Positions 1-64,000 of a DNA stretch of 64,000 bases are shown here, in pieces. A program made the translations under genes and the position numbers. The DNA is from Paracoccaceae bacterium (lineage in GTDB: Bacteria > Pseudomonadota > Alphaproteobacteria > Rhodobacterales > Rhodobacteraceae), in the NCBI GenBank assembly GCA_902534325.1, contig CACAPQ010000001.1, positions 1 through 64,000 of the forward strand, given 5' to 3'. The first letter of the stretch is position 1; every line of letters starts with the position of its first letter. The notes beneath the pieces were generated by a model. The model did no database searches. It saw only the letters and a program-made list of their open reading frames with translations, and was not told where the DNA came from.

Positions 1-84
1 AGTAGCATCACTAACTCAATGCAATCAGATATGGTTTATTGGAAAGAAGCACTTAGGGCGAGAGGTGATTTACGTGCAAAATAA
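1..84 (+). CDS. 3' end of a gene cut by the window edge (unidentified)
   Basis: An open frame enters from the left edge and stops at TAA 82-84, giving 27 residues that end in the charged stretch WKEALRARGDLRAK. There is too little to name a family. It could be the C-terminus of a polysaccharide-locus protein or part of a decayed gene. Confidence 0.35.
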   Translation, partial: SSITNSMQSDMVYWKEALRARGDLRAK

Positions 85-141
85 AGGTGAAAAATATGGC
101 AATTAATTTTAAAGAAAAAGGATTGCGCGGCTTTCAGATAA

Positions 142-372
142 ATTGATCAGCAGCTCTACTCAAACTTTTTACTTCTTGAGAGATGTGCTTCCGTGCTCAA
201 CTCAGAAAAATTAATAATGATTATGAAATCTCGTGGAGTTCGAATTGACCTCTCTTGTGGAGCTAAGCATCTTGATAACATCCACCAAGAGTTTTATTCA
301 ATTTCATACCGCTTAACGTTACTTGTTGTTTGGCTGCCCTTGGCTCTGACAATTCTTCTAATTGAACGATAA
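142..372 (+). pseudogene. Small or 5'-truncated ORF with a C-terminal membrane segment
   Basis: After a stop at 139-141 one frame stays open for 76 codons to TAA 370-372. It has no good start near its beginning. The first usable codons are GTG 193, ATG 217 and ATG 223, the last giving 49 residues. The protein ends in a hydrophobic helix, LTLLVVWLPLALTILLIER, while the upstream part has mixed charged composition. A short ATG ORF at 96-146 in another frame precedes it, which suggests a frameshifted or truncated gene. The family is not recognised. It lies 50 bases before the flippase gene. Confidence 0.3.
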
Positions 373-422
373 CAGTTTATGAAGCTTTCCATAAAAAATT
401 GTGACGTTTTAGAGGTTACAAG

Positions 423-1958
423 ATGTCAAAAATTAGTATAAGTAAAAATATTTTTGCAAACCTTGTTTCCAATATATGGTTAATGCTTCTGTTAGTCATC
501 ACGACGCCAATATATGTAAGGTTTCTGGGCATTGAAGGCTATGGATTAATAGGTTTTTATCTTTCTTGGGTGGCCATAGTTGGAATCATAGATATTGGGG
601 TAACAGCAGCAGCAGGACGAGAAGTTGCTTGGCTATCAGCGCGGCCAGATGGGCGACGCAACATTCCTACTTTGTTGCGAAGCCTTGAAGTGGTTTACTG
701 GGGGGCCATTTTACTCATTGGTCTGGGAATTCTGATTGGGACCTTTTTTTTCGGAAAGGAGTGGTTTCAAACAAAAGATATTTCAAGAGAGGTCGTCTGG
801 GGCGCCCTAATGTTGATGGCAATTGCGCTGGTTGCTCAAGTTCCTTCTGGGTTATATATTAGCGGTCTGATGGGCTTACAGCGCCAGGTTGAGTGTTCGG
901 GACTTATCGCTTTTTTTGGAACCTTGCGTGCGCTGGGAGCAGTTTTTGTTATATGGTTAATAAGTCCAGATATCAGAGCATTTTTTTTGTGGCAAATAGT
1001 GGTGAGCGTTCTTCAGACTGGAGTGATGCGATGGTCGCTTTGGAGAAAAGTTCGCATGGAAGGTTACCCTGCAAGGTTTTCTAAAGAGGTGCTTGGATCC
1101 ATTAAGATGTTTGCTGGTGGGATGGTTCTGATCACGGCTTCAAGTATTATACTAACGCAGGCGGACAAATTGATTTTGAGCCGAATGGTTTCGTTGGAAG
1201 TTATAGGTTTTTACATGTTAGCTTGGACTGTAACATCGGGATTGTCGCGTATAGCCACGCCATTGATCCAAGCGTTTGCCCCTTACTTCACGATGTTGGT
1301 CTCAAGTGGAGATCGTGACACCTTGGAAAAACAGGTCCGCATTTCTTCTCAATTAATGAGTGCATTAATCTTACCTCCCTCTGCTTTGATTGTAGTTCTT
1401 TCTAAGCCAATTCTATTCTCTTGGACGGGAAGCGAAGATATTGCAGCGGGGGCAACATCAATTATGGCTGTATTGGTGGTTGGGACTGCTTTTTCTGCCT
1501 GCTCCTATCCCGCTTTAAGTATTCTCTACAGCGAAAAGCGATTAAAGCCCGTGATCACTGTTAATCTGGTTTCTTTGCTTGTGTTACTGCCACTACTAAT
1601 GATGACGGTTGTTCACTTTGGTGTAATAGGAGCAGCCTTTGTTTGGGCATTTTACGGCTTGATTTTATATGTGACTTATCAAGTATACGGACTGCGGAAC
1701 ATTCCCAAAGCCAGGTTTTTTTCCTCCACAATGCGCAATTTTATTGCCCCAGGTACGGTATCATTTGTTGTTGCTTTTATAGCTGGATATCTGTTGAAGG
1801 GAGTTGAGGAACGAATGGCCTGCGGTATACTGTTAGGCTCCGCATTAATCGTTGGCTGGCTAGCCGCTTTTTTATCTTGCCAAAACTTACGTAACATCGC
1901 TATTGAAAAATTGAAATTGAAATTGAAACGGAAATGGAAAACAAATACCTCTCTTTAG
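423..1958 (+). CDS. wzx: Wzx-type oligosaccharide flippase
   Basis: This 511-residue, very hydrophobic protein fits about 12-14 membrane helices and has the start typical of polysaccharide-export flippases (MOP superfamily): helix, then TPIYVRFLGIEGYGLIGFY at about residues 27-45. The family moves undecaprenyl-diphosphate-linked repeat units from the cytoplasmic to the periplasmic face of the inner membrane. It is the first intact gene of the polysaccharide locus and works with the probable polymerase at 21507-22664. A decayed, internally deleted relative lies at 5955-6175, showing this locus once held a second, similar wzx. The C-terminal tail is lysine-rich. The family is clear, but the exact glycan substrate cannot be told. 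Confidence 0.9.
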   Translation: MSKISISKNIFANLVSNIWLMLLLVITTPIYVRFLGIEGYGLIGFYLSWVAIVGIIDIGVTAAAGREVAWLSARPDGRRNIPTLLRSLEVVYWGAILLIGLGILIGTFFFGKEWFQTKDISREVVWGALMLMAIALVAQVPSGLYISGLMGLQRQVECSGLIAFFGTLRALGAVFVIWLISPDIRAFFLWQIVVSVLQTGVMRWSLWRKVRMEGYPARFSKEVLGSIKMFAGGMVLITASSIILTQADKLILSRMVSLEVIGFYMLAWTVTSGLSRIATPLIQAFAPYFTMLVSSGDRDTLEKQVRISSQLMSALILPPSALIVVLSKPILFSWTGSEDIAAGATSIMAVLVVGTAFSACSYPALSILYSEKRLKPVITVNLVSLLVLLPLLMMTVVHFGVIGAAFVWAFYGLILYVTYQVYGLRNIPKARFFSSTMRNFIAPGTVSFVVAFIAGYLLKGVEERMACGILLGSALIVGWLAAFLSCQNLRNIAIEKLKLKLKRKWKTNTSL

Positions 1959-2164
1959 TTTGTAACACTTTATTGTTTTTCTGGTGCGCAAAAGTGGGGA
2001 AGAGTTAAACTTTGTGTTGGCTCTTAGGAGTGCTCAATAACTATGATAGCTTTAATATTATATGCAAAAATTAGAGTTTATAGCGGTAGAGGCATTGTCG
2101 TGGTGAGAACTTGAGCATATTAATTTAAAATTAAACACCTACGGCAACAGGAAGGTTTCATTAA

Positions 2165-2899
2165 ATGAATGATATAGCAGAATTTAATTCGCAGAGAAAA
2201 AGTAATAGTGAGCGGCTTGGCGAAGATAAATCTATATTAAAACTAAGCAGGAAACTGCTTCACGAATTAGACAAATATAAATATTCATATCTGTGGTCTT
2301 CAGGTGGTTTGCCGATCATCCAGACCCCAGCAGATATTATAGCCCAACAAGAAGTAATATGGGAGACAAAACCCACGATTATTATCGAGACGGGTGTCGC
2401 AAGAGGAGGTTCTTTAATAAATTCGGCTATGAGTTTGGAACTGAATGGGGGGCGTGGGTTTGTCTTGGGGATTGATATAGATATCAGATCACATAACAGG
2501 AAAAAAATAGAAGAACATAAATTTTCAGATAGAATAAAATTGTTTCAGGGTTCGTCGGTTGACAAAGGAATTTTTGATAAAGTTACTTCTCTGATAGAGC
2601 CAACCGACCGAGTGATGCTGGTACTAGATTCAAATCATACATATGAACATGTACTAGCAGAATTGACTTTATGGGCTGAGATCGTTACCGAGGGTTGTTA
2701 TCTAGTGGTAGCAGACACAATGTTGCACTTTGCGACGCAAGAGGTTTCTGGATCCACCACTTGGCGCAGTGGGGATGATCCTCTTACTGCGCTCAATCAA
2801 TATATTAAAAGTACTAATAAGTTCATTCCTGATGATGAGATAAACGGGAAGTTGGTACTTTCAAGTTCATTTAAGGGTTACATGAGGGCACAACTATGA
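2165..2899 (+). CDS. CmcI/cephalosporin-hydroxylase-family methyltransferase
   Basis: This 244-residue protein resembles the CmcI/rhamnosyl O-methyltransferase family, which is common in glycan loci. The visible SAM-binding features are ETGVARGGS at 75-83, LGIDIDI at 101-107 and LDSNHTYEHV at 154-163. The last matches the acidic/His metal site of the family (D155, H158, H162). Despite the family name, such proteins usually methylate sugar hydroxyls. Its stop overlaps the start of the dioxygenase gene by 4 bases (ATGA), so the two are translationally coupled. It opens a tightly packed five-gene cassette running to 5946. O-methylation of a repeat-unit sugar is an inference. Confidence 0.75.
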   Translation: MNDIAEFNSQRKSNSERLGEDKSILKLSRKLLHELDKYKYSYLWSSGGLPIIQTPADIIAQQEVIWETKPTIIIETGVARGGSLINSAMSLELNGGRGFVLGIDIDIRSHNRKKIEEHKFSDRIKLFQGSSVDKGIFDKVTSLIEPTDRVMLVLDSNHTYEHVLAELTLWAEIVTEGCYLVVADTMLHFATQEVSGSTTWRSGDDPLTALNQYIKSTNKFIPDDEINGKLVLSSSFKGYMRAQL

Positions 2900-3717
2900 A
2901 ACGTGAAATGAAGTTATCTGGTATTAAGCATCAGCATCACAACAACAGTAAATTAGATGCTTATAAAGAGGAATTTGACAGAAAAGGTTGTGTAATAGTC
3001 AAAAACGTTTTTGACCAAGAGCAAATTGCCAGCTTGCAGCGAGCATACGATGCAGCGATAGTTGAAAATTTAAATTTCTACAAAAATAAAAACGTTGAGA
3101 TGAGTAAAAAGGAAATGGGTATAATTCGCCAAATTTACAGATATGACGAATTATTTATTGAAAGTGTTGTCAAAAAAGAAATTACTGATTTGGTTGATCG
3201 GTTCATCGATGACGATTGGATAATAACCCAACAAAATGGCTCTCATGTAGATGAGAATAAAAATCCGAATGGAGACTCTGTAGGCGTACAGGTTTGGCAT
3301 AGAGATTTTGTGTTTAGACACATCACGACTTCTAAGCCACTAATGATAAACATACTTATCCCACTGGATAAATTTACTAAGGAAAATGGTGCGACAAATA
3401 TTCTACCTTACTCCCATTTGTTTCCTGAATTTCCATCTAAAGAGTTTGTAACTGATAACCTAGACTATGCTGAGGCTGATCTTGGAGATATAGTTGTCCT
3501 AAATGGGCTAACCTATCACTCAGCAGGCCAAAATTTAGGCGGTATGAATAGAAGGTCTTTCAATACGGTTTTTGCTGTTCCTGCTATTCGCCACCAGGTA
3601 GAACCGTTTCCAGAACATCCCAAAGATGATTTTATTAAAAAGTATGAAAAATTCTTGACTGCGGGGTATTCTAATAACCCCTCTCTCTTAGAATTCATTC
3701 AGGAACGAAATGCATAA
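2896..3717 (+). CDS. Phytanoyl-CoA dioxygenase (PhyH)-family Fe(II)/2-oxoglutarate oxygenase
   Basis: The 273 residues show the PhyH double-stranded beta-helix layout. The iron ligands fit HRD at 135-137 (H135, D137) plus H208 in YHSAGQN, and R219/R220 are candidates for holding 2-oxoglutarate. Such enzymes hydroxylate or oxidise small substrates, and in glycan loci some act on sugars or their substituents. The gene is coupled by 4-base or 8-base overlaps to the methyltransferases on both sides, so they are probably co-translated and act on the same modification. The substrate is unknown. The PhyH call itself is secure. Confidence 0.8.
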   Translation: MKREMKLSGIKHQHHNNSKLDAYKEEFDRKGCVIVKNVFDQEQIASLQRAYDAAIVENLNFYKNKNVEMSKKEMGIIRQIYRYDELFIESVVKKEITDLVDRFIDDDWIITQQNGSHVDENKNPNGDSVGVQVWHRDFVFRHITTSKPLMINILIPLDKFTKENGATNILPYSHLFPEFPSKEFVTDNLDYAEADLGDIVVLNGLTYHSAGQNLGGMNRRSFNTVFAVPAIRHQVEPFPEHPKDDFIKKYEKFLTAGYSNNPSLLEFIQERNA

Positions 3718-4363
3718 AATTTCTAAACGCTTTCATGACCACTATTCAGACAAATATTCCAAATATGGACCAACGTCTGAAGGCGTCGACTGGGGAAGTA
3801 ACTCTGACTTAGCCAGTATACGGCAAGCTAAAATGCTTGGGGTGATTAAAGAAAGTAAGGACGACGTAACTCTGCTGGATGTTGGTTGCGGTTACGGACA
3901 TTTGGCTGAGATAATCTCCCAAAGTCATAAGCAGATAAAGTACTCTGGTGTTGATGTCGTCGCTGACATGATAGTTTATGCCAAAAAAACTTCCCCACAA
4001 TTTGACTTTTATCAAGGAGATTTTTTGACTGAAGAATTTGGTGTTTTTGATTATTTAGTTTGCAACGGCATATTAACGCAGAAGCTGACGGCGACAACAT
4101 TAGAAATGAATTCATTTGCTCAAGATCTAATAAAAAAAATGTACCGAGTTTCTAGGAAGGGCATAGCATTTAATGTAATGAACACCCACGTGAATTTTCA
4201 GACTGATAACCTGTATTATAGAAGTCCGGTTGAGTTGCTGGGCTGGTGTACTTCTGAATTAACACCACATGTTGTAATTGATTCAGCATATCAACTTTGG
4301 TTTGAATATACTGTCTATTTATACAAACCTGATTTTATTCATGGGAAACAGGATGAAAAATAA
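3710..4363 (+). CDS. Class I SAM-dependent methyltransferase
   Basis: The protein has 217 residues with motif I LLDVGCGYGHLAE at about 55-67, an acidic residue after the second strand (GVDVVADM), and a motif-IV-like FDYLVCNGIL. This is a Rossmann-fold methyltransferase. It overlaps the dioxygenase gene by 8 bases and the next acetyltransferase gene by 11, so it belongs to the same cassette. The target is probably a sugar or sugar substituent. The sequence does not say which. Confidence 0.75.
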   Translation: MHKISKRFHDHYSDKYSKYGPTSEGVDWGSNSDLASIRQAKMLGVIKESKDDVTLLDVGCGYGHLAEIISQSHKQIKYSGVDVVADMIVYAKKTSPQFDFYQGDFLTEEFGVFDYLVCNGILTQKLTATTLEMNSFAQDLIKKMYRVSRKGIAFNVMNTHVNFQTDNLYYRSPVELLGWCTSELTPHVVIDSAYQLWFEYTVYLYKPDFIHGKQDEK

Positions 4364-5012
4364 AAAAATAATTATTTTTGGCAATGGCACACTCGCTCAA
4401 TTAGCTGATTACTATTTTACAAATGATAGTGATTATGAGGTTATTGGCTTTACAGTGGACGATTTAACTTCCAGTAAGGATGTAACTTATTTAAATAGGC
4501 CCCTATACAAATGGCCTGAGGTCGTCGCTAAATTCGAACCGGCTCAAATTGATATATTTATTGCTATTGGATATAAAAAAACAAACACTATCCGGAGAAC
4601 CCGATTTGATCAGGTAAAGGCGTCTGGATTTAGTCTCGCAAGCTACATCAGCTCTAAAGCAATAAATTTTGCTACTAAAATTGGAGATAACTGCTTTATC
4701 TTAGAAAGTAATGTTTTGCAGCCTTTTAGTGAAATAGAAGATTGCGTAACGATGTGGTCTGGGAACCACCTAGGGCACCATTCAGTTTTGAAACAAAACT
4801 GCTTTATAACCTCACATGTTGTGATTTCCGGTAAATGTACTGTAGGCCAAAATTCATTTATTGGGGTTAACGCGTTAATACATGATAATGTTGAGATCGG
4901 CGACAGTTGCGTTGTCGGCGCTGGGGCTATAGTCGCGCAGTCTTGCGAAAACAGGAGTGTATTTTCTCCACTTAAAACGGAAGCCAGGATAATTAAACGT
5001 GACATCATCTGA
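4353..5012 (+). CDS. NeuD/PglD-type sugar O- or N-acetyltransferase
   Basis: From ATG 4353 the 219 residues show a nucleotide-binding-like N-terminal domain (KKIIIFGNGTLAQLADYYF) followed by a left-handed beta-helix of hexapeptide repeats (about 100-200) with NHLGHHS at 138-144, the catalytic-His region of PglD/NeuD enzymes. These transfer acetyl from acetyl-CoA to amino sugars or sialic-acid-like sugars. An in-frame reading from 4278 is longer, but its extra N-terminus lies inside the methyltransferase gene and does not resemble the family, so 4353 (or 4341) is preferred. The cassette continues with a 14-base overlap into the next gene. Confidence 0.8.
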   Translation: MKNKKIIIFGNGTLAQLADYYFTNDSDYEVIGFTVDDLTSSKDVTYLNRPLYKWPEVVAKFEPAQIDIFIAIGYKKTNTIRRTRFDQVKASGFSLASYISSKAINFATKIGDNCFILESNVLQPFSEIEDCVTMWSGNHLGHHSVLKQNCFITSHVVISGKCTVGQNSFIGVNALIHDNVEIGDSCVVGAGAIVAQSCENRSVFSPLKTEARIIKRDII

Positions 5013-5946
5013 CATCAGTTTACCCACATGGGAAAAAAAAGGCAGAATTTTTAGTAGAGAGGGTGGTCCATTTTTTAAAACCCACGCAATGCGAGTTATA
5101 CCTTACATACGAGAAAATGGTGAGTTGCGTTTGTTTTTTTCCTCTCGTTGCGCTGATGATATGATGCACCCAACATTTATCGATGTAGATCCCGAAAACC
5201 CAATGGACGTAATCTATGTTTCAGAAAAACCTCTGATGGCACTGGGGCTACATGGTACATTTGATGATTCTGGAATTACGATGGGATCTATCGTAAAAGT
5301 TGCAGGGAAAACGTATTGTTACTACACAGGTTGGAAGAGGCGCCGGTATAATGTCCCTTTTGAATTATCAATTGGCCTAGCAGAGGTCAAAGATGATGGT
5401 GATAGGTTCGAAAAATTATACAATGGTCCAATATTGTCACAAGACTACAACCACCCCTACCTGGTTGCCGGTCCTTATGTATTGAATGAGGATGATTGCC
5501 TCAAAATGTGGTACTGTTCGGGCACTTCCTGGGTTGCTTATGGAGATGCAGTTGAGCCAATCTACACTGTATTTAGCGCGAAATCAGAAGATGGAATTAA
5601 TTGGAAGCAAGATAGCCCGAAGCCATGTATAAAATACAACAACGATCGTGAAGTGATTTCTGCGCCTTGGGTGTGCTGCACACCTTCAGGATATGTAATG
5701 TATTATCCTTTCAGGCAAAGCGAAACGGCAGTTTTGAAAAGGTATTCTATTGGAGTTGCTGTATCTAGTGATGGTATGAATTGGGTTAGAAAAGACGAAA
5801 AAGCGGGAATTGAAAAATCGAAAGAAGGTTGGGATTCAGAGATGGTATGTTATCCTGCAATTTTCAAACATGGTGAAAAGGAATATTTATTCTATTCTGG
5901 AAACAGAGTGGGTTTAGGCGGGATAGGCTACGCGGTTTCTGTTTGA
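4999..5946 (+). CDS. GH43/GH32-like five-bladed beta-propeller protein
   Basis: The gene starts with GTG inside the preceding gene and encodes 315 residues with no signal peptide. Repeated blade-like motifs can be seen (LRLFFSSR, KTYCYYTGWKRR, CLKMWYCSGTSW, SGYVMYYPFRQ, KEYLFYSGNR), each an aromatic strand followed by a polar turn. This matches the beta-propeller glycosidase-like proteins sometimes found in O-antigen loci. The lack of an export signal argues for a cytoplasmic role on a nucleotide- or lipid-linked sugar rather than degradation of external glycan. Catalytic acids cannot be assigned with confidence. It is the last gene of the cassette and is followed by the broken flippase. Confidence 0.65.
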   Translation: MTSSDISLPTWEKKGRIFSREGGPFFKTHAMRVIPYIRENGELRLFFSSRCADDMMHPTFIDVDPENPMDVIYVSEKPLMALGLHGTFDDSGITMGSIVKVAGKTYCYYTGWKRRRYNVPFELSIGLAEVKDDGDRFEKLYNGPILSQDYNHPYLVAGPYVLNEDDCLKMWYCSGTSWVAYGDAVEPIYTVFSAKSEDGINWKQDSPKPCIKYNNDREVISAPWVCCTPSGYVMYYPFRQSETAVLKRYSIGVAVSSDGMNWVRKDEKAGIEKSKEGWDSEMVCYPAIFKHGEKEYLFYSGNRVGLGGIGYAVSV

Positions 5947-5954
5947 TGAATATT

Positions 5955-6175
5955 GTAAGGCACCCAGCCAGGTTCTCCACATAGTTGCTTGGATCCGTTA
6001 AAATGTTTACGGGAGGGATGATGTTGGTCACGGGCTCAAGTGGCATATTAATGCATGCAGACAAAATGATTTTGAGCCGTATTGCTTGTTAGCTGGTTCG
6101 TGATCATGCAATCTTGCCAAAACCTACGTAATGCACTTATTGAAATATGGAGACGGAAAACTAATAGCTCTCATT
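5955..6175 (+). pseudogene. Remnant of a second wzx flippase with a large internal deletion
   Basis: The DNA and its translation match two separate parts of the intact flippase at 423-1958. Segment 1 (about 5955-6092) reads LLGSVKMFTGGMMLVTG and then ADKMILSRI, matching LGSIKMFAGGMVLITA and ADKLILSR at about 1090-1190. Segment 2 (about 6093-6175) reads SCQNLRNALIE, matching SCQNLRNIAIE near 1876-1908. Roughly 230 codons between them are missing, and stops interrupt segment 1 (TAG near 5982 and just after SRIAC). It is diverged rather than identical, so it comes from a related locus or an old duplication. It lies between the five-gene cassette and the GT2 gene. Confidence 0.8.
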
Positions 6176-6227
6176 GGTTTGATTCCGTGCACTGTTTCCA
6201 CTTGCGCAAACAGTCTAGCATAATAAT

Positions 6228-7235
6228 GTGGCACAAATGAAAAATAAAAACTATCCTTTAGTCAGTGTTGGTTTGTTCGTTTTCAATGGAGAAGACGGTC
6301 TGGCTAAAGCATTAGATTCTCTTATTGAACAGGATTACCCTAACTTAGAAATCGTTATTTCAGATAATGCGTCGACTGATGCTACTCCTGATATCTGTAG
6401 AAGATATATGCAGAAAGACCCAAGAATTAAATATAGTAGGTCAAAGAAAAACTTAGGTCCATTATGGAATGGTCTTCAGGTTTTTAAACGATCCTCTGGA
6501 AAATACTTTATGTGGGCTGCTCATGACGATCAACGGGAAAAGTCTTTCATTAGTTCGTGTGTTTTAAAAATGGAACAATGCCCCGACGCAGTACTTTGCC
6601 ACTCTCACACTGCAAGTTACATTGAAGGGCGGACGGAAAGGCTATGTGTTGGCAACTTGAACAGTTTTGAGGGCGTAACTGGGTTAGTAGAGCGTTATAG
6701 AGAAACTCTGAAGCATTTTCCGACTACCGCTGTTTACGGCCTTTATCGGTCATCGGCAATGCGCAAGACGCGGCTCAATGAGAAACTACTGGCAACTGAT
6801 ATAGCATTCATTCAAGAGTTGTCTATCCATGGAAATTTCGTTCAAGTACCCCAGATCCTATTTAATTACACTGGTCGAAAGAAATGGAATACCGTTCACC
6901 AGGATTATAAATTCATGTTCGGGGATGAAAAAAAGCCTTGGTGGTATCTACCGTTCATCGTTTTGTTTTGTAATCACTGGAGCAGAGTTGCAACAGCTTC
7001 ATTACCTTATGGTGTTAAAATACTTTTGTGGGCTGAGTTGATTAAACATCAAAGCCGGTATATCTCCTTGAAGGTTTTGATCAAGGTGACTGGATGGGTT
7101 TGTCCTGCCATATGGCGGGTAAAGTTGGGATCGGCAATTTACCGCAAATGGATAATGAGCCCTAATATTGAGCATATATGTGATGACTTATTTTTAGAGA
7201 GAGTGATAAAACCACAACTAGGATGGTGGAAGTAG
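6228..7235 (+). CDS. Family 2 (GT-A) glycosyltransferase
   Basis: The 335 residues begin with the GT2 signature PLVSVGLFVFNGEDGLAKAL, followed by IVISDNASTDAT (about 45-56) and the nucleotide-sugar/metal motif AAHDDQ near residues 101-106. Such enzymes add one sugar to the growing lipid-linked repeat at the cytoplasmic face. The start is GTG 6228 or ATG 6237, and no good ribosome site decides between them. The C-terminal third has amphipathic and aromatic stretches that may touch the membrane. The gene stands alone, with a remnant before it and a gap of about 350 bases after it. Confidence 0.85.
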   Translation: MAQMKNKNYPLVSVGLFVFNGEDGLAKALDSLIEQDYPNLEIVISDNASTDATPDICRRYMQKDPRIKYSRSKKNLGPLWNGLQVFKRSSGKYFMWAAHDDQREKSFISSCVLKMEQCPDAVLCHSHTASYIEGRTERLCVGNLNSFEGVTGLVERYRETLKHFPTTAVYGLYRSSAMRKTRLNEKLLATDIAFIQELSIHGNFVQVPQILFNYTGRKKWNTVHQDYKFMFGDEKKPWWYLPFIVLFCNHWSRVATASLPYGVKILLWAELIKHQSRYISLKVLIKVTGWVCPAIWRVKLGSAIYRKWIMSPNIEHICDDLFLERVIKPQLGWWK

Positions 7236-7584
7236 CTGGTTGTTACCCGGTATAAGGTAAGAGTACGGCTTTCCGACGCTTCCACCGAAAAACTTTACGT
7301 TGAGGCCTTAAAGGCGGCCGTTTACCAAAATGAAACTACCAATGGTCTCAAAGCGGGCGGGTTATAAATAACCACGTTGGTTTAAAAAGCGAAGAGCTCT
7401 CTCACAACACTCGACAAGCGCGTGCCACGCAGGGCATAATTACTTAAAAAAAATAAATAGCAGCGTAAACTATTTAGTGTATCTAAAAAAGTTGTACAAA
7501 TTTCGTGAAATGAAGGACCATTTTACTGGTCAATGATAAGCTTTGTCTTTAGTAAGTTAAATTAGGCTCAATAGGTTACCTAAT
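7236..7584 (+). other. 350-base gap with only broken reading frames
   Basis: No intact gene was found. A locally GC-richer stretch (about 7262-7345) has an open frame reading RLSDASTEKLYVEALKAAVY that soon meets stops, and a later frame (about 7446-7533) is also open only briefly. This may be gene debris. I could not assign a family, and no terminal repeats of a mobile element are visible. Confidence 0.4.
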
Positions 7585-8643
7585 ATGATATCAAGAGTTG
7601 TTGCGTCTGATCGTAAAATTCGTATAGCCATCGTAGGCTGTGGACGGATTTCTAAAAGGCACTTTGATGCAATTGACGCACATGCTGACGACTTAGAGTT
7701 AGTTTCAGTTTGTGATGCTGATCCCAGTGTGCTGGCCGCACACGACGAAAAATACAATGTGCCCATGTATCTGCAACTTAACGAAATGATAGAAAATGAG
7801 GAGTTAGATTTGGTAGTATTGTGTACACCAAGTGGTTTACACGCTAGACAAGCAGAGCTTGCTGCTAAACATGGTATTAATGTTATAACTGAAAAACCGA
7901 TGGCTACAAACTGGCAGGACGGTTTACGTATGGTTAAAGCTTGTGATGATGCGCGAGTTCGATTGTTTGTAGTCAAACAAAATCGTCGCAATAATACGCT
8001 TCGGCGCTTAAAACAAACAATTGAAAAAGGTCGTTTTGGTCGAATTTACATGGTCAATATTAATGTATTTTGGACACGGCCACAGGAGTATTATGATAGT
8101 GCCAAATGGCGCGGCACATGGGAGTTTGATGGTGGTGCATTTATGAATCAGGCCAGTCATTATGTTGATCTTCTTGACTGGTTGATTGGTCCAATTGAGA
8201 GCTTGCAAGCGTATACCGCGACCTTGGCTAGGAATATAGAGGTTGAAGATACTGGGGTGGTTAGTGTCAAGTGGCGTTCAGGCGCTTTAGGTTCGCTAAA
8301 TGTTACAATGCTCACCTACCCAAAAAACTTTGAGGGTTCTATCACTATACTGGGTGAAAAAGGCACCGTGCGAATTGGTGGAGTAGCTGTCAATGAAATT
8401 GAGCATTGGGAATTTTTAGAAGAGGCACCAGAAGACAAAGATATAAAAAATGTGAATTATAAAACCAGCTCTGTCTATGGTTTTGGTCATCCTCTTTACT
8501 ATGAAAATGTGATAGAAGTAATGAGAGGAAGAACAGATCCTGAAACCGATGGCCGTGAAGGACTGCGCTCACTTGAGGTGTTGATTGGCACTTATCTTTC
8601 TGCCAGAGACGGAAAACGTATTTCGTTGCCATTAGATCATTGA
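7585..8643 (+). CDS. wlbA: WlbA/WbpB-type UDP-GlcNAc-uronate 3-dehydrogenase (Gfo/Idh/MocA family)
   Basis: This 352-residue oxidoreductase has a Rossmann nucleotide site [14 protein letters not shown] (about 14-27) and the family EKPMA segment near 112. It also carries the WlbA-specific run [26 protein letters not shown]-like INVFWTRP and [18 protein letters not shown]. WlbA/WbpB oxidises C3 of UDP-N-acetylglucosaminuronate with NAD, the first step to 2,3-diacetamido uronic acids. The next gene is the matching N-acetyltransferase (1-base gap) and the matching aminotransferase lies at 16674-17846. The preceding dehydrogenase (WbpA type) is not in the window. Confidence 0.88.
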
Positions 8644-8644
8644 A

Positions 8645-9250
8645 ATGACCTACACTGTTCATCCAACAGCTATAATTGATAATGGCGCACAAATTGGTGA
8701 AGATACTTTTGTATGGCATTGGGTGCATATTTGTGGTGGTGCAGTCATTGGAAAGAATGTTTCTCTTGGGCAAAACGTATTTGTAGGCAACAATGTCAAG
8801 ATTGGAGATAAATGCAAGATCCAGAATAATGTATCAGTGTATGATAATGTTTCTCTTGAAGATGGGGTTTTTTGTGGACCGAGCATGGTTTTTACAAATG
8901 TACATAATCCGCGTTCACTAATTGAACGAAAAAATGAATATCGAGATACTTTAGTCAAAAAAGGTGCAACCTTAGGCGCTAATTGCACAGTTTTGTGTGG
9001 CTTAACTATTGGCGAATTTGCTTTCATTGGAGCGGGTGCTGTTGTTATTAAGAATGTGCCTGCATATGCTTTGATGGTTGGTGTTCCTGCTAAACAAGTT
9101 GGCTGGATTAGTGAGTTTGGTGAACAACTTGATTTACCCTTGAGTGGAACAGCAAAGACTACGTGCACGAATACAGGCGATGTTTATTGTTTAAATTTAA
9201 ATTCAGTCTCCAAGAAAAGTACTTCCAACATATCTAAAAGCAAAACTTAA
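8645..9250 (+). CDS. wbpD: WbpD/WlbB-type UDP-amino-uronate N-acetyltransferase
   Basis: The 201-residue protein is almost entirely hexapeptide repeats (left-handed beta-helix). The WbpD/WlbB hallmarks are [20 protein letters not shown] at the N-terminus, [10 protein letters not shown] near 90 (the conserved Asn-Val-His) and GVPAKQVGW near 150. It acetylates the C3 amino group of UDP-2-acetamido-3-amino uronate using acetyl-CoA. It follows wlbA by one base, so it is surely the same operon. About 35 C-terminal residues are polar and not part of the fold. Confidence 0.87.
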
Positions 9251-9421
9251 AGATGGATCAAACTAAATCAGCATTTTAGACTTCACTATAAAGTCACGAA
9301 TAGATAATTGCTTAAGAGGCTTAGTCAACGATTTGAAACAGAGCCACAAGGCTTGTCAAGTTTATTGGCTTTTGTTGAGGAAATAGCTAAGGATTTTACT
9401 TAAGAAGACTAAGGAAATTAA

Positions 9422-10390
9422 ATGAATACTCTGTTAGGTAAAAAAATTCTAGTAACTGGTGGCTCTGGCTTTATTGGAAGCTTCGTGGTGTCTGAATTAT
9501 TGAAAGAAGATGTCGCGGAAGTGGTAATTTTTGATAATTTTTCACGTGGTAACATCGAATATATCGAGTCGCAAATTACAGATTCGAGGTGCTCTTTAGT
9601 GCAAGGTGACTTGCGCGAAATTGATGTTTTAAATGCAGCTATGAGTGAATGTGATTATGTAATTCATTTAGCGGCTATGTGGCTTCTTCATTGCAAAGAT
9701 TTTCCCAGGACAGCGTTTGATGTGAATATTCAAGGGACATTTAATGTTTTAGAAGCTTGTATTAAAAACAATGTTCAACGGTTAGTTTATTCCTCATCAG
9801 CGTCAGTTTACGGTGATGCCGTTAAGGTGCCCATGACTGAGGAACACCCTTTCAACAATCGAAACTTTTATGGAGCCTCTAAAATTGCCTGTGAAGCAAT
9901 GTGTCGCGCATTTTATGATCGATATGGCTTAAATTATGTTGGATTACGTTATATGAATGTATATGGTCCACATCAGGATCAAACTGCTGCATATACGGGC
10001 GTGGTTCCTATTATGTTGAATAAAATCGATAAAAATGAACCCCCTACTATAAATGGTGATGGAACTCAGGCTTATGATTTTATCTATGTTGAGGATGTGG
10101 CGCGTGCGAATGTACTCGCATTGAAATCTACATCAAGTGATGAATTTTATAATGTCGGCTCGGGTGTTCAAACCACGATATCAGATTTGTGCGAATTAAT
10201 ACTCAAACTCAAAAACTCCGACTTGAAGGTTACATACCGCCCCTACAGTAAAGATGATGCACGACGGTTGGTTCAAAATCGCATTGGTTGTCCTAAAAAG
10301 GCGTCTAGAGACCTCGATTTTAATTATGCCTATTCATTAGAAGATGGTCTTAAACGCCTAATTGAGTGGCGCCATAACAGTAAAGATTGA
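9422..10390 (+). CDS. NAD-dependent sugar epimerase/dehydratase (extended SDR, GalE-like)
   Basis: The 322 residues show the Rossmann motif GGSGFIG (13-19), acidic D38 for NAD, the SSSASVYGD strand and the catalytic Y150-x3-K154 (YGASK), then LRYMNVYGPHQ. This is the extended short-chain dehydrogenase family that acts on nucleotide sugars, either as 4-epimerase or 4,6-dehydratase. It overlaps or abuts the aminotransferase gene, which suggests it makes the keto sugar that the aminotransferase uses, or epimerises that product. The precise reaction cannot be read from sequence alone. The 170-base gap before it holds only a weak 31-codon TTG frame (9308-9403). Confidence 0.8.
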   Translation: MNTLLGKKILVTGGSGFIGSFVVSELLKEDVAEVVIFDNFSRGNIEYIESQITDSRCSLVQGDLREIDVLNAAMSECDYVIHLAAMWLLHCKDFPRTAFDVNIQGTFNVLEACIKNNVQRLVYSSSASVYGDAVKVPMTEEHPFNNRNFYGASKIACEAMCRAFYDRYGLNYVGLRYMNVYGPHQDQTAAYTGVVPIMLNKIDKNEPPTINGDGTQAYDFIYVEDVARANVLALKSTSSDEFYNVGSGVQTTISDLCELILKLKNSDLKVTYRPYSKDDARRLVQNRIGCPKKASRDLDFNYAYSLEDGLKRLIEWRHNSKD

Positions 10391-10398
10391 TATGTGAA

Positions 10399-11574
10399 AT
10401 GAAAATTAATGTTCCTATCGCTAAAATCAGCCTGCACGATTCTGAAATTCAAAGTGTTCTTGAACCGCTTAATAGTGGTTGGTTAGTGCAAGGCCCAAAA
10501 GTTGCCGAATTTGAAAAAAAATGGTCAAACTTTACTGACGCGAAATATTCTGTCGCAGTAACTTCGTGTACGACAGCCTTACATTTATCTCTTGCTGCAT
10601 TAGGTTTTCGATCAGGCGATGAAGCGATTGTACCAGCTTTCACCTGGATCTCTACTGCGAATGTTATAGAGCATTTTGCAGGTAAAGTTATTTTTTGTGA
10701 TATAGACCCGTCTACCTTCAATATTGATGTAAATCAAATAGAGAGTAAAATAACATCAAGAACAAGAGCTATTATTCCAGTGCATTTGTTTGGTCTATCG
10801 GCAGATATGAATCCTATAAATAAAATTGCGAAACAATATAACTTATGGGTGATTGAGGATGCAGCATGTGGCTTCGGCGCTCAATATTATGGCGATCATG
10901 TTGGTACGTTAGGAAATACTGGTTGCTTTAGCTTTCATCCTCGAAAAGCTATCACGACTGGTGAAGGTGGGATGATAACAACGTCAGATCCAGAGTTGGC
11001 TGAAAGAATTAAATGCCTAAGAGATCATGGTGCAGCAATGTCTGACTTACAGCGTCATTTGGGGGCTAAACCGTATTTACTCGCCGACCATCCGGAAGCG
11101 GGTTATAATCAACGCATGACTGACATTCAGGGTGCTTTGGGTTCAGCGCAAATGTCTAGAGCTCAAGAAATTATTGAAGAACGCCAAAAATTAGCACGAA
11201 TTTATGATCACGCCTTTGCGGATGTGGACTGGCTGAGAACACCCATATGTCCGGTTGGATTAAGCCATGGCTATCAGAGTTATGCATGCATGTATCAACC
11301 TGACACGGAAAACTCAGACGAACTTCGTGCAGTAAATGAAGCCAGAAATAAAGGTATGGAGAAACTCCAAAGCAATGGGATTTCCACTCGCCCTGCTACA
11401 CATGCAGTGCACATGCTTTCCTACTATCAAAAGAAGTATGACTTATCACCCGAGGATTTTCCATATGCTTTTGCGGCTAATGACTGCAGTATAAGTTTGC
11501 CTCTATTCAATGGTATGACAGAAATTGAGCAAGAGTACGTTATCGATAAAGTTCTTGGCAGTTTTGGTAAATAA
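10399..11574 (+). CDS. DegT/DnrJ/EryC1/StrS-family PLP sugar aminotransferase
   Basis: The 391-residue product carries VPAFTWISTANVI (78-90), the PLP Asp region VIEDAACGFG (151-160) and the Schiff-base Lys in SFHPRKAITTGEGG (K183). These enzymes transfer an amino group from glutamate to a keto nucleotide sugar. An in-frame TTG at 10387 would add four residues and overlap the epimerase gene by 4 bases, but ATG 10399 fits the family's usual start. It differs from the WbpE-type enzyme at 16674, so the locus probably makes two different amino sugars. Confidence 0.85.
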   Translation: MKINVPIAKISLHDSEIQSVLEPLNSGWLVQGPKVAEFEKKWSNFTDAKYSVAVTSCTTALHLSLAALGFRSGDEAIVPAFTWISTANVIEHFAGKVIFCDIDPSTFNIDVNQIESKITSRTRAIIPVHLFGLSADMNPINKIAKQYNLWVIEDAACGFGAQYYGDHVGTLGNTGCFSFHPRKAITTGEGGMITTSDPELAERIKCLRDHGAAMSDLQRHLGAKPYLLADHPEAGYNQRMTDIQGALGSAQMSRAQEIIEERQKLARIYDHAFADVDWLRTPICPVGLSHGYQSYACMYQPDTENSDELRAVNEARNKGMEKLQSNGISTRPATHAVHMLSYYQKKYDLSPEDFPYAFAANDCSISLPLFNGMTEIEQEYVIDKVLGSFGK

Positions 11575-11676
11575 ATTTGGTTTTAATATGACGAGTAGTG
11601 CCGGGTATGTGATTTTCCCGCGCTTCGTAACTCAATACATTTGTATTTTTAATTTGTAATAATTCTGGAAAAAATA

Positions 11677-12651
11677 ATGGATATACGTTCAAAGTTAAAA
11701 GGCTTGTTTTTGGAAGAATTTTTTGAGGACCGAGGTGTGTTTATTATTTCCGATGCTTCAACGCATGAGAAACAGTCACAAACTAATGATATTTTTAGTG
11801 ATAAATGGACAAAATACAGCAAAGAAGATTGGGAAAACCAGGAGCGACTTTTCGAATTTCAGAGGCAATGGTATCTCAAATTATATGACTTTTCGAGTGA
11901 AATTGAACTCAAAAATTATTTGGAACAGCAAAGTGTTGTGATCGACGCTGGTTGTGGCCTTGGGTATAAATCGAAATGGTTTGCGGATCTTAGCCCAAAA
12001 ACTTTGGTTATTGGTATGGACTATTCTGATGCAGCATTTGTTGCTGCTGAAAAATATAGGCACACCTCTAACCTTACCTTTGTTTACGGTGATATAGCTG
12101 ATACAAAAATAAAAGACGACGCTATTTCTTTTATCAGTTGTGATCAAGTAATACATCACACTGAGGATCCTCAAAAAACAATGGTAGAGTTAGCAAGAAT
12201 ACTCCAAAAAGGAAAAGAGTTAGCAGTTTACGTATATGCCAAAAAGGCTCTACCTAGAGAATTATTAGACGAACATTTTCGAGAGTTTACTAAAGATATT
12301 TCGAAAAAAGATATGTGGGAAATGAGTGAGCAGCTGACTGAGCTAGGGAAAAGGTTAAGTGAATTAGATGTGTCGATAAATGTTCCAAGCATTCCATTGC
12401 TTGGTATTTCGGGGGGTGAGATGGACATTCAACGCTTTATTTATTGGAATTTTCTGAAATGTTTTTGGAATGAAGAGCTTGGAATGGAAACTTCTATTTC
12501 TACGAATTTTGATTGGTTCGCACCATCTAATGCGCAGCGTTACTCTAATGAAGAATTTATTGAAATGGTTAGAAATGCTGGTTTGATGGAAAGAGATTTT
12601 CACTCGGAAGAAGCTTGTCATAGTGGCAGATTTTCAAAGAGACTTTCCTAA
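11677..12651 (+). CDS. Class I SAM-dependent methyltransferase coupled to an AsnB gene
   Basis: The 324 residues have motif I VIDAGCGLGYKSKW at about 88-101, GMDYSDAAFVAA after strand 2, and DQVIHHTEDP, a methyltransferase-11 post-motif. The tail has NFDWFAP then RYSNEEFIEMVRNAGL, a layout I associate with methyltransferases encoded beside AsnB in glycan loci. The stop at 12651 is one base from the asnB ATG. The second AsnB gene (25070) also directly follows a methyltransferase gene. Methylation of the amidated or carboxylated sugar is inferred. The fold is certain. Confidence 0.78.
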   Translation: MDIRSKLKGLFLEEFFEDRGVFIISDASTHEKQSQTNDIFSDKWTKYSKEDWENQERLFEFQRQWYLKLYDFSSEIELKNYLEQQSVVIDAGCGLGYKSKWFADLSPKTLVIGMDYSDAAFVAAEKYRHTSNLTFVYGDIADTKIKDDAISFISCDQVIHHTEDPQKTMVELARILQKGKELAVYVYAKKALPRELLDEHFREFTKDISKKDMWEMSEQLTELGKRLSELDVSINVPSIPLLGISGGEMDIQRFIYWNFLKCFWNEELGMETSISTNFDWFAPSNAQRYSNEEFIEMVRNAGLMERDFHSEEACHSGRFSKRLS

Positions 12652-12652
12652 T

Positions 12653-14530
12653 ATGTGTGGAATAACAGGGCTCATAAATATTAATAATGAACCAGTCTCG
12701 CCAGTGGTACTCAAAAAAATGACAGATACCATTTCTCATCGAGGACCTGATGGTGAGGGGCATTGGGTCGAGGATAATGTAGGTATTGGCCACCGTAGGT
12801 TGGCTATAATTGATTTATCATCTGCGGGCCACCAGCCCATGATTAACGCAGGCAATCGGTATTTGCTCAGCTATAATGGCGAGGTCTATAATTTCCGAGA
12901 GCTGCGCAGTGAGTTGGAGTCTAAGGGGTATTCTTTTCGATCTAAAACGGATAGTGAAGTTGTATTAAATGCATTGGTAGAATGGGGCAATGAAGCGCTA
13001 AATAAATTTAATGGCATGTTTGCCTTAGCGTTGTGGGATCGAGTTGAACGTACTTTACTTCTTGCGCGTGATCGTTATGGTATAAAGCCACTTTATATTG
13101 GCTACCAAGGTAACACCTTCGCCTTTGGTTCGGAGCAAAAGGCAATATTGGCCATTCCGGGTTTCCAGCGTAATATAGATAAGCAGGCTCTCTTGGAATA
13201 TTTTACTTTCCAGAATTTATTTACTGACCGTACTTTACTAAATGACATTCAGCTTCTTAAAGCTGGACATTACGCTACTCTTGACCTCAAACGCTCAAAT
13301 CCAGAACTCCATTGTACTCAATATTGGGATTACAATTTTTGTGAACCAAAAAAGCGTGTAAGTTATGAAGAATATCGTGAAGAACTTGATCGTCTCTTTA
13401 CGCAAGCAGTCAATCGGCAATTGGTGACGGATGTTGAACTTGGAAGCTACTTAAGTGGTGGTATAGATTCAGGCGCAATATCTGCTATTGCCTCAAAATC
13501 ATTTCCTTATCTTAAAACTTTTACATGTGGATTTGATCTGAGTTCTGCATCTGGTATGGAATTGGCTTTTGACGAACGTGTCAAGGCCGAAGCTATGTCA
13601 TATCACTTCAAGACCGAACACTATGAAATGGTTCTAAAAGCGGGCGATATGGAGCGAGTTTTACCTAAACTGGCTTGGCATATGGAAGAACCCCGGGTGG
13701 GTCAGAGCTATCCCAATTACTACGTCGCTAAACTCGCTAGCAAATTTGTCAAAGTCGTTTTGAGTGGCACCGGTGGTGATGAGATTTTTGCTGGATACCC
13801 TTGGCGTTATTATAAAATAGCCGTCAGTGACAATTTTGAAGGCTATATAGATAGTTACTATCAGTATTGGCAGCGCCTGATAAGTAATCGCGATCTTAAA
13901 AAGGTTTTTACACCGATCTGGAATGATGTGTCACATATCTCAACACGGGATATTTTTAGGGACGTTTTTCTTAAAGATATAGATGAAATTCAAACACCAG
14001 AGGACTACATTAATCACTCTTTATATTTCGAAGCCAAAACTTTCATGCACGGTTTGCTAGTGGTTGAAGACAAGCTAAGTATGGCCCACAGCCTTGAAAG
14101 TCGTGTGCCATTTCTAGACAACGATTTAGTTGACTTTGCTATGTCTTGTCCGGTTAGCCTAAAATTAAATAATTTAGCTGATGTGGTGCGTATTAATGAA
14201 AACCAACTAGGCTCCAAACAAACCAAAAAGAGCCGCGATGGAAAACAGATTCTTCGAGACGCGATGAAACATTATCTTCCCGAAAATATATCGCAGGCGG
14301 AAAAACAGGGTTTTTCTGCTCCGGATGCTAGTTGGTTTAAAGGAGAAAGCATTGAATTTGTTAAACGAACATTAATGAATAATGATGCTAATATCTACGA
14401 ATTTATGGATAAAGCCGCAGTAGAGGTTTTGTTAAATGAGCACTTAAATGGCAAACAGAACAAAAGATTACTTATCTGGTCGCTATTAAACTTTGAGCAA
14501 TACCTTGAGGAAACTATTAATGTTTATTAG
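12653..14530 (+). CDS. AsnB-type glutamine-hydrolysing amidotransferase (copy 1)
   Basis: Translation starts at ATG 12653 so that Cys2 (MCGITG) becomes the nucleophile of the class II glutaminase. A longer in-frame start at 12623 would bury that Cys and is rejected. The 625 residues contain SHRGPDGEGHW (28-38), SYNGEVYN (73-80) and the ATP-pyrophosphatase loop SGGIDS (268-273). It is asparagine-synthase-like. In surface-polysaccharide loci such proteins (WbpS, WbmI) amidate the carboxyl of uronic acids. With wlbA, wbpD and wbpE here, a uronamide is a plausible product, though plain asparagine synthesis is possible. Confidence 0.87.
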   Translation: MCGITGLININNEPVSPVVLKKMTDTISHRGPDGEGHWVEDNVGIGHRRLAIIDLSSAGHQPMINAGNRYLLSYNGEVYNFRELRSELESKGYSFRSKTDSEVVLNALVEWGNEALNKFNGMFALALWDRVERTLLLARDRYGIKPLYIGYQGNTFAFGSEQKAILAIPGFQRNIDKQALLEYFTFQNLFTDRTLLNDIQLLKAGHYATLDLKRSNPELHCTQYWDYNFCEPKKRVSYEEYREELDRLFTQAVNRQLVTDVELGSYLSGGIDSGAISAIASKSFPYLKTFTCGFDLSSASGMELAFDERVKAEAMSYHFKTEHYEMVLKAGDMERVLPKLAWHMEEPRVGQSYPNYYVAKLASKFVKVVLSGTGGDEIFAGYPWRYYKIAVSDNFEGYIDSYYQYWQRLISNRDLKKVFTPIWNDVSHISTRDIFRDVFLKDIDEIQTPEDYINHSLYFEAKTFMHGLLVVEDKLSMAHSLESRVPFLDNDLVDFAMSCPVSLKLNNLADVVRINENQLGSKQTKKSRDGKQILRDAMKHYLPENISQAEKQGFSAPDASWFKGESIEFVKRTLMNNDANIYEFMDKAAVEVLLNEHLNGKQNKRLLIWSLLNFEQYLEETINVY

Positions 14531-14533
14531 CTC

Positions 14534-14583
14534 AACTATTCATGTGATTACACACTATAACTATTCATGTGATTACACACTAT
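14534..14583 (+). repeat. Two perfect 25-bp tandem repeats
   Basis: Unit 14534-14558 starts aactattcatg and ends cacactat. It is repeated exactly at 14559-14583, beginning 4 bases after the asnB stop codon. Each unit contains the inverted element tgtgattacaca. This could be slippage or duplication, or a doubled protein-binding site. Confidence 0.9.
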
Positions 14584-14597
14584 AAAGTACCAAGTAG

Positions 14598-14852
14598 TCG
14601 TGTTTTTATATCTTTTGGAACTTAAATAGGGAAGCTTTGCTAGATGACCTCGTTTACATTGCTCAAAATGGGAAAATTGGCATAATTAGCTTTGTTGTTG
14701 CCCAAGCTTCAATTTTCAGTTGCGTAGTGATTGGGTGTCATTGTTGGAGTAACCCTTATGCATTAATCAGTGATAGTATCGCTATGGTTGATAATCCCAT
14801 TGTAGGTGTAGCAGGCAATTATACTGGAGTATTTGGTGGAAAACAGACATGA
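14598..14852 (+). pseudogene. Fragment of a hexapeptide-repeat acyltransferase
   Basis: After a stop at 14595-14597 the frame is open to TGA 14850-14852, with TTG 14637 as the only plausible start (71 codons). The translation shows hexapeptide spacing (IGIISF, VVAQAS, IFSCVV, IGCHCW, SNPYAL, ISDSIA), as in left-handed beta-helix acetyltransferases. It has too few coils and no catalytic His that I can assign. It is probably a remnant of a NeuD/WbpD-like gene. It is weakly supported because periodicity alone is the evidence. Confidence 0.4.
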
Positions 14853-14959
14853 AAAGCATTAGTTACCTTATTAGGGATTTTTACTGGGATGGAAAATCTT
14901 CATGGGAAAAATATGCAATTGAAGTCGATAAGGCCTTCATCAACTCTTACTATGGGTAA
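14849..14959 (+). CDS. 36-residue ORF overlapping the acyltransferase fragment
   Basis: ATG 14849 overlaps the preceding stop by 4 bases (ATGA). The product, starting MKSISYLIRDFYWDGKSSW, has a protein-like mix of residues but no family I recognise. It may be the tail of another decayed gene. Confidence 0.25.
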   Translation: MKSISYLIRDFYWDGKSSWEKYAIEVDKAFINSYYG

Positions 14960-15045
14960 AGCTAGGTGGGATGCATGATATTAACAGCCTAATTTAATTT
15001 CAATTTTTAACAAAAAAAAATAAATATTTATGATGGATAATTGAT

Positions 15046-16302
15046 TTGAGCATAAGTCAGCAGAGAAACATGATGGTTTTTGATACAGCTTACACCTACG
15101 ACGTAATGCATAAACTTAATATGTCATTATTTGTAACGGTTCGGGATGTTGAAGGTTATTTTGATAACGTCTGGACTGTTCATGCCGTAGCCAGTCTTTA
15201 TTGCCCAGCATCTTCTGGATTAAGATATGGGCGGCCAATAGTTAGAAAAGTTAACCAACGGCATACCCATATAGAGGGAAAAATTGGACGATTTGAAAAT
15301 CTGGCATGGTTCCCGATGCTTAATTTTCTTTTTGCTCAAGCAGACTTGATTTGGTTTTTAATGAAGTTGATAAAACAAAACCGTATATCAATAATTCGGG
15401 CAGAAGATCCTTATTTTAATGGAATTTTGGGAATGATAGTTTCTCGTTTGAACAGGTTACCCATAGTAATAGGGGTCTGGAGTAATCCTGAAAAAATTCG
15501 AAAAGATACGAAAAAAACCTTAAGTCCCCGTTTGAAATGGATATGGTTGGAGAGATTAGTGGAGCGATTTATGTTGCGACGGGCCCATAGGGCCTTAGCT
15601 GGCAATCTAAATAACAGAGATTTTATTCTGAGTCACGGAGTGCAGAAAGATCGCACGGAGGTCATTCGAATAGGGACAGCTATTAATACCACCCATTTTA
15701 GTTTGCCAAGTAAGCGTAAATGTGGTCTTGCGGACCTTGAATCGGTCGGTGTGACCGACCAACAGGTGCTTTTGTGTATTTCTCGGTTAGAAGATTTGAA
15801 GCTGGCTGATCATATGATCAGAGCGGTAGCTTGTCTTAAAGGTAGGGGTTTAAACGTTAAGGCACTTTATGCTGGAGACGGATCGTTAAGAGAAATGTAT
15901 TCAAAACTGGCCGAAGAATTAGGCGTAGCAGATCAAGTCGTCTTTTGTGGCGATCGGGATCAGGACTGGCTTCACCGTGTAATTCCATGCGTTTCAGTTG
16001 TCGTTTCTCCATGCACTGGCAGAGCATTAACCGAAGCGGCACTTGGTGGAGCGCCAATAGTAGCTTATGATACAGAATGGCAAAGCGAAATTATTGAACA
16101 AGGAATAACGGGGGAATTGGTTCCATTTTTAGATTACTCGCGCATGGCAGATTCTATAGAGAAAATTTTAAAAGATAATGAGTACGCAAATAAGATTGGA
16201 TTTAATGTAAGAGAACGGGCTTTGGATATGATGGATCCAAAAAAAATTAATGCAGTATTAATTAATCTCTATAACGAGTTGTTGGTGCCTTTAGATAGTT
16301 AA
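15046..16302 (+). CDS. Family 4 (GT-B) glycosyltransferase
   Basis: The 418-residue protein has the two-Rossmann GT-B layout. Its C-terminal domain begins near LLCISRLEDLKLADHMIRA (about 243-261) and has the acceptor-side motif SPCTGRALTEAALGGAPIVAYD (about 324-345), with the conserved Glu in TEAALGG. It adds a sugar from a nucleotide donor to the lipid-linked chain. The assigned start is TTG 15046. ATG 15070 or 15073 is also possible, as there is no clear ribosome site. The N-terminal 60 residues are less typical of the family. Confidence 0.8.
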   Translation: MSISQQRNMMVFDTAYTYDVMHKLNMSLFVTVRDVEGYFDNVWTVHAVASLYCPASSGLRYGRPIVRKVNQRHTHIEGKIGRFENLAWFPMLNFLFAQADLIWFLMKLIKQNRISIIRAEDPYFNGILGMIVSRLNRLPIVIGVWSNPEKIRKDTKKTLSPRLKWIWLERLVERFMLRRAHRALAGNLNNRDFILSHGVQKDRTEVIRIGTAINTTHFSLPSKRKCGLADLESVGVTDQQVLLCISRLEDLKLADHMIRAVACLKGRGLNVKALYAGDGSLREMYSKLAEELGVADQVVFCGDRDQDWLHRVIPCVSVVVSPCTGRALTEAALGGAPIVAYDTEWQSEIIEQGITGELVPFLDYSRMADSIEKILKDNEYANKIGFNVRERALDMMDPKKINAVLINLYNELLVPLDS

Positions 16303-16673
16303 TTATCGAAACTAATAAGAATAAAGCCAAATAGCCAAAATAGAATTTTCTACTATTTAAGCGTCTGTGCTTTATCCACCAGTTATATTTAGGTGGTGAT
16401 TTTCGGTGTTTCGGACGAAAAACGTGGGTTCATTTTCAAATTCAAAAGGCCCACAAGAGTTTGCAGATTTGAGTTACGGCCATTTTAATTTTCTAAGAAT
16501 TTTTGGTGATAAATTTCTGCTCGACCAATCATATGTCTTATTATACTGCAATATCTACAAAAATGTGTTTTCCTATCATAATATAGCCAAAACCTAAACG
16601 GTTACAGGCGCAACCACTAATATAGATGTGTCTTGAAACTTAACTCAATTTTAAAATACTTTAGGAATTTTTA
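16303..16673 (+). other. 370-base gap without a convincing gene
   Basis: A GTG-started frame at 16406-16597 (63 codons) has low-complexity, aromatic-rich composition, no ribosome site and no recognisable motif, so I do not call it. No hairpin followed by T-run was found. It may be decayed sequence like the other gaps in this locus. Confidence 0.4.
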
Positions 16674-17846
16674 ATGCTGCCATTTATAGACTTACAGACC
16701 CAGTTTAAGCGAATTCAATTTGAACTGGAAGAGCGTGTAATCAAGGCGTTACGCAGTGGGCAATATATTCTTGGTCCAGAAGTAACGGAGTTGGAAAATA
16801 GGCTAGCAGAATTTGCTAAGGTAAAACACGCGGTAACCTGCTCATCTGGCACAGACGCACTACTGATTGCCTTGATGGCGAAAGGTGTGGGGCCAGGTGA
16901 TGCAATATTTACTACTCCATTCACATATTTTGCTACAGCAGAAGTGATCGCATTACTTGGTGCAACACCAATTTTTGTCGATATTGATATTGGCACTTTT
17001 AACATAGATCCTTTAGCGCTTAAATCTGCAATTTTAGCATTAAATAATTGTGATGTTTCAAACAACTCTCTGCCAAATCGGTCTTTAAAGAAATTGCGTG
17101 GTTTAAACCCAAAGGGTATCATTACAGTTGATTTATTTGGCTTGCCGGCCGACTATGATCGTATAAATGCTATTGCGGACCAGCATGGTCTTTTTGTTTT
17201 GGAAGATGCAGCCCAAGGCTTTGGCGGTGAAGTTAACGGCCGTTGCGCAGGTACACTGGCTGAAGTGGGTTGCACCTCATTTTTTCCAGCTAAGCCGCTT
17301 GGCTGCTATGGCGATGGTGGAGCATTGTTTACAAATGATGACGATTTGGCTTCCCTTTTTCGTTCCATTCGAGTTCACGGACGAGGTGTTGATAAATATG
17401 AAAATGTTCGCCTTGGTGTAACTGGTCGCTTGGACGAGTTACAGGCAGCAGTTCTTATACCAAAACTGAGTATTTTTCCTGATGAACTGAAGTCACGACA
17501 ACGAGTTGCTGCAACTTATCAGAAGCTAATTTCTTCATCAAACCTTGATGTCATCACTCCGAAAGTACCTGATGGCCTCCTTAGTTCTTGGGCTCAATAT
17601 TCACTTCTGGCATCAGATCAAGTTGAACGTCAGAAGATCCTAAGCAAACTTAAAAAGGCTGGGGTTCCTACAATGATTTACTACTCAAAACCTCTACATT
17701 TACAAAAAGCCTTATCTTATTTGGGATATGAGTCAGGTGATTTTCCATTTAGTGAGCAAGTCAGTGAGAGGATTTTTAGTATTCCTATGCACCCATATTT
17801 AGATGAAAATGTAATTTCTGTTATCGTTGAAGCTATGGTACATTAA
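16674..17846 (+). CDS. wbpE: WbpE/WlbC-type UDP-keto-uronate 3-aminotransferase
   Basis: The 390 residues match the WbpE pattern: FIDLQTQFKRI at the start, GQYILGPEVTELE (29-41), SSGTDALLIALMAKGVGPGD (57-76), VLEDAAQGFGGE (175-186) and the PLP Lys207 in FFPAKPLGCYGDGGA. It converts UDP-2-acetamido-3-keto uronate, the WlbA product, to the 3-amino sugar, completing the set with wlbA and wbpD though encoded 8 kb away. Residues 122-145 (NNCDVSNNSLPNRSLKKLRG) appear to be an extra loop compared with the usual enzyme, placing the Lys about 20 residues later than expected. Confidence 0.88.
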   Translation: MLPFIDLQTQFKRIQFELEERVIKALRSGQYILGPEVTELENRLAEFAKVKHAVTCSSGTDALLIALMAKGVGPGDAIFTTPFTYFATAEVIALLGATPIFVDIDIGTFNIDPLALKSAILALNNCDVSNNSLPNRSLKKLRGLNPKGIITVDLFGLPADYDRINAIADQHGLFVLEDAAQGFGGEVNGRCAGTLAEVGCTSFFPAKPLGCYGDGGALFTNDDDLASLFRSIRVHGRGVDKYENVRLGVTGRLDELQAAVLIPKLSIFPDELKSRQRVAATYQKLISSSNLDVITPKVPDGLLSSWAQYSLLASDQVERQKILSKLKKAGVPTMIYYSKPLHLQKALSYLGYESGDFPFSEQVSERIFSIPMHPYLDENVISVIVEAMVH

Positions 17847-17950
17847 AAGGATAAATTAGTATGGAAAATTTCTTGCTACTTAAAGTGATTGTGTAATTCG
17901 ATGCTCATATTGGAATAATAGTAATCAAACAACTGATATATGGAGAGAAT

Positions 17951-18445
17951 ATGACTTCCGAAGATCAAATAATAGATATTTTGAAACATTTGCGTCAAAC
18001 GGTGAAGGATCGATTTGATCGACATATATCAATACAAGATTTATTGTCAGATAGATGGGAAACAGCAAGTTTTTATGGCTTTGGTGAAGGTACATCGTGT
18101 TACAACAATGTTCTAATACTTGGTGATGTTAAAGTTGGTGAAAACACATGGATTGGACCAAATGTGATTTTGGATGGGTCTGGTGGTTTAGAAATTGGAG
18201 ATTACGTAAGTATTTCGGCCGGAGTTCAAATTTACTCTCATCATACCGTTGATTGGAGTACATCACTAGGTTCCGAACCAGTTAATAGGCAGCCCACGAA
18301 AATAGGTAATGGTGTATATTTGGGTCCTAATAGCGTTATTCAACTGGGGACCTCTATAGGTGATAAAGCGGTTATTGGCGCAATGAGTTTTGTGAATAAA
18401 GATATACCAAATGAAGGTAAATGGTATGGCAATTCATTGTGTTGA
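17951..18445 (+). CDS. Hexapeptide-repeat acyltransferase (LacA/WbbJ-like)
   Basis: The 164-residue protein has a short helical N-terminus, then a left-handed beta-helix: LGDVKVGENTWIGPNVILDG, LEIGDYVSISAGVQIYSHH (catalytic His region), TKIGNGVYLGPNSVIQLG. It ends with the typical GNSLC tail. It resembles sugar O-acetyltransferases that decorate surface glycans. A good intrinsic terminator follows the stop, so it ends a transcript. Confidence 0.8.
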   Translation: MTSEDQIIDILKHLRQTVKDRFDRHISIQDLLSDRWETASFYGFGEGTSCYNNVLILGDVKVGENTWIGPNVILDGSGGLEIGDYVSISAGVQIYSHHTVDWSTSLGSEPVNRQPTKIGNGVYLGPNSVIQLGTSIGDKAVIGAMSFVNKDIPNEGKWYGNSLC

Positions 18446-18446
18446 A

Positions 18447-18474
18447 GCGGTTGAAAACCTCTCAATCGCCTTTT
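18447..18474 (+). terminator. Intrinsic terminator after the acyltransferase gene
   Basis: gcggttga (447-454 of this kb) pairs with tcaatcgc (462-469) to give an 8-bp stem with one G-T pair. The loop is 7 bases and is followed by cTTTT. The stem starts 2 bases after the stop codon. Confidence 0.65.
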
Positions 18475-18657
18475 ACCATCATCACTGATCATATTGAGTG
18501 AGGATAAATTTTTAAATTAATTTTAAGTATGTCGATAATCTTATGTTTGTAACATTGCTACTTCAAATACCTTTAAGTATTAGCTTTTGCATTTTAGATT
18601 ATCCTTTAAAGATTCGATTAATTTTTAGAGACAAAAATTGGTATTTTATGAGGTGGG

Positions 18658-19377
18658 ATGTTGAAATATAATGGATATATAGAGTGGAAAAACTGGGGTG
18701 AAGAGGAATTTGGAATCGTTAAGCATGGCAGCCGTTTTTATTTCAACCAAATGTTTCGTAATAGATTTAAAAAAAGGTCAAAAATTGTTGAAATTGGTTT
18801 CGGAAATGGCGAACTCTTAAGTTATTTTTCCGAACTTGGACATCACGTCGTTGGCATTGAAATCAATAAAAATCTAGTTGAAAGGGCCAAAAAGTCTGGC
18901 TACGAAGCTTACTCAGGTGTCATTTTTGAAATACCTGAAATTCAATCTGAGAAATTTGATATGATTGTAGGAACAGCTGTTGCGGAACACATGAATTATG
19001 ACGATCTTATTAAATTGTTTTTATGGGCAAGTAAGCATCTTGATTATGGCGGAACACTCCACTTGGTATTTCCTGAGGGTGCTTCACCTTTAGCTTTGGG
19101 TTATCAGAATGGAGATTTTACGCATTTATCTTGCTTAACAAAATCTAAAATTAAAGCGCTCTGCCAAATCAGCAATATGACCCTACTTTCATATAAAGAC
19201 GAGCGGTTAGTATCGAATAAATTATGTTCATTTGGTTTTCTCGGTAAGCTTGGTTTGTATTTTCTCCAATCTTATTCTTATTTGCTGAAATTATTGATTA
19301 GAGTATTATTTTTCCCTCTGAGCCCGACATTAAAATTGAGTACGAACAGCATTGCTATTATGGCTCCTGCTAAGTGA
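18658..19377 (+). CDS. Class I SAM-dependent methyltransferase
   Basis: The 239 residues have motif I IVEIGFGNGELLSYF at about 42-56, an acidic E after strand 2 (VGIEINKNL) and FDMIVGTAVAEHM as motif IV. A hydrophobic C-terminal segment (LYFLQSYSYLLKLLIRVLFF) suggests membrane association, useful for acting on a lipid-linked glycan. It starts with ATG 18658 after GAGGTGGG. It is the first gene after the terminator at 18474. The substrate is unknown. Confidence 0.75.
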   Translation: MLKYNGYIEWKNWGEEEFGIVKHGSRFYFNQMFRNRFKKRSKIVEIGFGNGELLSYFSELGHHVVGIEINKNLVERAKKSGYEAYSGVIFEIPEIQSEKFDMIVGTAVAEHMNYDDLIKLFLWASKHLDYGGTLHLVFPEGASPLALGYQNGDFTHLSCLTKSKIKALCQISNMTLLSYKDERLVSNKLCSFGFLGKLGLYFLQSYSYLLKLLIRVLFFPLSPTLKLSTNSIAIMAPAK

Positions 19378-19446
19378 AAATTATATTTGAATACAAATTT
19401 AAACTTAATTTCTAAAACTCCGTAATTGGCAATTTGAGGTATTTTT

Positions 19447-20565
19447 TTGAAAATTGGATTAAATGCGACATGCATAAATGACAAGCCAACTGGTGCAAGA
19501 CAGAGGTTTTTGGGAATATATGGTGAATTGATAAAAAGGCTTCCCGAGGCAGAATTTGTTGTTTATGAGCCATTTGATTGCAGGGTTGGTGATTGGTTCG
19601 GTGGGGCGCCTAATGTATCGGTCAGACGCACCCCGCTTCCAAGTGAAGGCCGCGCACGTAAGTTTATTAATGGTTTACGCTATTGGAACTCAGCCCTTTC
19701 CCAGGAAGGATTTGATATTCTTGAGGGATTGAATCTTCCGCTTATCACGGCTCCGACAGGGCGAACGCTGCTGACGATTCATGACATACGGGGAACACGC
19801 ACTGAAGCTGGACTATTAGAACGTATGGCTTATGGGGTTTTTCTAGAACGGTCACTCAAGTCAGCAGACCATGTGATTACAGTTTCGGAGTCTATGAAAA
19901 GGGAAATTCTCCAAGTTATTCCTGATCTATCAATTTCCGTGCTTTATAACGGACTGGATATTCGGGGTTTTGGGACTGGTTTTGAGATTGAACAGCAATC
20001 TGTTCGACGAAAATTTGATTTGCCAGAAGAGTTCATTCTTGCGGTGGGACATCTTGAAAGGCACAAAAATTATTTACGGCTAGTGGAAGCAATAGCGCGT
20101 CTTCGCGAGAGAGGAAGTTCTTGTAACCTGTTGATTATAGGCAACGATCGTGGTGAGCGCAAAGCAATCGAGGAAAGGATTAACACTAAGAAGCTCTCAA
20201 GAAATGTCAAGATTTTGAGTAACCTAAGTGACTTCGAAGTTCAATGTATTTATAAACTTTGTACCATGTTTGTTTTTCCATCATCGTATGAGGGTTTTGG
20301 AATACCAATTCTCGAAGCTATGGCTGCTAGCCGTCCAATAGTCTTGAGCGATATCCCAGTTTTTCGCGAAATAACGGAGAATCAAGGAGTCTACTTTAAC
20401 CACAATGATACTGAAGCGATTGCCAGCGTGATGGAAAAGGTTCTTTCATCTAGTGCCGACCGTAAGCGCTTAATTGAGTATGGCAATAGGCGAGTACATG
20501 CTTTCAGTTTTAGTAGTTTGGCTAAGCAGTTAGAAGGCATCTACAGATCTTTAATTGCGCACTAA
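19447..20565 (+). CDS. Family 4 (GT-B) glycosyltransferase
   Basis: The 372-residue GT4 enzyme starts with TTG 19447. The N-terminus MKIGLNATCINDKPTGARQR is typical of the mannosyltransferase-like subgroup. The C-terminal domain shows AVGHLERHKNYLRLVEAIAR (about 200-219) and the E-x7-E signature FPSSYEGFGIPILEAM. It catalyses transfer of a sugar to the repeat unit, with the linkage unknown. A methyltransferase gene follows after 39 bases. This GT-methyltransferase pair resembles the pair at 23103-25082. Confidence 0.87.
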   Translation: MKIGLNATCINDKPTGARQRFLGIYGELIKRLPEAEFVVYEPFDCRVGDWFGGAPNVSVRRTPLPSEGRARKFINGLRYWNSALSQEGFDILEGLNLPLITAPTGRTLLTIHDIRGTRTEAGLLERMAYGVFLERSLKSADHVITVSESMKREILQVIPDLSISVLYNGLDIRGFGTGFEIEQQSVRRKFDLPEEFILAVGHLERHKNYLRLVEAIARLRERGSSCNLLIIGNDRGERKAIEERINTKKLSRNVKILSNLSDFEVQCIYKLCTMFVFPSSYEGFGIPILEAMAASRPIVLSDIPVFREITENQGVYFNHNDTEAIASVMEKVLSSSADRKRLIEYGNRRVHAFSFSSLAKQLEGIYRSLIAH

Positions 20566-20604
20566 TTTAATAGCTAAACTTTTACATTTACTGTGAGAAT
20601 TTAT

Positions 20605-21432
20605 ATGAAGAACATAGATGACAAAACGGTTAAGAGCTTCGGAGAAGAATGGAAACGGTTTGATCAGCGTGGTATGCCAGATGGTGAAGCGAAGGCTCGT
20701 TTTGAGGAGTACTTTGCAGTGTTTCCTTGGATTGATTTGCCCATAAAAGCCGAAGGCTTTGATATGGGGTGTGGTACCGGTCGCTGGGCACGCTGGGTTG
20801 CTCCAAAGGTAAGCAAGCTGCATTGTATTGATCCATCCGATGCAATTGAAGTGGCTAAAATCAATCTATCAGATCATAGAAACGTGAGCTTTTACAAAGC
20901 ATCTCTTGACTCAGGATGTTTGCCATCCGGTAGTCAGGATTTTGGGTACTCGTTGGGAGTATTGCATCATGTACCAGATACGGAAGCTGCCATTCGATCA
21001 TGCGTTGATCTATTAAAACCTGGTGCGCCGCTATTACTCTATTTGTATTATTCGTTTGATAATCGTCCGTGGTGGTTTCACGTCATTTGGCGAATAAGTG
21101 ATATTGGGCGGCAGATGATTTATAGACTGCCATCACGCCTCAAGCATATGATCACCGACACAATTGCGCTACTTGTCTACGTTCCTTTAACTACATTTAG
21201 CCGGCTAATCGAGAGAATAGGTTTTGATGTTTCTAGTTTTCCTTTATCCTACTATCGAAATTATAGCTTTTACTCGATGCGAACAGATGCTCGTGATCGT
21301 TTTGGTACTCCCTTGGAACGTCGTTTTTCTAGAAAAAAAATCACTGAAATGATGGAAAGCGCAGGTCTTGTTGGCGTTCGCTTTTCTGAATCAGTACCGC
21401 ACTGGTGTGTTGTGGGAGTTAAATGCAAATAA
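20605..21432 (+). CDS. Class I SAM methyltransferase, paralogue A
   Basis: From ATG 20605 the protein has 275 residues. The start is chosen because MKNIDDKTVKSFGEEW aligns with MKNIDFKTVVGFGREW of the paralogue at 24240. A GTG four codons upstream is rejected. It shows motif I GFDMGCGTGRWARWVAP (about 45-61) and YSLGVLHHVPDT, then a hydrophobic region and a conserved tail (MRTDARDRFGTPLERRFS). The two proteins align over their whole length, so they are true paralogues. They probably methylate related glycan groups. Paralogue B lies beside asnB and this one does not. Confidence 0.8.
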   Translation: MKNIDDKTVKSFGEEWKRFDQRGMPDGEAKARFEEYFAVFPWIDLPIKAEGFDMGCGTGRWARWVAPKVSKLHCIDPSDAIEVAKINLSDHRNVSFYKASLDSGCLPSGSQDFGYSLGVLHHVPDTEAAIRSCVDLLKPGAPLLLYLYYSFDNRPWWFHVIWRISDIGRQMIYRLPSRLKHMITDTIALLVYVPLTTFSRLIERIGFDVSSFPLSYYRNYSFYSMRTDARDRFGTPLERRFSRKKITEMMESAGLVGVRFSESVPHWCVVGVKCK

Positions 21433-21506
21433 TGTGTGAAATTGCGACCATTTTCTACCTTAATCAATCATACTTTTTTGGAGTTTAAGGGTCAGTTGAA
21501 AAAGCT

Positions 21507-22664
21507 ATGAAAATATCTATCTTTGGTACTTCTTCATTAGGCCTTTTGGCTCGATTAGTGGTTGTTCATGTCTTTGGGACATTGTTCGCTTATTTGGTCT
21601 ATAAAAGGTTTACTCAGCTTGGAGATGTTTATGACCCAGCATCGTACGCAGCATATGCGGCAGGTAAAGGGGGTGAAAGTTTAAGTTCAACTTTATTCAC
21701 TTTTTTTGTTTACTCTAAGTTAGGCTCCGTATTTCCAGGTTTTTTGGCGCCAATGGTCCTTGGCATTCTTATAGCTCTTGTCACTTGGCTTGCCTTTCGA
21801 GATGTCTACAACCACATCAGTCGCAAGTTATTTTGGACATGCAATTTGTTTCCACATTTTTTAGTTTGGTCAGGCTCGTCTTCCAAGGAACAGCTGGTAA
21901 TTCTTTCAGGTTTGGTTGTTCTGAATTTTGCAGCAAAACGTTCCTTTGCAGCAAAAAATTTAGATATTAGTTTTATTTTTGTACTGATAGCTATGTTGGT
22001 CGTACTTTTAATCAGGCCAAACTATTTTGTTATATATTTTGTAATTTTTACAACCGCATTATTCTCACCATTGTTACACAAAATCGTATCAAGAAGATTG
22101 TCTGTTGGGATTTGGGTACTGATGTTTACCCTATTAACTATTGGCGTCACGGTTTATTTAGCGATAACTAGTACATTTTTTAGTGAAGATGTAGTTAATT
22201 TTATGTTGAAATATCAAGGTTACTTTTTAAATTTGGAAGGTGGGTCTAATCGATATTGGATACAGTGGAACGACATCTATGATTTGTTGTATAATTCATT
22301 CTGGGCGATACCCCAGGGTTTTATAGGTCCCACTTTAATGGAGAGTCTTTCAAAGCCCATACAGTTTCCAGTATTCCTTGAAGGTTTGTTATTTATAACA
22401 GTATTGGGGTATTTATTTTTCAAACTATTGCAACTAGCGGTTAAAAATAGAGTTTTACGGGTATATATTTTGCCTTATATCTTTGTATGTTTTATAATTA
22501 TTTTTATGAGTTATCCCATTCTCATGTTTAATCCCGGCTCAGCATTAAGATATAAGCAATCTATGCATCCAATATTGATTTTTTATCCTCTATTAGTTTT
22601 AGGATATTATAGAGCGAACCATTTAATTAAGAGTAAATTAAAAAAGACATCTGATGAGTATTAA
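21507..22664 (+). CDS. Probable Wzy-type polysaccharide polymerase (EpsG-like membrane protein)
   Basis: The 385-residue protein has roughly ten hydrophobic helices and a periplasmic-size loop in the second half (about 225-280). The segment FLVWSGSSSKEQLVIL (about 120-135) matches the S-x-x-K-E feature of EpsG/Wzy-like polymerases, which join repeat units on the periplasmic side after Wzx flipping. No other polymerase candidate exists in the locus. Wzy proteins diverge widely, so this call rests on topology, the SKE motif and context. An O-antigen ligase or uncharacterised membrane protein remains possible. Confidence 0.6.
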   Translation: MKISIFGTSSLGLLARLVVVHVFGTLFAYLVYKRFTQLGDVYDPASYAAYAAGKGGESLSSTLFTFFVYSKLGSVFPGFLAPMVLGILIALVTWLAFRDVYNHISRKLFWTCNLFPHFLVWSGSSSKEQLVILSGLVVLNFAAKRSFAAKNLDISFIFVLIAMLVVLLIRPNYFVIYFVIFTTALFSPLLHKIVSRRLSVGIWVLMFTLLTIGVTVYLAITSTFFSEDVVNFMLKYQGYFLNLEGGSNRYWIQWNDIYDLLYNSFWAIPQGFIGPTLMESLSKPIQFPVFLEGLLFITVLGYLFFKLLQLAVKNRVLRVYILPYIFVCFIIIFMSYPILMFNPGSALRYKQSMHPILIFYPLLVLGYYRANHLIKSKLKKTSDEY

Positions 22665-23102
22665 TTATCCAAGTATAGATAGAAAAATCTAAATGGCCGC
22701 CACTAAAAATGCAATGTAATCAGTTATGTGTTTTACTGTTTTCTAGAAGATAATTGTATTTTACAGTTCCCATATGCGTGGAATAGGCGGCTTGTCTCTG
22801 GTTTTCGGTGCCAACCTAGATCTACCAGTGATCCTTAATGGCATTAAAAGAACCCAAAATTATTGTGATTCCGATGGCCAAGTTCAGTGTTTGGATGAAA
22901 ACCCGGGACCGGGTTTTTTGTCACAAACGCTTGGCCAGCAGACTGAAGTGGTTGAAGCACTGGTGTTGGGCGATAACAATCAGGATGGTAAGAAAGAGCT
23001 GGCAATTTTCATATATTGGCAAGGATAGGTTTACTATTTAGTCTTTGGTTCACAGGTATTAAAAAAATTTATACTATTCATTAAGGTCGGTTTGGGAACA
23101 TT
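22665..23102 (+). other. 438-base gap with an FG-GAP-like fragment
   Basis: Besides the fragment at 22747-23028, the remaining sequence is AT-rich and shows no hairpin or other gene. The fragment has no ribosome site and no signal peptide. Confidence 0.4.
22747..23028 (+). pseudogene. Fragment of an FG-GAP/VCBS-like repeat protein
   Basis: A frame open from 22747, with ATG 22774, gives 84 residues ending at TAG 23026-23028. It contains VLGDNNQDGKKELAIF, which fits the D-x-N-x-D-G-x-x-x-L calcium-binding loop of FG-GAP repeats. It also has two Cys in YCDSDGQVQC that could pair outside the cytoplasm. Without a signal peptide, and far shorter than the family, it is best read as the remnant of a larger secreted protein gene. 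Composition seems unlike its neighbours. Confidence 0.4.
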
Positions 23103-24233
23103 ATGGTTTACGTTACACAATATGAAAAAACGAAGGATATGAGTATTTTGATGGTTTTTTCATCTAGTGAGCTTGGTGGAGCTGAGCGCAGTTTGACCCG
23201 TATGGCATTGGCCTCGTCACCTTGCGTGTATCAGCTGGCCACCTTGGATGGTGAGGGACCGTGGTGTGATTGGGTGCGTAGTCAAGGTCTGCAGCCTTTG
23301 GTGTTTGGGGTACGAAATGGACCACTACATGGCACATTAAGATTAGGAGCAATTGTATCTCTGCTCCGTCATGTGCGTCGTGAACAAATAAAAATTATCT
23401 ACGTATGCGGTTTAAGGGCCTCATTGTGGCTGCGGCTGCTAAATTGGCTGGCACCTGATGTCAAGTTGGTGCATGGCATTCGCTGGAATCCAGGTTCTAA
23501 TTCGCGTCTAGACCAAATTTTTAGAGTTGTTGAGCGGTGGTTTGGTGGGCTCGTTGATTTGTATATTACCAACTCACAAATTGCTGCAACAACTTTAATT
23601 AAACGGTGTGGTATTTCTATGGAAAAGGTTCGAGTTATCCACAATGGCATTGCGGAAATACCAATTAATATTGTTCCCCTAGCCAGGCGGCCTTTGAATG
23701 TGCTGACCGTCGCTAATTTAACTCCGCGAAAAGGGTATCTTGAATACCTTTTAGCCATTGAAATTATACTGCAACAAATTCCAGATGTGCATTTCACCTT
23801 CGTTGGTAGAGATGACATGAATGGGAAAGTACAGTCAGCTATTAGAGAGAAGGGCTTAAGTGAGCGCGTAAGTTGGGTTGGGTTCCAACAAGATGTTTCT
23901 TCTTGGATGATGAGTGCCAGACTATTGGTTGTGCCATCTCTATGGAATGAAGGCTGCCCAACGGCTGTATTAGAGGCGATGTCGCATGGTGTTCCAGTAG
24001 TTGGATACGCTTTAGACGGTTTGCCGGAGTTGGTGCGTCATGAGCAAGATGGATTTCTGGTGCCAGTTGCTGATACGGAACTCCTTGCAAAGAATATCAT
24101 CAATCTGCTGAGAGAAACGGAAGTAGCAAATCGAATGTCAGCTTCGTCATTAGCGCATAGCGTTGCAGAATTTCAATTGAACAGGTGTGTGAGGAAACAT
24201 TGGGACGCTTTTGAATTATTGGTGAAACGTTGA
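23103..24233 (+). CDS. Family 4 (GT-B) glycosyltransferase
   Basis: The 376 residues show the GT4 pattern: FSSSELGGAERSLTRMA in the acceptor domain (about 19-35), TVANLTPRKGYLEYLLAIE (about 200-218) beginning the donor domain, and VPSLWNEGCPTAVLEAMSHG with the conserved Glu pair. The start is ATG 23103, and ATG 23139 is possible since the first 12 residues are not family-like. It is separated from the next methyltransferase gene by 6 bases, repeating the GT4-methyltransferase order seen at 19447-21432. Confidence 0.86.
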   Translation: MVYVTQYEKTKDMSILMVFSSSELGGAERSLTRMALASSPCVYQLATLDGEGPWCDWVRSQGLQPLVFGVRNGPLHGTLRLGAIVSLLRHVRREQIKIIYVCGLRASLWLRLLNWLAPDVKLVHGIRWNPGSNSRLDQIFRVVERWFGGLVDLYITNSQIAATTLIKRCGISMEKVRVIHNGIAEIPINIVPLARRPLNVLTVANLTPRKGYLEYLLAIEIILQQIPDVHFTFVGRDDMNGKVQSAIREKGLSERVSWVGFQQDVSSWMMSARLLVVPSLWNEGCPTAVLEAMSHGVPVVGYALDGLPELVRHEQDGFLVPVADTELLAKNIINLLRETEVANRMSASSLAHSVAEFQLNRCVRKHWDAFELLVKR

Positions 24234-24239
24234 TCAAAA

Positions 24240-25082
24240 ATGAAAAATATTGATTTTAAGACAGTAGTAGGCTTCGGGCGAGAGTGGTCATCATTCGATC
24301 AAAATGGATTAAGCGAAGAAGACAAATCAAAGATATTTGATGACTATTTTCATATTTTTCCTTGGGACAAGTTATCACCAAACGCGGTTGGTGCAGACAT
24401 TGGTTGTGGGAGTGGTCGTTGGGCTCAGGTAGTTGCACCTAGGGTGGGGCATTTGCACTTAATAGATGCCAGCCAGGAGGCGCTCCAAGTTGCTAAAAAA
24501 AATGTTTCTTCTTCAGGTAATTGCAGCTTTCATCATGCGTCGGTTGGGGACCTGCCATTTAGTGATAATTCTTTAGACTTTGCCTATTGTTTAGGTGTCT
24601 TACATCATGTTCCAGAGACGGTGGAGGGCATTAGTTCAATAGCAAAAAAATTGAAACAAGGTTCCCCATTTTTGGTGTATCTCTACTATGCGTTTGACAA
24701 CCGGCCAATTTGGTTTCGAATGATGTGGAAAATTTCTGATATCATAAGACGATTTATTTCTTGTTTGCCATATATACCGCGTCTCGTGCTATCACAGTTA
24801 ATTGCTATCCTTATCTATTTTCCCCTTGCTAGGGGTGCACGACTTCTGGATTTATTGAAGGTGATGCCTAGATCATGGCCTCTTGGCTACTATCGTGACA
24901 AGTCTTTTTATGTAATGCGAACTGATGCGTTGGATCGTTTTGGAACTCGACTTGAGCAGAGATTTAGCAAGCAAAAAATTGAATTGATGCTAAAAAAATC
25001 GGGATTCAAAGATATTTATTTTTCAGATAAACAACCTTACTGGTGTGCTGTAGGCGTCAAGGATAAAGTATGTGCGGAATAG
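24240..25082 (+). CDS. Class I SAM methyltransferase, paralogue B, coupled to asnB
   Basis: The 280 residues include motif I GADIGCGSGRWAQVVAP (about 45-61), YCLGVLHHVPET (about 115-126) and the tail MRTDALDRFGTRLEQRFS. It aligns along its length with the protein at 20605, including the middle membrane-like region. Its 3' end overlaps the asnB start by 13 bases, so the two are co-translated. This echoes the methyltransferase-asnB pair at 11677-14530. It probably methylates a group made or exposed by the amidotransferase, which is inference from coupling only. Confidence 0.8.
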   Translation: MKNIDFKTVVGFGREWSSFDQNGLSEEDKSKIFDDYFHIFPWDKLSPNAVGADIGCGSGRWAQVVAPRVGHLHLIDASQEALQVAKKNVSSSGNCSFHHASVGDLPFSDNSLDFAYCLGVLHHVPETVEGISSIAKKLKQGSPFLVYLYYAFDNRPIWFRMMWKISDIIRRFISCLPYIPRLVLSQLIAILIYFPLARGARLLDLLKVMPRSWPLGYYRDKSFYVMRTDALDRFGTRLEQRFSKQKIELMLKKSGFKDIYFSDKQPYWCAVGVKDKVCAE

Positions 25083-27037
25083 CTGGTTTTATAACTGCCG
25101 GAGACGATAAATCGCCTGAAGCGATGGAGCGGTTTTTGACAGCCATGAGCAGTGCGATTACTCACCGTGGCCCCGATGATGAAGGTTCATGGTCGGATGC
25201 GGAAGCGGGAGTTTGGCTTGGCCATCGAAGATTATCTATTATTGATCTTTCTAATGCTGGACATCAGCCAATGCGGTCAGCCAGTGGCCGATATATAATT
25301 GCTTTTAATGGTGAGATTTATAATCATCTTTTATTGCGTCAAGCACTAAAGGCTGCCGGTAAGGAGCCAACTTGGTCTGGTTATTCTGATACAGAAACGC
25401 TACTGCTGGGCTTTGATGTTTGGGGCATCCAAGGTACCATTGAGAGAGCTATCGGCATGTTTGCATTCGCGGTATGGGATAGACAAAAGGTTACTCTAAC
25501 TCTTGGGCGAGATCGCCTTGGTGAAAAGCCTCTTTATTATGGCTGGCAGGGTCGAGGAGATTCTGCTGTATTTTTGTTTGGATCAGAACTTAAGGCATTG
25601 CGAAAACACCCGGCTTTTGAAAGTAACGTAGATCGCGGTGCACTGGGCCTTCAACTGCGGCATAATTGCATTCCAGCGCCCTACTCCATTTACGAAGGTA
25701 TTTCCAAACTGCTTCCCGGTAGTTTACTTTCAGTATCACGGCAACAACCTGAGCCTAGGGTTTGGACATATTGGTCTGTTGCGGAAGTGGCTAAGTCTGG
25801 AATAGCAAACGTATTTTCAGGCAGTGATCAGCAGGCAGTTGATAAATTGGAGTCATTGCTCAAGGATTCTGTAAGTAAACAGATGGTGGCCGATGTGCCA
25901 CTGGGAGCATTTTTATCTGGTGGCGTCGATTCTTCTACGATTGTGGCTCTGATGCAAGCGCAGTCAACCAACCCGGTTAAAACATTTACTATCGGTTTTA
26001 ATGAAGAGAGCTATAATGAGGCTGCGCGCGCCAAAATGGTGGCTCAGCATTTAGGTACCGACCATACTGAATTGTATGTAACAGCTGAAGAAGCACGTTC
26101 CGTAATTCCATTTTTAGCTAATTTATACGATGAACCATTTTCGGATTCTTCACAGATACCAACGTTTTTAGTATCTCAACTCGCTAAGCAACATGTTTCA
26201 GTATCGCTCTCGGGTGACGCGGGAGATGAGCTTTTTTGTGGCTATAATCGCTATCAGATGACAGCAAATCTCTGGAGTAAGGTAGTAACTGTCCCAATGC
26301 CTTTACGAAAATTAGTGGCAAGGGGCTTGACCAGCATTTCGCCCCCTACATTGGACAGACTAGCAACTACTTTATCTCGGTTTATGCCTGGATCTGCCCT
26401 ACCTGCCAATGCAGGGGGCAAACTTCACAAGGGTGCGGAAGTATTATCAAGTCAATCAGCTCACGATTTGTATTTAGGGCTGGTCTCGCATTGGACTGAT
26501 CTGGATTCAGTAGTTATTAGAGGACAGGAACCACCTACCTTGTTGACTGGTAATTTGCCAAATCTCAGTGGGCTTGATGATGTTCAGCGGATGATGGCTT
26601 TTGATATGATGACTTATCTTCCTGATGATATTTTAACTAAAGTGGACCGAGCTGCAATGGGTGTCTCGTTAGAAACGCGGGTTCCATTTCTAGATCATCG
26701 GCTTGTAGAGTTTGCTTGGAGTTTGCCACAATCCATGAAATTACGAGATGGAAAAAGTAAGTGGGCTTTGCGTCAGGTATTGTACCGACATTTACCTAAA
26801 GCTTTGATTGAACGACCTAAGATGGGATTTGGCGTACCAATTGACAGCTGGTTGCGAGGGCCATTGCGCGATTGGGCTGAAGACTTGCTTAGTGAAGCAC
26901 GCCTTAAGCATGAGGGTTTTTTGAATTATATTCCTATTCGTAAAAAATGGACTGAACATCTGAGCGGTAGGCGCAACTGGCAATATCAACTTTGGGATGT
27001 TCTGATGTTTCAAGCATGGCTGGAGAAAAATAAATGA
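25070..27037 (+). CDS. AsnB-type glutamine-hydrolysing amidotransferase (copy 2)
   Basis: This 655-residue protein starts MCGIAGF, so Cys2 is the glutaminase nucleophile. It has THRGPDDEGSW (31-41), AFNGEIYNH (78-86) and the synthetase P-loop SGGVDSST (283-290), then SLSGDAGDELFCGYNRY. It is longer than copy 1 by 30 residues and clearly diverged, belonging to the common asnB subgroup of polysaccharide loci. It probably amidates a uronic acid or similar carboxyl, with asparagine synthesis as the alternative. It overlaps neighbours on both sides (13 bases and 4 bases), so it is tightly embedded in the operon. Confidence 0.87.
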   Translation: MCGIAGFITAGDDKSPEAMERFLTAMSSAITHRGPDDEGSWSDAEAGVWLGHRRLSIIDLSNAGHQPMRSASGRYIIAFNGEIYNHLLLRQALKAAGKEPTWSGYSDTETLLLGFDVWGIQGTIERAIGMFAFAVWDRQKVTLTLGRDRLGEKPLYYGWQGRGDSAVFLFGSELKALRKHPAFESNVDRGALGLQLRHNCIPAPYSIYEGISKLLPGSLLSVSRQQPEPRVWTYWSVAEVAKSGIANVFSGSDQQAVDKLESLLKDSVSKQMVADVPLGAFLSGGVDSSTIVALMQAQSTNPVKTFTIGFNEESYNEAARAKMVAQHLGTDHTELYVTAEEARSVIPFLANLYDEPFSDSSQIPTFLVSQLAKQHVSVSLSGDAGDELFCGYNRYQMTANLWSKVVTVPMPLRKLVARGLTSISPPTLDRLATTLSRFMPGSALPANAGGKLHKGAEVLSSQSAHDLYLGLVSHWTDLDSVVIRGQEPPTLLTGNLPNLSGLDDVQRMMAFDMMTYLPDDILTKVDRAAMGVSLETRVPFLDHRLVEFAWSLPQSMKLRDGKSKWALRQVLYRHLPKALIERPKMGFGVPIDSWLRGPLRDWAEDLLSEARLKHEGFLNYIPIRKKWTEHLSGRRNWQYQLWDVLMFQAWLEKNK

Positions 27038-29313
27038 AAAAAGTTTTATTTGTTATTAATGATGCTGATTTTTTTATTTCACATCGCCTACCAATTGCTA
27101 AATTTCTTATTGAGGACGGTTATGAAGTACACTTAGCTACATCTGGCGAGACATTGCCTATATATAATGAAATTGGCCTGAGTTTCCATAAGCTTGAAGT
27201 GACACGTAAAGGAATGAGCCCGATACATGAGCTCAAGCTAATTTTCCAATTATATAAAATATTTACTCAACTGAAACCAGACCTTGTTCACTTGGTTACC
27301 ATTAAGCCGTATTTGTATGGTGGGATTGTAGCCCGACTGACAAAAGTGCCTGCTGTTGTATCAGCTATTTCTGGTCTCGGTTTTGATTTTATGTCTCGTG
27401 GAAGCAAAGCAAAGTTTTTGAGAGCATTATTGTACCCATTTTATAAATTTGCTTTCAGGCATAAAAATCAACTTGTAATTTTTCAAAATGAAGATGATGC
27501 GGGCTTTCTCGTAAATTGGGGTTTTAATCTAGGAGTTATAAATTCTTCAAAGGTTCGTTTGCTTAGAGGTTCCGGGGTAGATTTAAGCGTTCACCAATAC
27601 AGGAAAGAACCCCAAGGTAAAGTCATAATTACTTTTGTTGCCAGATTATTAGTAGATAAAGGCATAAGAGAATTTATTGAAGCTTCCCGAATTTTGCATG
27701 AAAAGGGAATTGAGGCAAAATTTTGGATTGTGGGTGACATAGATGAAGGAAATCAAAAGTCAATTACAAGAAAAGAGATAGCGTCCTGGAAGCAGTTGCC
27801 AAATGTTAGGTTCTTTGGCTTCCAAGAAAATATTGCGGATTTTTACGGTAACTCTAATATAGCATGCCTACCCTCTTATAGAGAAGGACTCCCAAAGTCT
27901 TTAGTTGAGGCCGCTGCTTGTGGAAGAGCGGTAGTGACAACAGATGTCCCTGGATGTCGTGACGCCATAGAGGCTAATAAAACAGGTCTCCTTGTACCAA
28001 TTAATAATTCTGGGGCATTAGCGGATGCGATTGAATATCTAATTGAGAACCCTGATGTTCGAAAAAGAATGGGCGCTGCTGGTCGAGCTTTAGCGGAAAA
28101 AGATTTTGCTATCGAAAAAATAGTGGCCGACCACATGAAAATCTACTGGAAGCTTTTGGGTGAAGAACCGATTGCCAGCCGTAAGTTGTTATTTGTAGTA
28201 AATGTGGATTGGTTTTTCTTATCACATCGGTTGCCTATAGCTCTGGAAGCAATGCGGCAAGGTTATGAGGTGCATATTGCAACCGCTTTGACCGACCAGC
28301 TGGCCGTACTTCAAGATTATGGTTTTGTGGTTCATCCATTGACCTTAAATAGAAGTGGCGTGGGTTTGTGGGCGATCGGTAAGCCATTTTGGCAGATTTT
28401 TCGCGTTTGTAAAATTATAAAACCGGATGTAGTTCATTTTGTGACAATCAAGCCTGTCTTGCTCGGGGGAGTTGCGGCTCGTTTGGCACGCGTGCCTGCT
28501 ATTGTTTCAGCTGTTTCGGGATTGGGTTTTGTGTTTGTGGCTAAAGGAATGACGGCGGTTATTAGGCGCTGGGTTGTAAAACATCTTTACCGAATGGCAT
28601 TAGGGCATATAAATCTGAGGGTAATTTTTCAAAATTCGAACGATCTCTCTTCTTTATCAAGTCTTGTAGAGTTGCCTGATCGAAAGGTAAGCATGATACG
28701 TGGCTCGGGTGCTGACTTGTCTCAGTACTGCGTGACCCCATTGCCGACGGGTGTTCCGGTAGTTTTGCTAGCAGCGCGTTTGTTGGTTGACAAGGGAGTA
28801 CGTGAGTTTGTCCAATCTGCCCAAATACTTCGTAAGCGAGGGCTATCTTCAAAGGATGTGAGGTTTGTAGTTGTCGGGAAGCCTGACCTTGATAATCCAC
28901 ACAGTCTGCATCTAGATGAGTTAGCTCAATGGACTGATGATGGCGCTGTCGAGCTGTGGGGTCATCGAACAGATATGCCGGAAGTGATGGCATCTGCGCA
29001 TGTGGTAGTTTTACCCTCTTATTATGGTGAAGGGCTTCCGAAAGTGCTGATTGAAGCTGCAGCTTGTGGCAGAGCGGTGGTTACTACTGATCATCCTGGT
29101 TGCAGGGATGCAATTGAAGCTGGTGTTACCGGTCTTCTGGTTCCAGTGCGAGATGCGGAGGCACTTGCCGATGCAATAGAAAAACTTCTAAGTGACCCTG
29201 CTCAGTGCGCCAAAATGGGTCAAGCAGGCCGGGTATTGGCAGAGTCTGCATTTGATGAAAAACAGGTAGTAGCAGCTCATTTACAGATTTACCAAGAATT
29301 GATTCACAATTGA
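27034..29313 (+). CDS. Tandem fusion of two family 4 glycosyltransferases
   Basis: One 759-residue frame encodes two complete, homologous GT-B enzymes (about 1-378 and 383-759). Each begins alike (KKVLFVINDADFFISHRLPI and RKLLFVVNVDWFFLSHRLPI). Each has LVTIKPYLYGG or FVTIKPVLLGG, and each ends with a donor-site run: LPSYREGLPKSLVEAAACGR in the first and YGEGLPKVLIEAAACGRAVV in the second. They resemble PglA-type GT4 enzymes. Both halves keep the conserved Glu pair, so both could be active and add two consecutive sugars. The gene overlaps asnB by 4 bases. Confidence 0.88.
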   Translation: MKKVLFVINDADFFISHRLPIAKFLIEDGYEVHLATSGETLPIYNEIGLSFHKLEVTRKGMSPIHELKLIFQLYKIFTQLKPDLVHLVTIKPYLYGGIVARLTKVPAVVSAISGLGFDFMSRGSKAKFLRALLYPFYKFAFRHKNQLVIFQNEDDAGFLVNWGFNLGVINSSKVRLLRGSGVDLSVHQYRKEPQGKVIITFVARLLVDKGIREFIEASRILHEKGIEAKFWIVGDIDEGNQKSITRKEIASWKQLPNVRFFGFQENIADFYGNSNIACLPSYREGLPKSLVEAAACGRAVVTTDVPGCRDAIEANKTGLLVPINNSGALADAIEYLIENPDVRKRMGAAGRALAEKDFAIEKIVADHMKIYWKLLGEEPIASRKLLFVVNVDWFFLSHRLPIALEAMRQGYEVHIATALTDQLAVLQDYGFVVHPLTLNRSGVGLWAIGKPFWQIFRVCKIIKPDVVHFVTIKPVLLGGVAARLARVPAIVSAVSGLGFVFVAKGMTAVIRRWVVKHLYRMALGHINLRVIFQNSNDLSSLSSLVELPDRKVSMIRGSGADLSQYCVTPLPTGVPVVLLAARLLVDKGVREFVQSAQILRKRGLSSKDVRFVVVGKPDLDNPHSLHLDELAQWTDDGAVELWGHRTDMPEVMASAHVVVLPSYYGEGLPKVLIEAAACGRAVVTTDHPGCRDAIEAGVTGLLVPVRDAEALADAIEKLLSDPAQCAKMGQAGRVLAESAFDEKQVVAAHLQIYQELIHN

Positions 29314-29524
29314 TGGCACCCCTTGTGCTTTGAGCTTTCTATTCTTGCCAGTATTTTTAATTTGAGGTCCTTGTACAAAGGAGACCATTGATATCGAATT
29401 TAAGTTGGAAATCATCCATGCGATAGATTATAATTAGAAATGTAAGATATCACGATTTTTAATATAAAAACAGCGGTTTAAATATGGAAGTCTGTAGAAA
29501 AATTTTAAAAAAAGAAGATTTGCG

Positions 29525-30511
29525 GTGAAAGTTTTTGTAACTGGAGCTACCGGTTTCGTGGGTAGGGCTTTAGTTGAAGATTTATTGTCAGAGTCTTATG
29601 AAGTTAAGGCACTTGTTCGCCAATCTTCTGATAATTTGCCTTTGGTTGTTGAGCAGGTAGTCGTTGGTGATTTGGCTGATTTTAATCTAGCCCGTCGTGA
29701 AGGGTTAATGAGAAAGGCCTTGAAAGATGTTGATGTTATTGTCCATGTAGCCGCTCGAGTGCACATAATGAAGGATGATGTTTTTGAGCCCCTGGTTCAA
29801 TTTAGAAAAGTAAATCGTGATGCAACTTTGGTTTTGGCCCGTTTGGCTGCTGATGCTGGTATCAAACGTTTTGTTTTCTTGAGTTCAATTAAGGTCAATG
29901 GCGAAAATACTCAGCCTGACAAATATTTTACACCTGATGATATAAACATACCCGATGATCCTTATGGTTTATCTAAGTATGAGGCCGAGCAAGGCTTATT
30001 AGCTTTGGCAAAAGAAACTGAATTGGAAGTGGTTATTATTCGTCCACCGTTGGTATACGGGCCAGGGGTAAAAGGTAATTTTAATACTATGATAAAATGG
30101 ATGAGTATGCCGTTGCCGTTGCCGTTTGGCGCTATTCATAATCGACGTTCGTTTGTGGCATTGGATAATCTGGTAAATTTGGTTTGTTTATGTGTTGACC
30201 GGGAAAAATCACTCAAAGCGTCAAACCAGGTGTTATTGATTTCTGATGGTAAAGATATTTCCACCACACAGTTACTTGAAAAGGTTAGACAAGTTCTTAA
30301 TTGTGGACCCCACTCAGTCACTAAAGCTTGGTTAGTGCCAGTACCTGAACGTATCTTGATATTATTTGCGAAGGCATTAGGAAAAGCTGACATGTCGAAG
30401 CGTTTGTTTGGTTCCTTGCAGGTTGATAGTTCTAAAACTCATGAATTATTAGGTTGGAAACCAGTTGTTAATATGGATGAGCAACTCGCAAAAATGTCTA
30501 AAGACTTTTAA
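29525..30511 (+). CDS. NAD-dependent sugar epimerase/reductase (extended SDR, WbpV-like)
   Basis: Starting at GTG 29525, the 328 residues show GATGFVG (7-13), HVAARVHIM (74-82), SSIKVNGE and the catalytic Y147-x3-K151. The HVAARVH pattern is typical of epimerases or 4-ketoreductases next to initiating sugar transferases (WbpV, Gne-like), which make N-acetylquinovosamine or N-acetylfucosamine. The following genes are a 4,6-dehydratase and the initiating transferase, matching that pathway: dehydratase, then this reductase, then transfer to undecaprenyl phosphate. Confidence 0.82.
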   Translation: MKVFVTGATGFVGRALVEDLLSESYEVKALVRQSSDNLPLVVEQVVVGDLADFNLARREGLMRKALKDVDVIVHVAARVHIMKDDVFEPLVQFRKVNRDATLVLARLAADAGIKRFVFLSSIKVNGENTQPDKYFTPDDINIPDDPYGLSKYEAEQGLLALAKETELEVVIIRPPLVYGPGVKGNFNTMIKWMSMPLPLPFGAIHNRRSFVALDNLVNLVCLCVDREKSLKASNQVLLISDGKDISTTQLLEKVRQVLNCGPHSVTKAWLVPVPERILILFAKALGKADMSKRLFGSLQVDSSKTHELLGWKPVVNMDEQLAKMSKDF

Positions 30512-30590
30512 AAAGTGATTTGATCTCAAAGTTGCATAAGCTGAGATATGGCTGTACAACAAGATAACATTTGAAGGTAATAAGAATTTC

Positions 30591-31778
30591 GTGGATTACT
30601 TATCTCTGATAGGCCGAAGTGGCGCTATATTCTCACAAGATATCTCAAGAAAAGAAGATCATCTTAGTAAAATAATAAGCCGTAGTCGATTTTTAATCAT
30701 GGGTGGCGCTGGTTCCATAGGTCAAGCTGTTGTGCGTGAGGTGTTCAAGCGTGATCCAAAGGTTCTTCACGTAGTAGATCTTTCTGAAAATAACTTAGTT
30801 GAGCTTGTACGGGACATTCGCAGTACAGTTGGCTATGGGAGTGGTGATTTTAAAACCTTTGCATTAGATTGTGGGAGTGTTGAATTTATTGCCTGCGTGA
30901 AGGCGGAAGGTCCATATGATTATGTATTCAATTTGTCGGCTCTGAAGCATGTTAGGAGTGAAAAAGATCCTTATACATTGATGCGTATGATAATAGTAAA
31001 CGTTTTTAATACTATTAAGACACTGCATTTGGCAAAGGACATGGGTGCCAAGAACTATTTTTGTGTTTCAACGGATAAGGCTACTAATCCTGCCAATATG
31101 ATGGGTGCGAGCAAGCGGATTATGGAAATATTCTTAATGCGTGAGAGCTTGACGCAAAATATTTCTATGGCTCGCTTTGCGAATGTAGCTTTTTCTGATG
31201 GATCTCTGTTGCACGGTTTTAACCAGCGTTTTGCAAAAAGGCAGCCTCTCTCAGCACCAAATGATATCCGTCGTTACTTTGTAACGCCCCAAGAATCTGG
31301 CGAACTTTGCCTGTTATCTGGCTTGTTAGGAGATAATAGGGATATCTTTTTTCCCAAGTTAAGCGAAAAGCTTCACCTTATTACTTTCTCTGAGATTGCG
31401 GTTCGCTTTTTGAGAGAGCATGGATACGAGCCACATGAGTGTGCATCTGAAGATGAGGCGAGAAACAGAGCTGAAGAATTGATAGTTAAAAAGAAATGGC
31501 CTTGTTACTTTTTTGAAAGTGATACAACTGGTGAAAAGGATTTTGAGGAATTTTTTACTGATAATGAAGACTTAGATTTGGAGCGCTTCGATACGGTTGG
31601 CGTTATCCGAAATCAGCCTGACTTTGATGAAACTAAATTGGATGAATTCATGGATGGTATAAATGCCTTGAGGAGAAAGGCAACTTGGAAAAAAGATGAA
31701 ATTATTAAGTTGTATTTCAGTTTGTTACCAGAGTTTGCCCACAAAGAAACTGGTAAATACTTAGATCAAAAAATGTAA
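30591..31778 (+). CDS. UDP-HexNAc 4,6-dehydratase (PglF/FlaA1/CapD-like, soluble form)
   Basis: The 395-residue protein, GTG start, has GGAGSIGQAVV (38-48), acidic DLSENNLVEL after strand 2, SALKHVRSEKDP, and STDKATNPANMMGASKRIME, the hallmark of the CapD/WbpM/PglF family of 4,6-dehydratases that use D-K and M/Y-K in place of the usual SDR triad. It lacks the membrane N-terminus of WbpM. It converts UDP-GlcNAc to the 4-keto-6-deoxy sugar. The C-terminal 80 residues are acidic and fit the longer CapD-like subgroup. It lies 2 bases from the initiating transferase gene. Confidence 0.82.
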   Translation: MDYLSLIGRSGAIFSQDISRKEDHLSKIISRSRFLIMGGAGSIGQAVVREVFKRDPKVLHVVDLSENNLVELVRDIRSTVGYGSGDFKTFALDCGSVEFIACVKAEGPYDYVFNLSALKHVRSEKDPYTLMRMIIVNVFNTIKTLHLAKDMGAKNYFCVSTDKATNPANMMGASKRIMEIFLMRESLTQNISMARFANVAFSDGSLLHGFNQRFAKRQPLSAPNDIRRYFVTPQESGELCLLSGLLGDNRDIFFPKLSEKLHLITFSEIAVRFLREHGYEPHECASEDEARNRAEELIVKKKWPCYFFESDTTGEKDFEEFFTDNEDLDLERFDTVGVIRNQPDFDETKLDEFMDGINALRRKATWKKDEIIKLYFSLLPEFAHKETGKYLDQKM

Positions 31779-31780
31779 GC

Positions 31781-32461
31781 ATGGAACGTTTTTTTGATAT
31801 CTTATTTTCAGGCGTGGCTCTCCTAGCCTTTTCCCCTCTTCTCGTTTTTATTATTATTATATTAAAATTTAGTGGTGAAGGGGAGGTTTTCTTTTTTCAA
31901 GAACGCATTGGTAAAGATGGTAAATTATTTAAATTGTATAAGTTTGCTACAATGCTAAAAGACAGCCCCAATCTGGGCACTGGCACTGTCACTATGCGAG
32001 ACGATCCAAGAATATTGCCAGTTGGCAAATTTTTACGAAAGACCAAGGTTAATGAATTGCCTCAACTACTTAATATCTTCCTTGGAGAAATGAGTGTTAT
32101 TGGGCCGAGGCCTCTTACAGCTCAAACATTTGGTTCGTATTCGGATACTACTAAGGCCGTAATAAGTCGGGTAAGGCCAGGATTATCAGGTGTAGGGTCG
32201 ATTATATTCCGTCGCGAAGAAGATATAATGCACGGAGCAACCGCGTCTGTTGATTTCTACAATAATGTAATTGCACCCTACAAAGGCGCACTTGAGGAAT
32301 GGTTTGTTACTAACAAAGGAACTTACATTTATTTCATGGCGATCTTTACTACGGTTTGGGTAGTCTTATTTTCAGAGACGAAGGTTGCATGGATAGTATT
32401 TAAAGGACTTCCGGAGCCTCCTGAAGAATTAAAGCTAGCTCTCAACTATACGGATAAGTGA
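31781..32461 (+). CDS. Initiating undecaprenyl-phosphate sugar-1-phosphate transferase (PglC/WcaJ-like)
   Basis: The 226 residues have one N-terminal membrane helix or re-entrant hairpin (about 7-30, FSGVALLAFSPLLVFIIIIL). The catalytic core of bacterial sugar transferases follows: FQERIGKDGKLFKLYKFATM (40-59), the DDP motif (TMRDDPRI) and NELPQLLNIFLGEMSVIGPRP. It moves a phospho-sugar from UDP-sugar to undecaprenyl phosphate, starting each repeat. It is the last gene of the polysaccharide operon. A C-terminal hydrophobic stretch (YFMAIFTTVWVVLF) is an unusual extra membrane segment for the small PglC type. Confidence 0.87.
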   Translation: MERFFDILFSGVALLAFSPLLVFIIIILKFSGEGEVFFFQERIGKDGKLFKLYKFATMLKDSPNLGTGTVTMRDDPRILPVGKFLRKTKVNELPQLLNIFLGEMSVIGPRPLTAQTFGSYSDTTKAVISRVRPGLSGVGSIIFRREEDIMHGATASVDFYNNVIAPYKGALEEWFVTNKGTYIYFMAIFTTVWVVLFSETKVAWIVFKGLPEPPEELKLALNYTDK

Positions 32462-32675
32462 ACATGATCTTGGCTGTCTGTTCTGCAATAACTATTTAAG
32501 TTTCTCATTAACTTAATATCGCCTAGTAATACTTTTGAGTGAGTTAAATTGAAAAAGTTTTTAATTTGGAATTTGATTTAATAAACTATCAATTTTAAAG
32601 TTACATTAATTAGGTATGTATCTTCGGTAATCGTTTTTGTGGGTGTTTGTTCAAAAATGTATAATTGGTGTCCAG

Positions 32676-33497
32676 TTGAAAAAATTTCGTAAAGCAGTTT
32701 TCCCTGTTGCAGGATTTGGTACTCGGTTTCTTCCAGCAACAAAAGCAATGCCTAAAGAACTGTTGCCCATTGTGGATAAGCCTTTAATTCAATACGCTGC
32801 TGAAGAAGCGATTGCGGCAGGTATTGACACCTTGATTTTCGTTACGGGTCGTAACAAACGCGCGATTGAAGATCACTTCGATAACAATACAGAGCTGGAA
32901 ATGGCGCTACGCTCCGCTGGTAAAGATGAGCAAGCCGATATGGTGAAAAATATTCTGCCGGACGGTGTGGAATGCATATTTGTGCGTCAGTCTGAACAAT
33001 TGGGTCTCGGACACGCGGTGCTCTGCGCTGAGAGGGTTGTAGGAGATGAACCGTTCGCAGTTTTATTAGCTGACGATTTTATCACATATCGTGGTCATGG
33101 TGTCACAGCTGATTTAGCTCGCGCCTTCCAGGTATCAGGAAAAACACAGCTGAGCGTTATGGAGGTCATTGGGCCAGATATTTACAAGTATGGTGTAGTT
33201 GTTCCTGGAGTTGAACTAAAATCAGTTGCTGGTCTTATTGAAAAACCCGAACTGGGCAAAGCACCTTCCAATTATGCTAGCATTGGTCGGTATATATTGA
33301 CGCCTGATATTTTTAATATTTTGCGCGACCTAACTGCTGGAACTGGAGGAGAAATTCAGCTTGCGGATGCAATAAATATTCAAGCAAGAAATAATGCTGT
33401 TGAAGCAGTAATGCTGGATGGCGATCGTTTTGATTGTGGCAGTGTTAAAGGTTATTTGGAAGCTGTTATGCATATTGGAGCTCACAACAGGGAATAA
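32676..33497 (+). CDS. galU: UTP-glucose-1-phosphate uridylyltransferase
   Basis: GalU makes UDP-glucose for glycan synthesis. The sequence has the nucleotide-binding start KAVFPVAGFGTRFLPATKAM and then PKELLPIVDKPLIQY, with VEKPELGKAPSNYAS-type IEKPELGK and the metal Asp in LLADDFI, all classical for GalU. I place the start at TTG 32676 (KKFRKAVFPVAG), since this matches family proteins. An in-frame start at 32637 would add 13 atypical residues. It is separated from the polysaccharide operon by about 215 bases with no terminator seen. Confidence 0.92.
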   Translation: MKKFRKAVFPVAGFGTRFLPATKAMPKELLPIVDKPLIQYAAEEAIAAGIDTLIFVTGRNKRAIEDHFDNNTELEMALRSAGKDEQADMVKNILPDGVECIFVRQSEQLGLGHAVLCAERVVGDEPFAVLLADDFITYRGHGVTADLARAFQVSGKTQLSVMEVIGPDIYKYGVVVPGVELKSVAGLIEKPELGKAPSNYASIGRYILTPDIFNILRDLTAGTGGEIQLADAINIQARNNAVEAVMLDGDRFDCGSVKGYLEAVMHIGAHNRE

Positions 33498-33883
33498 AAC
33501 TTTTCTAATCCTATTTTATTTTTTCGATTTATGAAAAAGCAATTCTAAGGCAGTATATTAATCTTCACAAAACATAAGTACCGCGAAATATTTTTAAAAG
33601 CTTTGCAAATTTTCATGGTCAAAAAGCCTAAACTGAGCAAAGGAGTGGGTATTTATGCTTGGGGCCTCGCAACGGTCCATAAGATCTGCAGTCTATATGA
33701 TTAACTCTTATAACTACAATCTACTAATACTGGGTGATGATTTTAAGCAGGTGATTGTGCTGTGCTAAGCTATTAAGAAGTGCCCTCAGCACTGCAACCT
33801 GCGCAAACTGCAAATACGTGCGCAGTTTCCAAATCTCTAAAGCTAACTTAATTTATGCCAATCCGGTAAGCGACATTGGGTTC
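33498..33883 (+). other. 386-base gap with one small ORF candidate
   Basis: The gap holds a 37-codon ORF (33655-33768) with a good ribosome site. It also holds a 7-bp inverted repeat (aaactgc 33805-33811, gcagttt 33822-33828) without a T-run. Otherwise nothing was recognised. Confidence 0.4.
33655..33768 (+). CDS. 37-residue ORF of unknown function
   Basis: ATG 33655 follows AAAGGAG (33639-33645) at 9 bases, a strong ribosome site. The product starts MLGASQRSIRSAVYMINSYN and has no known motif. The downstream inverted repeat at 33805-33828 could end its transcript. The ribosome site is the main evidence. Confidence 0.3.
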   Translation: MLGASQRSIRSAVYMINSYNYNLLILGDDFKQVIVLC

Positions 33884-34270
33884 TCAATGCATGCGGTGAC
33901 GTCGGTAAACTAATCCAAAGAAGATTCCTGTAAGCACGCCAGCGATGTCAGCAATCCAGTCATTCACATCGGCGTCGCGACTGAAATTTGGTTGGAGCAA
34001 CTCAATTACACCTCCAAAGGAACTTGCTAAAATGAAGACTGCTAGTAAGCTAAACCTCCCAGTACACGCCAGTGGGAAGGCAAGAGCTGCAAAGGCAATA
34101 AAATGTGCTATTTTATCTGCCCATTCTGGTCCTGGGGGTGGCTGATCCAGCGGCCAGAGTAGCACAACTGTTAGTATTAACGTAACTATTACAGTAACTG
34201 GTATATCGAGATAATTGCGCATTGTTCGGGTGTACCGATGACGTGCTGTAAAGGCAAGCTTTGGACCCAA
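33884..34270 (-). CDS. VanZ-like small membrane protein
   Basis: The 128-residue protein has four hydrophobic segments and the VanZ-family landmarks DKIAHFIAFAALAFPL (about 52-67) and GVIELLQPNFSRDADVNDWI (about 86-105), with conserved E/Q...R...D..N. The function of chromosomal VanZ-like proteins is not settled; some affect teicoplanin resistance in Gram-positives. Here it is a lone gene on the opposite strand to its neighbours. The true start may be Met17 (MRNYLDIPVTVIV), removing an Arg-rich tail. Confidence 0.75.
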   Translation of the reverse strand: MGPKLAFTARHRYTRTMRNYLDIPVTVIVTLILTVVLLWPLDQPPPGPEWADKIAHFIAFAALAFPLACTGRFSLLAVFILASSFGGVIELLQPNFSRDADVNDWIADIAGVLTGIFFGLVYRRHRMH

Positions 34271-34391
34271 AAAGTTAAAGACATTGGCGATACAAAGTAG
34301 CCATACTTCTAGAAAGGCTTATAGGTTGTATAAATGATCTACAAGAATTAGTTTCTTTATTAGGATTGAAATAATTTAATTGAAGCCAAAG

Positions 34392-36587
34392 ATGAACAAT
34401 AAAATAAAAAAGTTGTTCGCAACTATTATATTCTCTTTATTACCGTTCTCAGTATGGTCAGAAAAAATTGAAACACAAATGTCTGCTGATACTATTACAG
34501 TCCAACCTGACGGTATTTTATATGCTGAAGGGAACGTCATTGTTAGCTATGGTAATAATAAAATTAAAGCTAGAGCTCTTAAATTTAATCAGAAATCTAA
34601 CCAAATTCAATTTACAGAGCTACAAGATTTTTATGATGGGAAAGCTATAAAGTTTTCAGCTGAAGAGGCTGTAATTAGTAGTGATTTATCCCAAGGCATT
34701 ATCCGTACAGCCGAGTTATTAATTGATGATGTAATTAAAATTCAAACAGATGAAGTTAAATTAAAGAGTGGTGAAATTTCTAGCGCCAGTGGGATTTCTA
34801 GAGTGACTTCGTGCGAAGAATGTGAAGAAAAAGAGCCAAACTGGTATCTGAGCGCTTCATCTGCAAAGAGAGATCTGGAGGATTTAAATATTGTATATAA
34901 GAATGTAACAGTTCGCGTAAAAGGTTTGCCTGTTGCTTATATCCCCTATCTTAGAATGCCTGACCCAAGTGTTAGCCGTGCAAGAGGTTTCCTAGTTCCA
35001 GAGGCAGTTTTAACGTCTAATTTAGCAAGTGGTTTAAAATTACCTTATTTTGTACCAATGGGTATTAGCAGTGATATGCTAATAACTCCTTATTTTTCGT
35101 CCAAAACCAAGACTTTGGAGTATCGTTATAGAAAAAAATTTCGAAAGGGTGAGTTGACTATTAACGGCGCTTTTTCAGATGACGATTTAGTTAATAATGA
35201 TTTGAGATATTTTTCTCAATTGGTAGGAAATTATCAAATGGGTTATGGGGTCGACCTCAATTTCAATGTGGGTAAAGTTAGCGACTCCTCTTATTTGGGA
35301 GATTATGTTTATTCCGAAGAAAGTGAGTTCAATTCAGAAATTTCCCTGCGAAAAACGATTGTAGAAAAGCAGCAATTTTTTGATGGGGATTTGAGCTACC
35401 TGAGAGAAACAGAGCAGGATAATTCATTAGATGAGTACTACTCATTATCAGGCTTATATATTAAAGACATTTCTCCAGTGAACGTACCAGGCAAATTAAG
35501 CTTATCAGCCAATCTTAATTCTTCCGTTAATGTAAATGATGACAATAGTTTCTCCCGTCCTCCTAGTTCTGCTCAAGTGGGAATTGACTACAATCAGCAA
35601 ACTTCTATTGGTTCTCTAAAATTCTCTAACGATGTATATGGTCAATATAATTCATTCGTAAATTCTGCCGATGCTGGGACGACGAATGAAGAGTTTTCTT
35701 TTCAATATGGAGCATCAACTTTAATTTCTGCGCCTTTCCACGCCAGGGGAAAAGGCAAATTAATTTTTTTAAACCCAAAGCTTTTATTATCCTTCAATGA
35801 TCAAGAAAACGATATTTTAGGTGATTATTTCATAGGAACGGAAGAATTAAATTGGGGGAATGTTTTTTCTGGCAAAAAAATAAGAAGCTTGACAGAAAGT
35901 GAAACTGGATTGTCGGTTTCATTGGGGATAGAGAGGCAAGTTTTCTGGGAGAATGGCCGCCATCTGGAACTTTCATTTGCAGCTTCAAAAATCGATAATT
36001 TAACTTACACGCCTAGCCCAACTTTGGGACTGGAAGCCCGAGATTTGAATTATTTAGGGAAATTTTCTTATCACACAAAAAATGCAAATTCCTTTGGTGC
36101 TAATGCACTCTTTTCATCAAAAGGCCGTCTTATTGAGGGTGATTTTAGAGGAAATTATACTCATAAAAATATAAATCTTGGCTTAAATTATCAGACCATT
36201 GATCAAGCTATTGACACTCGTTTGTCAGAAGACTTAAGAACTATGAATTTCACATCTGAATATAGTTTATCAGACGATTTTCAAGTAAATGCTGGTGGCC
36301 GATATGATTTGAATAATAGTAAGATGGCAAAAACATCTTTTGGTCTTAGTTTTGATATGGGGTCATGGGAATATAATTTTACTCGAGATTATTTAAAACA
36401 AGATCCCGATAAATTTTCTATGTCCGCAATTTTTGATGACGAGTGTACTCGTTTAACTTTTTCCTTTGAGAACCGTTATCAGGATATTGGTTCGTCTGAA
36501 CCTGTAAAGTCACTGATGTTTCGGGTACAATTAAAACCTTTTGCAAATGTTGTTTTTGCTCAAGGCGGTGATCAGATTACTTTCTAA
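34392..36587 (+). CDS. lptD: LPS-assembly protein LptD
   Basis: About 731 residues follow ATG 34392. An in-frame TTG at 34380 would add four. A signal peptide (MNNKIKKLFATIIFSLLPFS, cleavage near WSE) is followed by an LptA/OstA-like jellyroll with MSADTITVQPDGILYAEGNV. The VKGLPVAYIPYLRMPDPS stretch typical of LptD comes next, then an outer-membrane beta-barrel rich in alternating aromatics. Conserved Cys occur in SCEECEEK and near the end in FDDECTRLTF, fitting the disulphide-bonded family. LptD inserts lipopolysaccharide into the outer leaflet. The usual lptF, lptG and surA neighbours are absent here. Confidence 0.88.
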   Translation: MNNKIKKLFATIIFSLLPFSVWSEKIETQMSADTITVQPDGILYAEGNVIVSYGNNKIKARALKFNQKSNQIQFTELQDFYDGKAIKFSAEEAVISSDLSQGIIRTAELLIDDVIKIQTDEVKLKSGEISSASGISRVTSCEECEEKEPNWYLSASSAKRDLEDLNIVYKNVTVRVKGLPVAYIPYLRMPDPSVSRARGFLVPEAVLTSNLASGLKLPYFVPMGISSDMLITPYFSSKTKTLEYRYRKKFRKGELTINGAFSDDDLVNNDLRYFSQLVGNYQMGYGVDLNFNVGKVSDSSYLGDYVYSEESEFNSEISLRKTIVEKQQFFDGDLSYLRETEQDNSLDEYYSLSGLYIKDISPVNVPGKLSLSANLNSSVNVNDDNSFSRPPSSAQVGIDYNQQTSIGSLKFSNDVYGQYNSFVNSADAGTTNEEFSFQYGASTLISAPFHARGKGKLIFLNPKLLLSFNDQENDILGDYFIGTEELNWGNVFSGKKIRSLTESETGLSVSLGIERQVFWENGRHLELSFAASKIDNLTYTPSPTLGLEARDLNYLGKFSYHTKNANSFGANALFSSKGRLIEGDFRGNYTHKNINLGLNYQTIDQAIDTRLSEDLRTMNFTSEYSLSDDFQVNAGGRYDLNNSKMAKTSFGLSFDMGSWEYNFTRDYLKQDPDKFSMSAIFDDECTRLTFSFENRYQDIGSSEPVKSLMFRVQLKPFANVVFAQGGDQITF

Positions 36588-36689
36588 ATTCTATTTTGTC
36601 CTTAAAAAAAATATATCAAGTAAAGACATTTGTTATATTTTTATTATTGTCCATTATGATCATTTATTTTTACCTTAGGTTCATATCCA

Positions 36690-38096
36690 ATGACTCTTAA
36701 CCATCCTGATAGACTGTTCCCCTCCGATACTTTTACTCGAGGTTTGGCACGAGAACTTTTTGAAAATATAGAAACACTTCCCATAATTTCACCCCACGGT
36801 CATTGTGACCCAAGTTGGTTTTCTGAAAATAAAAGGTTTCCAGATCCCGCTCAGCTTTTTGTTGTTCCTGATCATTATGTCTTTCGCATGTTGGTTAGCC
36901 AGGGCTTCACATTGAATGAGCTTGGAGTACAGACTCTAGACGGTAGTGTTTTTGAAAATGATCCACAAAAAATATGGAAAAAGTTTAGCGAAAATTATTA
37001 TCTGTTCAGGGGAACTCCAACAGCAATGTGGCTTGATTATTCTTTCGAAAAAGTTTTTGGAATATCTGAGCCACTTACGCCATTAAATAGTGATTTTTAC
37101 TTTAACCATATCGAAGAAAAATTATCTCAACCGGAATTTTTACCACAAGCACTTTTTGATAAATTTAATATTGAGACACTTGCCACAACGGATGCTGCCC
37201 TTAGCGAGTTATCCGATCATCAAAATATTAAAAGTTGTACTTGGGATGGACGGATTATACCAACTTATAGACCAGATAGTGTAATTGATCCTGATAATAT
37301 TGAATTTAAAAATAATCTTAGAATTCTTGGTGAACTTACTGATAATGATACCTGTTCATGGGATGGATACTTAAAAGCCCATAAATCAAGAAGACTATTC
37401 TTTAAAGAAATGGGTGCTACAGCTTCAGATCATGGGCATCCAACCGCAAGAACCGAAAATTTGTCATATACTCATGCGGAACAACTATTTAACCGTATTT
37501 TGGCAGAAGAGTTTAGTGCGGAAGACGCAGATAAGTTCAGAGGCCAAATGTTAACAGAAATGGCTAAGATGAGCTGTGAAGATGGCTTAGTTATGCAAAT
37601 TCACCCTGGCTCTAGAAGAAACCATTCTAATAAAATTTTTAATCAGTTTGGCCTGGATAAAGGTTTTGATATCCCTGGGTGCACGGATTATGTCTCTGCA
37701 CTGAAACCACTTTTGGATGAAGTAGGTTTGAGGACCGACCTCACTATAATTCTATTTACCCTTGATGAAACCAGCTATTCTAGAGAATTGGCTCCAATGG
37801 CAGGGGTCTATCCAGCTCTAAAGCTTGGCCCACCTTGGTGGTTCTTTGATAGCTATGAAGGCATGAAACGTTTTCGCGAAAGCACAACAGAGACTTGTGG
37901 GTTTTATAATACGGTGGGCTTCAATGATGATACGAGAGCTTTCTGTTCGATACCTGCTCGTCATGATGTTGCACGTAGAGTAGATTGTGCTTATTTGGCG
38001 GAATTGGTTTCTTCTGGCCGTTTACGAGAGAATGAGGCCCATGAAGTATCTTATGATTTGGCCTATAGGCTGGCAAAAAGTGCATATAAAATATGA
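36690..38096 (+). CDS. uxaC: Glucuronate isomerase
   Basis: This 468-residue UxaC-family enzyme (amidohydrolase-like TIM barrel) interconverts D-glucuronate and D-fructuronate, or galacturonate and tagaturonate, in the cytoplasm. The metal-ligand motif ISPHGHCDPSWF lies at about 30-41, the late conserved GGPWWFFDS-type LGPPWWFFDSYEGM near 388 and a C-terminal PARHDVARR near 430. The ATG of uxuB overlaps its stop by 4 bases. The next enzyme, mannonate dehydratase UxuA, is not in the window. Confidence 0.93.
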   Translation: MTLNHPDRLFPSDTFTRGLARELFENIETLPIISPHGHCDPSWFSENKRFPDPAQLFVVPDHYVFRMLVSQGFTLNELGVQTLDGSVFENDPQKIWKKFSENYYLFRGTPTAMWLDYSFEKVFGISEPLTPLNSDFYFNHIEEKLSQPEFLPQALFDKFNIETLATTDAALSELSDHQNIKSCTWDGRIIPTYRPDSVIDPDNIEFKNNLRILGELTDNDTCSWDGYLKAHKSRRLFFKEMGATASDHGHPTARTENLSYTHAEQLFNRILAEEFSAEDADKFRGQMLTEMAKMSCEDGLVMQIHPGSRRNHSNKIFNQFGLDKGFDIPGCTDYVSALKPLLDEVGLRTDLTIILFTLDETSYSRELAPMAGVYPALKLGPPWWFFDSYEGMKRFRESTTETCGFYNTVGFNDDTRAFCSIPARHDVARRVDCAYLAELVSSGRLRENEAHEVSYDLAYRLAKSAYKI

Positions 38097-39568
38097 GCAT
38101 GATTTTAAATGAAGCAGAGTTAAAAAAGCTCCCAAGGCCAATTCGTAAAAAACCAAAAATTACGCCAAAAATTATGCACTTTGGCCCAGGTGCATTCTTT
38201 CGTTCATTTGTTGCCAGTTTAATAGATGATGTTAATCGACGAGATGTTAAAAAGTGGGGAATAATTGCCGTTTCCTTAAATAGTGAAGATACCTTCAACA
38301 AATTAGCTGGCCAAGATTTCGTATTTAACTCTTGGTCACTGTCGAGTACAAAAAAACGGGTTCAACAGGTTTCGTCAATAAGTGATCTTCATGTTGCCAA
38401 AAAAGATGTTCAGTTTGTTTTAGATGCATTATCGGATGAGCAAATAGAAATTGTTTCACTCACAATCACAGAAAAGGGATATTACTACAATTCGGATAAA
38501 AAAGAACTAGATTTTCGCAACCAAAACATAATTGATGATCTGGAAAATCCAGAAAATCCAAAAACAGCAGTTGGCTTTTTAGTAGCTGGACTTAGGAGTC
38601 GCTATCTAAATAGGAAAGCTCCATTTACAATTTTGAGTTGTGACAACCTACCAAACAATGGTGCTGTTATTAAAAAAGTTGTTCTAGATTTCGCCCAAAA
38701 ACTCGATGCCAATTTCGCTAAATGGATATCAAAAAATGTCTATTTCCCATCTTCTATGGTTGATAGAATAACGCCTGCAACTGCAAGTCAGGATATTATA
38801 AACTTTGCCAATGAATTTGGATTTTATGATCCTGCTCTTGTTATTCATGAAGAATTTTTTCAGTGGGTCATTGAAGATAAATTTCCGTCTGAAAGACCTC
38901 AATTTGAGTTGGCTGGCATTCAGATGGTAAAAAATGTTGAGCTACATGAAAAAATGAAATTACGTTGCCTAAATGGAACGCATTCCGCGCTTGCTTATTT
39001 GGGTTATTTGGCAGGATTCAATACTATAGCAGAGTGTGTATCGGATAAAAAAATAGCCAATTACATTTTATATTTGTGGGAAAAAGAAATTATTCCAACC
39101 CTGGAAGCGCCTGAGGGAGAAGATTTAAATGACTATTGTAACGAGTTATTGGGACGTTATCAAAACCCCGCAATAGAGCATAGAACATGGCAGATTGCGA
39201 TGGATGGAAGCCAGAAATTGCCGCAGAGAATACTTGAAACAGTTGATGATCTTCTTAAACATCGAAGGAGTTTTCAGGGTTTGGCTTTGGCTATTGCTGC
39301 ATGGATAAAATATGCAACTGGGGTAGATTTAAATGGGGCGACCATAGATGTTCGTGATCCTTTGGCAAATGATTTTGCCATTATCGCCAAAAAATCAAAA
39401 ACAAGTGAGCATTACGTCGACTCTATTTTGGATCTAAGTAAAGTTTTCCCTGAAAATTTAAGAAAAAGCTCAATTTTCAGAGAAGCGATACAAAATTCTC
39501 ATAAGTTGTTGGAACAATATGGCAGTCTTGATTCAATCAAAAAACTGATGGTTGCTTTAGAAAAATGA
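38093..39568 (+). CDS. uxuB: Mannitol-dehydrogenase-family protein, probable fructuronate reductase
   Basis: The 491-residue polyol dehydrogenase starts the catalytic part at KIMHFGPGAFFRSFVASL (about 24-41, NAD site), with ILSCDNLPNNG (about 179-189) and the conserved MKLRCLNGTHSALAYLGYLAG near 285-305. In the family the Lys and Asn/His there are catalytic. Coupling to uxaC points to fructuronate reductase (UxuB, fructuronate to mannonate with NADH) rather than mannitol dehydrogenase. Both genes serve uronate use, perhaps of algal uronates. Confidence 0.85.
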   Translation: MSMILNEAELKKLPRPIRKKPKITPKIMHFGPGAFFRSFVASLIDDVNRRDVKKWGIIAVSLNSEDTFNKLAGQDFVFNSWSLSSTKKRVQQVSSISDLHVAKKDVQFVLDALSDEQIEIVSLTITEKGYYYNSDKKELDFRNQNIIDDLENPENPKTAVGFLVAGLRSRYLNRKAPFTILSCDNLPNNGAVIKKVVLDFAQKLDANFAKWISKNVYFPSSMVDRITPATASQDIINFANEFGFYDPALVIHEEFFQWVIEDKFPSERPQFELAGIQMVKNVELHEKMKLRCLNGTHSALAYLGYLAGFNTIAECVSDKKIANYILYLWEKEIIPTLEAPEGEDLNDYCNELLGRYQNPAIEHRTWQIAMDGSQKLPQRILETVDDLLKHRRSFQGLALAIAAWIKYATGVDLNGATIDVRDPLANDFAIIAKKSKTSEHYVDSILDLSKVFPENLRKSSIFREAIQNSHKLLEQYGSLDSIKKLMVALEK

Positions 39569-39663
39569 TATCGTTGGAAACGACATTATTGTCGTGAATC
39601 GATGCGAAAAAATTTCGTTGAAAGTTTTGTTTAAAACAGTTGAAATTTTTTTAGAGTCTACTG

Positions 39664-40257
39664 ATGAATGACCCTTGGGAAAAACTGCTTGAAACAGCTA
39701 AAAAAGTCCATTTGGCCAACGGTAAATTACAAGACTTTTGTCCCTTTCCTAAAGATATAAAAAAGCAGGAGTTCCATCCCTTTCATATTCCCGCAAGTGA
39801 TTTAATCCAAAATGAAACTGACTTGCTAACAGAAGACTATGCTGAACTGCGAGACGCATTTATTTCGGCAAGTCCTCATGCACACTGGCGTCAAACTTAT
39901 AAAGGTACCATTATTGGTCAAAAATTTCTAAATGAATTTGGCTGTTATGGTTTGATTGGACCCGAAAGCCCTTTTCAAAGTGAAAAAATCCGTGCATGGG
40001 TCGTGTATATGCCAAAGAAGTTTTATTACCCTTGGCATCATCATCCTGCCGAAGAGATGTATCTTTGTTTGGCTGGGGAGGCGGTTTTTCGTCGGGAAAA
40101 TTGTCCTGATGTTCGACTTAGTTCGGGTGGCATAATGGAACATTCAGCCAACCAACCTCACTCTATGGAGACTGTGGAACATCCAATAATGGCTTACGTT
40201 GTATGGCGAAACGAATTTGGTACCAAGCCTGTCCTGACTTTTGAAGATGCTCGGTAA
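39664..40257 (+). CDS. DMSP-lyase-type cupin (DddL/DddQ-like)
   Basis: The 197-residue protein carries the pattern I know from DMSP lyases of marine alphaproteobacteria: PHAHWRQTY (71-79), FGCYGLIGPESPF (92-104), then the cupin metal site YYPWHHHPAEEMYLCLAGEA with H125, H127, E131 and Y133, and the second site QPHSMET (H166). These enzymes cleave dimethylsulfoniopropionate to dimethyl sulfide and acrylate. The gene stands by itself after uxuB and 7 bases before a convergent gene. A related cupin of other function is possible, so no symbol is given. Confidence 0.72.
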   Translation: MNDPWEKLLETAKKVHLANGKLQDFCPFPKDIKKQEFHPFHIPASDLIQNETDLLTEDYAELRDAFISASPHAHWRQTYKGTIIGQKFLNEFGCYGLIGPESPFQSEKIRAWVVYMPKKFYYPWHHHPAEEMYLCLAGEAVFRRENCPDVRLSSGGIMEHSANQPHSMETVEHPIMAYVVWRNEFGTKPVLTFEDAR

Positions 40258-40264
40258 GTTGGTA

Positions 40265-40831
40265 TTATTTTGAGAGACTCGGTCTAATAGTTTTACTTAA
40301 TTTTTCTATCGCGAGCGCAAGGTGTTTTTGGTTGATATTGTAGTCACCAAGCTTCAACCTAATTAAATGAGCTGCCCTCAATACATCTGAATGTGTGGAT
40401 CCAATCGGTGGAATAAATCGATAAGATGCTATTTCAATAAGGAGCCCCAATGGATCTTGGAAATATATAGAATCCATGAATCCGCGGTCTTTGGCTCCGG
40501 AATGAGCTATCTTTCGTTTTTCCAAACGCTCAATAATTTGGGAGAAACTCGCACTGCTAACATCGAATGCAATGTGGTGAACTGACCCAATTTCGGTTCC
40601 CACTTTTGACTTGTCTGGCGAACGTTTTTCGTCGGTAAATATAGTAACTAAACGGCTGTCACCTGGATCAAAGTACAGATGGTTTTCATCAGGATTGTCC
40701 AAGTTGGGTTGCTCAAAAATAAACGGCATACCGAGGACACCCTCCCAGAAGTCGATAGAGGTTTTTTTATCTGCTCCATTAAGTGTTATGTGATGCAGGC
40801 CCTGTGATTGGACAACGGGTGAGGCTACCAT
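40265..40831 (-). CDS. Glyoxalase/VOC-superfamily dioxygenase-like protein
   Basis: The 188-residue protein has two beta-alpha-beta modules: LHHITLNGADKKTSIDFWEG (about 12-31) and VHHIAFDVSSASFSQIIERL (about 83-102). The metal ligands fit H14, H84 and the Glu in LLIEIASYRF (about 133). The layout matches ring-cleaving or hydroquinone-type VOC dioxygenases, but it is shorter than the two-domain forms. The substrate is unknown. It is divergent from glpD and convergent with the DMSP-lyase-like gene. Confidence 0.75.
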   Translation of the reverse strand: MVASPVVQSQGLHHITLNGADKKTSIDFWEGVLGMPFIFEQPNLDNPDENHLYFDPGDSRLVTIFTDEKRSPDKSKVGTEIGSVHHIAFDVSSASFSQIIERLEKRKIAHSGAKDRGFMDSIYFQDPLGLLIEIASYRFIPPIGSTHSDVLRAAHLIRLKLGDYNINQKHLALAIEKLSKTIRPSLSK

Positions 40832-40985
40832 TAGACTACTCCTTTTACTAAATAATGATTTAGTATTTTGTTTTGAGATTTGAATAAGAAAGTAAAAATA
40901 ATCTCTTTTTGACCGTGCTTTACCTGATATTCCTATTTTAAAATTTAAATTTTATGTTTATTGAAATCCTGTTGAGGAACTTCAC

Positions 40986-42557
40986 GTGAGCAAATCAAAA
41001 ACAAAAGAGGTAGACCTGTTCGTTATCGGAGGCGGTATCAATGGATGTGGTATTGCCCGCGATGCGGTTGGCCGCGGCTTATCTGTAACTTTGGCGGAAA
41101 TGAATGATATCGGAGGAGCAACATCGTCTTCATCTACAAAGCTGTTCCACGGAGGCTTACGTTATCTAGAGTACTTTGAATTTCGATTAGTGAGGGAATC
41201 CCTCATAGAGCGCGAAGTTCTTTTAAGAATGATGCCTCATATTTCTTGGCCAATGCGTTTTGTTCTGCCGCTAAGCTCTGAAATGCGATTTGAAAATTCT
41301 ACCCCAACATCTCGGTTGCTAAATGTTTTAATGCCATGGGCTAAAGGAAAACGGCCGGCCTGGCTGATCCGACTAGGGCTTTTTTTGTATGATAATTTAG
41401 GTGGACAAAAAATTTTGCCTGGTACGTCAAGCATTTCACTCGGTAAGGACTTGGCGGGAAATGCCTTAAAAAAGAAATTTAAAAAAGCTTTTGAGTATTC
41501 AGATTGCTGGATTGAAGACAATAAACTTGTTGTGCTAAACGCTCTTGATGCTAGAAATCGTGGTGCAGATATATTGACGCGCACAAAAGTAATCGAAGCC
41601 AAGCGTGAAAAAAATTTCTGGAAAATAATTGTGGAAAACCAACTCACTAAAGAGGTTCAAGAACATCATGCCAAAGTTCTAATAAATGCGGCTGGCCCAT
41701 GGGTCGCTGATGTTATTAATACCAAACTTCATTTAAACTCTGAAGATAATGTACGTTTAGTTCGGGGTAGCCATATTGTAGTTACCAAGTTGTATGATCA
41801 TGATAAGTGTTATTTTTTTCAAGGGACTGATGGTCGAATAATATTTTCTATACCATACGAGTATGACTTTACATTAATTGGTACGACGGATACTGATCAT
41901 GATAATATCGGAATAAAACCAATTTGCAGTGATACAGAGAGAGATTATCTTTTAAATTTCGCTTCTCAGTATTTTTCCACAGAAATTTCTTCGCAGGATG
42001 TTGTCTGGAGTTATTCGGGTGTTCGCCCTCTTTACGATGATGGAATGGAAAATGCTTCAGCAGCAACGCGCGATTATGTTCTAAAATTAGAGCACAGTGC
42101 CGGTATTGCACCGCTTCTGAATATATTTGGGGGAAAGATCACAACGTATAGAAAATTAGCAGAGGCTGCTATTTTGGAGACTGCTAAATTTTTTCCCGAT
42201 TTGAAGGGGTCTTGGACAGCAAACTCTTCTTTACCCGGAGGAGATTTTCCGGTTCAGGATGTGGCTAAACTCATTAAAAAGCTTCAGTCTGATTTTAATT
42301 TCTTAACCGAAATAAGAGCAAAAAGGCTCTTTCGAGCCTATGGTCTAAACGCTTGGGAACTTTTGAAAGGTGCTTCTAAGTTAGAAGATTTAGGCGAACA
42401 ATTTGGTGAGTTCTTAACTCAGAGAGAAGTTGAATACTTAAGGAAGAACGAGTTTGCAATGGAGGCTGACGATATTATCTGGAGGCGTACCAAGTTAGGT
42501 CTTAAAATGTCGGCGCACGATAAAAAACGGCTAAGTGAATATCTAAAGATATCATAA
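40986..42557 (+). CDS. glpD: Glycerol-3-phosphate dehydrogenase (FAD, aerobic)
   Basis: GTG 40986 follows TTGAGGAAC. The 523 residues have the FAD motif DLFVIGGGINGCGIARDAVG (10-29), SSSSTKLFHGGLRYLEY (about 47-63), the family GTTDTDHD region and IFGGKITTYRKLAEAA (about 381-396). GlpD sits on the inner membrane, oxidises glycerol 3-phosphate to dihydroxyacetone phosphate and feeds quinones. glpK follows after 54 bases. No glpF transporter or repressor was found nearby. Confidence 0.94.
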   Translation: MSKSKTKEVDLFVIGGGINGCGIARDAVGRGLSVTLAEMNDIGGATSSSSTKLFHGGLRYLEYFEFRLVRESLIEREVLLRMMPHISWPMRFVLPLSSEMRFENSTPTSRLLNVLMPWAKGKRPAWLIRLGLFLYDNLGGQKILPGTSSISLGKDLAGNALKKKFKKAFEYSDCWIEDNKLVVLNALDARNRGADILTRTKVIEAKREKNFWKIIVENQLTKEVQEHHAKVLINAAGPWVADVINTKLHLNSEDNVRLVRGSHIVVTKLYDHDKCYFFQGTDGRIIFSIPYEYDFTLIGTTDTDHDNIGIKPICSDTERDYLLNFASQYFSTEISSQDVVWSYSGVRPLYDDGMENASAATRDYVLKLEHSAGIAPLLNIFGGKITTYRKLAEAAILETAKFFPDLKGSWTANSSLPGGDFPVQDVAKLIKKLQSDFNFLTEIRAKRLFRAYGLNAWELLKGASKLEDLGEQFGEFLTQREVEYLRKNEFAMEADDIIWRRTKLGLKMSAHDKKRLSEYLKIS

Positions 42558-42611
42558 AACTTGCAAGATATTTTTCTTTATCGTTAAGTTCTACCAAATT
42601 TTGGAGGAACA

Positions 42612-44105
42612 ATGTCTTTTATCTTAGCAATTGATCAAGGAACGACTTCTAGCCGGTCAATTATTTTTGATAAAAACCTCAAAATAATTGGATCAGCACA
42701 AGAAGAATTTACTCAGCATTTTCCTCAGAGCGGTTGGGTCGAGCACAATCCAAAAGATTTATTAAATACCACCATTGATACTTGCAAATCAGCATTAAAT
42801 CAAAAGTCTATTAACCCAAAAAAAATAGCGGCGATTGGGATTACAAACCAGCGTGAAACAACCTTAGTTTGGGATAAAAATACGGGTGAACCTGTCTATA
42901 ATGCGATTGTTTGGCAGGATCGAAGGACAGCGTCTCATTGTGAAGAGCTTCGCAAAAAGGGGTATGAAAAGAAAGTTACAGATATTACTGGTTTGTTGTT
43001 AGACCCTTACTTTTCTTCAACGAAATTAGCTTGGATCCTTGATAATGTTGAAGGCGTAAGATCGAGAGCAGAGGCGGGCAATCTGCTCTTTGGGACTGTC
43101 GATAGTTACCTGATTTGGCATCTTACAGGACGTCAAAGTCATGTAACCGACGCAACCAATGCCGCCAGGACAATGCTCTATGATATCAGAAACGGTGCTT
43201 GGAGCACAGAGATGTGTGATATGTTAAATATTCCGATTAAAATGTTGCCCGAAGTGTGTGACTGCGCTGCAGACTTTGGATTAACATCACAAGAAATTTT
43301 TGGGGTATCTATCCCTATTAAGGGTGTCGCTGGGGATCAACATGCTGCAACACTTGGACAGGCTTGTTTCGAGCCTGGAATGATGAAATCAACTTATGGT
43401 ACGGGTTGTTTTGCGCTGCTTAACACCGGTGATACAATAGTCAGTTCTCATAACCGAATGTTAACCACAATAGGCTACCAACTTGATGGCAAAACAACTT
43501 ACGCGCTTGAAGGATCTATCTTTATTGCGGGAGCTGTTGTTCAGTGGTTGAGGGACGGATTGAAAATCTTGGCTAAAGCCTCTGAATCTGGTGATTTGGC
43601 AAAATTATCAGACAATAGTCAAAACCTAATTTTAGTGCCTGCATTTACAGGTTTGGGTGCACCCTACTGGAATGCTGAGTGTCGGGGTGCTGTATATGGT
43701 TTGACACGAAATTCTGGTCCAGCTGAGTTTTCCAGGGCGGCTTTAGAAAGTGTTGGCTTTCAAACGCGAGACTTACTTGAAGCAATGATTTCAGACTGGC
43801 AAGGTGGTGCAAAGGGCGGAGTTCTACGCGTAGATGGGGGCATGTCAGCGTCTGATTGGACGATGCAATTTTTATCAAATATTCTTAATGCACCTGTCGA
43901 TAGACCCGAAATCTTGGAAACGACGGCTATGGGAGCGGCTTGGTTGGCAGGGATGCGCGTTGGCCTTTATCCTGAACAAAGTGAGTTTGCAAAATCCTGG
44001 TCACTGGAAAAACGATTTCAACCTGACATGGATGATGAGTTAAGAGAGCAGCGATATAAAGACTGGAAATCAGCAGTGGCTGCAACTTTAGGGATTAGGA
44101 CTTAA
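42612..44105 (+). CDS. glpK: Glycerol kinase
   Basis: The 497 residues start with [17 protein letters not shown] (phosphate-1 motif), then [19 protein letters not shown] (about 77-95), WILDNVEG and [18 protein letters not shown] (about 406-423), all GlpK hallmarks of the FGGY kinases. It phosphorylates glycerol with ATP for GlpD. The ribosome site GGAGGA lies 6 bases before ATG 42612. It is 2 bases from the RraA-like gene, so they form one operon. Confidence 0.95.
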
Positions 44106-44107
44106 AA

Positions 44108-44809
44108 ATGATTGAAGAACCAAAACCACTGACCATAAAAAAAAATTGGGAAAGACCCTCAAAAAAACAATTAAAAGCATTTGAGAATATACCAACTGGA
44201 TTTGTAACGGACGCTTTAAATGGGGAGGGAACATTATCAATCGATATTAAACCTGTTGGTGATGGAAGAGACATAAATTGTGTTGTTGTTGGAGCAGCTG
44301 TTACTGCTGGCAATAATGCAGCGGATATAATGGGTACATTGGCAGCTTTAAATTTCATTCAAGAAGATGATGTTTTAGTCGCTTCAGTTTCAGGTCATCA
44401 AGGTTGCGCTGCAGCTGGTGATAGAGTGATGGGTATGCTCAAAAACTGCGGCGGTGCGGGCTTTGTCACTGATGGCCCTATGCGCGATTATGCTGGATTA
44501 GTTGAGGTAGGTTTGCCAGCATGGTGTACAGGGTTAACGCCTGCATCTCCTTTTACAAAAGGTCCAGCAACTGTAGGTTTGCCTATTAATATTGGTGGAC
44601 AGGAAATAGAAAGTGGTGACGTTATTGTTGCAGATAGAGACGGGGTGGTTGTCGTCCCTTATAGCAAGATAGATTTTGTTATAACTCGTCTCTCCCAGGT
44701 TGCTGATTTGGAGTATTCTTTAGATGCAGAAGTGCGTGGCGGTCTAAAAATACCTGACCCAGTAAAAGAAATGATTTTAGATGATAATGTTAAATTTGTG
44801 GATGATTAA
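44108..44809 (+). CDS. RraA-family protein (possible HMG/CHA-type aldolase)
   Basis: The 233-residue protein shows the RraA/MenG fold: GFVTDALNGEGTLS (about 31-44), GQ-like VSGHQGCAAAGDRVM (about 96-110) and the metal-binding GFVTDGPMRDY (about 119-129, with R and D). Members are either RNase E inhibitors or class II 4-hydroxy-4-methyl-2-oxoglutarate/oxaloacetate aldolases. The length, longer than E. coli RraA, and the metabolic context favour an aldolase or decarboxylase. Its 3' end overlaps a convergent gene by 20 bases. Confidence 0.78.
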   Translation: MIEEPKPLTIKKNWERPSKKQLKAFENIPTGFVTDALNGEGTLSIDIKPVGDGRDINCVVVGAAVTAGNNAADIMGTLAALNFIQEDDVLVASVSGHQGCAAAGDRVMGMLKNCGGAGFVTDGPMRDYAGLVEVGLPAWCTGLTPASPFTKGPATVGLPINIGGQEIESGDVIVADRDGVVVVPYSKIDFVITRLSQVADLEYSLDAEVRGGLKIPDPVKEMILDDNVKFVDD

Positions 44810-45917
44810 TTTTGGTTTCATATAGTTTTACTTTGATCCCTCCATTATCTACAGCACTTGAAATATCCAAAAACTTTAACTCAGTCGCTTTAGCAAGGCC
44901 TGGATCGCTTGTGATAATGCCAACCTGCCAACCAATAAACTTTTCTGACAAAGTTTGACCCAGTGATCTATACAATGCGAATAGATTTTTACGATTTCCA
45001 ACGCGTTTTCCATATGGAGGATTTACTAACACAATACCCGGTTCTTGAGTTGGAGGTACTGCTCCACTTATAGAACTGGTTTCGAATTGACAGATTGTCT
45101 CAACATTTGCCTTCTTTGAATTCTTTATAGAATTCTGAATGGCGCCTTTATCCCTATCAGATCCATAAAATTTAAGTTTAGTCCTTTTTTGATTAACTTT
45201 TGTCAGCTCTTGGTATTCACTCTTTTTAAAGGAGGGCAGCTCCATAAAAGCGAAACTCCTTTTTCTGCCAGCAGGTAGACCTAATGCAATTTCTGCAGCT
45301 TCAATGACAATAGTCCCTGATCCACACATGGGATCATAAACCACTTGAGAACCGTCAAATTTCATTTTCTGTAAAAATAATGCTGCTAAAGTTTCCCGGA
45401 TTGGAGCTTTCCCGGTTGCAATTTTATAGCCACGTTTATGTAAGCCTTCTCCAGAACTATCCAGGCTGATGGTACATATGTCCGATGAAATTCGTGTTTT
45501 TATGATAATGTCAGAGTTAGGGTCTTCTTTAGCATTAATTTGATCACTTATTGCTTTAGATATTCGCTGGCTGGCCGCTCCGGAGTGATAAATTTTACTT
45601 TTCCTACAAACAGTTTCAACTCTAAATGATTTTTCATATTGAAGGAGGTTTTCCCAATTCAATTTATGCGAGAGCTTATCCAGTTGTGCTAGGTGTGTAA
45701 TTCGAAATGATGCAAATCGCACCAGCACTTTAGTTGCACCTCTCAAATAAAAATTTGCGCGCCAGACATCGTGCCAATCTCCAAAAAAACTAATACCCCC
45801 GACCTTCAATTTAGCCTTTTTGAATCCAAACTTTTTAATTTCGGCTAATAGCTCTCGCTCAAGACCGGGTACACAGGTTGAGAAAATTTCAAATTCTGCC
45901 GGCTTCATTTTAGACAC
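44790..45917 (-). CDS. THUMP-domain class I SAM-dependent RNA methyltransferase (RlmL/Trm14-like)
   Basis: The 375-residue protein has an N-terminal ferredoxin-like/THUMP region (about 1-155) and a C-terminal Rossmann methyltransferase with VVYDPMCGSGTIVIEAAEIA (about 195-214) and the catalytic VLVNPPYGKRVG (NPPY at about 305-308), the signature of N2-guanine RNA methylation. The N-terminal half of E. coli RlmL is the best-known relative. It lies 6 bases from rppH. It is one of the first genes of a seven-gene minus-strand run. The exact target base is not certain. Confidence 0.85.
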   Translation of the reverse strand: MSKMKPAEFEIFSTCVPGLERELLAEIKKFGFKKAKLKVGGISFFGDWHDVWRANFYLRGATKVLVRFASFRITHLAQLDKLSHKLNWENLLQYEKSFRVETVCRKSKIYHSGAASQRISKAISDQINAKEDPNSDIIIKTRISSDICTISLDSSGEGLHKRGYKIATGKAPIRETLAALFLQKMKFDGSQVVYDPMCGSGTIVIEAAEIALGLPAGRKRSFAFMELPSFKKSEYQELTKVNQKRTKLKFYGSDRDKGAIQNSIKNSKKANVETICQFETSSISGAVPPTQEPGIVLVNPPYGKRVGNRKNLFALYRSLGQTLSEKFIGWQVGIITSDPGLAKATELKFLDISSAVDNGGIKVKLYETKINHPQI

Positions 45918-45923
45918 TAAAAG

Positions 45924-46409
45924 TCATTTAATAAGGTGGCCAAGTTCAGAAAATACTTTTTGATAAACTTTTACTTTGAAGGGTACAATCGAAGATAAAA
46001 GATCTTTTTTTGATTTCCATGCCCACTCAGAAAACTCAGGTTCTTCAGTGACTATATTTATGTCGGAGTCTTTTCCTAGGAACTCAAATGCAAACCATTT
46101 TTGTTCTTGTCCTCTGTATTGGCCGTTCCACAGCTTAGGGATAAGTTCGACCGGAATATCGTAGGACAACCATCCAGCCGTTGCGCCAATTAAGCGAGCC
46201 TGGCTACAATGTATGCCAGTTTCTTCAGATAATTCTCTAAAAGCGGCAGTTTCAGGAGTTTCACCTTCATCTATACCCCCCTGTGGCATTTGCCACGCGT
46301 CAGTATTATTATCTATTCTTTTCCCAGCAAAAATATGTCCCTTGGTGTTAATTAAAACCATGCCAACATTTTTACGGTATTTTAGCTTTGAAACGTCAAT
46401 GACGTTCAT
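45924..46409 (-). CDS. rppH: RNA pyrophosphohydrolase (Nudix)
   Basis: The 161 residues contain the Nudix box GGIDEGETPETAAFRELSEE at 44-63, continuing TGI, with RKNVGMVLIN before it and the RppH-like WQMPQGG (39-45) and YDIPVELIPKLWNGQYRGQ-type tail. RppH removes pyrophosphate from the 5' end of mRNA to start decay. It follows ctpA after 22 bases in the minus-strand operon, an order I recognise from alphaproteobacteria. Confidence 0.92.
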   Translation of the reverse strand: MNVIDVSKLKYRKNVGMVLINTKGHIFAGKRIDNNTDAWQMPQGGIDEGETPETAAFRELSEETGIHCSQARLIGATAGWLSYDIPVELIPKLWNGQYRGQEQKWFAFEFLGKDSDINIVTEEPEFSEWAWKSKKDLLSSIVPFKVKVYQKVFSELGHLIK

Positions 46410-46431
46410 TGTAAGGGCCTTTTTTATCTAT

Positions 46432-47757
46432 CTACTTTTCTGGTCCTAAAGCATTTAGGCCTGTCAGAATATCTATTGCATAGGCAAGCTGGTAATCAGC
46501 ATTCCGCAATTCTGCAGCTTTTTCCGCTTTGGCTCTGTCTTCTTCAATCTGTTGAATTTCATCTTCTGATAGGCTGTCATTAGAAAGCGAGCCTCTCAAA
46601 TCTGACTCTGATCTAAATTTAAACCTATCTTCCTCCTCGTCAGTTCGGCGGCGTGGTTGCTCAACGATTATGTTTGGAGTAACTCCAAGGTTCTGAATTG
46701 AACGACCCGATGGTGAGTAATATCTGGCTGTTGTAAGCCGCATGGCGCTTTGTTCGCGCAGCGGCATTACAGTTTGAACCGAACCTTTTCCAAAACTCTT
46801 TGTCCCTACAACAATTCCTCTTCTATGATCCTTTAAAGCTGCAGCCACAATTTCTGATGCTGACGCAGAACCGCCGTTAATCAGAACAACAATTGGTTTT
46901 CCTTTAATTAAGTCACCTGGTGTTGCATTATATCTGTCTCCGTCTTCAGGGTTTCTGCCTCTTGTAGAAACAATCTCACCCTTATCCAAGAAAGCATCCG
47001 ACACACGTATCGCCTGGGACAGCAAACCACCTGGATTGTTGCGTAAGTCAAGTACGACCCCATTTATATTTTCTAATCCACCTGCGCTGTCTAACTCTTT
47101 TCCTAATCCGTCTCGAATATTGTCAAATGTATTGTCATTAAATGTTGTTACTCGGATAACAACGCTTTTGCCTTCAGTGCGAACTCTCGCGGCTGTAAGT
47201 TTGATAAAGTCGCGTATTATAGTCACGTCGAAGGGTTCGTCTTCACCTTCCCGAGCGATTGTAATAATTATTTCAGAGCCAACTGGCCCACGCATGCGTT
47301 CTACAGCTTCATTGAGAGTTAAACCGAGCACACTTTCACCATCCACATGGGTTATAAAGTCTCCAGCCTCCACGCCTGCTTCATCAGCGGGAGTTCCATC
47401 AATTGGCGAGACGACTTTAACAAACCCCTCTTCCTGAGTAACCTCAATACCAAGGCCGCCAAATTCTCCACGAGTTTGTTCTCGCATTTTTTCAGCATCA
47501 ACAGGGGGAAGGTAACCTGAATGAGGGTCAAGTGAAGTAAGCATACCATTGATAGCGGCTTCAATTAATTCTTTTGCATCTACTTCCTCAACATACTCTG
47601 ATCTAATGCGGTCAAATATATCCCCAAATAAGTCGAGCTGTTCATAAACATCGGTTTTATCTGAATTATTTTCCGCCAAAACAGGGCCAGTAAACTTAAC
47701 AGCCGAAAAGATCCCTAAAGTTCCCCCTATAAATGCTGCTAAAATTATTTTTTTCAT
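46432..47757 (-). CDS. ctpA: C-terminal processing peptidase, S41 family
   Basis: The 441-residue protein begins with a signal or anchor (MKKIILAAFIGGTLGIFSAV). It has a PDZ domain (about 93-175, with GGLGIEVTQEEG) and the S41 core with VLDLRNNPGGLL (235-246). The catalytic Ser lies in GGSASASEI (295-303) and the Lys324 in SFGKGSVQTV. It cleaves C-termini of periplasmic proteins. An acidic, low-complexity tail (about 370-425) is typical of the family. It lies 15 bases after the EnvC-like gene. Confidence 0.94.
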   Translation of the reverse strand: MKKIILAAFIGGTLGIFSAVKFTGPVLAENNSDKTDVYEQLDLFGDIFDRIRSEYVEEVDAKELIEAAINGMLTSLDPHSGYLPPVDAEKMREQTRGEFGGLGIEVTQEEGFVKVVSPIDGTPADEAGVEAGDFITHVDGESVLGLTLNEAVERMRGPVGSEIIITIAREGEDEPFDVTIIRDFIKLTAARVRTEGKSVVIRVTTFNDNTFDNIRDGLGKELDSAGGLENINGVVLDLRNNPGGLLSQAIRVSDAFLDKGEIVSTRGRNPEDGDRYNATPGDLIKGKPIVVLINGGSASASEIVAAALKDHRRGIVVGTKSFGKGSVQTVMPLREQSAMRLTTARYYSPSGRSIQNLGVTPNIIVEQPRRRTDEEEDRFKFRSESDLRGSLSNDSLSEDEIQQIEEDRAKAEKAAELRNADYQLAYAIDILTGLNALGPEK

Positions 47758-47772
47758 ATTCCTGTCCCTTGT

Positions 47773-48915
47773 TTATTTAAACCAATCCAATGGATTTTCA
47801 GCCTTTGAACCAGATCTTACTTCTACATAAAGCGTTTCTGATAATTTCCCAGAGTAAAGATCAGCTTGAGTTTTGAAAATTTTGTCAACCTCATTCGATT
47901 TACTCGGCATTAACCCTAGGGGTGATAAAGCTGGAATAACTTGGCCGATCTCACCGTATAGAGTTCCCATCCCAGCAAAAACAAATAATAATCCGTTTTG
48001 CGGTTCCAAGATGGCTACATTTCCATAGTCTAGAAGAGGGCCTAAGTACCTAATAGTTGCTGCCGAAGGAGATATGACAAGAGCCCTTGGGTCAGTAGCT
48101 AGAATAATGCCAGATCGTTTTATTCCAGAAGCATCAGCTTCATTAAATTTGCGTAAAACCTTACCCCTTACCGGTAAGTTTAGATTTCCTTTTCTGTCAC
48201 TTACGGAAGGTAGGGAGAAAGAAGGTTCGTTGAGAGCTATTGATTGAACCGATGCGGCAAAAGTCTCCAGATCTTTAGAAGCTTTTATAAGGATTTCAAG
48301 TTTTTGAGGGTCAGTCGTGAAACGTTTTGGCAGGTCTTCTCGGTTAGCTATAGCACGCCCCAAATTACTATGAGCTTTCTGTAGTTCCAACAAGCCTTTA
48401 TGAAGAGAATCTTGCGCCTTAAATTGTGTCTCTGATAATTGTTTTAAAATCACAACCTGGTCTCTTAGTTGGTCAACATTTTCTTGTAATATTGGAACTA
48501 CATCAGAAATAATCATCCCGCTTCTTGCTGTTGCAAGTGGCCCGCTCGGATGAAGCATTTGACCAGCGATTGGCGTTTTTTGAACGGTGGCTAAAATCCC
48601 CAGTAACTGCATAATTTCATTTTCATTCTGATCTAATATATTTTGAACTTGGGACTGTTGCAAAGCTAAATCACGAACAGAAATCCTTAAAATAGCTAGA
48701 GTTTCCTCATAACCTTGAATGGCCTGGCTTAATGCCTTTATCCTTTTTTTTGCATTTTTTGCATTTTTAAGATTGGCAGTTGCTAGATCTAAAGCTTCAA
48801 TAGCAAAAATGGTTTCAAGCGCTTTTGAAGATTGAGCAACGACTAAGCTTGACCAAAAAAAACCACAAATGGTAATAAGTGATATTATCGTTTTATTTTT
48901 AATGTTCCTAATCAT
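47773..48915 (-). CDS. EnvC-like murein hydrolase activator (M23 degenerate)
   Basis: The 380-residue protein has a signal peptide (to about residue 27). A long predicted coiled coil follows (about 35-105, 125-200), then a LytM-like C-terminal domain (about 245-370). The usual metal ligands (His-x-x-x-Asp and His-x-His) are not visible: their places read KRSGIILAT and LLFVFAG. So it is probably an activator of cell-wall amidases rather than a peptidase, as for EnvC. It overlaps gpmI by 4 bases and precedes ctpA. Confidence 0.82.
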   Translation of the reverse strand: MIRNIKNKTIISLITICGFFWSSLVVAQSSKALETIFAIEALDLATANLKNAKNAKKRIKALSQAIQGYEETLAILRISVRDLALQQSQVQNILDQNENEIMQLLGILATVQKTPIAGQMLHPSGPLATARSGMIISDVVPILQENVDQLRDQVVILKQLSETQFKAQDSLHKGLLELQKAHSNLGRAIANREDLPKRFTTDPQKLEILIKASKDLETFAASVQSIALNEPSFSLPSVSDRKGNLNLPVRGKVLRKFNEADASGIKRSGIILATDPRALVISPSAATIRYLGPLLDYGNVAILEPQNGLLFVFAGMGTLYGEIGQVIPALSPLGLMPSKSNEVDKIFKTQADLYSGKLSETLYVEVRSGSKAENPLDWFK

Positions 48916-50426
48916 AATAATAAAGAACTTCCCGTCATTTCAGGTGGTGGTCTCAAACCCATAAGTTCTAAAATTGTCGGCGCAATATCGGATAGGCGAC
49001 CTCCATCAGATAAAGATATGTTTTTAGGTCCATTGAATAAAATGGCCGGCACTGGATTTAAAGTGTGAGATGTGTGAGGATTTCCAGTTAAAGGGTCAGT
49101 CATAACCTCACAATTACCATGATCAGCCGTTAAAAACAAAGTCCCATCTACTTTTTTCAGCGCATCCACCAAACTACCGATACCTTTATCGACTGCCTCG
49201 CAAGCCTCAATTGCCGCATCTAAATTCCCTGTATGCCCTACCATGTCTGGGTTAGCGTAATTAGTAACGATAAGGTCATACTTGTTTTCAATGGCGTCAA
49301 CCAAAGCCTCTGTAACTGCTTCGGAGGACATTTCGGGTTTTAAATCATATGTAGCTACTTTAGGAGAGCGAGGCATATTACGAGCTTCTCCAGTAAGAGG
49401 TTTTTCATTACCACCGTTTAAAAAAAATGTAACGTGTGGATATTTTTCAGTTTCAGCTAGTCGAAATTGCTTTTTATCTGCCAGAGAAACCCATTCTCCT
49501 AAAGTATTTTTAATTTTTGGTTTTGGATAGCAGATAGACATGAAAGTGTTGTGAACATCTGAATATTCAACCATTCCGAGTAAATTGGTTAGCTGGGGTC
49601 TATTATTAATTTTTAGTTCTAAAAATTTAGGATCACCAATTGCGCTTAAAATTTGCCTGGCTCGGTCGGCCCGGAAGTTTAAGCAGAAAAAGCCATCATT
49701 TTTTCTTATTCCCGAGTATTGGTTAATTACAGTTGGAAGAATAAATTCGTCTGAAACATCAGTTTCATATGCTTTCGTAATAGCCATTTCAATATTAGAT
49801 GTTTCTTGGTTACTATTGCCAAAAACTATTGCATTGTAAGCTAATTCCACACGTTCCCAGCGATTGTCGCGATCCATTGCATAGTAGCGGCCAATTACTG
49901 TTCCAACCTGAACTTTTTGACTTATAAGTGGATTTATTTCATTAACAAATTCTATTGCTGATTGCGGCGCGACATCTCGTCCGTCAGTAATGAGATGTAG
50001 GATTACGGGAACGTCATGAGAATGAAATAGTCGAATTGATGCAATCAAATGATTAATGTGTCCATGTACACCACCATTTGAAAATAAGCCCATCAAGTGG
50101 GCGCGACCATTACTGTCCTTTATATCGCGGATATGATTAAGAAGAGCCTCATTTTTAAAAAAATTCTTATTTTCTATTTCTAGATCTATTTGACCTAAAT
50201 CCATTGAGATTATTCTGCCGGCACCAATATTCATGTGCCCCACTTCTGAGTTGCCCATTTGGCCTTTAGGCAACCCAACATCTAATCCATGGGTTAAAAG
50301 TGTCGTTTTTGGGCAAGTTTCCCATAAATGATCAAAGTTGGGTGTTTTTGCTAAAACTGGAGCATTGCTACTCGTATCTTTGGATAATCCCCATCCATCC
50401 AAGATGCATAAAACTACAGGCGGCAT
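48912..50426 (-). CDS. gpmI: 2,3-bisphosphoglycerate-independent phosphoglycerate mutase
   Basis: The 504 residues have VVLCILDGWGLS (4-15), the Mn-binding Ser in QMGNSEVGHMNIGAG (about 56-70), DGRDVAPQSA near 152 and TADHGNCEVM near 435, all GpmI signatures. It interconverts 3- and 2-phosphoglycerate in glycolysis using two Mn ions. It is followed by the EnvC-like gene with a 4-base overlap, and the small lipoprotein gene lies 80 bases upstream. Confidence 0.95.
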   Translation of the reverse strand: MPPVVLCILDGWGLSKDTSSNAPVLAKTPNFDHLWETCPKTTLLTHGLDVGLPKGQMGNSEVGHMNIGAGRIISMDLGQIDLEIENKNFFKNEALLNHIRDIKDSNGRAHLMGLFSNGGVHGHINHLIASIRLFHSHDVPVILHLITDGRDVAPQSAIEFVNEINPLISQKVQVGTVIGRYYAMDRDNRWERVELAYNAIVFGNSNQETSNIEMAITKAYETDVSDEFILPTVINQYSGIRKNDGFFCLNFRADRARQILSAIGDPKFLELKINNRPQLTNLLGMVEYSDVHNTFMSICYPKPKIKNTLGEWVSLADKKQFRLAETEKYPHVTFFLNGGNEKPLTGEARNMPRSPKVATYDLKPEMSSEAVTEALVDAIENKYDLIVTNYANPDMVGHTGNLDAAIEACEAVDKGIGSLVDALKKVDGTLFLTADHGNCEVMTDPLTGNPHTSHTLNPVPAILFNGPKNISLSDGGRLSDIAPTILELMGLRPPPEMTGSSLLL

Positions 50427-50506
50427 TAAATTTTTACCCTAACAAATAAGTCATTGGTCTTTTGAGGCAGTTAAAAGTCTTCTCAACCTTACCATTTTAT
50501 ATTTTT

Positions 50507-50581
50507 TTACATAAAGGGCACAAATGGCACGTCGCATGCTGTCAAAGTTAAGGTTATTAGAATCAGAAATAAGTTACGCAT
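50507..50581 (-). CDS. Small lipoprotein of 24 residues
   Basis: ATG at 50581 lies 3 bases after the rlmH stop, with an AGGGAG ribosome site in the rlmH end 6 bases before it. The product is MRNLFLILITLTLTACDVPF followed by VPFM. It has a positively charged start, a hydrophobic core and a lipobox LTAC with an Asp after the Cys, so it fits a lipid-anchored peptide of only about nine mature residues. I recall similar ...CDVPFVP... tails in Rhodobacterales at this place. The role is unknown. Confidence 0.7.
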   Translation of the reverse strand: MRNLFLILITLTLTACDVPFVPFM

Positions 50582-50584
50582 TGG

Positions 50585-51055
50585 TTACTCCCTATGATAT
50601 GGACTTCCAGCAAGGATAGTTGCTGATCTATATAATTGCTCAGCGATCATGACACGGGCCAGCATATGTGGCCAGACCATTTTTCCAAATGAGATCTTTA
50701 AATTGGCTTTATCAAGTAAACTTTTGTCTAGGCCATCAGCCCCACCAATGACGATATGGCAATATCCAACGCCATCTGCTGCCCAGCCTGAAAGATATTT
50801 GGTGAACTCTTTTGATGATAAAACAACTCCTCTTTCATCAAGGGCAATTATTTTTGAGTTTCTCTGAAAGCTTTTCATTAATAATTTGGCTTCAGATGGG
50901 GGTCCACCACCTTTTTTACCTTCAATTTCAACAATCGAATTTAATGAAAGCCCAAAAGGTTTTGAGAGCTTAGAAAATCTAGATAAATAGTCATCTATCA
51001 GTTCTTTTTCTGGTGAATTTCGAAGTCGCCCAATCGCGCTTATTGAAATTTTCAT
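50585..51055 (-). CDS. rlmH: 23S rRNA pseudouridine-1915 N3-methyltransferase
   Basis: The 156 residues show the SPOUT knot of RlmH: KIIALDERGVVLSSKEF (about 71-87), HIVIGGADGLDKSLLDKA (about 99-116) and the C-terminal SPYHRE. It methylates the pseudouridine of helix 69 in the large subunit. Its 3' end contains the ribosome site of the small lipoprotein gene. It is 15 bases after rsfS. Confidence 0.95.
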   Translation of the reverse strand: MKISISAIGRLRNSPEKELIDDYLSRFSKLSKPFGLSLNSIVEIEGKKGGGPPSEAKLLMKSFQRNSKIIALDERGVVLSSKEFTKYLSGWAADGVGYCHIVIGGADGLDKSLLDKANLKISFGKMVWPHMLARVMIAEQLYRSATILAGSPYHRE

Positions 51056-51070
51056 AAAGAACTTTCTGAC

Positions 51071-51466
51071 TTATTTACTGATAGGTTGCCACATTTTTTC
51101 TAATTGATAAAATTCTCGAACTTCTGGCCTGAATACATGCACTATTACATCACCTGTATCAATTAAAACCCAGTCTCCTGCACCTTTGCCCTCAACTTTG
51201 CTGGAGCGACCTAAATCCTGCTTTATTTTATCCACAAGCTTTTCAGAAATAGCGGAAACCTGTCGAGAAGACCTACCTGAGGCAATAATCATGTAATCGC
51301 CAATTGTAGACTTCCCGCGCAGATCAATCTGCACAATGTCTTCTGCTTTGTCATTTTCTAGTGAGGTTAGAATTCGAGCCAACAGCAATTCGCTTGTTTT
51401 CTCTTCGGCTGACTTGTCAGTCGCCGGCTGAATCACAGAGTTAACTGCGTCAACAGTAAGTGTCAG
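51071..51466 (-). CDS. rsfS: Ribosomal silencing factor RsfS, probable non-AUG start
   Basis: RsfS binds L14 and blocks subunit joining when nutrients run low. The core EDIVQIDLRGKSTIGDYMII, SGRSSRQVSAISEKL, GDWVLIDTGDVIVHVF and VREFYQLEKMW is classical. No in-frame ATG exists. GTG 51436 has no ribosome site. Upstream, AGGAGGG (51480-51474) is 4 bases before an in-frame ATT (51469) and 7 before an in-frame CTG (51466). I therefore place the start at CTG 51466, giving 131 residues. If GTG is used, it ends at 51436. It is first in the minus-strand operon. Confidence 0.9.
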   Translation of the reverse strand: MTLTVDAVNSVIQPATDKSAEEKTSELLLARILTSLENDKAEDIVQIDLRGKSTIGDYMIIASGRSSRQVSAISEKLVDKIKQDLGRSSKVEGKGAGDWVLIDTGDVIVHVFRPEVREFYQLEKMWQPISK

Positions 51467-51473
51467 AATATTG

Positions 51474-51480
51474 CCCTCCT
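51474..51480 (-). promoter_or_regulatory. Strong ribosome site of rsfS pointing to a non-AUG start
   Basis: Read on the minus strand, AGGAGGG sits 4 bases before an in-frame ATT and 7 before an in-frame CTG. The next usable GTG is 30 bases farther on and lacks any ribosome site. Confidence 0.6.
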
Positions 51481-51606
51481 CATGTATATTTATCGTTTTA
51501 CCTTGCTCTTTTTTAACATGCGTTCAATTAAGTCGTCAACGAAGACGTTTTAATATTTAAACTTTACTGACTTGATAGTTGTTTATTAAAGGCTTAATCA
51601 GCATAT

Positions 51607-51693
51607 ATGACACTAATTTTTGATATCGATGACCGTGCTCGATTGCCTTGGCGCTTTTTTAAGGCTTTACAATCTATGGGTCATTATAATTAA
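51607..51693 (+). CDS. 28-residue ORF upstream of leuC
   Basis: ATG 51607 to TAA 51691-51693 reads [20 protein letters not shown] and then LQSMGHYN. The acidic-then-basic composition is protein-like. It lies 53 bases before leuC on the same strand. It has three Leu codons (CTA, TTG, TTA) that are not clustered, so it is not a standard leucine attenuator. No clear ribosome site was seen. Confidence 0.3.
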
Positions 51694-51746
51694 GAGTACT
51701 GATTGCCAACCTACCAGTTTTAACTTTCAGCACACTGGAGAGTAAT

Positions 51747-53153
51747 ATGACCACTCCTAAAACACTTTATGATAAAATCTGGGATGCACATGTGGCTCAT
51801 GAGGCAGATGATGGAACTTGCCTATTATACATCGATCGCCATCTTGTTCATGAGGTAACCAGCCCACAGGCTTTTGAAGGGTTGAGAATGTCTGGCCGCG
51901 GGGTTCGTGCGCCGAACAAAACAATTGCTGTTCCAGATCACAATGTTCCAACAACTATTGATAGGGAGGGCGGTATAGATAATGAGGAAAGCCGTATTCA
52001 AGTTGAAGCACTTGACAAAAATGCACGAGAATTTGGGGTTCATTATTATCCTGTATCTGATATCCGCCAAGGAATTGTTCACATAGTTGGGCCTGAACAA
52101 GGTTGGACATTACCTGGTATGACGGTTGTCTGCGGTGATAGTCATACTGCAACCCATGGCGCTTTTGGAGCTTTGGCACATGGGATTGGGACATCCGAAG
52201 TTGAACATGTTTTAGCAACTCAAACCTTAATTCAGAAGAAATCAAAAAATATGAAGGTTGAAATTAAGGGTAAATTGCGTTCTGGGGTTACAGCTAAGGA
52301 TATTACGCTTTCGGTCATAGGTGCAACGGGAACTGCCGGGGGCACAGGGTACGTTATTGAGTACTGTGGAGAAGCTATTCGAGATCTTTCAATGGAAGGT
52401 AGGATGACTGTTTGCAATATGGCAATTGAAGGAGGTGCTCGTGCCGGTTTGATTGCACCTGATGAAAAAACTTTCGAATATTGTAAAGGTCGTCCACACG
52501 CTCCTAAAGGAGCAGCTTGGGAACAAGCGGAGGAGTATTGGAAGACGCTATTCACGGATGAGAGCGCCTATTTTGATAAAGTAATAGAAATAAATGGTGA
52601 GGATATCGCTCCAGTTGTTACATGGGGAACTTCCCCGGAAGATGTGCTTCCAATTACTGAAATCGTTCCAGCTCCAGAAAACTTCCAAGGCGGTAAGATA
52701 GAGGCCGTGAAAAGATCCCTTGATTATATGGGGCTTACTGCTGGGCAAAAATTGACAGATATACAAATTGATACGGTCTTTATTGGTTCATGTACAAATG
52801 GCCGTATAGAAGATCTGCGTGCTGCTGCAAAAATCCTCGAAGGCAAAAAAGTAAAAGACGGGCTGCGAGCTATGGTGGTCCCCGGGTCAGGTCTCGTGCG
52901 AGCCCAGGCTGAAGAGGAGGGGTTGGCTGATATATTCAAGCAAGCAGGTTTTGAATGGCGTTTGGCTGGTTGTTCGATGTGCTTGGCAATGAACCCAGAC
53001 CAATTGAGTGAAGGTGAGCGGTGTGCTTCAACTTCAAACCGTAACTTTGAGGGCCGTCAAGGCTATAAAGGGCGTACGCATTTGGTATCGCCAGCCATGG
53101 CAGCAGCGGCAGCGGTCACAGGACACTTAACGGATGTACGGGAGATGATTTGA
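51747..53153 (+). CDS. leuC: 3-isopropylmalate dehydratase large subunit
   Basis: The 468-residue aconitase-family subunit carries the 4Fe-4S ligands in [13 protein letters not shown] (about 346-358) and [12 protein letters not shown] (about 407-418), plus [20 protein letters not shown] (about 131-150). With LeuD it isomerises 2-isopropylmalate to 3-isopropylmalate in leucine synthesis. GGAGAG precedes the ATG. It overlaps leuD by one base (TGATG). The 280-base region upstream contains the 28-residue ORF and the divergent rsfS start. Confidence 0.97.
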
Positions 53154-53758
53154 TGCAAAAGTTTGAAAAATTTAGTGGTATTGCCGCGCCAATGCCCTTG
53201 GTAAATATCGACACGGATATGATAATTCCAAAGCAATTTTTAAAAACTATAAAGCGTTCAGGCCTAGGCGTTAATGCATTTGCAGAAATGCGTTATAACT
53301 CGGATGGATCAGAAGTTGAAGATTTTGTTCTGAATAAAACAGCATATAGGGAATCCAGTATTTTAATTGCTGGCGATAATTTTGGCTGCGGTTCTTCTCG
53401 CGAACATGCGCCGTGGGCTTTATCTGATTTTGGGATCAAAGTTGTTGTGTCTACATCTTTTGCGGACATCTTTTTTAACAACTGTTTTAAAAATGGAATG
53501 TTGCCTATTATTCTGCCGGCAGAACAAGTTGAAATTTTAATGAATGATTCAAAAAAAGGATCGAATGCCCGAATAGAAGTAGATCTAGAAGCTCAAACGA
53601 TAACATCTTCAGATGGGGACATTTTTTCATTTGAGGTCGATCCATTTAAGAAACACTGCTTACTTAATGGCTTGGATGATATTGGTTTAACGATGGAAAA
53701 ATCATCTAATATAGAAGCCTTTGAAAGGAAATTAGAGATTGAACAGCCTTGGTTATGA
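53153..53758 (+). CDS. leuD: 3-isopropylmalate dehydratase small subunit
   Basis: From ATG 53153 the 201-residue subunit has [20 protein letters not shown] at the N-terminus and the swivelling-domain active loop [16 protein letters not shown] (about 76-91), with [19 protein letters not shown] after it. It pairs with LeuC. A TTG three bases upstream gives one more Met, but the ATG overlapping the leuC stop (TGATG) is the natural start. It has the same operon as leuC and leuB. Confidence 0.96.
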
Positions 53759-53854
53759 TCGAAGCAATCTTTGAGCAAGCGTTATATTTGATTTAACACA
53801 AATCAAAAAAATATATCGTAACTTCCGACTTAAATATTTGTAAGGACACTTAAA

Positions 53855-54961
53855 ATGACTAAACCCTCCATTCTCATTTTGCCGGGTGATGGAATCGGCC
53901 CTGAAGTAATGAAAGAAGTTCGTAAGGTTATTGATTGGTATGGCACAAACTTAGGTCTAGCTTTTGATGTCTCCGAGGATCTTGTTGGTGGGGTTGCATA
54001 TGATGCTCATGGTACGCCGTTGCATGACTCTACTTTAACGAAAGCTCAAGAAGTCGACGCAGTATTGTTGGGTGCGGTTGGTGGGCCTGACTATGATAAT
54101 TTAGATTTTAATGTAAAACCTGAACGCGGATTGCTACGACTACGCAAAGAAATGGATTTGTTTGCAAACTTGCGACCAGCTCAGTGCTTTAACGCTCTTG
54201 CGGAGTTTTCGTCATTGAAAACAGAAGTTGTGTCTGGACTCGATATCATGATAGTTCGCGAGCTTACCTCAGGAATTTATTTCGGTGAACCGCGTGGCAT
54301 TATTGAAGAGGGTAACGAACGCATTGGTATAAACACCCAAAGATACACAGAAAGTGAAATTGATCGTGTTGCGCGGTCGGCATTCGAACTTGCAAGACGG
54401 CGAGGCAATAAAGTCTGCTCAATGGAAAAAGCAAATGTAATGGAATCGGGTGTTCTTTGGCGTGAGGTTGTTCAGAAAGTCCATGATGAAGATTACCGGG
54501 ATGTGGAACTTTCCCATATGTATGCTGATGCGGGAGCTATGCAGTTATGCCGTTGGCCGAAACAATTTGATGTTATTGTAACTGACAACTTGTTTGGTGA
54601 TCTATTATCTGATGCTGCAGCAATGTTGACGGGCTCATTAGGGATGCTGCCCTCAGCATCTCTAGGGACTCCAATGGCTAATGGTCGACCTAAGGCTTTG
54701 TATGAACCAGTTCATGGATCGGCGCCAGACATTGCTGGCGAAGGTAAAGCAAATCCTATTGCTTGTATTTTAAGTTTTGCAATGGCGCTCAGATACTCTT
54801 TTGATGAAGGTAAAGAAGCCGATCGTTTGGAAGCTGCCGTTGAAAGTGTTCTTGCAGATGGTTTTCGAACGGCTGATTTGCTTGGTGAAAAGGGAGTTGA
54901 CCCTGTGACGACACAGCAAATGGGCGATGCTATTTTGGCGGCTCTAAATTCTACTTTGTAG
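53855..54961 (+). CDS. leuB: 3-isopropylmalate dehydrogenase
   Basis: The 368-residue enzyme has [20 protein letters not shown] (6-25), the [20 protein letters not shown] stretch near 91-110, catalytic Tyr in [14 protein letters not shown] and the NAD motif [16 protein letters not shown] (about 288-303). It oxidatively decarboxylates 3-isopropylmalate to the precursor of leucine. A 96-base gap separates it from leuD. Its own ribosome site TAAGGACA is near ATG 53855. Confidence 0.96.
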
Positions 54962-55006
54962 AGGTCTGAAAAGTACTTAGTGAAAATAAACTGATGACTT
55001 GAGATA

Positions 55007-55603
55007 ATGAAAACAGCACTCTTGGTAATAGATGTTCAAAATGATTTCTGCCCAGCTGGAGCATTAGCAGTGGCAGGTGGTAACGAGATTGTCTCTGATA
55101 TCAATCAGGAAATGAAAAGATATGATTGTATCGTTCTTACTCAAGATTGGCATCCGAAAGGGCATTCGTCCTTCGCAATAAGTCACCAGGGCAAAAACCC
55201 ACTTGATGTGGTTAAAATGCCTTATGGCGACCAAGTTTTATGGCCCGAACATTGTATTCAAGGTAGTAAGGGAGCTGAGTTCCATTGTAAATTAGATACA
55301 GACCGAGCCAGTGCAGTAATAAGAAAAGGTTCGAACCCACTGATAGATAGCTACTCTGCGTTCTTTGAAAATGACCGAAGAACTACAACTGGTCTAGATG
55401 GGTATTTCAAAACGCTTGGAATAAAAGAAATTTATTTGGTTGGCTTAGCCACTGATTTCTGTGTAAATTATTCTGCGCAAGATGCTGCTAAGTTAGGATA
55501 TACAGTTTCTGTTTTTGAAGGGATGTGTAGAGCCATAGACCTAAATGGATCTCTTGAGCTAGCGAGAAATGAGATGCGTGACTGTGGAGTGGAGTTAATT
55601 TAA
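55007..55603 (+). CDS. pncA: Nicotinamidase (PncA-like)
   Basis: The 198 residues have LLVIDVQNDFCPAGALAV (5-22, catalytic D9), DWHP (metal D47 and H49), PEHCIQG with H82, K107, and GLATDFCVNYSA with nucleophile C152. It hydrolyses nicotinamide to nicotinate and ammonia in NAD salvage. The last base of its stop is the first base of the next gene's ATG (TAATG), so it is coupled to pncB, which takes the nicotinate. Confidence 0.93.
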   Translation: MKTALLVIDVQNDFCPAGALAVAGGNEIVSDINQEMKRYDCIVLTQDWHPKGHSSFAISHQGKNPLDVVKMPYGDQVLWPEHCIQGSKGAEFHCKLDTDRASAVIRKGSNPLIDSYSAFFENDRRTTTGLDGYFKTLGIKEIYLVGLATDFCVNYSAQDAAKLGYTVSVFEGMCRAIDLNGSLELARNEMRDCGVELI

Positions 55604-56895
55604 TGGTTGATATCGCCAGGCGCGTTTGGAACCATAAGTGGAAAATTGACCCTATCGTAAGGTCACTACTGGATACTGATTTCTATAAACTACTGATGTG
55701 CCAATCAATTTTTAGAAATAAACCTGATACTTCTGTAATATTTAGCCTGATCAACAGAAGCAAGAATATAGGGTTAGCAGAACTCATAGATGAAGGTGAG
55801 CTACGGGAGCAACTCGATCATATCCGTAGTTTATCTTTATCGAGAGGTGAGAGTACTTGGTTGCGCGGTAATACATTTTATGGAAAACGACAGATGTTCC
55901 GCTCTGACTTTATGGAGTGGTTTGAAACCTTTAAATTACCCCCTTATCACTTAGAAAAAAAAGCTGGCCAGTATGAGCTTATATTTGAGGGTTCATGGCC
56001 TGAAGTTATGCTTTGGGAAGTTCCTGCCCTTTCAGTTTTGATGGAATTGAGAGGCCGTGCTGTTTTAAATAAAATGGCAAAGTTTGAATTAGAAGTTTTG
56101 TATGCGCGCGCAATGACTAAGCTTTGGGAAAAAATAGAAAATTTACGAGAAATTGACGATTTAAAAATAGCAGACTTTGGAACCCGTCGAAGACATTCCT
56201 TCCTTTGGCAGGACTGGGCTGTTCAGGCAATGTTAGAGGGGTTAGAGGACAGGTTTATAGGTACCTCAAACTGTTTGATTGCCATGAAACGAGATATTGA
56301 AGCCATTGGGACAAATGCTCATGAGCTTCCGATGATTTACTGTGCTCTAGCTGAAAGTGATCAAGAACTTGCTGATGCGCCATATCAAGTTCTAGCAGAT
56401 TGGCATGAGGAACATGACGGAAATTTACGAATTATCTTACCTGATACATATGGCACAGTGGCTTTTTTAAAAAGGGCTCCTGATTGGCTGAAACAGTGGA
56501 CAGGTATACGAATTGATAGTGGTGATCCCGTTGAGGGTGCTGAGGCGGCTATCGCTTGGTGGAAAGACAAGGGAGAAAACCCTGAAGATAAGTTGGTTAT
56601 CTTTTCAGATGGCTTGGATACACCCACAATAAGAGATTTACACCAAAAGTTTAATGGACGCGTAAAAGTTTCGTTTGGCTGGGGAACAAACTTAACAAAT
56701 GACTTTCGAGGACTGGTTTCAGACGGGTCGCTAGATGCTTTTTCACTTGTTTGTAAACCCATCAAAGCTAATGAAAAGTCAACTGTAAAAATATCCGATA
56801 ATTTAAACAAAGCTATGGGACCTTCTGAAGAAATTAATCGCTACAAGCGCGTATTCGGCATTGGGCAGCAAAAATCATTTGATATTTTTGTATAG
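55603..56895 (+). CDS. pncB: Nicotinate phosphoribosyltransferase
   Basis: The 430-residue type II phosphoribosyltransferase has LLDTDFYKLLMCQSIFR (about 22-38), FGTRRRHSFLWQDWAV (about 192-207), GIRIDSGDPVEGAEAAIAWW (about 300-319) and SFGWGTNLTNDF near 350. These are the phosphate-binding and substrate motifs of PncB. It uses nicotinate, PRPP and ATP to make nicotinate mononucleotide. It is coupled to pncA. Confidence 0.93.
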   Translation: MVDIARRVWNHKWKIDPIVRSLLDTDFYKLLMCQSIFRNKPDTSVIFSLINRSKNIGLAELIDEGELREQLDHIRSLSLSRGESTWLRGNTFYGKRQMFRSDFMEWFETFKLPPYHLEKKAGQYELIFEGSWPEVMLWEVPALSVLMELRGRAVLNKMAKFELEVLYARAMTKLWEKIENLREIDDLKIADFGTRRRHSFLWQDWAVQAMLEGLEDRFIGTSNCLIAMKRDIEAIGTNAHELPMIYCALAESDQELADAPYQVLADWHEEHDGNLRIILPDTYGTVAFLKRAPDWLKQWTGIRIDSGDPVEGAEAAIAWWKDKGENPEDKLVIFSDGLDTPTIRDLHQKFNGRVKVSFGWGTNLTNDFRGLVSDGSLDAFSLVCKPIKANEKSTVKISDNLNKAMGPSEEINRYKRVFGIGQQKSFDIFV

Positions 56896-56915
56896 TTTAG
56901 AATGGCACGCTTAAA

Positions 56916-57452
56916 ATGTACCCAGTAATTCGCATGGCCAAAGAGTTTTGGGTAAATAGAAATGCTGGACCAATAAATTTGGGCGAATTTCATATTTCAT
57001 ATCATATCTGTTGGCCCTGGGATTTAGATTTATGGTTAGAATTAAATAATGGACGCACCCTTACTCTATACGATTTAGGGAGGCTCGTTCTCGCTAAACG
57101 TTGTGGTTTGCTTTCATTATTAAAAACAAAGCGTTGGAGTATGCCAATGGCTGGCGCCTCGGTTCGATATCGTAGGCGTATTCGGGTGTTTGAACGTTTT
57201 GAGATGCGTAGCAGAGGTTTATGTTGGGACGACCGGTTTTTTTATATTGAGCAATCAATTTGGAAACAAAATGGAGAGTGTGCTGGTCATATAGTCTATC
57301 GAAGTGCGTTTATTGATAGCGTTGGAATTATAAATCCTGATAAAGTAATACAGGCATTAGGCGTAAATGTGGAGCGACCTAAAATACCAAACTGGGTTGC
57401 TAGTTGGATTGAAGCTGAAAATAATCGCCCATGGCCGCCAGATAAAGAATAA
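56916..57452 (+). CDS. Acyl-CoA thioesterase (hot-dog fold)
   Basis: The 178 residues match the hot-dog thioesterases: HISYHICWPWDLDLWLELNN (about 27-46, with the catalytic-type D) and ASVRYRRRIRVFERFEMRSR (about 84-103). They are 4HBT-like proteins, often annotated acyl-CoA thioesterase. It may hydrolyse acyl-CoAs. Substrate unknown. A nearer start at ATG 56934 (MAKEFWVN) is possible. It is between pncB and the MFS gene. Confidence 0.75.
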   Translation: MYPVIRMAKEFWVNRNAGPINLGEFHISYHICWPWDLDLWLELNNGRTLTLYDLGRLVLAKRCGLLSLLKTKRWSMPMAGASVRYRRRIRVFERFEMRSRGLCWDDRFFYIEQSIWKQNGECAGHIVYRSAFIDSVGIINPDKVIQALGVNVERPKIPNWVASWIEAENNRPWPPDKE

Positions 57453-57509
57453 CTTGGTATAATTTAGTAAATAATGTTTAAGTGATGCGAGTTATCATGG
57501 AGATTGCTA

Positions 57510-58874
57510 ATGTCAAAACGCAAGCGCATTTGGGGCTGGTTTTTTTATGACTGGGCTTGCCAACCATTTTACACATTAATGCTGACGTTCTTCTTTGCGC
57601 CTTACTTTGCAACTGTGGCAGCAGACTACTTTATTGCATCTGGTATGGAGACAGAGGTGTCCAAAGCAAAAGCACAGACTATGTGGTCGATTTGCTTGTC
57701 TGCGTCCGGCCTATTTATAGGGATTAGCGCTCCAATCCTAGGAGCAATTGCAGATACATCTGGTCGCCGTATGCCTTGGATCTATGTTTTCTCTATAATG
57801 TTGATTTTGGGTGCCTTGGGAACATGGGTGGGTGTTCCGGATGGATCAAATTTAACCCTTATGCTGTACTTTTTTGCGCTGGGGTACATCGGTACTGAGT
57901 TTGCTTTGATATTTACTAACGCTCAATTAACGACCTTGGGCAGCCAGAGTGAGATCGGGAAAATTTCTGGTTCAGGGTTTGGGTTTGGATATTTAGGCGG
58001 CGTCTTTGCGCTTGCTATTGCCCTTTTGTTTTTAGTCGAACAGCCCAATGGAAAAACATTTATGTTGGGGATTGAACCCCTTTTCGGATTTTTGGATCCA
58101 GCACAAATGGAAGGCACTCGCTTTGTTGGACCGCTTGCAGCAATATGGTTTGTTATTTTTGCAATACCATATTTTAGGAATATTAAAGATGATCCTGCTC
58201 TTTTAGATAAGATTAATGTTGGTAAAGGGCTTCGAGACCTAGTTCGATTGCTAAAGGGGCTTAGGTCTAGACGTAGCATGAGCGCTTACCTTGTTTCTTC
58301 AATGTTTTATAGAGATGCGATGAATGGGCTCTATAGTTTTGGTGGAGTATATGCAGCACTTGTCCTCGATTGGACAATAACCCAACTAGGAGTATTTGGA
58401 ATAATCGCGGCTCTTGGTGCTGCGCTTTTTAGTTGGCTTGGTGGAAAAGCAGATAGCTTGCTGGGTCCAAAGCCTGTTATTACTTTTTGCATTTATGTAA
58501 TGATTATTGTTTGCATAACAATTGTTGGAATGACCCCTAATTCTCTATTTGGAATTCAATTAGCAGATGGCTCAACGTTACCCGATACTATCTTTATGAT
58601 TTGTGGTGTTTTAATTGGCGGTTTTGGGGGGGCCATGCAGGCTGCTAGCCGCACTATGATGGTCAGGCATACAACAATAGAGCGAGCAACCGAGGCATTT
58701 GGTTTATATGGTTTAATGGGGCGGGCGACAGCTTTTCTAGCGCCCACATTAATCGGGATAGTAACAGCAATTACGCAAAGTCCCCGTATTGGTGTTTCTC
58801 CTCTTATAGGACTTTTTATAATTGGTTTAATTATTTTGATGTGGGTTGATGCAGATGGTGAGACGAATAGTTAA
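57510..58874 (+). CDS. MFS transporter, UMF1/Atg22-like
   Basis: About 454 residues from ATG 57510, with an upstream TTG at 57504 rejected. It has 12 hydrophobic helices and the UMF1-family start GWFFYDWACQPFYTLMLTFF. The motif PILGAIADTSGRRMPWIYVF (about 76-95) is the MFS loop after helix 2. Family members are homologous to yeast vacuolar amino-acid exporter Atg22. The bacterial substrate is unknown. The next gene starts before its stop. Confidence 0.85.
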   Translation: MSKRKRIWGWFFYDWACQPFYTLMLTFFFAPYFATVAADYFIASGMETEVSKAKAQTMWSICLSASGLFIGISAPILGAIADTSGRRMPWIYVFSIMLILGALGTWVGVPDGSNLTLMLYFFALGYIGTEFALIFTNAQLTTLGSQSEIGKISGSGFGFGYLGGVFALAIALLFLVEQPNGKTFMLGIEPLFGFLDPAQMEGTRFVGPLAAIWFVIFAIPYFRNIKDDPALLDKINVGKGLRDLVRLLKGLRSRRSMSAYLVSSMFYRDAMNGLYSFGGVYAALVLDWTITQLGVFGIIAALGAALFSWLGGKADSLLGPKPVITFCIYVMIIVCITIVGMTPNSLFGIQLADGSTLPDTIFMICGVLIGGFGGAMQAASRTMMVRHTTIERATEAFGLYGLMGRATAFLAPTLIGIVTAITQSPRIGVSPLIGLFIIGLIILMWVDADGETNS

Positions 58875-59772
58875 TTTAATAAGCTTTTTTAATCTTGCTA
58901 TATTTTTGAGTTGTGCATCGTTTTCAGTACTTGCGGCACCGATTAGCCAAGACTCTCCGGGTGAGGCAAGGGATTATTTTGGTAAGTTTTCCAGACCATC
59001 AAAACAACCATCGAGCCCAATAGGTGGTTACTCATTTGGGTGTTTAGCTGGGGGTCAAGTTTTACCAGAGAGTGGTCCAACTTGGCAGGCAATGCGTCTT
59101 TCACGTAATAGAAACTGGGGCCACCCAGTTTTACTGGATTACTTAGTGAAGCTTTCAGAAAAAGCCGCTGAATTAAGGGGTTGGAAAGGTCTTTATATAG
59201 GTGATCTAGCACAGCCTAGAGGCGGGCAAATGGTATCTGGCCATGCCAGTCATCAAACTGGATTAGATGTTGATATTTGGATGTTACCAGCATCTAATTT
59301 GAACCTGACAAGAACTGAGCGTGAAAATATTAGTTCTATCTCATTACGCAAATCAAGAGGTGCATACGTCAATGACTCTTGGACAAAAGAACACCATAAG
59401 TTGCTGCGCTCAGCAGCTAGTGACCCCCGCGTTGAGAGGATTTTTGTTTTTCCAGGTGCAAAGGTTAAAATGTGCAAGGATGAAAAAGGGAATAGAGATT
59501 GGCTTAGAAAAATTAGACCTTGGTATGGGCATCATTATCACTTTCATGTGAGGTTGAAGTGCCCAAATGATGCTACCGAGTGCGAAAACCAACATCCTCC
59601 CCCTTTAGGTGATGGCTGCAGCGAAGCGGAAAAATGGGTAAAGAATATTCTAAACCCACCAAAAAGAGACCCTAATGCACCAAAGCCAAAACCAAAGCCT
59701 CCACTTACACTAAAACGTATACCAGAACAGTGTATTGCAGTCTTAAATGCGCCAGATGTTAATTCTAATTAA
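58849..59772 (+). CDS. mepA: Penicillin-insensitive murein endopeptidase
   Basis: About 307 residues with a signal peptide (to about 30, ending SVLA). The LAS-metallopeptidase motifs are SGHASHQTGLDVDIWM (about 130-145, with Zn ligands His and Asp) and WYGHHYHFHVRLKC (about 226-239). MepA cleaves D-Ala-meso-DAP cross-links in peptidoglycan. A proline- and lysine-rich tail (about 268-290) is a likely linker. Starts at 58846, 58849 and 58855 are all possible because the gene overlaps the MFS gene end. Confidence 0.9.
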   Translation: MQMVRRIVNLISFFNLAIFLSCASFSVLAAPISQDSPGEARDYFGKFSRPSKQPSSPIGGYSFGCLAGGQVLPESGPTWQAMRLSRNRNWGHPVLLDYLVKLSEKAAELRGWKGLYIGDLAQPRGGQMVSGHASHQTGLDVDIWMLPASNLNLTRTERENISSISLRKSRGAYVNDSWTKEHHKLLRSAASDPRVERIFVFPGAKVKMCKDEKGNRDWLRKIRPWYGHHYHFHVRLKCPNDATECENQHPPPLGDGCSEAEKWVKNILNPPKRDPNAPKPKPKPPLTLKRIPEQCIAVLNAPDVNSN

Positions 59773-59868
59773 TTCTACTTGTTAATAGGTTTAAACGGGA
59801 TTACATAACTTGCGTCTCCGATGTGTGGGGGCCAAGTCTCCGAACACCTTGAGAAAACGGATTATGAA

Positions 59869-60504
59869 ATGAACAAGCTTTTTCCTGGCATCTTTGCCAT
59901 GGCTACAATTGTAGTAGCCTCTAATATTTTAGTACAATTTTTTATAGGTAATTGGCTCACCTGGGGAGCGTTCACCTATCCATTTGCATTTTTAGTTACT
60001 GATCTTATCAATAGAATGTATGGTCCTGCGGATGCGCGGCGGGTAGTCTTTTTTGGGTTCGTTGTTGGTATTGTGTGCTCCTTAATTGGTACACAAATTA
60101 ATATAGAAATCGCTCCCGACTTTATGGCTCCAGCAGTTACACTCAGAATAGCAATTGGATCTGCTACAGCATTTCTCTGCGCTCAGTTGTTGGACGTGAA
60201 AATTTTTGATCGGCTTAGGCATGGGACTTGGTGGAGTGCGCCGTTGGTTTCTACGTTGATTGGGTCAACTATAGATACTATTCTATTTTTCTTTATTTCT
60301 TTTTCGTTAATGATGACAAGCCTGCTTGGTAGCGATCATAACATCGATTTTTTTAATGAAATTGTAATGGGTCCTTTAGGCTTTGAACAAACGCGCTGGA
60401 TCGCAACAGCTATGGTGGACTGGTCGGTCAAAATATCCATAGCATTGCTTGCACTGGTCCCGTTCAGATTGATCATTATTTCTTATCACGCTCGAAATAA
60501 TTAG
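59869..60504 (+). CDS. Queuosine-precursor transporter (VUT/YhhQ family)
   Basis: About 211 residues from ATG 59869, chosen because family members begin near LPGI, whereas a start at 59821 adds 16 polar residues. Six helices are predicted. The VUT motif SNILVQFFIGNWLTWGAFTY and AFLVTDLINRMYGPADARRVV is clear, with STLIGSTIDTILFFF later. YhhQ imports 7-cyano-7-deazaguanine for queuosine tRNA modification. I looked for a preQ1 riboswitch upstream and saw none. Confidence 0.88.
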   Translation: MNKLFPGIFAMATIVVASNILVQFFIGNWLTWGAFTYPFAFLVTDLINRMYGPADARRVVFFGFVVGIVCSLIGTQINIEIAPDFMAPAVTLRIAIGSATAFLCAQLLDVKIFDRLRHGTWWSAPLVSTLIGSTIDTILFFFISFSLMMTSLLGSDHNIDFFNEIVMGPLGFEQTRWIATAMVDWSVKISIALLALVPFRLIIISYHARNN

Positions 60505-60558
60505 CTTTTGACATTTTTATTTTTTGTGTCAAGCTGTGGATAAGTGAAACAAATGAAA

Positions 60559-60566
60559 GGAGGTGG
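60559..60566 (+). promoter_or_regulatory. Extended ribosome site of the 18-codon ORF, sequestrable by helix A
   Basis: GGAGGTGG lies 4 bases before GTG 60571. It can pair completely with CCACTTCC (60675-60682, one G-U), so ribosome access would depend on RNA folding. Confidence 0.6.
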
Positions 60567-60570
60567 TCCA

Positions 60571-60627
60571 GTGTCTAAAGAGGTATTGGAGAGAGGTGTC
60601 GGAACAGTTGAGGAGTTTGCGCTCTAA
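60571..60627 (+). CDS. 18-residue leader-like peptide before arfB
   Basis: GTG 60571 to TAA 60625 reads MSKEVLERGVGTVEEFAL. An in-frame ATG at 60553 would give 24 residues but would start inside the ribosome site. The extended Shine-Dalgarno favours the GTG. The peptide is acidic and has no amino-acid runs of a classical attenuator. Translation may instead serve to move ribosomes through the RNA structure. Confidence 0.55.
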   Translation: MSKEVLERGVGTVEEFAL

Positions 60628-60705
60628 GGCAGCCCTTGAGGAGTGAAGTCCGCAATTGGTATTTCCTAACCGACCCACTTCCTACAATCTCAAAAAGTTT
60701 ATTTA

Positions 60706-60729
60706 GGGCGGCCTATTGGCCGCCCTTTT
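60706..60729 (+). terminator. Intrinsic terminator between the leader RNA and arfB
   Basis: GGGCGGCC (60706-60713), loop TATT, GGCCGCCC (60718-60725), then TTTT. It is a perfect 8-bp GC-rich stem. It ends 24 bases before the arfB ATG, so arfB needs read-through or a promoter in that short gap. Confidence 0.9.
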
Positions 60730-60753
60730 CATTCAATATTGTAATTAAAAGTA

Positions 60754-61188
60754 ATGCTTAAAATTAATGAGAATATTATAATTGAAGACTGGGAGCTGAC
60801 GGAAAATTTTGTACGATCCTCAGGGCCGGGTGGTCAAAATGTAAATAAGGTGAGCACTGCGGTTGAGCTTCGATTTGAGGCTTTGCGATCTCCCAATATT
60901 CCTGATCAAGTAAAATTCCGATTAAAAAAGATCGCTGGTCGACGTTGGACAAATGAAGGGGCCATAATTATCCAGGTTGAAGATACACGTTATCAAACGA
61001 GAAACCGGGAAATAGCGCGAAAAAGACTTAAAGATTTGATATTAAAAGCTACCATCGTGCAGAAAAAGAGAATTGCTACCAGGCCAACTGCAGGTAGCCA
61101 AAGACGAAGAATAAAAGATAAAAAACAGCGGAGTGAAGTAAAACAAGGTCGTAAAACTATTCGAAAAGAAAGTGACCTTGATTTTTGA
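60754..61188 (+). CDS. arfB: Alternative ribosome-rescue factor B (peptidyl-tRNA hydrolase)
   Basis: The 144-residue protein has the release-factor GGQ motif in RSSGPGGQNVNKVSTAVELR (21-40, GGQ at 26-28) and a long basic C-terminal tail (about 105-140, rich in K and R) that enters the empty mRNA channel of stalled ribosomes. It hydrolyses peptidyl-tRNA on ribosomes without stop codons. There is no good ribosome site before ATG 60754, and a strong terminator lies 24 bases upstream, so expression may be controlled by the leader RNA. Confidence 0.93.
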   Translation: MLKINENIIIEDWELTENFVRSSGPGGQNVNKVSTAVELRFEALRSPNIPDQVKFRLKKIAGRRWTNEGAIIIQVEDTRYQTRNREIARKRLKDLILKATIVQKKRIATRPTAGSQRRRIKDKKQRSEVKQGRKTIRKESDLDF

Positions 61189-61205
61189 AATGGAAGTTAA
61201 GAAGC

Positions 61206-62051
61206 TTATTTAACTGTAGCCTTAGCATTCATCGCCATTGAGCCATCTTCTCTTTCAATCCAAAGAGAATATTCACCTTGTTCTTGCTCTATTCCTTTGA
61301 CCTGAAATTTCATATTATCAAAAACTGGTGCCATGGCTCTGAATTCAAAATTTTCAACGATAGCATTCGGTTTGTGACTGGCCAAACCATCCAACAGCAA
61401 GGTTGCCAATAGAGGGCCATGTACAATCAAGCCATCATAGCCTTCTGTGTCTGTACAGAAAGGATGGTCATAATGAATTCGGTGACCGTTAAAAGTCAAT
61501 GCAGAGTATCTAAACAGCAAAACAGGATCTGGGCTTATGTCAATTGAAAAATCAAAATCTTTAGGAGCGTCTATCAATTTTGCAGGTCCCGAAGAACCCG
61601 TGGCCTTTTCGCGATACACAATATCGTGCTCTTCATTGATATGTATTGTTGGCCCATTACTTACCTCGTGGGAAACGGTTACGAAGACTAAATCTCCAGA
61701 GCGCCCTGATTTAGCCGTGACATTTTTAATTTTGCTCGTTTTCTTGTATTCATTGCCAACTTTTAATGGTGATGCAAATTCTATTCTGCTGCCCGCCCAC
61801 ATTCGTCTGGGTAGTTGAACTGGCGGTAGAAAATCCCCTAACGCAGCATGCCCATCATAGCCGGCTTCAGATAACTTAAAAATTGGCAGAAAATATAGCC
61901 AATGCCAAAGTGGCGGTAAATTTTTGTTCTCCGAATAATCTAATTTTTTGTGGTTTAAAGTGGCAGCCATTGCGTTGGCCGGGAAAGCGTTTAGAAGATC
62001 ACTTCTCTCCTCAGTTTTTCCAATCCATTCCTGTAAATTTTCTGTCTTCAT
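61206..62051 (-). CDS. MaoC-like/FAS1-type dehydratase-domain protein
   Basis: The 281 residues resemble the HTD2/mesaconyl-C4-CoA hydratase-like group. There is an N-terminal hot-dog domain (PPLWHWLYFLPIFKLSEAGY at 46-65, then RRMWAGSRIEFASPLKVGNE) and a second hot-dog with FRYSALTFNGHRIHYDHPF (about 184-202, the hydratase-2 motif with catalytic D/H) and YDGLIVHGPLLATLLL. It probably hydrates or dehydrates a CoA thioester. It precedes a glutathione S-transferase gene by one base on this strand. Substrate unknown. Confidence 0.8.
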   Translation of the reverse strand: MKTENLQEWIGKTEERSDLLNAFPANAMAATLNHKKLDYSENKNLPPLWHWLYFLPIFKLSEAGYDGHAALGDFLPPVQLPRRMWAGSRIEFASPLKVGNEYKKTSKIKNVTAKSGRSGDLVFVTVSHEVSNGPTIHINEEHDIVYREKATGSSGPAKLIDAPKDFDFSIDISPDPVLLFRYSALTFNGHRIHYDHPFCTDTEGYDGLIVHGPLLATLLLDGLASHKPNAIVENFEFRAMAPVFDNMKFQVKGIEQEQGEYSLWIEREDGSMAMNAKATVK

Positions 62052-62052
62052 A

Positions 62053-62661
62053 TCAATCCGTCGGTATTGTTTTAATTAATGCTGGAAGCTTCATTATTTT
62101 ATCATTCCAAGAAGCTAAGTTTGAGTGCCCAATACGCCACTGTTTAGCATCATGTCGAAAATCTAAATACCCAAGGGCACAAGCCAACGCTATTTGACCC
62201 ATATTTATTTCTCCATCCATAGCTTTGAACTCTCCATCATTAAGAGCTTTGACTGCATGTAAAACCTTAGACCATTGAGCTTCCATCCAAGATGGAGATT
62301 GTTCATTATCAGGTCTCAATTTACTTTCGTATATAATTGAAACAGCGCTCTCCATTATCCCATCTGCTAAAGCTTCCAGTGTTAGAATATCATAAATTTT
62401 TTCCTGTGGATAAAGGTTTGATCCGGCAAACTCGTCGAGATATCGAGTAATAACACGACTATCAAATATAGCTTTTCCATCTTCCAAAATCATGACGGGA
62501 ATCTTCCCTAGTGGATTGGCAGCTCTTGCTTCCTCTGCCACGGAAAGTGCTGTTGTTTTGACATTAATGAGCTCAATATTATCATTGAGATCTGCATGAT
62601 GAATAAGTGTTGTTACTTTACGAACGAATGGTGATGGTGGTGAGTAAACTAGCTTCATCAA
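62053..62661 (-). CDS. Glutathione S-transferase family protein
   Basis: The 202 residues start MKLVYSPPSPFVRKV, with Ser/Pro near the GSH site, then GKIPVMILEDGKAIFDSRVI (about 51-70; cis-Pro and DSRVI). A helical C-terminal half with ALACALGYLDFRHD (about 157-170) follows. It is the typical thioredoxin-fold GST of proteobacteria. The ATG follows a weak GGAGCAA site. It is transcribed with the MaoC-like gene (1-base gap). Confidence 0.85.
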   Translation of the reverse strand: MMKLVYSPPSPFVRKVTTLIHHADLNDNIELINVKTTALSVAEEARAANPLGKIPVMILEDGKAIFDSRVITRYLDEFAGSNLYPQEKIYDILTLEALADGIMESAVSIIYESKLRPDNEQSPSWMEAQWSKVLHAVKALNDGEFKAMDGEINMGQIALACALGYLDFRHDAKQWRIGHSNLASWNDKIMKLPALIKTIPTD

Positions 62662-62754
62662 ATTGCTCCTGAGTGGCGTTTAGCTTATTGTATAGATTTT
62701 CGATTTACCAGAAAATTAGCAAGTTCAAATTGTGAAATAAGCCCTATTTAGATA

Positions 62755-63381
62755 TCATGGAAATAAAGTTACAGGATCATTTTCTTCCCACTTGGGATAT
62801 TTTTTCATGACCGAATTGAACATTTTAGAAGTTTTGAAATTTTCCAGCCATTGTGCGGTTTTTGGCCAAGGTTGGGATAAGAACCAATCAAAATCAATAT
62901 GAGCAAATTGTCTGATAAATGGTAAAATAGATATATCGGCGAGATTAAAACTTTCTCCAAACAAACAGGGGTTAAGCTTGCTTTCAATAACACCTAAAAA
63001 GTTACTGGCCAGCACTCGATTTTCCACTGCATTCTCATCAGGATATCGGTTGGGATATTTTGTTCGATCAAGCGCATTTTTAAATGGGCCATCACAGGTC
63101 TCTATTAATTCACGGCTTTTATTGATTTCTCTAAGCCAGTTGTTGGGGTCATTTATTTTTAGAGCCCAAATCATGATTTCAAGACTTTCATCTAAAATGC
63201 CATCGTTAGTTTGCAAGCACGGAACAGTTTTGCTTTTGGATACTTCTAAAAACTTAGGGGCTTTTTCTCTCAATAAAACTTCACGTAGTTCTAATTCTAT
63301 GCCTGCTGAGTAAATAGCCAGCCGAGCCCTTATTGCATAGGGGCACCTGCGAAAGCTGTAAAGTATGGGCGTAGTACTCAT
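62755..63381 (-). CDS. Glutathione S-transferase family protein
   Basis: About 208 residues from ATG 63381 (MSTTPILYSFRRCPYAIRAR), where CPYAIRAR fits the Cys-type GSH site of omega-like GSTs. SKTVPCLQTNDGILDESLEI follows, with cis-Pro and ES. The C-terminal helical domain includes FNLADISILPFIRQFAHIDF. A longer frame to 63423 overlaps the mtaB end and is not family-like. It lies 4 bases from the mtaB stop, so the two probably share a transcript. Confidence 0.85.
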   Translation of the reverse strand: MSTTPILYSFRRCPYAIRARLAIYSAGIELELREVLLREKAPKFLEVSKSKTVPCLQTNDGILDESLEIMIWALKINDPNNWLREINKSRELIETCDGPFKNALDRTKYPNRYPDENAVENRVLASNFLGVIESKLNPCLFGESFNLADISILPFIRQFAHIDFDWFLSQPWPKTAQWLENFKTSKMFNSVMKKYPKWEENDPVTLFP

Positions 63382-63385
63382 TTTC

Positions 63386-64000
63386 TTAGATTGCAGTTGC
63401 GAAAAGTTGCTTTTCATTTGCATCGGTTATTTTACCTAAGACAATACTGCCCTCGATTTGCTCTTTATCAAATTTTACTTCGGTAAACTGCTCTGTTCTA
63501 CCCATGTAGGAATTTTCCATGAGAATACTGTGATCTTTCCCAAGCTGGGACGAAAGATGAGACTGTATTTGTTTTGCTCCAAGACCTCTCAAAACTGCAG
63601 CTCGTCTTTTTATTTGGTTTCCATTCACTTGGGGCATCCTGGCGGCTGGCGTGCCCTCTCGAGGAGAATAAGGGAAAATATGAAGCCATGTCAGCCCACA
63701 ATCTTGAATAAGGTTAACAGAGTTTTCAAAGTGCTCATCTGTCTCGGTTGGGAAGCCAGCAATGATATCGGCGCCAAAAGTTATTTCAGGTCTCACCTTT
63801 CGGGCTTCCTCACAAAACTTAATTGCATCAGTCCTCGAGTGACGACGTTTCATACGTTTCAGAATTAGATCGTCCCCGTGTTGTAGACTTAAGTGTAAGT
63901 GGGGCATTAATCTTTTTTCAGTTGCAATTGCTTGCATTAGATTTTCATCAATCTCAATACTATCAATCGAGCTAATTCGTAGTCTTGATAAATCGGGTAC
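63386..64000 (-). CDS. mtaB: tRNA t6A37 methylthiotransferase MtaB, 3' part
   Basis: The frame is open to the window edge, so only the C-terminal 204 or so residues are seen. The first residues read LSRLRISSIDSIEIDENLMQ and the body contains HLHLSLQHGDDLILKRMKRR and ITFGADIIAGFPTETDEHFE. These are the radical-SAM and TRAM-region features of the MtaB subgroup, which adds a methylthio group to t6A37 in tRNA. The radical-SAM CxxxCxxC cluster lies outside the window. Confidence 0.88.
   Translation of the reverse strand, partial: VPDLSRLRISSIDSIEIDENLMQAIATEKRLMPHLHLSLQHGDDLILKRMKRRHSRTDAIKFCEEARKVRPEITFGADIIAGFPTETDEHFENSVNLIQDCGLTWLHIFPYSPREGTPAARMPQVNGNQIKRRAAVLRGLGAKQIQSHLSSQLGKDHSILMENSYMGRTEQFTEVKFDKEQIEGSIVLGKITDANEKQLFATAI

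Follow-up and report, generated by a model that had tools for sequence, protein, structure and literature searches.

The window, a stretch of 64,000 nt from an alphaproteobacterial genome that is 78% complete (G000), contains two neighbouring genes, named here yhhQ and arfB. Between these two genes lies a short RNA gene, and its parts are listed together with its neighbours in Table 1.

Table 1. Features of the RNA locus and of its neighbours (positions in the window)
Feature	Position	Strand	Remark
yhhQ	59821-60504		Upstream neighbour of the RNA gene
-35-like box TTGACA	60508-60513	+	Putative own promoter of the RNA; no -10 element recognised
RNA gene, approximate extent	60538-60730	+	Putative 5' end
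AAACAA (CAACAA-type box)	60547-60552	+	Columns -9 to -4 before the SD, 125 loci
Super-SD GAAAGGAGGTGGTCCAG	60555-60571	+	Complement of the 16S 3' tail
ORF of 18 codons, MSKEVLERGVGTVEEFAL	60571-60627	+	GTG start 60571-60573, TAA stop 60625-60627
Start-codon hairpin, 9 bp	60567-60575 with 60582-60590	+	Pairing across 101 sequences
Stop-codon hairpin CUCUAAGG-CAGC-CCUUGAG	60622-60640	+	Own against swapped halves, 101 loci
Internal 16S-tail mimic (anti-SD) CGACCCACTTCC	60671-60682	+	Helix A partner of the SD
Intrinsic terminator	60705-60726 (stem), to 60730	+	9-bp stem, 4-nt loop, then TTTCATT
arfB	60754-61188	+	Downstream neighbour, outside the RNA gene; ATG at 60754

A preliminary description of this DNA had read this stretch as a leader of arfB, with a ribosome site, a short ORF, two competing helices and a terminator. 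The 18-codon ORF is present and the arfB start codon does lie downstream of the terminator; the terminator exists near 60706-60729 as claimed, but with the 9-bp stem of Table 1 and not the 8 bp given there. Three elements are additional to that description: the start-codon hairpin, the covarying stop-codon hairpin and, in the class, a box of the TTGAC type some 50 nt upstream of the Shine-Dalgarno sequence (SD). A simple scan found no sigma-70 consensus promoter at the RNA locus. TTGAC-type boxes nevertheless peak at -51 to -48 before the SD class-wide (125 loci), and the TTGACA of the window would on this evidence belong to the RNA's own promoter. The CAACAA-type box just 5' of the SD is also conserved class-wide in these 125 loci.

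Within the window, the super-SD is the sole match to GAAAGGAGGTGRTCCAG at up to three mismatches, of which 0.17 were expected in shuffles. Positions 60555-60571 pair with the usual alphaproteobacterial form of the 16S 3' tail at 17 of 17 positions, one G-U counted; the 16S complement noted in the preliminary description is thus present. With this tail, the duplex of SD and 16S tail comprises 17 pairs at -31.8 kcal/mol, whereas the internal mimic gives the window's SD a duplex of 11 pairs at -16.4 kcal/mol. A search with the full 254-nt stretch gave the first relatives, but most loci were collected through the SD motif, so that the invariance of AGGAGGTG in all 101 Rhodobacteraceae-family sequences (and of each of the two preceding A in 100 of the 101) is partly a matter of construction. 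Six matches to the super-SD pattern (L056, L059, L146, L147, L156 and L157) precede ORFs of 54-58 codons with signal-peptide-like starts, which would be either other small secreted proteins that share the ribosome site or descendants of the short ORF. One genome (G048) carries two copies of the motif (L131 and L132) with differing ORFs of 18 and 24 codons.

A match to an already described RNA family had been named in advance as counting against the leader proposal, and what we found is a match of intermediate standing. The Rfam model RF01867 (CC2171) aligns with 60547-60726 at relaxed thresholds (34.2 bits, E 1.3e-5), which is below its gathering cut-off of 75; at gathering thresholds, Rfam returns nothing in the window. 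The match rests on the 5' box cAAcaAucGAAAGGAGGUGAUCCAGUGUCU, which is present in the window and aligned from model position 1, and on the terminal GC-rich hairpin, the model's last position (159) being matched at 60726. Since the gathering score was also reached by none of 20 further Rhodobacteraceae-family loci, and since the window match depends on the box and the hairpin, we regard the window RNA as a divergent and probably homologous branch of CC2171, with independent convergence on its 5' box as a possible alternative. Searched at an E-value of 0.01, the RF01867 model finds 69 of 289 alphaproteobacterial genomes, nine of these over the cut-off, and among 14 control genomes Caulobacter vibrioides and Deinobacterium chartae match, one of the two over the cut-off. 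The box pattern with up to two mismatches occurs in 102 of 385 genomes of the class (nine for the backward control). At one mismatch it occurs in 50 of 299 genomes of the phylum, all of them among the 86 Alphaproteobacteria and none among the 213 others. With up to three mismatches it is found in 265 of 295 genomes of the family Rhodobacteraceae, a figure that includes some matches antisense to the 16S end or due to chance. Carriers among the matches listed include Sphingomonas, Methylobacterium, Ancylobacter, Bosea, Bradyrhizobium, Brevundimonas, Roseovarius and Thioclava. The sole non-alphaproteobacterial genus name among the matches listed belongs to a Candidatus Kuenenia stuttgartiensis MAG (L198), likely a mis-binned alphaproteobacterial contig. 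We regard as real a structured RNA gene that is widespread in the class, with a new variant in the Rhodobacteraceae. The original Caulobacter sRNA paper is reportedly that of Landt and others. A CC2171 member in Mesorhizobium huakuii, MH_s33, appears in the tabulated RNA-seq results as a 215-nt product (PMC5596092, Table 1), which supports a free transcript. The literature searched, most subscription papers lying outside its scope, contains the accession RF01867 in just two papers and yielded no function for CC2171 and, in the portions available, no description of an ORF or of a 16S complement in it; one paper states in general terms that Caulobacter ncRNA regions are untranslated (PMC4117421).

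The short ORF offers insight into what selection has kept at these loci. Among 111 Rhodobacteraceae-family loci, which were selected by yhhQ and not by ORF length, the stop falls exactly at codon 19 in 103, as TAG (44), TGA (39) or TAA (20), and never is TGG found there; by simple arithmetic that ignores relatedness, independent variation of the two purines should have produced about 17 TGG. The use of three stop codons at one site, with no TGG, speaks for termination itself, although the stop hairpin could also be served, and the conserved stops could in part serve it. Stops interrupt the two alternative frames in 48 and 56 of 97 distinct 18-codon ORFs, a comparison in which frame 0 is stop-free by choice. 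Of the ORFs at the remaining 207 loci, 198 have a length of 14-36 codons (64 and 63 of 205 in the other frames), and frame 0 is open to codon 14 in all 207, against 113 and 124 for the other frames. The reading frame claimed in the preliminary description is thus not only present in the window but conserved in its relatives.

The peptide itself behaves differently. For the 97 distinct ORFs, pN/pS is 0.88 in the ORF frame and 0.65 and 0.84 in the other frames, and across five other length classes, comprising from 3 to 158 sequence pairs, the frame-0 value ranges from 0.66 to 1.57; neither set gives a sign of purifying selection on the peptide. Column entropy is level across codon positions in the family's 18-codon ORFs, and peptides are unlike between orders. 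Because frame and stop are conserved while pN/pS and entropy reveal no constraint on the peptide, it appears from these comparisons that the translation and the stopping of the ribosome are selected and the product is not. This bears on the idea that the locus encodes a functional micro-peptide made from a very strong and tightly controlled ribosome site. Such a peptide would account for the conservation of frame, start and stop, within the family as well as across the class, and for the recurrence of L-E and G-T residues in the family. It sits badly with a pN/pS of about 1 that in most classes is not below that of the other frames, and with peptides that differ between orders; moreover, V-L-E is encoded within the start-codon hairpin, and T-W-I-V-A-S coincides with the mimic. 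We therefore think a functional peptide improbable.

The predicted RNA structure of 60536-60735 has an energy of -72.6 kcal/mol (z -4.3, with none of 200 shuffles as low), and in it the SD is paired with the anti-SD copy and the start codon lies within a hairpin. Helix A, in which the SD pairs with 60671-60682, had been proposed in the preliminary description; it is present in this fold and in the consensus of 25 family members, and one of its positions covaries, but judged by duplex energy alone it is no better than shuffles in the window and its closest relatives (together L001-L005; ranks 30-73 of 100). The alignment of the 25 sequences holds 41 pairs, 17 of them with two-sided changes, mostly in the central stem and the terminator; helix A contributes one-sided GC/GU changes and none that are two-sided, its 5' strand being almost invariant. 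When all 111 family sequences were aligned automatically and folded with alifold, a single 6-bp helix was recovered. The covarying position is index 10 of the SD, a position that varies much and that could be measured in 82 of 109 family loci: where it is C, the mimic has G in 4 of 4 cases, and where it is G, the mimic has C in 32 of 33; A faces C in 38 of 45 and T in 5 of 45. The four C-G cases may represent one or two events only. Over the set, the SD-mimic duplex has a median z of -1.3, with 36 of 117 at rank 5 or better among 100 shuffles, and the loci outside the family show a modest excess (38 of 194 at rank 0.05, where 9.7 are expected). Standard pairs make up 95% of the start-codon hairpin over 101 family sequences, against 41-45% in slid controls, and the stop-codon hairpin covaries, its own halves giving a mean of -12.1 kcal/mol and swapped halves -8.8 kcal/mol (101 loci). 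The second helix of the preliminary description, helix B (60645-60649 with the mimic), did not hold up, a perfect 5-bp partner being found in just 6 of 79 measurable relatives.

The position of the lock differs across the class. In the Rhodobacteraceae family the mimic is located 3' of the stop codon. In other orders it is often inside the ORF, for example as CTGGATCGTCGCCTCC, a near copy of the 16S tail that is read as T-W-I-V-A-S, and in 93 of 194 non-family loci the best SD partner has its centre 19-30 nt upstream of the point where the stop codon ends. Outside the family, a helix also joins codons 3-4 to the terminator foot, and all 6 of its pairs are present in 77 of 193 loci (7 in the control); one of these pairs occurs as T-A (41), G-C (21), C-G (9), T-G (5) and A-T (1). 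This helix is absent from the Rhodobacteraceae family (4 of 110, control 5), where the start hairpin stands in its place. In the Sphingomonas group the mimic is weak and the terminator-foot helix is present (CATGGT/ACCATG). The common principle, as far as comparison of the sequences can tell, is that the initiation region is predicted to be shut by the RNA's own later sequence. That the RNA's fold is connected with the loading of ribosomes on its short ORF, as the preliminary description had imagined, is thus well motivated, with frame and stop kept, the peptide not conserved, and both SD and start codon locked.

A complement of such strength (-31.8 kcal/mol with the 16S tail) might also suggest a purely non-coding sponge that titrates 30S subunits through the 17-base duplex. 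This would leave the conserved frame and stop without a role, and once the RNA is complete its SD is locked, so that we find a sponge very improbable.

We then have to ask whether the RNA acts on arfB. In the preliminary description, ribosome loading on the leader ORF sets the read-through of the terminator into this rescue factor gene. The arrangement gives some grounds for it: 87 of 107 family loci (those with at least 900 nt of downstream sequence) have arfB in the next 700 nt, the order yhhQ-RNA-arfB is found in 90 of the 125 loci with a match to either gene, and the gap between terminator and arfB, which ranges from 6 to 472 nt, is below 40 nt in 30 of 84. With gaps this short some read-through is likely, and it may matter in species such as that of the window. 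Against this, the RNA is kept but arfB is missing from the next 700 nt in 20 of the 107 family loci, and a terminator was called in 14 of these 20. Over the whole collection of 318 loci, arfB lies within 700 nt downstream on the same strand at 101, each of which has an RNA of the Rhodobacteraceae type; 90 of the 101 have yhhQ upstream and the remaining 11 also carry the family-type ORF. Among the first 126 loci, arfB was downstream only where yhhQ was upstream (at L091 it is on the other side and strand). Elsewhere the orientation of the next gene is near random, with 92 on the same and 101 on the opposite strand by a crude gene caller, the 92 including up to 11 family loci without a yhhQ match. 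Apart from arfB, no downstream gene is common to the non-family loci beyond clusters of about five. The conserved position before arfB is therefore a property of most of the family, and not of its remaining 20 loci nor of the loci outside it.

The terminator gives no better support to attenuation. A candidate antiterminator between the segment after the stop and the 5' arm of the terminator is no stronger with its own partner (-12.81 kcal/mol) than with swapped ones (-12.95 kcal/mol) over 101 loci, and helix B, as noted, is not kept. The post-stop segment GGCAGCCCTT had looked promising by eye as an antiterminator strand in L152; swapped pairs were equally good, and its letters agree with the stop-codon hairpin. 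We reject attenuation of arfB as the general function of the RNA on the grounds of synteny and of the antiterminator test. As an account of the window's own RNA the attenuator is unlikely, and we give it little credence. Family-type RNA occurs with arfB and without a yhhQ match (L267, L283, L299, L302 and others), and with yhhQ and without arfB (20 loci, including L014 and L015). The RNA is thus found with either neighbour missing and stays when either changes. On the evidence of synteny, of the promoter-like box and of the terminators it is a free-standing RNA gene, independent of its neighbours, which brings it closer to the alternative in the preliminary description, an independent RNA gene, than to the leader. 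The idea of ribosome gating survives, in a form other than arfB attenuation.

Based on these results, the reading that we prefer, with a probability of roughly 0.55, is that this free-standing RNA is a translation-gated, self-locking mini-mRNA, a divergent Rhodobacteraceae form of CC2171 and not a leader of arfB. Comparison among relatives shows its parts, namely the super-SD, the ORF of fixed length with its conserved stop and free peptide, the SD-mimic helix, the hairpins at start and stop, the terminator and the independence from neighbours. The gating itself, early capture of a 30S subunit and later closure, would follow from the order in which these parts are made. In folds modelled on growing transcripts, the SD core GGAGG is unpaired with a median of 0.69 in the first 77 nt and 0.00 at 167 nt (60 family members); for the window the value is 0.57-0.96 up to 118 nt and at most 0.02 from 131 nt. 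A free 30S subunit could thus seize the open SD of the nascent RNA, with 17 pairs at its disposal against 11 for the lock. If none arrives before the 3' part is made, the RNA would close on itself, the later-made copy of the 16S tail pairing with the SD while a hairpin shuts the start codon. Two details qualify this scheme. The mimic would not be the sole lock, because the window's SD is shut by 131 nt, ahead of the synthesis of the mimic. Moreover, the start codon is found in a paired state once the transcript reaches 53 nt (0.03 unpaired), which would hinder early initiation, and capture may begin as SD binding alone. The open, translated state and the closed one may differ in stability or in exposure of the anti-SD mimic, and such a difference would let the RNA report or buffer free ribosomes; its output could be release of the mimic, the stability of the RNA or a buffer of free 30S subunits.

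One of these outputs has been considered as a function in its own right, that of a trans-acting sRNA whose CCUCC mimic would block ribosome sites on other mRNAs, while its super-SD would be a built-in antidote that is removed by 30S. The mimic is an anti-SD in many groups, and in the family it lies 3' of the stop, beyond the part that a ribosome translating the ORF would cover. A parallel can be drawn with a Bartonella sRNA, for which anti-SD loops are discussed (PMC7717549). Where the mimic has extra letters (CUGGAUC), these would be expected to fit the RNA's own SD better than common SDs, and we consider a trans-acting blocker to be rather unlikely. The self-locking mini-mRNA can also be extended to the whole class, as an RNA timer for free 30S subunits. 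In the seconds between synthesis of the SD and that of the 16S-tail copy, capture of a subunit would lead to translation of a throw-away ORF and to an open fold that signals ribosome supply in trans; failing this, the RNA would lock itself. We put this forward tentatively and think it doubtful as it stands. If the gating is true, the RNA would gauge the supply of ribosomes directly by way of the 16S tail.

Whatever the fate of the timer, our data indicate that the CC2171 family is much wider than the Rfam model finds, and that it gains both an ORF with apparently selected translation and a covarying lock from a copy of the 16S tail. The window RNA shares with CC2171 (RF01867) the 5' box, with its 16S-tail complement and start codon, and the terminal hairpin. 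It differs from CC2171-like loci in that the helix between codons 3-4 and the terminator foot is theirs, whereas the window's family has the start-codon hairpin and a mimic after the stop. Like the trpL-type attenuators of Sinorhizobium meliloti (cf. PMC7298713), it has a short ORF, a terminator and a small free RNA; unlike them, it comes without a conserved regulated gene downstream or a covarying antiterminator (one candidate tested). In its lock it resembles type I toxin mRNAs such as hok and AapA (cf. PMC6733600), in which a long-range 3' helix also shuts the ribosome site of a short ORF and open intermediates exist during transcription; it differs in that the family of the window RNA shows no sign of selection on the peptide. 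What appears new, and is indicated by comparison of the loci, is an ORF with conserved frame and stop and no conserved peptide, an SD locked by an internal mimic of the 16S tail and, elsewhere in the class, the helix between codons 3-4 and the terminator foot. Finally, extended pairing with the 16S tail is shared with extended Shine-Dalgarno mRNAs (cf. PMC13009471), from which the window RNA differs in being free-standing, in having a very short ORF and in carrying its own copy of the anti-SD.
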